Below are positions 1-35,549 of a DNA stretch of 35,549 nt, one piece after another; the first letter of the stretch is position 1, and every line of letters starts with the position of its first letter. The stretch is from Bacteroidota bacterium. Its GTDB lineage: Bacteria > Bacteroidota > Bacteroidia > AKYH767-A > JAHEYN01. Under the pieces are notes generated by a model. That model had not been told where the DNA came from and ran no database searches. It saw only the letters and a list, made by a program, of their open reading frames with translations. A program made the translations under genes and the position numbers. Location: NCBI GenBank assembly GCA_947448795.1, contig CANFOZ010000022.1, forward strand, positions 1 to 35,549. The letters run 5' to 3'.

Positions 1-23
1 CCTATCGCTTTAATCAACTGATT

Positions 24-449
24 TTAAAGGCCTTCGAATGCGGCAAAACGCTCGATCCAAGCTTGAGGTAGGGGGATGGACTGCTGTGCTTCATAATCAA
101 AGCAAACAAGCACTGTATGTGCTGCCGCAACTTCAATTTTAGCAGATCCAACAAGCTTTACAATCGAGCAGGTGAGGTCGAAGCTTTTGTTTCCTAATCG
201 GGAGCAACGTGTCAGCACTTCGATGCGGTCGCCAAAAACCGCCGGTATTTTGAAGTCGATGGCTACATGGGCTAAAATGATGCCTTTCTCTTCGTATTTC
301 ACTTCTTTGCCCAAGACCTCGTTTAGATAGCCGATGCGGCCTTGCTCTAAATAGGTCAGGTAGTTGGCGTTGTTGACGTGCCCAAGCGCATCAACATCAA
401 CGAAGCGCAATTCAATGCCTTGCGCGAATTTGAATTCGGCCTTTTGCAT
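24..449 (-). CDS. Acyl-CoA thioesterase, hotdog fold (YbgC/FadM-like)
   Basis: A 141-residue single-domain protein of the 4-hydroxybenzoyl-CoA thioesterase (hotdog) superfamily, which hydrolyses acyl-CoA thioesters in the cytoplasm. The family signature is at residues 16-33: D-x-D-x-x-G-H-V-N-N-A-x-Y, where the first Asp region and the HVNN turn form the active site of YbgC/FadM-type enzymes. Length is normal for the family. It starts with ATG one base downstream of the uvrA stop codon, so it is the last visible gene of the long minus-strand run and is probably co-transcribed with uvrA. Substrate (short or long acyl chains) cannot be told from the sequence. I am sure of the fold and the thioesterase class, not of the physiological role. 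Confidence 0.88.
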   Translation of the reverse strand: MQKAEFKFAQGIELRFVDVDALGHVNNANYLTYLEQGRIGYLNEVLGKEVKYEEKGIILAHVAIDFKIPAVFGDRIEVLTRCSRLGNKSFDLTCSIVKLVGSAKIEVAAAHTVLVCFDYEAQQSIPLPQAWIERFAAFEGL

Positions 450-450
450 A

Positions 451-3321
451 TTATTGTTGAAGCTCCTGTTTTAAAAAGGCTGCTGTCAGCGATTGTGTAT
501 TAAGGATAACCTCCTCAGGACGGCCCTGACAGAGTAACTGGCCGCCGCGGTGGCCACCTTCAGGTCCCATATCGATAATGTGGTCGGCTACCTTGATAAC
601 ATCCATGTTGTGTTCGATAACGAGCACCGTGTTTCCTTTGTCTACCAAACGATCCAAGACCTCAAGCAAAATGCGGATGTCTTCAAAATGAAGTCCCGTG
701 GTGGGCTCATCCAGAATATAGAAGGTACTGCCTGTATCTTTTTTTGCAAGCTCCGTGGCCAGCTTTACCCTTTGTGCTTCACCACCAGAGAGCGTGGTGC
801 TCGATTGGCCCAAGGTGATATAGCCGAGACCTACTTCCTGTAGCGCTTTGATTTTCGCAAGGATCATGTGTATATCCTTGAAAAAATCAACCGCCTGATC
901 GATGCTCATGGCAAGCACATCACTGATGGATTTGCCCTTGAATCGAATTTCTAAGGTTTCGCGGTTGTAACGCTTTCCTTGGCATGTTTCGCATTGTACA
1001 TACACATCCGGAAGGAAATTCATTTCAATTAAACGCATCCCGCCACCCATGCAGGTTTCGCAGCGCCCGCCTTTGACATTGAAGGAGAAGCGCCCCGGTG
1101 CATAGCCACGAATCTGTGATTCAGGCAGGCGCGCAAAAAGAGTGCGGATCTCGGTGAAAACACCCGTGTAGGTTGCTGGATTAGAGCGCGGTGTGCGTCC
1201 AATCGCTGATTGATCAATCTCAATCACTTTGTCGATGTGCTCCAAGCCCGTGATTTCCTCGTATGGCAAGGGTATATCTTTTGTGTGATAAAATCGGTTC
1301 TTAAGAATAGGGTAGAGGGTCTCGTTTATTAGGGTCGACTTGCCGCTCCCCGAAACGCCTGTGACACAGATGAATTTTCCGAGCGGAAACTCCACATTCA
1401 CATGCTTTAAATTGTTGCCTGAACAGCCGTTGATTTCTATCGAGTGACCATTGCCAGCACGTCTCATTGCTGGTACTTTTATCTTGTGAATGTTGTTTAA
1501 ATAACTGGCCGTGAGACTGTATGAGGCAAGAATCTTTTCTGGTGTTCCTTGGGCAACGATAAGTCCGCCATGCACACCCGCACGCGGTCCCATGTCGATG
1601 ATGTGGTCGGCAGATAAGATCATCTGCTTGTCGTGTTCTACAACAACAACGGTATTGCCGATGTCGCGCAGGTTTTGCAGCGAGCGAATCAGCCTGTCGT
1701 TGTCGCGCTGATGCAGTCCGATGCTGGGCTCATCCAAAATATACAAGACGCCTACTAACTGAGAGCCAATCTGTGTGGCCAAGCGAATACGCTGCGCTTC
1801 ACCGCCAGAAAGACTTTGTGTGGTGCGGTTGATGGACAGGTAATCGAGTCCTACATCCAACAGAAACTGCAAGCGGGTACTAATTTCTTTAACAACCTCT
1901 CGTGCTATAGCGCGTTGCTTCTCGCTAATCCTATTCTCGAGTCGATCGAACCAGTTGGCGAGCTCGCTCAGATCCATTGCGGCTAACTCAGCAATGTTTT
2001 TGCGGTCGATTTTAAAATGCAGCGACTCTTTCTTCAGGCGCATGCCTTTGCAATCGGGACATTCGATGCGATGCATAAATTCCTCTGCCCAACTTTTGTA
2101 GGCCGTGCTTTGGCCTTCTTCGTAGTGCCTGGTAATCAGGTTCAGAATGCCTTCGAATTTGGTAGCATAGGATGATTCGCTAACGCCGCTAAAACTCAGA
2201 GGCACTTGCAGCTGTTCATCGCTGCCATAAAGAATCACATTTAGTGCTTCTTCAGAAATTTCAGCGATGGGTGTTTTTAAATTGAAATTATACCGTTGGC
2301 CCAGCGTCTCTAATTGCTTGAAGATCCATTTGTCATTGGTTTTGGCCAATGGCAAGAGACCGCCGTTAGAAATGTTTTTCGTAGGGTCAGGTATAATCTT
2401 TTTACGATCCACCTGATGCACCGTTCCTAAGCCGTTGCAAGTAACACAGGCGCCATAAGGCGAGTTGAACGAAAAGGTGTTCGGCTGTGGCTCATCATAC
2501 GATATGCCGGATGTTGGGCAAACGAGGTTACGACTATAGTGTCTTACGTCTCCGGTTTCGATATCGGTGAAAACTTTTCGGGAGCTGTTTGTTTTAGCTT
2601 TGATGGCTGTGGCAACCAAGAGACTGCCTTTTCCATGCTTCATAGCCAAGGCTAGCGATTCCTTCAAGCGTTGCTCTGAAGCGCTGTTGACAAGCAGCTT
2701 ATCAATAACGATTTCAATGTCGTGTGTCTTGTAGCGGTCTACTTGCATGGTGCGCTTGAGATCGGTAACCACACCGTCTATACGCACTTGTAAAAAGCCC
2801 ATGCGGATCACCGACTCAAAGAGCTCGCGGTAATGTCCTTTGCGTGCTTTAACGACAGGCGCGAGCACTACTACTTGCTCTTCGTTGAAGTCTTGCCGAA
2901 TGCGATCAAGCACCTCTTCGTCGGATAAACGCACCATCTGTTCGCCCGTTTTGAAGGAATAGGCATCGGAGGCACGAGCAAAGAGTAAGCGCAGAAAATC
3001 ATAGATCTCTGTGACTGTACCAACCGTTGATCGTGGGTTGGAGTGTGTTGTTTTTTGTTCGATAGAAATCACGGGACTCAGCCCAGTGATCTTGTCTACA
3101 TCGGGGCGTTCCATCGATCCCATGAACTGTCGTGCATAGGCCGAGAAGGTCTCCATATAGCGTCTTTGTCCTTCGGCAAATAAGGTATCGAAAGCCAATG
3201 ACGATTTCCCGCTTCCGCTAAGGCCAGTGATAACCACAAGCTTGTAGCGTGGAAATTTTACATCGATGTTCTTGAGGTTGTGAACCCGGGCACCGCTTAT
3301 CTCTACGTATTCAGATTCCAT
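451..3321 (-). CDS. uvrA: Excinuclease ABC subunit UvrA
   Basis: ATPase and damage sensor of the UvrABC nucleotide excision repair complex. The 956 residues hold two ABC ATPase halves: Walker A GLSGSGKS near residue 33 and GVSGSGKS in the second half, ABC signatures LSGGEAQRIRLA and LSGGEAQRVKLA, and Walker B ILDEPSIGLH and ILDEPTTGLH. The C-terminal zinc finger is intact (CETC...CETC). The zinc module in the first half is altered: it reads C268-P-T-S271 and C292-V-T-C295, so one of the usual four cysteines is serine. From memory of the family, Bacteroidota UvrA often lack this cysteine, so I do not read it as damage. Length is normal. ATG start 26 bases after the lytic transglycosylase gene; probably in the same operon. 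Confidence 0.98.
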   Translation of the reverse strand: MESEYVEISGARVHNLKNIDVKFPRYKLVVITGLSGSGKSSLAFDTLFAEGQRRYMETFSAYARQFMGSMERPDVDKITGLSPVISIEQKTTHSNPRSTVGTVTEIYDFLRLLFARASDAYSFKTGEQMVRLSDEEVLDRIRQDFNEEQVVVLAPVVKARKGHYRELFESVIRMGFLQVRIDGVVTDLKRTMQVDRYKTHDIEIVIDKLLVNSASEQRLKESLALAMKHGKGSLLVATAIKAKTNSSRKVFTDIETGDVRHYSRNLVCPTSGISYDEPQPNTFSFNSPYGACVTCNGLGTVHQVDRKKIIPDPTKNISNGGLLPLAKTNDKWIFKQLETLGQRYNFNLKTPIAEISEEALNVILYGSDEQLQVPLSFSGVSESSYATKFEGILNLITRHYEEGQSTAYKSWAEEFMHRIECPDCKGMRLKKESLHFKIDRKNIAELAAMDLSELANWFDRLENRISEKQRAIAREVVKEISTRLQFLLDVGLDYLSINRTTQSLSGGEAQRIRLATQIGSQLVGVLYILDEPSIGLHQRDNDRLIRSLQNLRDIGNTVVVVEHDKQMILSADHIIDMGPRAGVHGGLIVAQGTPEKILASYSLTASYLNNIHKIKVPAMRRAGNGHSIEINGCSGNNLKHVNVEFPLGKFICVTGVSGSGKSTLINETLYPILKNRFYHTKDIPLPYEEITGLEHIDKVIEIDQSAIGRTPRSNPATYTGVFTEIRTLFARLPESQIRGYAPGRFSFNVKGGRCETCMGGGMRLIEMNFLPDVYVQCETCQGKRYNRETLEIRFKGKSISDVLAMSIDQAVDFFKDIHMILAKIKALQEVGLGYITLGQSSTTLSGGEAQRVKLATELAKKDTGSTFYILDEPTTGLHFEDIRILLEVLDRLVDKGNTVLVIEHNMDVIKVADHIIDMGPEGGHRGGQLLCQGRPEEVILNTQSLTAAFLKQELQQ

Positions 3322-3347
3322 GCTTCCCTTTTAGAATAGTAGGTAAA

Positions 3348-4322
3348 TTACTCAGCAGCTATTGAATCCTCGATTCCCATCCGCTCTAAGTACCGCTCGT
3401 AGTTAAAATCAACATCGGGCAACTGAATGGTGAAGCGTCGGCGCTCCTTGTTGATGAGCTTAGGCTGCCTCATCCAAGGATTGAAAAGCTTTAATGTTTT
3501 GTAGCTGACTTTGTACATTGCAGCAAAATCAGCCATGTTGCTGATACCTGAATCCACAATCATCTTTGTGACTGGAATTGCTGGGTACAGGTCCTTTTTG
3601 CGCAGCTTGAAATTATAGCGTGCAGGATGCTCGAATACTTCCTTTAAGGCCATGAGACGAAAAATATAGCGAGCCGTTTCTTCGTTCAGGTAGAGGTTGT
3701 AATAGTTGCTCTGCTTTTGGCTCTCTACTTGTCGACGCAAGCCTGTAATACCCATGTTGTAGGAAGCTGCAGCCATGGTCCAGCTTCCGAAGGCCGTGTT
3801 CGCTTCCAATAAATACTTACAAGCAGCTTCGGTCGACTTTTCAACGTTGTAACGCTCATCCACCTCGTCGTTGATAAGTAATCCATATTGTTTGGCCGGG
3901 GCCTCTAACAACTGCCAAAAACCAGTAGCACCCGCTGGTGATACCGCATTCATCATGCCGCTTTCAGCAATGGCCAAATACTTGAAATCGTTTGGGATAT
4001 TGTATTTTTTTAGGATTGGCTCAATAATCGGAAACCAACGGTTGGCGCGTTTGATGAACAGAATGGTTTGCGATTGCCAATACACATTGACAGTTAGCTC
4101 GCGATCCATGCGTTCGGCAACATCATACATGTTCAAGGGCACTTTTTCGCCTGCAAAATCCATGTTTTGGGGCAACTGAATCGCTTTGACGAAGTTCACA
4201 TTCTCAGTCGCATGGGAGTTCGAGTCGGGTTGGCGATTTTCGAATGAAAAGCTAAACACCTTTATTATTGCGAAAGAAACAATAAAAAGCATGAAGGCGA
4301 AAAGTCCTTTTTTTAACTGCAT
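3348..4322 (-). CDS. Lytic transglycosylase (SLT domain, MltD-like) with LysM-like tail
   Basis: A 324-residue secreted or inner-membrane-anchored murein lytic transglycosylase, which cleaves the glycan strand of peptidoglycan to give 1,6-anhydro ends. An N-terminal hydrophobic segment (about residues 7-25) is a signal peptide or anchor. The SLT domain runs from about 95 to 235: the catalytic glutamate is E120 in the AIAESG motif, followed by SPAGATGFWQL and the AAASYNMG motif. Residues about 278-315 resemble one degenerate LysM peptidoglycan-binding module (SNMADFAAMYKVSYKTL then a Pro-rich end). This is the short Bacteroidota form, without the several LysM repeats of E. coli MltD. It begins two bases after the stop of the WecA/MraY-like gene, so both cell-wall genes are likely translated from one mRNA. 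Confidence 0.9.
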   Translation of the reverse strand: MQLKKGLFAFMLFIVSFAIIKVFSFSFENRQPDSNSHATENVNFVKAIQLPQNMDFAGEKVPLNMYDVAERMDRELTVNVYWQSQTILFIKRANRWFPIIEPILKKYNIPNDFKYLAIAESGMMNAVSPAGATGFWQLLEAPAKQYGLLINDEVDERYNVEKSTEAACKYLLEANTAFGSWTMAAASYNMGITGLRRQVESQKQSNYYNLYLNEETARYIFRLMALKEVFEHPARYNFKLRKKDLYPAIPVTKMIVDSGISNMADFAAMYKVSYKTLKLFNPWMRQPKLINKERRRFTIQLPDVDFNYERYLERMGIEDSIAAE

Positions 4323-4324
4323 AG

Positions 4325-5452
4325 CTATATTGTTTCTTGTATTTTATCGGTGCTCAAGCGCTTCGAAGATAGATGCGTCATCGTAAAAAACGCGGCGACA
4401 ATTGCTAAAAAATAAGATCCGAATACTAGCGTGTACAACCAGCTCCAGGCGTTCCCGATGTGCGCGATGATCAATACCAAGCTAATGGAGATCATCGAGA
4501 AAAGTATAAATACCAAAGCCACTTGACGATCGGACAAGCCAAGCAAAGCAAGGTGGTGCGTAGTATGATCTTTTCCGCCAACGAATGGCGACTTGCCTTT
4601 TATTAAGCGGTTGACAACGACAACGGTTGTATCCGCAAGGGTCATGGTAAATGCGAGGGCCACAAGCACAATGTTGCGCGAGATCATAAGCAAGTCATGC
4701 GTTTGACCTATTGCTGGCAAGCGGTAATTCCACAAATAGAGAATACTTATTAAGGAAAGCAAAGCCCCTAAAAATTGGCTGCCTGTGTCGCCCATATACA
4801 TGCGCGAAGGATGCCAATTGAACCAAAGAAAGCCGAGCAGAGAGGCGATACCTCCAAGGATAACCATAAAGTACAGATTACCGATGTAGTCTGTCTCTTG
4901 CCCCATTACCCAGATGCAGGCGATAAGAATAAAAATAGACACAATGCTAGAGATCGCATCCATGTTGTCGAGCATGTTAATAGAGTTCATGATCCCAACC
5001 ACCCATAAAATAGTCATCAAGTGATTCATCCATGCAGCTTGAAAAAGGTGAATCTCGTTGCCTGTGGCTATAAGTATTAGGCCGCACAATATCTGCCCCA
5101 TAAGCTTCAATAATGGCTTTGTGTCGTAGGCATCGTCGGCTAGGCCAATGATAAAACCCATGGTCGTGCAAAGCAGCAAGCCCGTAAATTCTTTGTTCAG
5201 AAAAAACTGATTGGGATCGAATAATACGGCATTTCCAGCTACTGCAAAAAGAAAGAGAATATAGAAGCCCAGGCCTCCGATAGCAGGTTTCGATTGTGGT
5301 CCCCAGCGAATAATCGTGTCGCCATCCATTTTACGAATGCCTAATGTTCTCACAAACTTTAGAAACAAGGCATTGGTTAGCAAGGAAAAGCCAATCATAC
5401 CTGCAAACAGGAGGATATAAATAAGTAAGTGATTATCAAGTAGATTGCTCAT
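4325..5452 (-). CDS. WecA/MraY-family undecaprenyl-phosphate sugar-1-phosphate transferase
   Basis: Integral inner-membrane glycosyltransferase family 4 enzyme that moves a sugar-1-phosphate (probably GlcNAc-1-P or similar) from a UDP-sugar onto undecaprenyl phosphate, starting a surface polysaccharide. It has about ten hydrophobic segments and the family motifs: GLADDAYD (catalytic Asp pair), [16 protein letters not shown], and the His-rich loop KDHTTHH. WecA-like enzymes are more likely than MraY, because MraY would sit in the mur/fts cluster and this gene does not. The open frame extends to a TTG at 5470, but that codon lies inside a clear promoter -7 element (5468-5475), so I choose the ATG at 5452, giving 375 residues. 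The lytic transglycosylase gene follows after two bases. Confidence 0.9.
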
Positions 5453-5467
5453 GGGTTTACGGGGGCG

Positions 5468-5475
5468 CAAAAGTA
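5468..5475 (-). promoter_or_regulatory. Promoter -7 element for the WecA/MraY-like gene
   Basis: On the minus strand this reads TACTTTTG, an exact match to the Bacteroidota TAnnTTTG element. Twenty bases upstream of it is TTC, one base from the usual TTG of the -33 region. Transcription would begin about 10 bases before the ATG at 5452, so the leader is very short. The element excludes the longer TTG start at 5470 and marks a transcription start inside the minus-strand gene run, separating wecA-like, transglycosylase, uvrA and thioesterase from the genes upstream. Confidence 0.55.
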
Positions 5476-5559
5476 GGCATTTTTAAAGGAAAAAGGAAAT
5501 GACCTAGGATATAGCCTGTACAGCACGCAGATGACAATCCACATGTTTTATGCGCTCTA

Positions 5560-6426
5560 CTAGTGCAAAAGCACATCCAGCACCACAAAGCCGCCAAAAA
5601 CAACACTTGCGATGCCGTTTGTTGTAAAAAACGCCAGATTGACCTTCGAAAGGTCATTTGGCTTGACTAAAAAATGCTGATAGGTCAATAAGGACAAAAA
5701 AACAAGGGTGCCAATCCAATAATAAAGCCCAAAGTGCCCTGAAAAGCCAGTATAAACAATCAAAAGACCGCAAAGAATATGTAAAAAAACCGAAAGCAAT
5801 AAGGCTTTTTTAATACCTAAAGCAGCAGGAATTGAATGCAGTTTTAGGGAACGATCAAATTCTTCGTCTTGCAAGGCATAGATTATGTCGAATCCGCTAA
5901 CCCAAAGAAAGACTGAGCATGAAATGAGTAAAGGCAAAAGGTTAAAAACTCCAGTTACGGCAAGATAGGCACCAATCGGAGCCAAGGATAAGCCAAGACC
6001 TAGCACAAGGTGACAAAGTGCCGTGAAGCGCTTGGTAAGGCTGTAGCCCAAAATAACAGCTAAGGCCACGGGGGCAAGATAAAAGCAAAGTGGATTGATG
6101 AACCACGTGCATGCTAGAAAGAGGAGGCAAGAAGCAATGACGAAGGATAACGCTGCGGCGGGACTAATTATTCCAGCCGGAATCTCGCGGTTTGCTGTTC
6201 GTGGATTACGTTCGTCGATCTTGCGATCAATGTATCTGTTGAATCCCATGGCTGCGCTTCGGGCGAACACCATGCATAAAATAACAAGAAGCAGTTTTCC
6301 GATTGGGAAAACTGCTTCTGTTATTCGATAAGCTAGAAAAAAACCGACAATCGCAAAGGGCAAAGCGAAGAGTGTGTGACTGAATTTTACTAAGGAGAAG
6401 AAATCAGAAACACGTGCTTTTGCCAT
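5560..6426 (-). CDS. UbiA-family 4-hydroxybenzoate polyprenyltransferase-like (MqnP-like) prenyltransferase
   Basis: Integral-membrane aromatic prenyltransferase of 288 residues with about eight or nine hydrophobic segments. It transfers a polyprenyl chain to an aromatic acid. Both Asp-rich Mg-diphosphate motifs are present: NRYIDRKIDERNPRT (about residues 62-76) and YALQDEEFDR (about 185-194). The NPRTxxRxxPxG stretch after the first motif is typical of the UbiA-like/MqnP branch that acts in menaquinone synthesis by the futalosine route in bacteria that have no ubiquinone; that assignment is inference, as no mqn gene lies in this window. It begins five bases after the large surface protein. 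An 89-base gap carrying the next promoter separates it from the wecA-like gene. Confidence 0.88.
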   Translation of the reverse strand: MAKARVSDFFSLVKFSHTLFALPFAIVGFFLAYRITEAVFPIGKLLLVILCMVFARSAAMGFNRYIDRKIDERNPRTANREIPAGIISPAAALSFVIASCLLFLACTWFINPLCFYLAPVALAVILGYSLTKRFTALCHLVLGLGLSLAPIGAYLAVTGVFNLLPLLISCSVFLWVSGFDIIYALQDEEFDRSLKLHSIPAALGIKKALLLSVFLHILCGLLIVYTGFSGHFGLYYWIGTLVFLSLLTYQHFLVKPNDLSKVNLAFFTTNGIASVVFGGFVVLDVLLH

Positions 6427-6431
6427 ACCCT

Positions 6432-9400
6432 TTATTTCACTAAAGTCAAACGCTCGAAGTAGCTGCGTTTGTCGGTAGTCAGTTTTAGAATAAATACACC
6501 ACTACTCAATTGATCCAGAAGATCGATTGTATAGTTATGAACGCCACTTGCTTGCGTTTCGTCAGCGACTAACTGAACGCGTTGACCAAGCAAATTAAGT
6601 ATTTCGATAGAAACACGGCCTTGTCCTGAAAGCACGTAACTCAAGGTTGTGTTTTGAGTAAATGGATTAGGATACACATTCATTGAGGCATAGCTGCCAT
6701 GTTCTGCGATGCTCGTGCTATTGATTGTTTGTGGAGCCGATGTGCTATGGCAACCATTGGCATCCGTCGTTGTTACGGTATACACGCCGTTAGCAGTGAA
6801 CCGATAATAGACATTGTTAGCACCTGCAATTGGAGCTCCATTTAAGTTCCATTGATACGAGGTCGAAACAGAAGAATAGAGCGTATCGTTGCTAAGGCTG
6901 ATGGTGGCTTGAGTAGCAGCAGGAAGCACGGTGAATGCTTGCGATGCTGTTCCGTTGCAACCGTTCGACGTTACGGTAACTGTGTAGGTGGTGTTGCCGA
7001 TTGGCGATGCGTATGGGTTCGCTATTGTAGAGTCGCTCAGATCGGTTCCCGGTGTCCAAGCATATGTGCAGCCTGCGCATGCAGGAGTAACTCCGAGTTG
7101 GGCAGAGTCGTTCAAGCAGATAGTGAAGGCTGTGTTGCTTGACGTGATGGCTGCTGCAGGTGCGTTGTTAACCAACACACTTAATGAAGGAGAAGCAAGT
7201 CCGGTTGCACATGGACTGTGTCCGTTTACGAAAATAACACCGGGGGTGGAGTTGTTCGCGATGTTCACATACACCGTGTCATTTGTAGCATCACCCACGA
7301 TGGTTGCGCCGAATAAGTTCACATTCCAAACGTAATCAGTAGCGCCCACAACTGGATCAACATAAAACATCACCATATCTTGACCTTGACAAACGCTTGC
7401 AGGTCCGTGAACGGCAGCCGTTTGAGCAGGAGTGCCGTATACAGCAACAGGGAAGGTCGAGGTTGGTCCGAAACCGCAGCTATTGAAGCCTTTTACCGTT
7501 ATATTGCCAGATATGGCACTCGTTGAAAAATTAACTGTTATTGAGTTTGTGCTGCCACCAGTAGCGATAGTTGCTCCTGAAGGAATGGTCCAAAAGTAGC
7601 TCGTAGCACCAGTAATTGCAGGCACAGAATAGGCCACGCCTGTTTCGCCTTTGCAAACGGTGTCGTTGTTTAATCCAACAATTGCGCCTGCAGCGGCCGG
7701 CAATGGATTAACGGTAATTGCAAGTGGTTGAGAAGCGCCACCGTTTCCGCAGCCATTTAATGGCGTAACCACGATGTTTCCTGGTATTGCTGTGCTTGAA
7801 TAGTTAACTACAATGGTGTTGGTGCTGCTACCAGTTGTGATAGTAGCGCCGCTTGGCACTACCCAACTGTAAGAAGATGCATTTAATACAGCGCCTACAG
7901 AATAGGTTGCTGATGAACCTTGGCAAAGTGTCGTTGTGCCCGTGATTCCTCCTGCTGTGCTTGGTACAATCGTTCCTACAGCAACGGCCACTGAATCAAG
8001 ATGCGAGCAGGTGTTGTTAGAGTCGGAAACGGTTACCAAATAGGTCGTGTTTACCGTTGGCTGCGCAATCGGATTGGTTATAGTCGCCGTATTGATAGTA
8101 TTGGTTGGTGTCCAGTTATAATGGTACACATGATTACGTCCAAAACGGATGTTCGGGCGCTGATTTTGAATATTGTTTACAAGCGTGTTACCGCAAACGG
8201 TAGATGCATCAGCATTGTAGTTTATCGATGAGCTATAGCTTGTTGCCGTCTGCCTAACCGATGCATTCGAAGCAGCAGTGTAGGAGCTGTTATTGAAGCA
8301 GGTTTCTACAATAATGTTGGAGGTTCCGTTCCAAACAAATGGTGTACTTAGGTTGTGCATGTTCCATCCAAGACTTGGCGCATAACTGGCGTTTGTATAA
8401 ACTTGGGTCAAGCCGGTTTGAAAGGTTGTGATCGAGTTTAAAGCGGTGTTGCCAACTTTTAAAACAAAGTTTGCTAAATTCATGGATCCATTCAAATTCG
8501 CAACATCGAAACCAAGGCTGTTGATTGGGCCAGCAGTTAAACCTGCGGCTGCTAATTCTGCAGCAGGAATTATAAACTGTTGGCGATTACCCCAGTAGTT
8601 ACTGGCGTATGGTGCAGGATATCCAGTCGATGTATTGGTAAGAATGTCGGTACCTACCGTATTAAAATCCATTGGTATGGATATACTACTAGCTGCGAGC
8701 AATTGGCTCTGACTACCTAGACAAAGCGATGCAGGAGTTGCCGTTACTATTGTTTGCGGAGAAGGATTAACGGTGAGGGAGGTAGATGAAACAAAATGAC
8801 AACCGGTGCCAGCGTCGTTCGCATCTAAGGTATAGGTGGTGGTTGAGGCAGGTGTGGCAGATACGGTAGCTCCGCTTGTTCCACTTAGACCTGCTGCAGG
8901 AGACCAGGTGAATGCGTAATTCGAATTTGATGAGGCTGCAGTTAAGTTTACGGTTGTTCCGCTGCAGAAGTTGCTATTCGAAGCAGATGCCGTTGCTGTT
9001 GGTGCTTGGTTAATAGTCGCAATCACAGGTATTCGATTGCTTTCACATCCAGTAGATACAAGCAGATTGAAAAAATACATGTCAACAGTTGCATCAGCAC
9101 CATACCAATAACCCGAGGTTATACTTAAAGCGGCAGAGGTATATGGGTAGGCTACTGAAGAGCTATAACCAAGGTTATTGACCGTTCCACTAACTGCATT
9201 GATAATAAGGAGGTAGCTCCCTGGAGAAGCAATATTCAAAGAGAAAGGAACCAATACAGCCGTGGTGCCACTTCCTGTAACCGTGCCAGTAACAGCCGAA
9301 TTGATGACCGTGGTGTTCGTTGGGTCTTTCAAGGCAATAGTCATAGTTCCTGTACCGGTGAATGCAATGTCCGCACCATTGATATTCACGTTGGGTTGGG

Positions 9401-10973
9401 TAGTCGTAATCATTATGCCGTGGTAACCGGTGCTTGCTCCATTTGTGGACGTGCCGCTAAACAAAGGTCCAAGAGTCACCATGGATCCGCCAGAAACGGA
9501 AGAAGCATAATACGTGGAGGTAGAGGTCAAATACGCATTGTAGGTGTTTCCGGTATCTAGTGGAGTGCCACCTGTGGGCACATTATACCAATAATGAGTA
9601 CCTGCTCCGGATGCAGTGAACGTGACATTGCCCTCGCCACAACGGCTAACAGCAGGAACAATAGGGTCTGTGGAGTTCAAAACCTCAACAGATACACTAT
9701 TGCTTATTAATGAGTTACAAACAGTTGCTCGATATTGCCCACTCGCTGATGGTGTAATCGAATAGGTTGTGTTTGTATTATCAGTGCCTGTTTCATTGAC
9801 CCAAGATATACCGTTGAATGATTGCCATTGAATAGCTCCATTCGATCCGGTTAATACTAGGTCGGTGAAGGTGCCCGCGCAAATGGTGTCAGAACCGATT
9901 GTTGCCACACCCACGGTCTGGCTAGAGTTAGCATTAACAGCAGGTAATGTGTTGTTGGTTGTGAATGGGTCGCCTGTTGGGGTAATGCTTGCATTGAATT
10001 GGTAATTTCCGGCTGCAGTCATGTTGAAAGAGTTGCTTAGAACAACATCCATCGTTGCACCGCCTGCTAGTGAGCCTGTGTTTATAAGTACAGCAGGGAA
10101 GGTAGTTGGATTTGTTATGGCCACATTACCATTAACCGTTACTGGATTGGTCACAAAATTTATACTTGTTGAACTGGTGTTTTTAATGCGCACAGAAACT
10201 GTTTCGTTAGCACTATAACATCCAGGTACCAGTGGGCTTACCAAGGATAACAGAGCAAGGTCATTGGCGGGAGGCATCCAAGAAAAGGATAGGCCGTTTG
10301 CAGGTGTGATTGCTGCTTCCAATGCCATGGCGTCGGTGACAAGAGCACCTGCCGTAGAAGCACTCCAGCTAGTCAGACTAGTGCGGTTGTTAAAATCGGC
10401 AGAACTTGCTCCGCGAAGACCAACCTCTGCAGTTCTTGGAGTTGCTTCTTTTAAAAATGAACCATATACAACCTCGATTTTTCCATCTGCTTCATTCAAG
10501 CGGATTTGGAAGTTGTAATAGTCGCCATCAGTAGGAGGAAAGTCGTATGAGCGGAAATCTTTCCATTGGACCACAAAAACATAGTTGCCGGCTACTCCTG
10601 TTCGCTTCGTTTGCATTTCTGCACCAAATTGGCCTTCAATATCGTGATTTAATGCTGCTACAACATTGTTCGAGGTACCTGCACTTAGTGCGTTGTAACT
10701 GCTCGATATGGTGTTACCAAAAGCTAAAAAACCATTGGAATTAACACTTACTTGTGTGTAAGGTACTCCATTGAAATAGAAGGTAAAACCAAGATTGATG
10801 GCAGAATACGAGTTGTCATCATTAGTAGAGTCACCTTGAACCGTTCCGCCGCTGATTTCGCTATAAGTAGTGTTGCTTTGGGTGAACGTGTAACTGGTTA
10901 CATTGCTAAAGCCAGGAATCGCTAGAAGCATTATTCCGACTAATAGGAAGCTTGAAAGTAGTTTTTGTTTCAT
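6432..10973 (-). CDS. Giant secreted Ig/PKD-like surface protein with T9SS type A sorting domain
   Basis: A 1513-residue, Thr/Ser/Asn-rich, almost wholly beta-stranded exported protein. In order: signal peptide (1-23); a globular N-terminal beta domain (25-232); a CARDB-like module (238-345); Ig-like modules from about 353; two larger domains that appear nested within Ig-like folds (about 497-640 and 764-948); three tandem PKD-like repeats (about 1010-1268) with the SYxWxVPSGATI/TNxIxVN/SGNIxV pattern; two more Ig-like modules (1270-1420); and a C-terminal type A sorting domain (1427-1513) starting MNVYPNPF and ending in ERLTLVK. T9SS exports such proteins across the outer membrane and usually anchors them to A-LPS. 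Adhesin or matrix role is likely but not shown. It starts 40 bases after the transketolase C gene and has no visible promoter of its own. Confidence 0.9.
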   Translation of the reverse strand: MKQKLLSSFLLVGIMLLAIPGFSNVTSYTFTQSNTTYSEISGGTVQGDSTNDDNSYSAINLGFTFYFNGVPYTQVSVNSNGFLAFGNTISSSYNALSAGTSNNVVAALNHDIEGQFGAEMQTKRTGVAGNYVFVVQWKDFRSYDFPPTDGDYYNFQIRLNEADGKIEVVYGSFLKEATPRTAEVGLRGASSADFNNRTSLTSWSASTAGALVTDAMALEAAITPANGLSFSWMPPANDLALLSLVSPLVPGCYSANETVSVRIKNTSSTSINFVTNPVTVNGNVAITNPTTFPAVLINTGSLAGGATMDVVLSNSFNMTAAGNYQFNASITPTGDPFTTNNTLPAVNANSSQTVGVATIGSDTICAGTFTDLVLTGSNGAIQWQSFNGISWVNETGTDNTNTTYSITPSASGQYRATVCNSLISNSVSVEVLNSTDPIVPAVSRCGEGNVTFTASGAGTHYWYNVPTGGTPLDTGNTYNAYLTSTSTYYASSVSGGSMVTLGPLFSGTSTNGASTGYHGIMITTTQPNVNINGADIAFTGTGTMTIALKDPTNTTVINSAVTGTVTGSGTTAVLVPFSLNIASPGSYLLIINAVSGTVNNLGYSSSVAYPYTSAALSITSGYWYGADATVDMYFFNLLVSTGCESNRIPVIATINQAPTATASASNSNFCSGTTVNLTAASSNSNYAFTWSPAAGLSGTSGATVSATPASTTTYTLDANDAGTGCHFVSSTSLTVNPSPQTIVTATPASLCLGSQSQLLAASSISIPMDFNTVGTDILTNTSTGYPAPYASNYWGNRQQFIIPAAELAAAGLTAGPINSLGFDVANLNGSMNLANFVLKVGNTALNSITTFQTGLTQVYTNASYAPSLGWNMHNLSTPFVWNGTSNIIVETCFNNSSYTAASNASVRQTATSYSSSINYNADASTVCGNTLVNNIQNQRPNIRFGRNHVYHYNWTPTNTINTATITNPIAQPTVNTTYLVTVSDSNNTCSHLDSVAVAVGTIVPSTAGGITGTTTLCQGSSATYSVGAVLNASSYSWVVPSGATITTGSSTNTIVVNYSSTAIPGNIVVTPLNGCGNGGASQPLAITVNPLPAAAGAIVGLNNDTVCKGETGVAYSVPAITGATSYFWTIPSGATIATGGSTNSITVNFSTSAISGNITVKGFNSCGFGPTSTFPVAVYGTPAQTAAVHGPASVCQGQDMVMFYVDPVVGATDYVWNVNLFGATIVGDATNDTVYVNIANNSTPGVIFVNGHSPCATGLASPSLSVLVNNAPAAAITSSNTAFTICLNDSAQLGVTPACAGCTYAWTPGTDLSDSTIANPYASPIGNTTYTVTVTSNGCNGTASQAFTVLPAATQATISLSNDTLYSSVSTSYQWNLNGAPIAGANNVYYRFTANGVYTVTTTDANGCHSTSAPQTINSTSIAEHGSYASMNVYPNPFTQNTTLSYVLSGQGRVSIEILNLLGQRVQLVADETQASGVHNYTIDLLDQLSSGVFILKLTTDKRSYFERLTLVK
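7170..7946 (-). repeat. Three tandem PKD-like repeats within the surface protein
   Basis: Three consecutive protein repeats of about 85-90 residues (residues about 1010-1090, 1096-1180 and 1186-1268). Each has Val/Leu-Cys-x-Gly near its start, then SYxW or DYVW, a GATI turn, a TNxIxVN strand, an I-x-V strand and a Cys near the end (C1075, C1166, C1255). The first two are closely alike and the third is more divergent, which fits duplication followed by drift. The two conserved cysteines per repeat could form one disulfide each outside the cell. Confidence 0.7.
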
Positions 10974-11013
10974 GAAGCGTGTTGGTTTAATTTAAAATAA
11001 CAATTCTGTAAAT

Positions 11014-11982
11014 TTAAGAAGAAGGATTGATTTTTCGAGAAAAAGAGCGTTTTGCTGCTGCAACGATGTCTTTTGTATCGAGCCCGTATTTTGTCATTAA
11101 TTGATCCGGCGTACCGCTTTCTCCGAAGGAGTCGTTAACAGCAACCATCTCCAGTGGATAAGGATGATTAGTAGCAAGTACTTCGGCAATGGCGCTACCT
11201 AAGCCACCGTATTTCATGTGTTCTTCAGCTGTTACGGCGCAACCGGTCTTTTTCAAGGATGCAAGCACCGCTGCTTCATCGAGCGGTTTGATCGTATGTA
11301 TGTTGATAATTTCGGCAGAAATGCCTTCTTTTTCTAATAGTTCGCAAGCCTCTAATGCTTTCCAAACCAGATGTCCCGTGGCGAAAATGGTTACATCGCT
11401 TCCTGGGCTCAGCATCAGGGCTTTTCCGATTTGAAAATCTTGATCGGCAGGGGTAAAGTTCGGTACTGATGGGCGACCGAATCGGAGGTAAACAGGGCCG
11501 TCGTGCTTGGCGATAGCTATAGTGGCTGCTTTGGTTTGGTTGTAATCGCATGGATTAATAACCGTCATACCCGGAAGCATCCGCATCATACCAATATCTT
11601 CCAAAATCTGATGCGTTGCGCCGTCTTCGCCTAAGGTAAGCCCGGCGTGAGAAGCGCAAATCTTTACATTTTTGCCTGAGTAAGCTACGGATTGGCGAAT
11701 CTGATCGTAAACTCGACCAGTGGAGAAGTTGGCAAAAGTACCTGTGAAGGGAATCTTTCCTCCGGTAGCCAAGCCTGCCGCAACACTAATCATATTAGCT
11801 TCGGCAATGCCGCACTGATAAAAGCGTTCCGGATGGTCTTTTGCAAAAGCATCCATTTTCAGCGAACCGGTTAGGTCGGCACAAAGGGCTACTACTTCCG
11901 TATTTGATTTGCCAAGCTCAGAAAGGGCTGCACCAAATCCAGAGCGTGTGTCTTTCTTGTCTGTAGGGATGTGTTTAGTCAT
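11014..11982 (-). CDS. Transketolase, C-terminal subunit (split transketolase)
   Basis: 322-residue protein equal to the pyrimidine-binding and C-terminal domains of transketolase. With the N-terminal subunit encoded at 13401-14246 it should form the thiamine-diphosphate enzyme that moves two-carbon ketol units in the non-oxidative pentose phosphate pathway. Visible motifs: LCADLTGS, the catalytic-glutamate segment [10 protein letters not shown] followed by [20 protein letters not shown] and the C-terminal [11 protein letters not shown]. Split transketolases are usual in Bacteroidota and several other groups; normally the two halves are adjacent, but here a VWA gene lies between. ATG start is 17 bases after the VWA gene, so expression as one operon is likely. 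Confidence 0.93.
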
Positions 11983-11999
11983 CGAGAAAAAGGACTTAT

Positions 12000-13388
12000 T
12001 TAGTTTAAATTAAGATTTGTAGAGGTTCCGGAGCTGATTTTAAATGATTTTTGCACCGTGTAATCAGACGACTTCGAATTCTTAGGGCGCATCACCACTT
12101 TGTAGTTTCCGGGTTGTAAAACCAAGGTCTGTTTCAATACTGCTTCTTCCAAATTCTGCACCCACTTGAGTTCGTTTTTCTCTTCTTGAAAAACACCACC
12201 GATAACATTCGATGAGGATAATAGTGTAATCAGCCCTGGTTGGGGAATTTGAACGGTGGTGGTGTGGCTTTGTGCAATTTCAACATCGTTAAGTAACAAG
12301 CGAGGGGTGCACAAAATCTCCAAGTCGTATTTACCAATAATATATTTCTCGGTGCTGTTGAAGTCTTGAACATGCATCGTTTTCATGGTGTTTTTTAAGC
12401 GAACAATAGCTTGTAATTGCTTGTACTCGCTAGCTCCATCGTACTTGAGTGTTAAGAATCCTTGTGGGGCATCAATAGGAATAATGGTGTGCTTGCCAGG
12501 AGTCATCGCCACACTATCTGTAAAAACAGGTGGCAGTGTATGCACAACAACCCGATAGGTACTCAATGGATCCAAACGCAGAGTGTCTGGTAGTCCACGG
12601 TTATTCATGGTGTGAATGAAATTGTACTTCAAGGCGCCGCTAAACTCATCGTAAAAACTCATATTCACATCCGTCTCTGTCGGGTTGCCATAGGTGTCGA
12701 GCAAGTTTACTTGCGCTGTGGTGTTATTAAGAGCTTGCGAGATAACAACATTCAATATGGTTTTGAAACTTGTTTCATTAGCTGCGTTAAAATAGGTTCC
12801 CACGCAGTCAAAGGTTTTTTGATAATCCGAATTGCTTCCAATTCCAATAACAAAAGGTTTTAGCATGATGCCTTTCAGCTGCAAGGCCTTGGAAACCGCA
12901 CACGGATCGCCGCTGCACTCCTCGATGCCATCGGTAATCAATACAATGATATTGCGTGCCTTAGCATCGGGGAAGTCATGCTCGCACTCCTCTAATGATC
13001 GGGCAATAGGGGTGGTGCCGCTTGGCTTAATGGTGGCTAGCTTGGCGATGATTTTGTCGTGGTTGTTTTTGGAAAATGGAATTTCTAAACGGTTGTCGTC
13101 GCAATCCTGTGGGGGATACTTTTTTAAATGACCATAAACATGTAAGGCCAATTCAATGCGATCTTCTTTGCGTAAGCTATCAATCAACTCCGAAAGAAGT
13201 TTCTTCGCGATATCCATTTTTGTCCCGCTTTGCCATTGGCCATACATGCTTTGCGAAGCATCGTACAAAAAAAGTATACGCGTCAGTTGAGGCTCTTGCG
13301 AAAGAGGTCTCTGCGCTTGAGCGGACTGACAAAAAACAGTCATTCCAAGTGCAAAAAAAGCAAGAAAAAAGCAGCGCAACACGTTCAT
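12000..13388 (-). CDS. Secreted von Willebrand factor A (VWA) domain protein
   Basis: 462-residue exported protein. A signal peptide covers about residues 1-25 ([13 protein letters not shown], then QAQ). The VWA domain runs from about 36 to 220 with a complete MIDAS metal site: D43-A-S45-Q-S47, the Thr in SGTTPIA (about 124-126) and D153 in ITDGIEEC. Metal-dependent protein binding is therefore probable. The remainder (about 230-462) is beta-rich and resembles two or three carboxypeptidase-regulatory-like sandwich modules; I do not recognise a catalytic domain. It sits between the two transketolase subunit genes with gaps of 12 and 17 bases, all on the same strand. A secreted protein inside a central-metabolism operon has no obvious functional link, and I do not assign one. 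Confidence 0.85.
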
Positions 13389-13400
13389 TCTTGGGTTGGT

Positions 13401-14246
13401 TTAATAATCACCAAGCGTTTCTTCCAATTGAGCCAAAGCTGTCTTTAGCTGCTCATCGCTAGGTGCTGAGCCATGCCATTTGTGGTTGTTTTCCATAAAA
13501 TCAACCCCTTTGCCCATAATTGTTTTCATGAGAATCACCACCGGTTTGTTGTTTCCACAGGCATTTTTGGCCTTTTCTAAAACGCTCAACGTTTCGTCTA
13601 TATTGTTTCCGTCCATGGTCAATACTTCCCAGCCAAAGGCCTCCCATTTTTTGTGAAGATCGCCCCCAGGTAACACCTTGTCTAAAGGTCCATCAATCTG
13701 CAAGCCGTTGCAATCGATCATGGCAATCAGATTGTCGATGCGATGAGCTACGCCAAACATGGCTGCTTCCCATACCTGACCTTCTTGTAACTCTCCATCA
13801 CCACAAAGGCAATACACCAACTCTTTATCCCCGTTCATGCGCTTTGTAAGGGCTGCTCCGCAGGCAGCCGAAAGGCCTTGTCCAAGCGATCCAGAGGCGA
13901 TATGAACCCCAGGAAGATGATCGTGTGTTGTCGGATGGCCCTGCAGGCGTGTGTTCAGCTTACGGAAAGTAGCAAGCTCGCTTACTTCAAAATAACCACT
14001 GTGGGCAAGCACACTATACCAAACTGGAGAAATGTGTCCATTGGAAAGAAAAAACATGCTTTGGTTCTTGCCTTGCATGTCGAAGTGCTTTGGATCGTGC
14101 TTGAGCACATTGAAGTACAAAGTCACTAGGAGGTCTGCACAACCGAGGGAGCCGCCAGGGTGACCCGATTGAACAGCGTGGGTCATGCGCACGATGTCGC
14201 GACGCACCTGCGTGGCGATTTTTGATAATTCTAAAGTGGATTTCAT
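13401..14246 (-). CDS. Transketolase, N-terminal subunit (split transketolase)
   Basis: 281-residue thiamine-diphosphate-binding half of transketolase. Motifs in order: SGHPGGSLGCADLL at residues about 27-40, LSNGHISPVWY, GSLGQGLSAACG, and the diphosphate and metal motif GDGELQEGQVWEAA through the DCNGLQIDG that closes it. The partner half is at 11014-11982. Length is right for a split N subunit. This is the first gene of the minus-strand run, opposite ychF, with a probable promoter about 20 bases upstream of the ATG. Confidence 0.94.
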   Translation of the reverse strand: MKSTLELSKIATQVRRDIVRMTHAVQSGHPGGSLGCADLLVTLYFNVLKHDPKHFDMQGKNQSMFFLSNGHISPVWYSVLAHSGYFEVSELATFRKLNTRLQGHPTTHDHLPGVHIASGSLGQGLSAACGAALTKRMNGDKELVYCLCGDGELQEGQVWEAAMFGVAHRIDNLIAMIDCNGLQIDGPLDKVLPGGDLHKKWEAFGWEVLTMDGNNIDETLSVLEKAKNACGNNKPVVILMKTIMGKGVDFMENNHKWHGSAPSDEQLKTALAQLEETLGDY

Positions 14247-14264
14247 GAGGGGGATTTAATGTTT

Positions 14265-14272
14265 CAAATGTA
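14265..14272 (-). promoter_or_regulatory. Probable -7 element before the transketolase N gene
   Basis: On the minus strand this reads TACATTTG, an exact TAnnTTTG match, 18 bases before the ATG at 14246. A convincing -33 TTG is not at the usual distance; the nearest is about 26 bases upstream. The element lies within a 12-base perfect palindrome, AAATGTACATTT (14266-14277), which could be an operator or chance in AT-rich DNA. Confidence 0.35.
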
Positions 14273-14409
14273 CATTTTTTAGTCCTAAGGGGCTTTTGCA
14301 AACAAAGTTTTTATTAACATAAATGAAGATTTTTGAGCTCGTTTAATGTGCAAAACAAAATCCTATAATATCCTTATTTTATGCTATTGAAAGGTGTTCA
14401 GGCAAGGAC

Positions 14410-14440
14410 TTGAATTCTTGCTTTGCAAATGGTATCTTTG
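14410..14440 (+). promoter_or_regulatory. Promoter of the ychF operon
   Basis: TTG at 14410-14412, a 20-base spacer, then TATCTTTG at 14433-14440: both parts fit the Bacteroidota primary sigma factor promoter (TTG, about 19-21 bases, TAnnTTTG). The predicted leader to the ychF ATG at 14513 is about 65 bases and contains a small 5-bp hairpin (GGTAT/ATACC, 14470-14484). The rest of the 266-base gap between the divergent genes is AT-rich and holds nothing else I recognise. Confidence 0.6.
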
Positions 14441-14512
14441 CAAACCTTTTTTAAAAATTTAAACAGATTGGTATGTACTATACCGTCTTAAAAGAGTCTT
14501 ACACTTTATATT

Positions 14513-15610
14513 ATGGGCTTAAAATGTGGTATTGTCGGATTGCCTAACGTAGGAAAGTCGACCTTGTTTAATTGTCTTTCAGGTGGTAAGGCGCAAGCCG
14601 CCAATTTCCCCTTCTGCACCATTGAGCCCAATGTTGGGATGTTCAATGTGTCAGATCCCCGCCTCGAAGAGTTGACTGCACTTGCTAATCCTCAGCGCGT
14701 CGTTCCGGCTACGGTCGAGATTGTTGACATCGCTGGCTTGGTTAAAGGCGCATCAAAGGGAGAGGGTTTGGGTAACCAATTCCTTGGAAATATTCGCGAA
14801 ACGGATACAATCATCCATGTTTTGCGTTGTTTTGATGATGACAATATTGTGCATGTTGACGGTTCTGTGAATCCTATACGCGACAAAGAAACCATCGATA
14901 CAGAGCTGGGCTTAAAAGATCTTGAATCGGTAGAAAAACGGATAAAAGCTTTAGAACGCGCTGCCAAACAAGGCGACAAAGATGCCAAGAAAGGGATAGA
15001 TGTGATGCAGATTCTGCTGAAACATCTTCAAGAAGGTAAACCTGCCCGAAGCGCTAAAGTTGAAGGTGAGGATCGACTCCATTTTAAAGAGGCTTTTCTG
15101 TTGACCGACAAGCCTGTTCTATATGTTTGTAATGTGGATGAAAAATCGGTGGTTGGTGGCAATAAATACGTCGACGAGGTAAAAAAAGTGGCGGCAGAAG
15201 AGGGTGCGCAAGTGCTTGTAATTGCTGCGGCAATCGAAGCGGATATTGCCCAGCTCGAAAGCTATGAGGAGCGTAAAGAATTTCTTGCCGATATCGGACT
15301 GTCAGAGTCTGGCGTGACGCAGCTCGTTCGTACGGCCTATTTCATGTTGAACCTGGCAACCTATTTCACGGTGGGCGAGAAAGAGGTGCGTGCTTGGACC
15401 ATTCATCGTGGTATGACAGCACCGCAATCAGCAGGTGTGATACACTCAGACTTTGAAAAAGGATTTATTCGTGCTGAAGTAATCGCCTACGACGATTTTG
15501 TCCACTATAAAACAGAAGCCGCTTGTCGCGATGTAGGCAAATTGGCGGTGGAGGGGAAAGAGTATGTGGTTCGGGATGGCGATATCATGCATTTTCGATT
15601 CAATGTTTAA
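14513..15610 (+). CDS. ychF: Redox-regulated ATPase/GTPase YchF (OLA1 family)
   Basis: 365-residue Obg-family P-loop protein that binds ribosomes; family members prefer ATP. G1 motif GLPNVGKST is at residues 8-16, the G3 region is DIAGLVKGASKGEGLGNQFL, and the G4 position reads NVDE instead of NKxD, as expected for this ATP-preferring family. A coiled-coil segment occupies about residues 130-180. The C-terminal TGS domain is complete and contains the typical TYFTVGEKEVRAWTI and GVIHSDFEKGFIRAEVI stretches. Length and start are standard. It is the first gene of a plus-strand operon with the Cas6-like and GT51 genes. Confidence 0.97.
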   Translation: MGLKCGIVGLPNVGKSTLFNCLSGGKAQAANFPFCTIEPNVGMFNVSDPRLEELTALANPQRVVPATVEIVDIAGLVKGASKGEGLGNQFLGNIRETDTIIHVLRCFDDDNIVHVDGSVNPIRDKETIDTELGLKDLESVEKRIKALERAAKQGDKDAKKGIDVMQILLKHLQEGKPARSAKVEGEDRLHFKEAFLLTDKPVLYVCNVDEKSVVGGNKYVDEVKKVAAEEGAQVLVIAAAIEADIAQLESYEERKEFLADIGLSESGVTQLVRTAYFMLNLATYFTVGEKEVRAWTIHRGMTAPQSAGVIHSDFEKGFIRAEVIAYDDFVHYKTEAACRDVGKLAVEGKEYVVRDGDIMHFRFNV

Positions 15611-15633
15611 TTCGTTCCTTTAGTCCCTATAAC

Positions 15634-16377
15634 ATGCGCTACAAACTATCTTTTCAGAAACTGGACGAGCAGAACTCCTCGATCGACTTGCATCATCAGC
15701 ATTTGCTGGCAGCTTGGCTTCGTCCACTTCTGACAAAAGAAAAACCGTCGCTATGCTATTCCACTTTTAAGGGCACGTCCAAAGTTCAGCATGGACAAAT
15801 CAAGTTTCTTTCTTCAAAGATTACATGGATTTTGGCTTCTTCCGACGAGCCGATGATCACTGCCTTAATCGACAAAATTATGGCCTTGGAAGTGGTGGAA
15901 ATTGGTGCCTTGAAACTGATTCCAAAACAAATGGAGGTGCTTCCTAATCCGGTCTTTACCGATCGCACAAAATACGTTTGTATTTCCCCGCTAGTGCCCC
16001 TTTTAACATCGGATAGCAAGGTTAATACAGAACGCCTTCTCGACCCTCAGCGCACCGAATTTTCGGATGAGCTTTTTGAGTGCCTCATGACGAAAATGCA
16101 GCATGCTGGTTTTACAGAGGAACAATTGGATGGATTTCAGGTATTCGGAATAAGTCCAGACAAAGACTACCTGAATCGCCAAAAATCTTCAGGTAAAAAG
16201 ATTTCTCGTGTTTATGCGGATAGTGATCGCAACGAGTTTCTTGGATATCTTTTCCCCTTTTCCATGCATGCGCACATGGATGTGCATCAATTTGTTTGGG
16301 ATAATGGCCTCGGATTCCTTTGCGAACAAGGATTTGGCATGATAGATACAGCCGAAAAGTCGTCCCATTCAGCCTAA
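15634..16377 (+). CDS. Orphan Cas6-like RNA endonuclease-family protein
   Basis: 247-residue protein with the layout of the CRISPR repeat-RNA endonuclease Cas6 (tandem RAMP/ferredoxin-like folds). Signs: N-terminal strand and helix (MRYKLSF, then residues 18-32), the CISPLVPLL strand at 117-125 matching the family SP-x-V/I motif, and the C-terminal glycine-rich loop D-N-G-L-G-F-L-C-E-Q-G-F-G-M at 223-236, the best Cas6 hallmark. The usual catalytic His in the loop after the first helix is not obvious; H20, H21 and H23 lie within the helix instead. No cas1, cas2, cas3, Cas7/Cas5 gene or repeat array is in the window. It lies 23 bases after ychF and 3-12 bases before the GT51 gene. ATG at 15634 is preferred to an in-frame upstream start that would overlap ychF. 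Confidence 0.75.
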   Translation: MRYKLSFQKLDEQNSSIDLHHQHLLAAWLRPLLTKEKPSLCYSTFKGTSKVQHGQIKFLSSKITWILASSDEPMITALIDKIMALEVVEIGALKLIPKQMEVLPNPVFTDRTKYVCISPLVPLLTSDSKVNTERLLDPQRTEFSDELFECLMTKMQHAGFTEEQLDGFQVFGISPDKDYLNRQKSSGKKISRVYADSDRNEFLGYLFPFSMHAHMDVHQFVWDNGLGFLCEQGFGMIDTAEKSSHSA

Positions 16378-16389
16378 AATTTGAAACGC

Positions 16390-18321
16390 ATGAGGGCTTT
16401 CTTTCGATTGCTCACCCTTTTCCTTGCGCTAATTCTGCTATTGGCCACCGCAGGTTTTTTTGCGCGCAATATAATGTTGCGAAAATCGCTTCAAGAAGTT
16501 AGTTCGCGCTTTCACCAAAAATATGGTACGGATTTAATATTCGGCAATGCTTGCTTTGTTGGTATGGATAGAATCTGTATCAACAATGTATCGCTGGTGC
16601 CTTCGCAGCAAGACACCTTGCTGCGCATCGATAGCATGTCATTCCGTGTTAATTTTGTGAAGTCTGTTTTCGGGGAGGTCTCTCTTGCTTCCTTTTGCAT
16701 TTCCGATGCAACTGTTTCACTAGTCAATAGAGGCGGCTCTACTAACTATGCTTTTCTTATGAAAAAAGGGGAGCAGAAGGATACCACTGACAAGGGTATG
16801 GTCTTTTATACCAATCGTTTAATCTCCCGTTTATTCAGCGCTATACCGAGTGAACTGATTGCTAAAAACTTGATGGTAAGCTATGCAAAAGAGGAGGAAA
16901 TACTTGCTGTCAAATTCCCGCTGCTTACTTTGATCAATGGTGAATTCAATGGACGAATGACTTTGGTAGATCCTCATCACAACGCTCGCTTTTCAATCAA
17001 AGGAGGCATCGATAAAGACGCTAAAAGAACCGATCTGGCCTTGGTTTATGAGCATGAGAAAGGCGAGATGATAACACTGCTTCAAGATAAATGGAGTACA
17101 TTATTTGCTTTTGATTCCTGTCGATTCGCTTTTGCTTTTGCCGGCGAAGAAAATGGGCGCTTGAAATTACTTGGCAACCTATCTGCTTCCGGTTTTCGAT
17201 TGGATAACCTGCGTATTTCTAGCGAGCCAGTTAGTATTAAAAAAGCGAATCTCGATTATCAAATAAGTATAAGCAATCGGGAGTTTCAGCTTGATAGCAC
17301 TTCAACTGCATCCATAAACGACATCGTCTTTCATCCGGCAATACAAGTAGTTAAATCCACAAAAGGAAAATTGTTAAGCATGCGTTTAAATATGCCTGCC
17401 ATGGCTGCTACTAATTTCTTCCAATCATTGCCGCAAGGACTTTTCGGTCTATCTCGAAACATCACGGCAAGTGGCTCTCTTTCTTATCAAGCAAAGCTTG
17501 AGCTTAATCTGACTAATCCAGACAGCGTCGTTTTTGTTGCGGAGATGAAGAAAGATAAACTCCAGCTGGTGCCAGCGAGTATTTATCCAATAACCCGCGT
17601 TAATCAATCCTTCGACTACGCAGTTTATGAAAAAGGCAACTTCATACGCTCTTTTAATGTTGGCGAAGCGAACCCAGATTACACGCCATTAATGAAGATC
17701 TCCGAGTTGTTAAAAAACTGTCTGCTTACCTCTGAGGATGGGGCCTTCTTTTATCACCGCGGCTTCAATGAAGAGATGTTTGCTAAAGCCATCCGTGATA
17801 ATATCAAAAAACAGCGATTTGCAAGAGGGGCAAGCACTATAACCATGCAAATGGTTAAAAATGTTTTTCTGAATCGTAACAAAACGATCTCGCGTAAGCT
17901 CGATGAAGCCTTGCTTGTTTGGCTAATTGAAAACAACCACCTAATAAGTAAGGAGCGAATTCTGGAGATTTATCTCAATGTTATAGAATGGGGGCCAGGC
18001 GTATATGGAATAGGAGAGGCATCCCGTTTTTATTTTGCAAAGAAACCCGCCGACCTTAATCTTGAAGAAAGCATGTTTCTTGCTAGCATTGTCCCTAATC
18101 CTAAAGTATTCATGTATGCATTCGATACCGATGGTAATTTGAAACCGCATTTGGCAGGATTTTACCGTCTAGTTTCTGGCATTTTATTAAAAAGAATGGT
18201 GATTACCGATTTGGAATTCGCCAATTTAAAACCCAATGTAAAACTGAAAGGTCAGGCCCGCGACTTTCTGCGTAAGCCCTTGACGGAACCTTTGGATTCC
18301 TTGCTTATGGAGCAGGAATAA
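16390..18321 (+). CDS. Peptidoglycan glycosyltransferase (GT51) with AsmA-like N-terminal half
   Basis: About 643 residues. An N-terminal membrane anchor (about residues 6-26) is followed by a long beta-rich region (about 35-385) that looks AsmA-like, then a GT51 domain (about 430-590). GT51 motifs: SEDGAFFYHRGF with the catalytic Glu, GASTITMQMVKN, and KERILEIYLNVIEWGPGVYGIGEASR. There is no penicillin-binding transpeptidase domain, so it should only polymerise lipid II into glycan strands, at the periplasmic face. AsmA-like/GT51 fusions are known in Bacteroidota. The ATG at 16390 is chosen; an in-frame TTG at 16381 would add three residues, and neither has a Shine-Dalgarno site. It is the last gene of the ychF operon and is followed by a terminator. 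Confidence 0.88.
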   Translation: MRAFFRLLTLFLALILLLATAGFFARNIMLRKSLQEVSSRFHQKYGTDLIFGNACFVGMDRICINNVSLVPSQQDTLLRIDSMSFRVNFVKSVFGEVSLASFCISDATVSLVNRGGSTNYAFLMKKGEQKDTTDKGMVFYTNRLISRLFSAIPSELIAKNLMVSYAKEEEILAVKFPLLTLINGEFNGRMTLVDPHHNARFSIKGGIDKDAKRTDLALVYEHEKGEMITLLQDKWSTLFAFDSCRFAFAFAGEENGRLKLLGNLSASGFRLDNLRISSEPVSIKKANLDYQISISNREFQLDSTSTASINDIVFHPAIQVVKSTKGKLLSMRLNMPAMAATNFFQSLPQGLFGLSRNITASGSLSYQAKLELNLTNPDSVVFVAEMKKDKLQLVPASIYPITRVNQSFDYAVYEKGNFIRSFNVGEANPDYTPLMKISELLKNCLLTSEDGAFFYHRGFNEEMFAKAIRDNIKKQRFARGASTITMQMVKNVFLNRNKTISRKLDEALLVWLIENNHLISKERILEIYLNVIEWGPGVYGIGEASRFYFAKKPADLNLEESMFLASIVPNPKVFMYAFDTDGNLKPHLAGFYRLVSGILLKRMVITDLEFANLKPNVKLKGQARDFLRKPLTEPLDSLLMEQE

Positions 18322-18325
18322 AAAC

Positions 18326-18367
18326 AAAAAGAAAGCCGTCCTGATTGCTCAAGACGGCTTTCTTTTT
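18326..18367. terminator. Bidirectional intrinsic terminator
   Basis: Perfect 15-bp inverted repeat: left arm 18326-18340 (AAAAAGAAAGCCGTC), 12-base loop, right arm 18353-18367. It has an A-run on the left and a T-run on the right, so it can end transcription both from the GT51 gene (plus) and from the histone-H1-like gene (minus), whose stop codon is 13 bases away. Confidence 0.9.
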
Positions 18368-18380
18368 AATCAAGACGAAA

Positions 18381-18557
18381 TTAGTCTACTTTCTTTTTGC
18401 TCTGAACTTCTACACGAATATCTTGTACAAGTTTCTTGATGTCTTGCATGCCTTTGCGTACACGGGTACCTGCAGCTGCATTTTCTTTTTCGTAAAACTT
18501 AATCACATCGGCTTCGATGTTGGTGATGAGGGTTTTTAGATCGTTGAATTTTTGCAT
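18381..18557 (-). CDS. Short histone-H1-like protein (Bacteroidota Hc1-like)
   Basis: A 58-residue lysine-rich protein beginning MQKFNDLKTLITNIEADVIK and containing AAGTRVRKGMQDIKKL. From memory, this is the conserved small protein annotated as histone H1 or Hc1-like throughout Bacteroidota, thought to bind DNA and compact the nucleoid. About ten Lys and three Arg residues; predicted to be two helices. It is preceded by a strong Shine-Dalgarno site (AAGGAG, seven bases before ATG), rare in this phylum and consistent with high expression. It is 56 bases downstream of the acyltransferase gene and ends at the bidirectional terminator, so it may be co-transcribed with that gene or have its own promoter, which I could not find. 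Confidence 0.85.
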   Translation of the reverse strand: MQKFNDLKTLITNIEADVIKFYEKENAAAGTRVRKGMQDIKKLVQDIRVEVQSKKKVD

Positions 18558-18564
18558 GAGATTA

Positions 18565-18570
18565 CTCCTT
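18565..18570 (-). promoter_or_regulatory. Strong Shine-Dalgarno site of the histone-H1-like gene
   Basis: AAGGAG on the minus strand, seven bases before the ATG at 18557. Most other genes in the window have no recognisable Shine-Dalgarno sequence, as is usual in Bacteroidota, so this site stands out and supports the reality of the short gene and its start. Confidence 0.75.
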
Positions 18571-18613
18571 TTTAATAATAGGTTAGAAAATTGGTTTGGT
18601 TATTGAAATCGAT

Positions 18614-19861
18614 TTATTGGGTGCTGATGTTTGCTGGTTCAGTATTGTACTTTCCTTCTTTAAGCTTCGATTGCACTTCAGAGAAAGCATTAATCGTATA
18701 GTTCACATCTTCTAGCGTATGAACAGCTGTTGGGATTAGACGCAACATAATAACGCCCTTCGGCACTACAGGGTAAATTACCATGGAGCAGAAGATTGCA
18801 TAATTTGCGCGCAAGTCATGAACAATAGCAGCAGCTTCATACGGTGAGCCATTCAAAAACACAGGTGTAACGGGTGATTGCGTGGTGCCAATATTGAAAC
18901 CACCGTCTTTCAAGCCTTTTTGTAGTGCGTTAACAATTTCCCAAAGATTGTTTTTCAACTCAGGACGGGTGCGCAGAAGCTCTAGGCGTTTGAGCGAACC
19001 GATAACGAGTGGCATCGGCATGGCCTTTGCAAATATTTGAGATCTTGAATTGTAACGAAGAAACTCTACAACTTGCTTGTCGCTAGAAATAAAGCCACCA
19101 ATCAAAGCCATCGATTTTGCAAAAGTGCCGAAATAGATATCAACGCCATCTTGAACACCTTGCTCTTCCGATGTTCCTGCGCCTGTTTTGCCCATTGTGC
19201 CAAAACCGTGCGCATCGTCTACGAATAAACGGAATTGAAATTTCTTCTTTAATTCTACAATGCCTTTCAGATTTCCCTGACGGCCACTCATGCCGAAAAC
19301 ACCTTCCGTTATAACAAGAATAGAACCGCCTGTTTCTGCAACAAGCTTAGTAGCTCGCTCCAATTGTTTCTCCAATTGGGCCATGTCGTTGTGCGGGTAA
19401 ACAAAACGTTTTCCAATGTGCAAACGCATTCCGTCCAAGATACATGCATGTGATTCGCTATCATAGACAATGGCGTCGTGACGATCAACCAATGCGTCGA
19501 TTGCCGAAACCATTCCTTGATAACCAAAGTTCAATAAGATAGTGTCTTCTTTCTTTTCAAAATCAGACAGCTCTTTTTCTAATTGCTCATGAAAGTCGGA
19601 GTTGCCCGACATCATGCGCGCTCCCATCGGTGTACCAAGACCGTATTGTGCTGCAGCTTCTGCATCGGCTTTGCGTACTTCCGGATGGTTTGCTAAACCT
19701 AAATAATTATTCAAGCTCCAAACGAGCATGTTCTTTCCACGAAAATCCATGCGATTCGAGATCTCGCCATCCAACTTTGGAAAGAAATAATAACCGTGTC
19801 CATCCTTTGCGTACTGTCCAAGAGGTCCGCGTTTCTGTAGTAACTTGTCGAATAAATCCAT
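18614..19861 (-). CDS. PLP-dependent alpha-oxoamine synthase (serine palmitoyltransferase-like)
   Basis: 415-residue fold-type I pyridoxal-phosphate enzyme of the alpha-oxoamine synthase family, which joins an amino acid to an acyl-CoA with loss of CO2. Motifs: WSLNNYLGL, GARMMSGNSDFH, the cofactor-binding DDAHGFGTMG, and the Schiff-base lysine in FGTFAKSMALIGGF. Family members include serine palmitoyltransferase (sphingolipids), cysteate acyltransferase (capnine sulfonolipids), 2-amino-3-ketobutyrate CoA ligase and BioF. In Bacteroidota this subgroup, to my knowledge, is most often linked to sphingolipid or sulfonolipid synthesis; no bio or tdh gene is near to suggest the others. The frame continues upstream to 19921, but the ATG at 19861 is right: a -7 element lies within the extension, and conserved homologues begin MDLF or MDIF. 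Confidence 0.88.
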   Translation of the reverse strand: MDLFDKLLQKRGPLGQYAKDGHGYYFFPKLDGEISNRMDFRGKNMLVWSLNNYLGLANHPEVRKADAEAAAQYGLGTPMGARMMSGNSDFHEQLEKELSDFEKKEDTILLNFGYQGMVSAIDALVDRHDAIVYDSESHACILDGMRLHIGKRFVYPHNDMAQLEKQLERATKLVAETGGSILVITEGVFGMSGRQGNLKGIVELKKKFQFRLFVDDAHGFGTMGKTGAGTSEEQGVQDGVDIYFGTFAKSMALIGGFISSDKQVVEFLRYNSRSQIFAKAMPMPLVIGSLKRLELLRTRPELKNNLWEIVNALQKGLKDGGFNIGTTQSPVTPVFLNGSPYEAAAIVHDLRANYAIFCSMVIYPVVPKGVIMLRLIPTAVHTLEDVNYTINAFSEVQSKLKEGKYNTEPANISTQ

Positions 19862-19883
19862 GTTTTTGTTTTTTGTTCTAAAG

Positions 19884-19891
19884 CAAATGTA
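19884..19891 (-). promoter_or_regulatory. Promoter -7 element of the serine palmitoyltransferase-like gene
   Basis: On the minus strand this reads TACATTTG, an exact TAnnTTTG match 22 bases before the ATG at 19861. TTC, one base off the -33 TTG, lies 20 bases upstream, the same arrangement as at 5468-5475. The leader would be about 15 bases. Confidence 0.5.
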
Positions 19892-19995
19892 GTTTTTTCT
19901 TGCTATTTGATGAAAAAACAAAGATTAAACTTTTAAACAATCTGCTTTTTGAAACATGTCATACCCCATATTCCTTTTCTGACTTCTTTTTTATA

Positions 19996-20003
19996 TAGCT
20001 TTG
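19996..20003 (+). promoter_or_regulatory. Probable -7 element of the homogentisate dioxygenase gene
   Basis: TAGCTTTG matches TAnnTTTG exactly and lies 19 bases before the ATG at 20023. No good -33 TTG is at the expected distance, so the promoter may be weak or need an activator. The 161 bases between this gene and the divergent acyltransferase gene hold nothing else I recognise. Confidence 0.45.
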
Positions 20004-20022
20004 TGAATATCAAATAGACACC

Positions 20023-21180
20023 ATGCCACAACATCATCACCAAGGGCAATTTCCTTTAAAACGACACACCATTTTTAGAAAACCCGATGGCAAGCTGTAT
20101 GCCGAGGAATTGGTCTCCTCCGAGGGGTTTTCCAGCATCTACTCCTTGATTTATCACTGCTATCCGCCTACACTGATTAAATCGGTTGGTGTCCCCTATT
20201 CTGTAGCACCTGAGATTGCTTTCGAACGTCACATGATGCACGAAAGTTTTGAAGGATTCGATATCCCAGCGCATGAGGATTATTTACTAAGCCGAATCCC
20301 TGTGCTTGTTAATAACGATGTGCACATCGTTTTGGCAGCGCCAAAAAAATCAATGACGGACTATTTCTTTAAAAACGCCGATGCCGATGAGGTAATCTTT
20401 GTTCATAAAGGAGAGGGCACTATTCAAACCATTTACGGCAAAATAGATTTTGGCTATGGTGATTACTTGGTTATCCCTCGTGGTACAATCTATCAGCTAA
20501 CGTTTAAAAACGAAGATAATCGCCTATTCATTGTCGAATCTTTTAGCCCAATCGAAACACCAAAGCGATACCGTAACGAATATGGTCAATTGTTAGAGCA
20601 TTCGCCTTTTTATGAACGCGATATTCGAAAGCCACAGCGCCTCGAAACCATCGACCAGCAGGGCGATTTTAAGGTGATGATCAAAAAGCAAAGCACCATG
20701 TATCCATATACCTATGCTACGCATCCTTTCGATGCTATTGGTTGGGATGGAAACTTATACAATTGGGCGCTTTCCATTCACGATTTTGAACCCATCACAG
20801 GCCGTATTCATCAGCCACCTCCGGTACATCAAACCTTTGAAGCCCACAACTTTGTTATCTGCTCTTTCGTGCCTCGTTTGTTCGATTATCATCCAAACTC
20901 AATCCCTGTGCCTTATAACCATAGCAACATCGACTCCGATGAAGTGTTGTATTATGTGGATGGTGATTTCATGTCACGCAAACATGTTACGAAAGGTATG
21001 ATTACCCTTCATCCGGGTGGTATTCCGCACGGGCCGCATCCTGGAACAGTAGAAAAAAGCTTGGGTCAAAAAGAAACCAAAGAGCTTGCTGTTATGGTTG
21101 ATACCTTTAAACCGCTGTGCATTACAAAAGCTGCTTTAGCCATAAAGTCAGGCGACTATTTCCAATCGTGGCTTAGCTAA
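20023..21180 (+). CDS. hmgA: Homogentisate 1,2-dioxygenase
   Basis: 385-residue cupin-type non-haem Fe(II) dioxygenase that opens the ring of homogentisate to maleylacetoacetate in tyrosine and phenylalanine breakdown. Typical features: a His-rich N-terminus (MPQHHHQG), the first cupin at about 120-190 (FVHKGEGTIQT, GDYLVIPRGTIYQL), the HQPPPVHQTFEAHNFVIC segment, and the iron-binding region PYNHSNIDSDEVLYYVDGDF with LHPGGIPHGPHPG following. It matches the shorter bacterial form of Bacteroidota and Bacillus rather than the roughly 440-residue animal and proteobacterial form. It is monocistronic: terminator downstream, divergent gene upstream, and no fumarylacetoacetase or 4-hydroxyphenylpyruvate dioxygenase gene in the window. 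Confidence 0.93.
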   Translation: MPQHHHQGQFPLKRHTIFRKPDGKLYAEELVSSEGFSSIYSLIYHCYPPTLIKSVGVPYSVAPEIAFERHMMHESFEGFDIPAHEDYLLSRIPVLVNNDVHIVLAAPKKSMTDYFFKNADADEVIFVHKGEGTIQTIYGKIDFGYGDYLVIPRGTIYQLTFKNEDNRLFIVESFSPIETPKRYRNEYGQLLEHSPFYERDIRKPQRLETIDQQGDFKVMIKKQSTMYPYTYATHPFDAIGWDGNLYNWALSIHDFEPITGRIHQPPPVHQTFEAHNFVICSFVPRLFDYHPNSIPVPYNHSNIDSDEVLYYVDGDFMSRKHVTKGMITLHPGGIPHGPHPGTVEKSLGQKETKELAVMVDTFKPLCITKAALAIKSGDYFQSWLS

Positions 21181-21200
21181 AAAATAGAAATCAAGTAGAT

Positions 21201-21230
21201 AAAAAAAGACGAAGTTTTTCGTCTTTTTTT
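21201..21230. terminator. Bidirectional intrinsic terminator
   Basis: Perfect 13-bp inverted repeat, AAAAAAAGACGAA at 21201-21213 and its complement at 21218-21230, around a 4-base loop, with A- and T-runs on either side. It lies between the convergent hmgA (plus) and lpxH (minus) genes and overlaps the lpxH stop codon by two bases, ending both transcripts. Confidence 0.9.
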
Positions 21231-21972
21231 ATGCATGCTTTAAAAAGAGCAACTCATTACCGTCGAATACAGCGTAGTGCGGGGCGTTAAACCATTCACC
21301 CAAATTAATATATCGAGAAGCCGGCTCGAGCGGCAAATCCAAAGGCAAATGGCGATGACCAAAAATGAAATAATCTACCTGTTCTTTTTTGAGATAATCA
21401 TTTGCAAACACCATTAAAAACTCTTTGTCAGCACCCAAGAAGCGCTCTTCTGTAGTCGCTGTTCGACTAGTACCCGACCAAAAGCGAGCGAGTCTAATGC
21501 CAAGATCGGGATGAATCCATCGAAAAAGAAACTGGCACACCGGATTAGCGAATACTCGTTTTATTACTTTGTAGCCGTGGTCGCCAGGTCCCAAGCCATC
21601 GCCATGGCCAATTAAAAACTCTTTTCCTTCAAAGTTTCTGCGAATGGGCTGGCGATGCAGCTGAATACCGAGTTCATTCGGTATGTAATCAAAAATCCAC
21701 ATGTCGTGGTTTCCCGTAAACCAATGGATATCAATGCCCGCATCACTCAGTTCTGCAAGTTTACCTAGCAAGCGCACATGGCCTCGGGGTATCACGGTTT
21801 TATATTCGAACCAAAAGTCGAACACATCGCCGACAAGGTAAATGCCCTCGGCATCGGCTTTGATCGAATCAAGCCACTGCACGAGCTTTCGCTCTCGCAA
21901 GGCACTGCTTTCTCGGTCGGGCGCCCCGAGGTGAAAGTCGGAGGCGAAGTAAAGTTTCTTTCCTGGCTTCAT
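21229..21972 (-). CDS. lpxH: UDP-2,3-diacylglucosamine diphosphatase LpxH
   Basis: 247-residue metallophosphoesterase, peripheral on the inner membrane, that releases UMP from UDP-2,3-diacylglucosamine to give lipid X in lipid A synthesis. The dinuclear metal site is visible: SDFHLG (D12, H14), LVGDVFDFW, FTGNHDMW, IGHGDGLGPGDHGYK and FGHRHLPL. The GDGLGPGD segment is typical of LpxH in Bacteroidota. It starts with ATG overlapping the stop of the M1 peptidase gene by one base, so it is translationally linked to it, and it is the last gene of a seven-gene run that begins with lpxK, another lipid A gene. Confidence 0.93.
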   Translation of the reverse strand: MKPGKKLYFASDFHLGAPDRESSALRERKLVQWLDSIKADAEGIYLVGDVFDFWFEYKTVIPRGHVRLLGKLAELSDAGIDIHWFTGNHDMWIFDYIPNELGIQLHRQPIRRNFEGKEFLIGHGDGLGPGDHGYKVIKRVFANPVCQFLFRWIHPDLGIRLARFWSGTSRTATTEERFLGADKEFLMVFANDYLKKEQVDYFIFGHRHLPLDLPLEPASRYINLGEWFNAPHYAVFDGNELLFLKHA

Positions 21973-24932
21973 TATTCGTTAATCTCATGCATCAATCGGA
22001 ATGGATCGAGCAGGTTTAAATGCAAACTGAATCGGATCTTTTCTTTGTAATTTGAAGGATGTAAATCCTTTGCCATGAACACGGGAAAATAAACATCGAA
22101 AAAGCCCGGTATAGGGGAGAAGGAAACGCCAGTAGCATATTCCAAGTGGGTGGAATAATTGGTTAGCCCAGCATCTGCATAAACGCGTAATGGAAGCCCC
22201 GAAACAAAAGGACTGCTGATGTTGACACTCGTTAACCAGTCGTTCGCTAATGGTGCTGAATACGCATTTTTTATTCCGCCTTCTGTCAAGGCCATCTGCT
22301 TTACCTTAGAGCCAAATTGCGTGCGATCAAAGTAAAGTTGATCGTAGGTGATATCGTTATTGCCAAACAAACTGTAACCAACGCCACTGTATGTATCGTT
22401 TTTCAAAAACTTACCTGCAAAAAATCGCACTTCTAGGCCTTTGCTCTTCGGATAGGTAATCGTGTACTTGGCTTGCATGGAGGCACGAACAAACCCTTCT
22501 CCTTGCTGCAAAGTGAGCTGGCTTTCATAGGGATTGAGCTTGCGCTTGTTTTTTGCACTGTACGAAAGTTCTTTTATGCTGTAGTTGCTTTTGTAATGAA
22601 TGTCTGCCTGCTCCAATACTGAATAACTGCTCTTTTCCTGAAAAATAAAAACTTGACGCAGCTTGAATTGTCGACGCAAAGTGGAGCGCGCCCTGTCTTT
22701 ACGAAGCAGGAAATCCAATTCAGGAGCCACTTTGTTGTAGGCCAAGTGCATCGGAGTGCTTTCTTCTGTGAAGCGTTTGCCATTCACAAGTAATCGAACC
22801 GATTGAAAGGGGCCACTAAGTGGATAGGCGGTGTAGCCAATTGAAGCCATGCCGACCAATGTCTTGGAGACTGTGCCATACATCGGTGCAAACACATACT
22901 CCAATCTTTTTTGAGGCAGCAGGCTGTTGTATAGGGCTACTCCAGGCATTATATGGTCGTATGCATTATACCCTACGATCGGCATGTAATACAAAGTGTT
23001 GCGTTTTGGGTTTTCGATACCTAAAAGAAATTTAAACTGCAAAGACTCACATTTTTTAAAAAGCCCTTGCCCTTTAAAGTTGTTGTTTTGGCGGTATGTT
23101 TCTGGAATACTTAATGCTGCATCTATACGATAGCTTTGATGCTGGCCGCTATTCATTTGAATAGTCGTGTCTTTAGCGAAGCCTTCAATCCATCTTGTTT
23201 CTAAAACTGAATCAGCAGCTAAACGTGAAATGGAAACAGGAACAACGCTGCCAGTTTTATTTCGCAAAGTAAGCTGAGCTGAATCTTTTTCATGCTTGCC
23301 CTTAATTATGGAATAATCGATTTGCGCCTTTGTTGTGATGAGTGTGTTAAAAAACCAAGCTAAGTTTTTTCCGCTTGTATTTTCAAACACCGCTTTCATA
23401 TCGTTCGGCTGCGGATGCTTAAAATGCCAGGCTTCAAAATACGCATGCATGCATCGATCAAAAACATCTTGCCCGAGATAGGCGCTGAGATAGTCTAAAA
23501 GAAGTGCTGTTTTCTCATACACAATGGCACCATAATTTATTTCCGTGTATTCAGCCGCAGGAAAATCAACAGCTTGATCTAGCCTTTTTCGAGCGTTCAT
23601 CACATAGGCGGTTGATAAAAGTGATTCGTTATCTAAATCATGCATATTGATAGGCAATGGGAATCCGGCGATGCTTAATGAGCCCTTCACACTGTCTTTC
23701 GGGTTTTTAATGTGCATATACCGATTCTCGTTATAGGTATTTACGCCTTCATCCATCCAAGCATGCTGCCGTTCATTCGATCCAAGCATTCCATAAAACC
23801 AGTTATGCCCAACTTCATGAACAATTACATCTCTAAGCATGGTCGCATTACCCGCACCTCCAATAATTGTAACATTCGGATATTCCATCCCTCCACCAGC
23901 AGTAAGAGCGCCGTCAACCGCTGTGCATTGATCATACGGATACTCGCCATTCCAAAGCGAATAGTAATAAATCGCATCATTCACATAATCGATACTCTTC
24001 TCCCATAAATCCGCTTCTGAATCCGTGAACATCGCCCAAGTCGTTACTTTTCGCTTGCTAACAGGAAGCTCAACTTCACCCTTTAAAACATGGTAACGCT
24101 TGTCGGCGAACCAAGCAAAGTCATGGACATTCTTTTGAAAGTACCGCAGTGTTTTGGTTATGCTGTCAGAAGCCGGAAAGCGCATGTCTTTTGCTTTTTT
24201 CTTGTTCTTCTTTTCTTCGAAAAAAGACTTTGTTTCGGTTTCTTTTTGAGTCAACCATTTCAACTCTTCTTCTCCGTTAAAAAGATCGCCAGTAGCACCA
24301 ACAACATAGTTTTTGGGTAATGTTATGCTTACATCATAGGAGCCAAATTCAGAATAAAACTCGCCTTGGTTGAGAAAGGGTATGGGATGCCAACCAGTTG
24401 GGTCGTATACCGCTGGCTTCGGATACCATTGGGTAATTTGATAAGATTCTCCATAATGGCCAAGACGAGAAAAAACGCCCTTGGGAAGCTTCACATGGAA
24501 TGGGGTTGTAATGATGATCTTTTCGCCCGGCTTCAATGATTTTGGCAAAATTAATTTGCAAATGTCTATGTGTTCAGAGTCAGGCAAAACCTGAAGCGAC
24601 TGACCATTCACCTTAAAATCAAGACTGTCAATATAGCCTCTGTCTATGTCTTCCGACCAATGAAACTTTAAATTCCCACTCTCTTTCAATTGTTTGGCTA
24701 ATGCCGTCTGGTCATTTTTGTAAGCATTCGGCCACAAATGCATATAAATGTAACCGAGTTCATCCGGTGAGTTGTTTTGATAGGTTATTGTTTCGAATGC
24801 GGAAAGCGCATGCTTTCGGTCATCTAAACGAACATCTATTTTATAGTTTACTTCTTGCTGAAAATAAGCGCGCTCTAATGCACTAGCCTTAGTAAACCAA
24901 AGTAGAAATGCTATGAATAGGATATTCTTCAT
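21972..24932 (-). CDS. Secreted M1-family zinc metallopeptidase
   Basis: 986-residue exported gluzincin aminopeptidase. Signal peptide 1-19 (cleavage after KASA). The N-terminal M1 beta domain is about 25-215 and the catalytic domain about 260-540. Zinc site: HEVGH at 372-376 with the third ligand E395 in WMDEG, 18 residues on, as in M1 peptidases. The substrate-binding GxMEN motif appears as GGGMEYP (346-352), a variant seen in this Bacteroidota branch. The C-terminal 400 residues are beta-rich and have the look of an outer-membrane-like or repeat region with no recognised domain; length is above that of standard M1 enzymes. Probably degrades peptides in the periplasm or at the surface. It starts one base after the thioredoxin-fold gene and overlaps lpxH by one base. 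Confidence 0.9.
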   Translation of the reverse strand: MKNILFIAFLLWFTKASALERAYFQQEVNYKIDVRLDDRKHALSAFETITYQNNSPDELGYIYMHLWPNAYKNDQTALAKQLKESGNLKFHWSEDIDRGYIDSLDFKVNGQSLQVLPDSEHIDICKLILPKSLKPGEKIIITTPFHVKLPKGVFSRLGHYGESYQITQWYPKPAVYDPTGWHPIPFLNQGEFYSEFGSYDVSITLPKNYVVGATGDLFNGEEELKWLTQKETETKSFFEEKKNKKKAKDMRFPASDSITKTLRYFQKNVHDFAWFADKRYHVLKGEVELPVSKRKVTTWAMFTDSEADLWEKSIDYVNDAIYYYSLWNGEYPYDQCTAVDGALTAGGGMEYPNVTIIGGAGNATMLRDVIVHEVGHNWFYGMLGSNERQHAWMDEGVNTYNENRYMHIKNPKDSVKGSLSIAGFPLPINMHDLDNESLLSTAYVMNARKRLDQAVDFPAAEYTEINYGAIVYEKTALLLDYLSAYLGQDVFDRCMHAYFEAWHFKHPQPNDMKAVFENTSGKNLAWFFNTLITTKAQIDYSIIKGKHEKDSAQLTLRNKTGSVVPVSISRLAADSVLETRWIEGFAKDTTIQMNSGQHQSYRIDAALSIPETYRQNNNFKGQGLFKKCESLQFKFLLGIENPKRNTLYYMPIVGYNAYDHIMPGVALYNSLLPQKRLEYVFAPMYGTVSKTLVGMASIGYTAYPLSGPFQSVRLLVNGKRFTEESTPMHLAYNKVAPELDFLLRKDRARSTLRRQFKLRQVFIFQEKSSYSVLEQADIHYKSNYSIKELSYSAKNKRKLNPYESQLTLQQGEGFVRASMQAKYTITYPKSKGLEVRFFAGKFLKNDTYSGVGYSLFGNNDITYDQLYFDRTQFGSKVKQMALTEGGIKNAYSAPLANDWLTSVNISSPFVSGLPLRVYADAGLTNYSTHLEYATGVSFSPIPGFFDVYFPVFMAKDLHPSNYKEKIRFSLHLNLLDPFRLMHEINE

Positions 24933-24933
24933 A

Positions 24934-26121
24934 TTACTGCTTGCTTGCTGATTTCAATTTATATGCTTGTATTTTTGCTTCACATTCCCGAGCTAAAAAT
25001 CCCTTAGCTACAATTTTCCCGTCTTCTCCAATGAGATAAAACTTTGGAAGCTGCTGCAGGTCGAAGCTGTTGTTCAAGGTGGAGTTTTTTCCTTGAAGGT
25101 CACTAAGCTGCGTCCATTTTAATTTATCCTTTTGAATGGCTGCAAGCCAAAGTTCTTTTTGTTGATCCATAGAAACAGAAACAAGCTCGAAAGCATCTTT
25201 TTTGTGATTTTTTTGAACTTGTTGGAGATATTCATTGCCTTGCCTAGAAATTATATTGTCTGAAGCCCAAAAGCTAAGTAGCACCACCTTGCCATGTTGC
25301 TCTGATAATCTGAAGGCATTCCCTCTGCTATCAATGAGTTCAAGCGCTGGTGCTTCAGCACCAACTGCTAATTTCGAATAGCCCTTAACGCGTCTGTGGA
25401 AATCATTAACATAGGGCAGGGTAGGGTATCGTTTATATAAATACCTATCCATCACCTGATAGGCATCTATGTCTTGGTCTTTATCCAAATAGTTGATGAT
25501 GGTTAAAATAGATAAGGAAGAGGGATTGTCTAGGATAATGTCGCGAACAAAATCCTCCCGTTGATTAACTATCTGGGCATAGGGGCCTTGAAAAGAGCGA
25601 GACAGGGAGTCGATATGAACACCCGTTCTACCTTTTGCTTGCTTGTATTGGGCGTCTAGGGAATCGAGCCTGTCAAACGAATGCATCAGCAAGAGGTTGA
25701 TGTCTTTGAGCAACTTGCTGTCGTCGGAGCCTTCTACCGTATAGTTTTGATCAATGGTCGGCGCCGTGGCCTCAATCATTATTGCCGTCGCCGTATCTAG
25801 AACCAAGTTAATAAAGCGATTGTCCATACTTTCATATTCAGGACTTTTTATTGATAAACGATAAAAGCCTATCTGATTGATTTCGAGCGTTAGTTCGAAA
25901 TGCCCGTCCGCAGCAAGTTGCCCATTTTGCACCTCTGTTGGAGGTCCGAAAAGATAACTCTCAAGCAAAACTTTGCCGTGTCCCAATTGACTAATTTGAC
26001 CCCTTATTACAACTTTACCATAGGCCATACTTGAAATACCGAAAAGGGTAAGTAGAAGTATCGTTAGTGGCTGATAAAATCGTTTTTTATGCAGGTTCAA
26101 AACAGGTGGTTTTGCAAACAA
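24934..26121 (-). CDS. Thioredoxin-fold (TlpA-like) exported protein lacking the CxxC cysteines
   Basis: About 395 residues: a signal peptide (hydrophobic stretch about 18-31), a DUF4369-like beta domain (about 36-120), a helical linker and a C-terminal TlpA/AhpC-like thioredoxin domain (about 250-385). The domain is recognised from GAEAPALELIDSRGN, GKVVLLSFWAS and the cis-proline QLPKFYLIGEDGKIV. The redox motif W-A-S-x-C-x-x-C-R is replaced by WASDNIISR (285-293), so it cannot do thiol-disulfide exchange. No ATG gives a signal peptide: the frame opens with TTG at 26121, another TTG is at 26100 (giving MNLHKKRF...), and the first ATG (residue 32) would remove it. It lies between gatB and the M1 peptidase with gaps of 14 and 1 bases. 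Confidence 0.82.
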   Translation of the reverse strand: MFAKPPVLNLHKKRFYQPLTILLLTLFGISSMAYGKVVIRGQISQLGHGKVLLESYLFGPPTEVQNGQLAADGHFELTLEINQIGFYRLSIKSPEYESMDNRFINLVLDTATAIMIEATAPTIDQNYTVEGSDDSKLLKDINLLLMHSFDRLDSLDAQYKQAKGRTGVHIDSLSRSFQGPYAQIVNQREDFVRDIILDNPSSLSILTIINYLDKDQDIDAYQVMDRYLYKRYPTLPYVNDFHRRVKGYSKLAVGAEAPALELIDSRGNAFRLSEQHGKVVLLSFWASDNIISRQGNEYLQQVQKNHKKDAFELVSVSMDQQKELWLAAIQKDKLKWTQLSDLQGKNSTLNNSFDLQQLPKFYLIGEDGKIVAKGFLARECEAKIQAYKLKSASKQ

Positions 26122-26135
26122 AAATTAGTGATCAA

Positions 26136-27593
26136 TCAGATGGAGAGTAGCTCTCTGAGAATTTGGTCCGCTGCTTTGGGATCCGCTTTGCCTTTCGACT
26201 GCTTCATCAATTCTCCCATAAAAAGACCTAATAGCCCAGTTTTTCCTGCCTTAAACTCCGCTACTTTTTCAGGATACTTAGCAATTGCTGCCTCGGCCCA
26301 TTCTTTCAAAGCATCACCGCTACTCTCAATAAGTAAGTTAAGCGCTGCCGCAAGTGATTCTGGATTGCTTCCTGGTTGAGCAATCATTGCTGGAAAAAGT
26401 TTCTGTGTAGCAGCAGTGTGACTTATTTTGCCTGCATCAATAAGTTGAATAAGGGCGGCCAACTCAGCTGGTTTTAGCGGAAAGCCTTCTATTTCAACTG
26501 CATTTTCGTTAAGGTATGATTTTACGCCACCCATCATCCAATTCACAGCCGACTTAAAGTTGCTCGTGTGCGCGATCAGCTCCTCAAAATAAAGTGCCAT
26601 CTGCTTATTGTCAGTAATCAATGCAGCATCGTATTCACTCAAACCAAGTGTGCTTGTATATTTGTGAAACAACTCTTGCGGCAATGCGGGCATGCGATTG
26701 CGTATAGATTCAATGTAGTCCTGCTCAACCAGTATTGGCTGAAGATCGGGCTCCGGAAAATAACGATAATCATTCGCCAACTCTTTAGAACGCATCGCGT
26801 AGGTTGTGCCATGCACAGCATCAAAACTGCGTGTTTCTCCTGCAATCTTGCGTCCAGCTTCTACTTCTTCAATTTGACGCTTCACTTCATAGTCGATCGC
26901 GCGCTGCACATTGCGAATGGAGTTCATGTTTTTAACCTCCGTACGCTGATTTAATACTTTGTCGCCTTTAAGTCGAATGGAAATATTTGCATCGCAACGC
27001 ATGCTGCCTTCTTCCATGTTGCCATCGCAGATCTCTAAATAACGTACTAGCTTTCGTATTTCAGTCAAATACTGATACGCTTCTGAAGAGGTGCGAATCT
27101 CCGGCTCCGAAACAACTTCCAAGAGCGCTATGCCCGCTCGGTTTAAGTCTACTAAGGTGTCGAATGGATCTTGATCGTGGATGCTTTTTCCTGCATCTTC
27201 CTCCATGTGTATGCGTGTGATGTTTATTGTTCGACTGCTGCCGTCTTCCTGGTTTTTTATGGTTATCGAGCCGCCATTGCATATGGGCGTTGTGTCTTGG
27301 GTAATCTGATAGCCCTTCGGAAGATCGGCATAGAAGTAGTTTTTACGAGCATACTGATTCTCGCGTCGTATCGTCGATCCAACTGCTAAGCCTAATTTTA
27401 CTGCAAACTCTACAACAGCCTTGTTGGACCTTGGTAGGGTTCCTGGATGTCCTAACGTTATAGGCGAAATGTGGTGGTTGGGCTGCGCTCCGTAAGATGC
27501 TGAGTCCGATGCATACGCTTTGCTTTTTGTAAGCAGTTGCATGTGCACCTCAAGACCTATAACGGGTTCGTATTTATCGTACATGTCCATCAT
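26136..27593 (-). CDS. gatB: Aspartyl/glutamyl-tRNA amidotransferase subunit B
   Basis: 485-residue tRNA-binding and kinase subunit of GatCAB, which turns Glu-tRNA(Gln) and/or Asp-tRNA(Asn) into the amidated forms in the cytoplasm. The catalytic cradle motifs are present: YEPVIGLEVHMQL, FYADLPKGYQITQ, HMEEDAGKS, DLNRAGIALLEVVSEPE, EEGSMRCDANIS and EVKNMNSIRNVQRAIDYE. The C-terminal helical and YqeY-like tail runs to the end (PKAADQILRELL). An upstream TTG at 27596 was not used; ATGs at 27593, 27590 and 27584 are all possible. gatA and gatC are not in the window. The gap of 38 bases from the LVIVD gene upstream shows no terminator. Confidence 0.97.
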   Translation of the reverse strand: MMDMYDKYEPVIGLEVHMQLLTKSKAYASDSASYGAQPNHHISPITLGHPGTLPRSNKAVVEFAVKLGLAVGSTIRRENQYARKNYFYADLPKGYQITQDTTPICNGGSITIKNQEDGSSRTINITRIHMEEDAGKSIHDQDPFDTLVDLNRAGIALLEVVSEPEIRTSSEAYQYLTEIRKLVRYLEICDGNMEEGSMRCDANISIRLKGDKVLNQRTEVKNMNSIRNVQRAIDYEVKRQIEEVEAGRKIAGETRSFDAVHGTTYAMRSKELANDYRYFPEPDLQPILVEQDYIESIRNRMPALPQELFHKYTSTLGLSEYDAALITDNKQMALYFEELIAHTSNFKSAVNWMMGGVKSYLNENAVEIEGFPLKPAELAALIQLIDAGKISHTAATQKLFPAMIAQPGSNPESLAAALNLLIESSGDALKEWAEAAIAKYPEKVAEFKAGKTGLLGLFMGELMKQSKGKADPKAADQILRELLSI

Positions 27594-27634
27594 CAATACT
27601 ATACTATTTCTTGTTTTATTTTTGTAGGTAGTGC

Positions 27635-29050
27635 TTATCGAAGCATTACTATTTTATCCGTAAAGGTGAAACTTCCGCCTTTTGCCTGTAAGTAATACAT
27701 GCCGTTTGCCAAGCCTTCGCAGTTAACATGTATAACATTACTACCCGTTTCCAAACTGTGGGTTTGATGCAAAACGGTTGCTCCACTCATGCTTAAAATA
27801 GAAAGCTGAAGCTCGCCTGCTTGCTCCATATTCGCACTAAAGTAAAAGGAGTCACTGCTTGGATTTGGATAAACAATTACGCGATTACCGCGCTCTAAGA
27901 TTGTATTTTCAACCCCTAATACAGATGGCGAATTCCCATCCAACACATAAAGCCCATTTAACAGGTCCGAACCTAATATATGATGGGAGGGAAGAAAGGG
28001 ATAAACACCCCATGCTCCGCCATAGCCAGCATAGTTGTCATTCAATGGCTCTGTGTCAAAATAGGCGCTTCGAACAGGGTGTCGCGGGTCTGTAAAATCA
28101 AAAACTTGTACGCCATCATGATAGTAGGAAACAAAAGCCTTGCGACCCATGATGTATGGATTGTGTGCGATGCTACCAGCGGCTCCCAGTGAATCAGCTA
28201 TACCTAGTAGGTTGGAGCGAAAAATCGACTTTAAAATAGGATTACTCAGGTCCGAAATGTCATATAATTTTACGCCGCTACCATGCGTCTCATCCGTAAA
28301 TACGAGATACTGTCCATCTTCACTTACCCATGCACTATGGTTGTAGCCTTGCTGGTCGTAATTGGTAAAACTTTGTATCAACTGTGGATGGGCTGGGTCG
28401 CGGTAGTCATACACAAACATGCCGGCATTACCGCACGATAGAAAAACAGTGTCGTTCCGCACAAAAGCGGCATGCACATAACTAAAGGCGGGTGGATCAA
28501 GAACACTTATTACCGTTGGATTCAAGGGGTCGGCTAATGAGGCAACAACCAAGGCATGAGGTGTGCCAGAGGAGTCGCGCGATCCGCTAAAATAAATGCG
28601 GTCATGTTCAATGAAAATCGTGTGACAGGTTTTAACAATGTTCTGATTGTCTGAAACTTTTACAACGCCTGCAGGTAAACTCGATAAGTCAAAAATCTGT
28701 AAGGATGCATTCCCTTGATCACAAACGCCATATAAATAATGACCATAGGTCTTGTAATCCCGATTTACACCATTTGCGGCAGTATCGCGGCCTACGAAAT
28801 AAGATATAGGCGCTGGATTTGAAGCCAATGCTCCAGTAATGTCAAAAAAACGGGTCCCACGCAATGAACCAAGGATTGCAAATTCATTCCCTGAATTATC
28901 CGAATAGCCCCAAATTTCATTGAAGCTGATGTTGTTATAGGCAGGTAATTGATCGTTATCCCAATTGCTTAGTAAAGGCATATTCAACTGCACTTGTGCT
29001 AAGGAACTCAGCGAGCTTATCAAACAAAGTAGTACAAGCAGTTTTTTCAT
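27635..29050 (-). CDS. LVIVD-repeat / choice-of-anchor B protein with T9SS sorting domain
   Basis: 471-residue exported protein. Signal peptide 1-19 (LLVLLCLISSLSSLAQ). The body (about 30-370) is a beta-propeller-like set of LVIVD-type repeats, with recurrent phrases such as IFDLSSL, VYDYRDPAHPQL, LYDISDLSNPIL and VFDFTDPRHPV spaced about 40-60 residues apart, plus the choice-of-anchor B start EIWGYSDNSGNEFAILGS. The C-terminal T9SS type A sorting domain begins VYPNPSSDSFYF and ends in IVMLR. It is therefore probably secreted across the outer membrane and attached to the surface; no catalytic site is seen. The ATG overlaps the purine nucleoside phosphorylase stop by four bases (ATGA), so translation is coupled. 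Confidence 0.88.
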   Translation of the reverse strand: MKKLLVLLCLISSLSSLAQVQLNMPLLSNWDNDQLPAYNNISFNEIWGYSDNSGNEFAILGSLRGTRFFDITGALASNPAPISYFVGRDTAANGVNRDYKTYGHYLYGVCDQGNASLQIFDLSSLPAGVVKVSDNQNIVKTCHTIFIEHDRIYFSGSRDSSGTPHALVVASLADPLNPTVISVLDPPAFSYVHAAFVRNDTVFLSCGNAGMFVYDYRDPAHPQLIQSFTNYDQQGYNHSAWVSEDGQYLVFTDETHGSGVKLYDISDLSNPILKSIFRSNLLGIADSLGAAGSIAHNPYIMGRKAFVSYYHDGVQVFDFTDPRHPVRSAYFDTEPLNDNYAGYGGAWGVYPFLPSHHILGSDLLNGLYVLDGNSPSVLGVENTILERGNRVIVYPNPSSDSFYFSANMEQAGELQLSILSMSGATVLHQTHSLETGSNVIHVNCEGLANGMYYLQAKGGSFTFTDKIVMLR

Positions 29051-29880
29051 AAAGCGATAGATTGTATTAGTTCTTTAATGATTACAGTCATCTTCTTTTC
29101 AGACTCTTTAGCCACCTTTAATACTTCTTCGTGACTAACCGTTTGCACATCATCCATGCCGCCCAAGTCAGTGATGATAGAAATACCAAAGCAAGGTATA
29201 CCCATATGCCTAGCAACAATAACCTCAGGTACCGTCGACATCCCAACAGCGTCAGCTCCTATGCTTCGGATGTAACGGTATTCGGCGCGTGTTTCAAAGC
29301 ATGGACCAGTTAAACCGGCATAAACGCCAATATGAGTTGGAAATTGATGGCTGTCCGCAATCGACTTCGCCATTGTTATCATCGATGGGTCGTAAGGACA
29401 ACTCATATCCGGAAAACGAGGGCCTAACTCATCTATGTTTTTACCAATCAAGGGGTTGGTTGGGAAAAGATTGATATGGTCATCAATGATCATCAAGTCT
29501 CCAACCTTGAATTTAGGATTCATGCCACCGCTGGCGTTGGATAACAAAAGCCTTTTAATGCCTAAAAACTTCATGACGCGAATAGGAAAGGCAACCTTGT
29601 CCATGCCATAGCCTTCGTAAAAGTGAAAGCGCCCTTGCATCACAACTACCTTGGAACCACTTAAGGTTCCAAAAATAAGTCGCCCTTGATGACCTTCCAC
29701 GGTACTTACAGGAAATCCTTCAATTTGAGCATAATCCAAGCTATGCTCAATGTTGATTTCGTTTACCAAACCGCCTAAGCCAGATCCTAAAACAATGCCA
29801 ATATCGGGTTGAAAGGAGGTAATGGCTTGAATGTATGCCGCTGTTTTCTTTACTTCGGTTAATCTAGTATCCATGTTCAT
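29047..29880 (-). CDS. Purine-nucleoside phosphorylase (class I, inosine/guanosine type)
   Basis: 277-residue cytoplasmic enzyme that splits purine (deoxy)nucleosides with phosphate for base salvage. Family motifs: IVLGSGLGGL (phosphate-binding Ser), STVEGHQGRLIFG, GRFHFYEGY, LSNASGGMNPKFKVGDLMII, LTGPCFETRAEYR with the base-binding Glu, and ADAVGMSTVPEVI. Trimeric PNP (PunA/XapA type) by length and motif, not the hexameric DeoD type. It overlaps lpxK upstream by four bases and the LVIVD gene downstream by four, both as ATGA, showing tight translational coupling. A second ATG two codons in (29874) is an equally possible start. Confidence 0.95.
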   Translation of the reverse strand: MNMDTRLTEVKKTAAYIQAITSFQPDIGIVLGSGLGGLVNEINIEHSLDYAQIEGFPVSTVEGHQGRLIFGTLSGSKVVVMQGRFHFYEGYGMDKVAFPIRVMKFLGIKRLLLSNASGGMNPKFKVGDLMIIDDHINLFPTNPLIGKNIDELGPRFPDMSCPYDPSMITMAKSIADSHQFPTHIGVYAGLTGPCFETRAEYRYIRSIGADAVGMSTVPEVIVARHMGIPCFGISIITDLGGMDDVQTVSHEEVLKVAKESEKKMTVIIKELIQSIAL

Positions 29881-30929
29881 GAATGCGTTAATAGGGCTTT
29901 TATTTCTTCATCAAAACTACCTTTCAAATTGGACTGAAGCACAGTTTCTATGGGTAGGTAATACAAAGGTAACTTTTCTGTGTGTAGCATCAAGGCTTTA
30001 TCCTTGATCCGCATATAGTCCTTCTCAGTGCACAGGACTATTTTTTGCTTACCAGGCATTGTATCGTATGCCATTCGTATCGATTCCAGGTCGCTTTTAG
30101 TAAAGCTATGGTGATCTTTAAATCGAATGGATCGCACGTCCTTAGCCTGTGCTCTAATATGTTGTAAAAAGGGTTCTGGGTTCGCAATGCCTGTTACTAC
30201 TAATACCGACAATTCCGTATTCAATACAATAGATGAAAGACCAGCATGAACAGATTGAATGAGCCCATATTCAATGGATGAAAAATACAACTTGCTGTCA
30301 TTCGATAAGCCAAGTCGCATGCGTAAACGGTTTTGCTCTTCTTCACCAACTGTATTCTGGCATTTTGTAATAACAACGATGTCTGCTCTGCGAATACCGC
30401 TCATCCATTCGCGCAGCCGTCCCATTGGAAAGGGATATTGGCCTTGCAGCGCATCCTTGTATTCCATGAGTAATACGGCAATTTTCGGGGTAACTTGCCG
30501 GTGCTGAAAGGCGTCGTCGAGCAGAATGAGATTCGTTTTTGGATTACTTTTTAAAAGCTCCTGAATACCTTCAATACGTTGTTCGGAAACCCACACCGGC
30601 ACCTCCGTAAACTTGCTTTTAAATTGCAAGGGCTCGTCACCAACTTCCGAAGCAGCACTCTTTTCCGTTACTTCTCGAACGCCCTTCGTTTTGCGGCCAT
30701 AGCCTCGACTTACAATACCAATGTTATTTTGTGATGATAAAAGCCGAACTAAATATTCAGTCATGGGCGACTTCCCTGAACCGCCCATGCTTAAATTGCC
30801 GATAGAAATTATAGGCACATCAAATCCTTGACTTTTTAATACACCCCGGTTGTATAGAAAATTGCGAACCCAAGTGATGCTGCCATAGAGCAGAGCCAAT
30901 GGAAATAATAACCAACGCAGCAGATTCAT
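29877..30929 (-). CDS. lpxK: Tetraacyldisaccharide 4'-kinase LpxK
   Basis: 350-residue inner-membrane-associated kinase that phosphorylates the 4' position of the lipid A disaccharide precursor. An N-terminal hydrophobic helix (about residues 2-22) is the membrane anchor. Motifs: the Walker A SIGNLSMGGSGKSP (about 42-55), VSRGYGRKTKG, EVGDEPLQF, and LLDDAFQHRQV with the catalytic Asp-Asp-x-x-Gln-His. Length is normal. It is the first gene of the minus-strand run ending in lpxH, and it is divergent from nif3-like with 56 bases between them; I could not define a convincing promoter there. Confidence 0.96.
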   Translation of the reverse strand: MNLLRWLLFPLALLYGSITWVRNFLYNRGVLKSQGFDVPIISIGNLSMGGSGKSPMTEYLVRLLSSQNNIGIVSRGYGRKTKGVREVTEKSAASEVGDEPLQFKSKFTEVPVWVSEQRIEGIQELLKSNPKTNLILLDDAFQHRQVTPKIAVLLMEYKDALQGQYPFPMGRLREWMSGIRRADIVVITKCQNTVGEEEQNRLRMRLGLSNDSKLYFSSIEYGLIQSVHAGLSSIVLNTELSVLVVTGIANPEPFLQHIRAQAKDVRSIRFKDHHSFTKSDLESIRMAYDTMPGKQKIVLCTEKDYMRIKDKALMLHTEKLPLYYLPIETVLQSNLKGSFDEEIKALLTHS

Positions 30930-30985
30930 TATGTAAAAGTACTCAATTGCGGATTTTTACCTATTATTGAAGTCTATAAAGTCGT

Positions 30986-32083
30986 ATGCAAATCCAAGAA
31001 ATCCTAAATGTACTTGAGCGCTTGGCACCTCGCTCACTTCAAGAATCCTACGATAACTCCGGCATTCAGTGTGGTAACGCACGCTGGGATTGCACGCACG
31101 CATTGGTATGTCTCGACTGTACCGAAGCCGTTATTGACGAAGCTATTGAAGCCGGCTGTAACCTCATTATTTCCCATCATCCTTTGATCTTCGGAAATGG
31201 ACTTTTAAGTATTACCGGAAAAGGATGGGAGGAAAGGGTGCTTATTAAGGCCATTAAGCACGATATCGTGATCTATGCTATCCACACCAACCTCGATAAT
31301 GTGCTAGAAGGAGTAAACAAAAAAATAGCAGAAAAGCTTGGTCTTGTAGATACGGCAGTCCTGCTTCCAAAACAAACCGTCCTAACAAAGCTTACTACAT
31401 ACGTCCCAACAAATCATGCAGAAGCCGTTTTCAAAGCGCTCTGCGATGCGGGCGCTGGATGTATTGGCGAATACAGCAATTGCTCTTTTCAAACAGCAGG
31501 TACCGGAACCTTTCAAGCTTCGGATAAAGCAAATCCTTTTGTAGGGGAAAAAGGCGCTCTGCACCACGAATCTGAAGTTCGAATCGAAACGGTCTTCCTC
31601 AATCACCTTGAACCTCAAATTGTTTCCGCACTTAATGCGTCGCATCCATACGAGGAAGTTGCGTTTGAACTCGTTCCAATTAAAAATACAATTAAATCAA
31701 TTGGAAGTGGTATAATCGGAAGTTTAGAAGAGCCGATGGATGAAGATGCATTTTTAAATAGGGTAAAAGATGCAATGGAATGCAAAACCATTCGCCATAC
31801 CCATTGTACAGGGGCAAAAATATCTAAAATTGCCCTTTGCGGTGGATCTGGGGCCTTTTTGCTAAAAACCGCGATCGCTCAAGGTGCAGAGGCCTTTGTT
31901 ACCGCTGACTTTAAATACCACCAATTTTTTGATGCTGATAATAGAATATTAGTGGCAGATATCGGTCACTACGAAAGCGAGCATTTTACAATTGATCTTA
32001 TTATAGACATTCTGAACAATAATTTTCCTACCTTTGCAGTCCGATTATCAAAAATCAATACAAATCCAATAAATTATTTTTAA
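30986..32083 (+). CDS. Nif3-like dinuclear metal-centre protein (YqfO type)
   Basis: 365-residue member of the NIF3/DUF34 family, which forms hexameric toroids with a two-metal site; the biochemical role is not settled (GTP cyclohydrolase-like or metal chaperone proposals exist). Metal ligands visible: ISHHPLIF, HTNLD and the C-terminal ADFKYHQF...ADIGHYESEH. Residues about 130-235 form the inserted PII/CutA-like domain found in the long YqfO form (short forms are about 250 residues). Four bases separate it from the zinc-ribbon gene; this gene pair is conserved in many Bacteroidota as far as I recall. Confidence 0.94.
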   Translation: MQIQEILNVLERLAPRSLQESYDNSGIQCGNARWDCTHALVCLDCTEAVIDEAIEAGCNLIISHHPLIFGNGLLSITGKGWEERVLIKAIKHDIVIYAIHTNLDNVLEGVNKKIAEKLGLVDTAVLLPKQTVLTKLTTYVPTNHAEAVFKALCDAGAGCIGEYSNCSFQTAGTGTFQASDKANPFVGEKGALHHESEVRIETVFLNHLEPQIVSALNASHPYEEVAFELVPIKNTIKSIGSGIIGSLEEPMDEDAFLNRVKDAMECKTIRHTHCTGAKISKIALCGGSGAFLLKTAIAQGAEAFVTADFKYHQFFDADNRILVADIGHYESEHFTIDLIIDILNNNFPTFAVRLSKINTNPINYF

Positions 32084-32087
32084 CAAA

Positions 32088-32936
32088 ATGGCTAAAAAAT
32101 CGGATACATCAAGCGCTTCCGGCAAAACAAAAACGGTAGATGCTGCTCTCGAGGGTATTATCGATCGCAAGATTGAAAAAATAGCTCCTGCTTCATCCAG
32201 CAAAGGAGAAATTAATATCGAAAGCAAGCTTAAAGCACTCTACGGTCTGCAACAAATTGATTCTAAAATCGATAAAATTCGTATCGTTCGCGGCGAATTA
32301 CCGATGGAAGTAAGTGATTTGGAAGATGAAATCATCGGCCTTCAAACACGTGTTAACAAATACACCGACGAAGTGAATTCGCTCGAGGATGAAATCGTAA
32401 AAAAGAAGCTTTCGATTAAAGAATCAAAAGAGCTTACAAAGAAGTATGAGGGGCAGCAAAACAAGGTTAAAAACAACCGCGAATACGACTCCCTGTCTAA
32501 AGAAATCGAATTTCAAACACTGGAAATTCAGCTTCTCGATAAACACATTAAAGAATTTAATGCCGACATCGCGATGAAGAATATTACTATCGAAGAGTCT
32601 ACTAAAAAACTCAACGATAAGAATAAAGATCTTAAAGTAAAGAAAGAAGAACTCGATGATATCATCGCAGAAACTGAAAAGGAAGAAACCTATTTGCTTA
32701 AGCACTCTAGCAGCGCCGCTGATATTGTGGATGATCGTCTGCTAACTGCATACAAACGCATTCGCGATAACGCACGCAATGGCTTGGCCGTTGTAAAAGT
32801 GGAGCGTGATGCATGCGGTGGTTGTTTCAACAAAATACCGCCACAGCGTCAATTAGACATTCGTCAACGCAAAAAAATTATTGTTTGCGAGCATTGCGGT
32901 CGCATCCTTGTTGATCCAGAGATCAATCAGAACTAA
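32088..32936 (+). CDS. Coiled-coil protein with C4-type zinc ribbon
   Basis: 282 residues. A Ser/Lys-rich start (1-45) is followed by a long antiparallel coiled coil (about 50-205, heptad-rich Glu/Lys segments) and a C-terminal zinc ribbon with CGGC (about 243-246) and CEHC (about 268-271), ending GRILVDPE. This is the DUF164/CT398-type family; roles proposed for relatives involve nucleic-acid or secretion-partner binding, but none is established, and the protein is cytoplasmic as no signal peptide is seen. It is co-transcribed with the Nif3-like gene and followed at once by a strong hairpin. Confidence 0.9.
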   Translation: MAKKSDTSSASGKTKTVDAALEGIIDRKIEKIAPASSSKGEINIESKLKALYGLQQIDSKIDKIRIVRGELPMEVSDLEDEIIGLQTRVNKYTDEVNSLEDEIVKKKLSIKESKELTKKYEGQQNKVKNNREYDSLSKEIEFQTLEIQLLDKHIKEFNADIAMKNITIEESTKKLNDKNKDLKVKKEELDDIIAETEKEETYLLKHSSSAADIVDDRLLTAYKRIRDNARNGLAVVKVERDACGGCFNKIPPQRQLDIRQRKKIIVCEHCGRILVDPEINQN

Positions 32937-32948
32937 TTTGTCAAATTC

Positions 32949-32984
32949 AAAAAAGGATCCAGCCTAAGGCCGGATCCTTTTTTT
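32949..32984 (+). terminator. Intrinsic terminator after the zinc-ribbon gene
   Basis: 12-bp stem (AAAAAAGGATCC at 32949-32960 with its complement at 32972-32983), extended by a GCC/GGC inner stem and closed by a small loop, then a T-run to 32984. It should end the Nif3-like/zinc-ribbon transcript. The A-run on the left gives it some bidirectional character. It lies only eight bases before the ATG of the next gene. Confidence 0.85.
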
Positions 32985-32992
32985 ATTCCCTT

Positions 32993-34495
32993 ATGTTGCG
33001 GATTCAACCAAAGCAGTTTTTTCTTGTTCTGCTTTTTTTCTTTGTTGCATCAAAAGCAACTTTAGCGTCTTCGTTTGAATTTAACCAAGCTTGTAAATTG
33101 GCTTCCGATGCTATTTTGGTTTTGGATTTCAAGACGGCGTCCGTAATCTTGGATCTCGAAAAAAAAAACCATCCTGATAATTTTGCACCTTATCTTTTGG
33201 ATTATCAAAAAAGAGCTGTTCAGGTCTTCATTTCCGAAAACAGACAAGATTTTGAATCCTTGAAGAACGACCTAGACCAAGCACTCGAAGGCGCACAGAA
33301 GTTGGATCAAGCCAGTCCGCGTTTTCGTTATGAACAAGCTGAATTGTATTTTTTAGAAGCCGTCCTTCGCTATAAGTTTGGGGAGCATTATACGGCCGCG
33401 CTTCATATATTCAAAGGATATAAATTGATTGAGGAAAACACGAAGCTGTTTCCTGATTTTCTACCCAATTATAAGTATGCCGGATTGCTACATGCAGCAA
33501 TAGGAATGGTTCCTGGACAATATAAATGGTTAACAAATTTAGCAGGATTCAACGGCGATATTTTTCAAGGTATAAACGAGTTGAAACGCTTAGCAGACAA
33601 TTCATCGGTGGATCCTTTGATGCTTTATGAGCAGGAGCAAGGACGTATGATTCTGATCTTCGTGTTAATGCATTTTAAGCAGGACTTGTCAGAAGCTAAG
33701 GCCTATGGCGCTAATATTCTTGACAAACACCCCGGACCATTAAGATCATTTATTAAATCCAATTTAGCATGGCATGCAGGAGAAACTGACGAAGCCATTC
33801 GAATACTAGAAGCAATCCATAAAGATGGTTCCTTTAGTTTCCCGTACCTTGATTTTGCGCTTGGGAATGCAAAATTATGCCGTATGGATAAAGATGCGAA
33901 TGTTAGCCTTGAGGCTTTTTTAAAAACATATACTGGCGAAAACTATATAAAATCAGCAAATCAAAAACTGTCTTGGTTTTACCTTCTTAATAACGATAAA
34001 ACACGTTTTGAATTTTATAAAGAACATGTATTAACAGATGGTACAACAAATATCGATGAGGATCGCCAAGCTATGATTGAAGCGGCATTGCCAGGTAAGC
34101 CTAATCTCAAACTGTTGCAAGCCCGCCTACTTTTCGATGGAGGATATGCAAAAAAAGCGATTGCTGTTTTTGCTGATGCTAAGACGCAAACAGATTTTCC
34201 TACTTTACGAGACCAACTTGAAGTGACCTATCGAGTAGCGCGCATATACCATCGTCTTGGACAAACATCCAAAGCCATAACATACTATCAAGAATCGCTA
34301 AAAAATGGCTATAATCTGAGTTATTATTTTGCTGCTAATGCGGCTTTGCAATTAGGGATTGTTTATGAGGAAATGGGCGATCTAGAAAAGTCGGCTTTTT
34401 ATTTCAACAAATGCTTATCCATGCGTAATCATGAATATCAATATAGCTTGGATCAAAAAGCCAAAGCGGGACTACAGCGAGTTTGTAAAAAATAA
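32993..34495 (+). CDS. Secreted tetratricopeptide-like repeat protein of unknown function
   Basis: 500 residues. Signal peptide about 1-26 (FFLVLLFFFVASKATLAS). The rest is helical and rich in Ala, Leu and Tyr; TPR-like units are most evident at the C-terminus, for example YRVARIYHRLGQTSKAITYYQESL (about 411-434, in the frame A-x-x-Y-x-x-L-G-x-x-x-A-I-x-Y-Y) and AALQLGIVYEEMGDLEKSAFYFNKCL (about 445-470). It is probably a periplasmic or surface scaffold; the partner is unknown. It resembles a Bacteroidota family annotated only as tetratricopeptide repeat protein. The ATG follows a terminator closely, leaving almost no room for a normal promoter downstream of it. Confidence 0.82.
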   Translation: MLRIQPKQFFLVLLFFFVASKATLASSFEFNQACKLASDAILVLDFKTASVILDLEKKNHPDNFAPYLLDYQKRAVQVFISENRQDFESLKNDLDQALEGAQKLDQASPRFRYEQAELYFLEAVLRYKFGEHYTAALHIFKGYKLIEENTKLFPDFLPNYKYAGLLHAAIGMVPGQYKWLTNLAGFNGDIFQGINELKRLADNSSVDPLMLYEQEQGRMILIFVLMHFKQDLSEAKAYGANILDKHPGPLRSFIKSNLAWHAGETDEAIRILEAIHKDGSFSFPYLDFALGNAKLCRMDKDANVSLEAFLKTYTGENYIKSANQKLSWFYLLNNDKTRFEFYKEHVLTDGTTNIDEDRQAMIEAALPGKPNLKLLQARLLFDGGYAKKAIAVFADAKTQTDFPTLRDQLEVTYRVARIYHRLGQTSKAITYYQESLKNGYNLSYYFAANAALQLGIVYEEMGDLEKSAFYFNKCLSMRNHEYQYSLDQKAKAGLQRVCKK

Positions 34496-34498
34496 AAA

Positions 34499-34522
34499 CT
34501 CCCGGCCTTTTGGTGCCGGGAG
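34499..34522 (-). terminator. Intrinsic terminator of the outer-membrane protein gene
   Basis: Perfect 8-bp GC-rich stem (CTCCCGGC at 34499-34506, GCCGGGAG at 34515-34522) with an 8-base loop. Read on the minus strand it is followed by a T-rich run (complement of AATAAAAA), so it acts mainly for the minus-strand gene starting beyond 35517. It lies within a few bases of the stop codon of the TPR gene, and may also stop plus-strand transcription weakly. The 50 bases from 34523 to the stop of the outer-membrane gene hold nothing else. Confidence 0.8.
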
Positions 34523-34572
34523 CCATCAATCCAAGATAACAACAAAAACGAACCTTAAATATCATTGCATAG

Positions 34573-35549
34573 CTAGAATTTATAGCCTAGCGTCATCATG
34601 AAATGCTGTGTGTTAGACTTTGTTTTAGCGCCTTCAACCTCCTCGTTTATTAAACTATAGTTTCTGTAATACTCCGTTGTTGATCGATTTGTAAAGGCAA
34701 AATCTAAAAAATAATTATCGTCCCGAATGCCTATGCCGGCAGAGAATCCATTGCTGCTAAAATCGTATCCGGATTGAGCTTTTCCTTGTTTAAAAGGGCT
34801 TTCAGATATAAAATACCCTCCTCGAAAACTTAGGTTGTCCCAACGATATTCGCCACCCATGCGAAGGGTAGAAGCTGAACGATAGGTGTTATTAATATCG
34901 TTGTTCGTATCAAAAAAGGCATTGTTTGCAGAACTAAATCGAGATTCAGAATAGTTCACATTCTCATAATCGATATTAAAACACCCTAGTTTTCCAATGA
35001 GAAAGCCAATACTGGCCGTTGTTCTAAGCGGAGTGGTTAGTTCGTATTTATAGCTCCCATCCGCAGAAAAATCATGTATTCCTCCAGTATCCAAATCGGA
35101 TTTCATGCTGGAACTATATGTGTCATTCATTGTAAAAACAGTAGGTGTTTGAATAGATCCACCCAGCTTCACCCAGTCAACAGGTTTAAACAGCATTCCA
35201 AAACGTAGATATACACCACTACCTTCTGTTGTAAGTCGCTGGTCAAACACAAGAGAGTTAAAATTGGAAATGGAATCTTTTGAGTCGCTCTCTTTGTAGC
35301 TGCTCGTTTCCGTAAACGATAGTGTCTGATAACCTAGCGATGCGCCTATATAGAGCTTGTCTTTGTAATTGCCGGCCATGGTTGCTAAGCACTCTCCAAT
35401 AGAGCCGTTAGAATTGACATTTCTTCGCTGTAATACACCACCATTTTTAATTTCTGAATAGTAATGCGTTGTGTCAGCACTGTCTATTGGATTTATCAAA
35501 AACGCTTGATAGGCCAAATTTGCTGTAAATGGATCTAAGTTGCTCGGCA
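34573..35549 (-). CDS. OmpP1/FadL-type outer-membrane protein, C-terminal part (cut by the window edge)
   Basis: The frame stays open to the right window edge, so the N-terminus is missing; at least 325 residues are present. The segment at the start, read from the edge, is PSNLDPFTANLAYQAFLINP, a phrase typical of the Bacteroidota OmpP1/FadL/TodX family of outer-membrane channels for hydrophobic compounds. The rest alternates polar and hydrophobic residues as beta-barrel strands (LYIGASLGYQ, GVYLRFGMLFKP, LRTTASIGFLIG, LRMGGEYRWD, FSAGIGIRDDNYFLDFAF), and it ends in YKF, the C-terminal aromatic expected for barrel insertion. An apparent TTG start at 35517 is not a real start. A terminator follows at 34499-34522. 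Confidence 0.8.
   Translation of the reverse strand, partial: PSNLDPFTANLAYQAFLINPIDSADTTHYYSEIKNGGVLQRRNVNSNGSIGECLATMAGNYKDKLYIGASLGYQTLSFTETSSYKESDSKDSISNFNSLVFDQRLTTEGSGVYLRFGMLFKPVDWVKLGGSIQTPTVFTMNDTYSSSMKSDLDTGGIHDFSADGSYKYELTTPLRTTASIGFLIGKLGCFNIDYENVNYSESRFSSANNAFFDTNNDINNTYRSASTLRMGGEYRWDNLSFRGGYFISESPFKQGKAQSGYDFSSNGFSAGIGIRDDNYFLDFAFTNRSTTEYYRNYSLINEEVEGAKTKSNTQHFMMTLGYKF

Follow-up and report, generated by a model that had tools for sequence, protein, structure and literature searches.

The gene at positions 15,634 to 16,377 (+) of the 35,549-nt stretch of Bacteroidota DNA analysed here, hereafter the window, encodes a Cas6 homologue. Cas6 is the RNA cutter of CRISPR immunity. 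Given a core gene, nearly no usable CRISPR system in the carrier genomes and the loss of the residues for cutting, the product is probably an RNA-binding protein for ordinary cell functions. We therefore favour, as a probable reading, that two lineages of Bacteroidia have made a Cas6 into an RNA-binding protein with a housekeeping role, which probably no longer cleaves its RNA.

The open reading frame runs from an ATG start to a TAA stop and specifies 247 residues. The product matches the Pfam profile PF01881 (Cas_Cas6_C) with 52 bits (E = 1.6e-13, cut-off 23), the PADLOC Cas6b profile with 89 bits and, over its full length, the profile of its own clade with 339 bits; its score of 55 bits against the NCBIfam equivalog TIGR01877 (cas_cas6) lies narrowly below the cut-off of 58.65. 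Comparison of the family profile with solved Cas6 structures revealed 3ufc (PfCas6nc, 6.9e-18), 5yi6 (3.3e-16) and 3qjj/3qjp (PH0350, PhCas6nc, about 7e-15). The AlphaFold2 model, built with 43 family members as input, has a mean pLDDT of 93 and a pTM of 0.89, and its top Foldseek matches are 5yi6, 3ufc and 3qjj with E-values of about 1e-15 and TM scores of 0.75-0.80. Model and matches agree on two tandem RAMP (ferredoxin-like) domains, and the predicted Cas6 fold is not in doubt. An earlier note on this DNA, made from the sequence alone, had recognised a Cas6 layout with a C-terminal glycine-rich loop and an SP-x-V strand. The layout is borne out by the PF01881 score, the model and the Foldseek comparison, the suggested profile search and structural superposition having recovered a Cas6 with two RAMP domains. 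Both sequence elements are present, the loop as GLGFLCEQGFG (residues 225-235, positions 16,306 to 16,338, +) and the strand in CISPLV.

The Pyrococcus Cas6nc proteins (PfCas6nc, 3ufc; PhCas6nc, PH0350, 3qjj/3qjl) are among the best matches in both sequence and structure. Similar to the clade, they possess two RAMP domains and a glycine-rich loop and lack the catalytic histidine; by the model, the alignments and the loop scan, the window protein likewise has a Cas6 fold without this histidine, the combination that characterizes Cas6nc. However, the Pyrococcus proteins are archaeal and have been studied as CRISPR proteins, P. furiosus also encoding a catalytic paralogue, they keep residues where the loop between helix 1 and the strand is shorter in the clade, and they are not encoded by a core gene adjoining ychF. 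The inactive PhCas6nc has its binding site for unstructured RNA in the cleft that separates the two domains (PMC3727216). The crenarchaeal Cas6 (SsoCas6, 3zfv, 4ill) also misses the active-site histidine, but it keeps a catalytic lysine and cuts CRISPR repeats (PMC3652601), and it is structurally more distant in Foldseek (TM about 0.5).

Differences from cutting Cas6 enzymes were found in the active site. For cleavage, PfCas6 relies on Tyr31, His46 and Lys52 (PMC3652601). Alignment to CRISPR Cas6 and to the solved structures placed none of these three residues in the window protein, which confirms the missing histidine pointed out in the earlier note and adds the tyrosine and the lysine to the loss. 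The type I-B Cas6 of the phylum carry the pattern IY...LHxxGY...FKLFTFS, and the LHxxG loop, site of the catalytic histidine in the majority of the phylum's CRISPR Cas6, occurs in 0 of the 102 clade members examined. The window protein has YSTFKG (residues 42-47, positions 15,757 to 15,774, +), the clade's FSxLKG motif with invariant S43 and K46, where CRISPR Cas6 has FKLFTFS. Upstream of it, at the start of helix 1, stands an HHQ motif (residues 20-22, positions 15,691 to 15,699, +), in which H21 is invariant and H20 and Q22 are each conserved in at least 90% of 43 sequences; between the HHQ and FSxLKG motifs, histidine is wholly absent in 85 of 102 members. A conserved basic motif, GKKISRVY (residues 187-194, positions 16,192 to 16,215, +), contains the invariant K188 and R192. 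D145, D176, Y179 and the glycines of the glycine-rich loop are invariant as well. The loop pattern G-hydrophobic-G-x5-G-hydrophobic-G, a consensus taken from PMC3727216, is matched by all 102 clade sequences. The x5 stretch of Cas6 often holds at least one basic residue (PMC3727216). Such a residue is lacking in the window protein, as in all 40 examined members of its order, and is present in 42 of 62 clade members from elsewhere; its loss might weaken RNA binding in the window's order. The absence of LHxxG is in itself no proof of inactivity, because some type I loci (L212, L082, L216) encode a Cas6 that is also without it and because Cas6 active sites shift from subfamily to subfamily (PMC3652601, PMC3727216).

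The gene is near-universal in the window's order, which we take to be the GTDB order AKYH767. It is present in exactly one copy each in 41 of the 42 genomes sampled and in all 33 of high quality, the sole genome without it being 58% complete; named records with the gene include 2013_40CM_41_45, OLB10, UBA6661 and palsa_967. A search of the contigs with the single window protein returned no matches, and an alignment-based search returned 63 loci. In a second order, presumably the Cytophagales, 177 of 392 genomes matched at E <= 0.001, nearly all of them strongly. Named carriers there include Flammeovirga, Marinoscillum furvescens, Microscillaceae, Bernardetiaceae and Cyclobacteriaceae. One large family (f19) has a member of the clade in 221 of 247 genomes and many further families also carry one, while families f53 and f71 show weak matches or none among the matches listed. 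The gene was also found in family f43 (three genomes) and in family f79 (one genome). Two records titled Thalassovita and Thalassobius (Pseudomonadota; L142 and L147) also hold the gene, and L142 clusters with Flammeovirga; these are probably misnamed or contaminated bins.

The members form one clade. Nearly all of them score at least about 225 bits, with other Cas6 of the phylum reaching at most about 105 bits, and in the tree the clade lies on one side of a branch against the other Cas6 with support 100/99. The tree group labelled 'crispr' includes two genes later found outside cas loci (L086, L214), and the clade is independent of both. Within the clade, two groups are resolved, the window's order (97/99) and the Cytophagales members sampled (100/95). 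The clade is under strong purifying selection, with dN/dS of 0.01-0.05 in close pairs with measurable values.

The upstream neighbour is ychF (positions 14,513 to 15,610, +; TIGR00092, 482 bits), separated from the Cas6-like gene by 23 nt. YchF is a ribosome-associated ATPase that acts in translation under stress (PMC8779481). Families f1 and f2 of the window's order and parts of f3 and f4 have ychF immediately upstream of the gene, as do f43 and the majority of the Cytophagales loci inspected. The arrangement is therefore older than the split of the two orders, or it moved with the gene. A gene for a GT51 peptidoglycan glycosyltransferase whose N-terminal part is long (positions 16,381 to 18,321, +; PF00912, 157 bits) follows directly downstream in 26 of 41 genomes of the window's order and was not seen in the Cytophagales loci examined, so GT51 was set aside as a functional clue. 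The earlier note had placed the gene in a ychF/GT51 operon and had asked whether this gene order is conserved across Bacteroidota: the ychF-cas6 pair proved to be old and common to several families of the order and to Cytophagales, but the GT51 part, common in the window's order, was absent from the Cytophagales loci examined. The proposed cotranscription probably does not extend to many Cytophagales genomes, where the gap between ychF and cas6 measures 57-231 nt and contains a promoter-like TAnnTTTG box, and where the gene probably has its own transcription. In the Cytophagales genus g92 (L172-L204), two leader elements, GCTTATnCACCC and TTGTCTCA, are conserved behind this box in the gap. GCTTATnCACCC occurs in about one copy per genome, mostly upstream of the Cas6-like gene, with no sign of a regulon, so that self-regulation through these elements is possible. 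Further upstream in the window (positions 11,014 to 14,246, -), a gene for a von Willebrand factor A protein (12,000 to 13,388) separates the two halves of a split transketolase, and the same trio precedes ychF-cas6 in L057 and L081, which belong to other families. In three loci, among them L057 7,260-7,649 (-) and L081 4,099-4,473 (-), a divergent gene upstream of ychF-cas6 encodes a small protein that by eye resembles S4-type RNA-binding proteins (Hsp15-like).

The gene occurs independently of CRISPR genes. No array was detected in the window with a simple repeat finder, and searches for Cas1, RAMP and type I Cas7 found no match in the window's own genome, in line with the note's statement that no other cas gene or array lies nearby. 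No association with class 1 cas genes was found in this genome or in the order, nor with arrays in the window. Of the 42 genomes of the order, one has RAMP genes, none has type I Cas7 and 9 have Cas1; most of these Cas1 proteins are about 300 aa long with scores of about 100 bits, as would fit type II systems. Type II CRISPR systems make no use of Cas6.

The same counts bear on the other suggestion of the earlier note, that of a solo Cas6 with its array at a distant place in the genome, and on a variant in which it works for type III complexes. The protein is homologous to Cas6b, and in many type III systems Cas6 is supplied in trans (PMC12669027). Nevertheless, a gene carried by 41 of 42 genomes would have to work where 41 of 42 are free of RAMP genes and all 42 of type I Cas7, and it would have to do so with its active site missing. 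In addition, two type I-B relatives with the clade gene (G269, G146) have a further Cas6 of their own next to Cas8b. On these grounds we rejected a Cas6 acting in trans on a distant array, a reading that we regard as very improbable. One genome, G016 (L205, L206, L035, L087), alone in the order carries type III RAMP genes, along with RT-Cas1 and repeats; its single PF01881 match is the core clade gene, which is a point for the solo reading, and CRISPR has possibly borrowed the gene there, unless the RT-Cas1 protein has a Cas6 domain of its own. A CRISPR-independent role in anti-phage defence is the least probable of the readings considered. It would agree with the origin of the protein in a defence family, but defence genes are usually patchy and mobile, and this one is single-copy, near-universal, strongly conserved and set among housekeeping genes.

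We propose that the gene was released from CRISPR immunity at an early date and took on a housekeeping role in the two Bacteroidia lineages. Its protein has retained the fold of two RAMP domains and the glycine-rich loop and lost the Pyrococcus-type cutting loop together with its three residues. By analogy with the inactive Pyrococcus Cas6nc, it most likely uses the cleft between the domains to bind a short, single-stranded piece of a cellular RNA, which it would hold or mask uncut. The neighbourhood of YchF hints weakly at translation, and a role there through ychF would be a guess. The note's reading of a repurposed Cas6 is supported in that the gene is near-universal in the order regardless of CRISPR genes, forms one clade, evolves under purifying selection and has lost the canonical active site; RNA binding itself we infer.

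An unlikely alternative is that the protein is still a sequence-specific RNase that processes cellular RNA with a rebuilt active site, for example H20/H21 together with K46, K188 or R192. These residues are conserved to the degree given above, and crenarchaeal Cas6 demonstrates that RNA can be cut without a histidine (PMC3652601). However, the loop with the catalytic tyrosine, histidine and lysine is gone in 102 of 102 sequences, and the closest folds include the inactive Cas6nc. Moreover, 5yi6 has a histidine at the position of H21 in addition to the one in its catalytic loop, and a role of H21 in catalysis therefore does not follow from its presence alone. A protein-binding scaffold that has lost RNA binding, for instance a partner of YchF or the ribosome, is improbable: the lasting linkage to ychF and the loss of the basic loop residue in the window's order would suit it, but K46, K188 and R192 are invariant basic or polar residues as expected of RNA contacts, and most Cytophagales members keep the basic residue in the loop. 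As an extension of the housekeeping RNA-binding reading, we tentatively consider that the protein recognises one cellular RNA, that it is perhaps linked through YchF to translation, and that HHQ maybe belongs to a new catalytic centre. If true, such a centre would make the protein an RNase of housekeeping function with its origin in CRISPR immunity.

In most known cases of repurposed CRISPR parts, guide RNAs, arrays, cas gene sets or mobile elements are retained. Here one Cas protein by itself appears to be fixed as a core chromosomal gene in one order and much of another, in carrier genomes that are mostly without class 1 CRISPR genes. We found no description of an orphan Cas6 in Cytophagales or adjoining ychF in the open-access literature, most subscription papers being outside the scope of the search, and the Cas6 parts of a 2022 review and of the 2025 CRISPR classification make no mention of such a protein. 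As profile libraries call the clade protein Cas6, CRISPR counts in these groups can be inflated. The protein may turn out to be a new component of the RNA metabolism or translation of Bacteroidota, and since cultured carriers exist (Flammeovirga, Marinoscillum furvescens), its RNA partner and knockout phenotype are directly testable.

Other Cas6 proteins of the phylum are distinct from the clade. The type I-B Cas6 encoded beside Cas8b (for example L207 and L208) belong to the same superfamily and match the same PADLOC Cas6b profile, but they carry the IY...LHxxGY...FKLFTFS pattern, lie in cas operons and fall on other branches of the tree. The Cas6 frequent in family f103 (about 95 bits) was checked and proved to be a CRISPR Cas6, as it has LHxxGY...FKLFTFS and lies near Cmr4, Csm3 or Cas10 in 4 of 4 loci tested. 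A second, separate Cas6-like lineage was observed in family f52 (G088, G245), at L086 9,377-10,084 (-) and L214 973-1,683 (+). Its proteins have no LHxxGY loop, no array was found nearby and no Cas1 in G088. The gene adjoins one for a protein of 1121-1129 aa with regulator-propeller and SpoIIE phosphatase domains, and the lineage is possibly another CRISPR-free Cas6.
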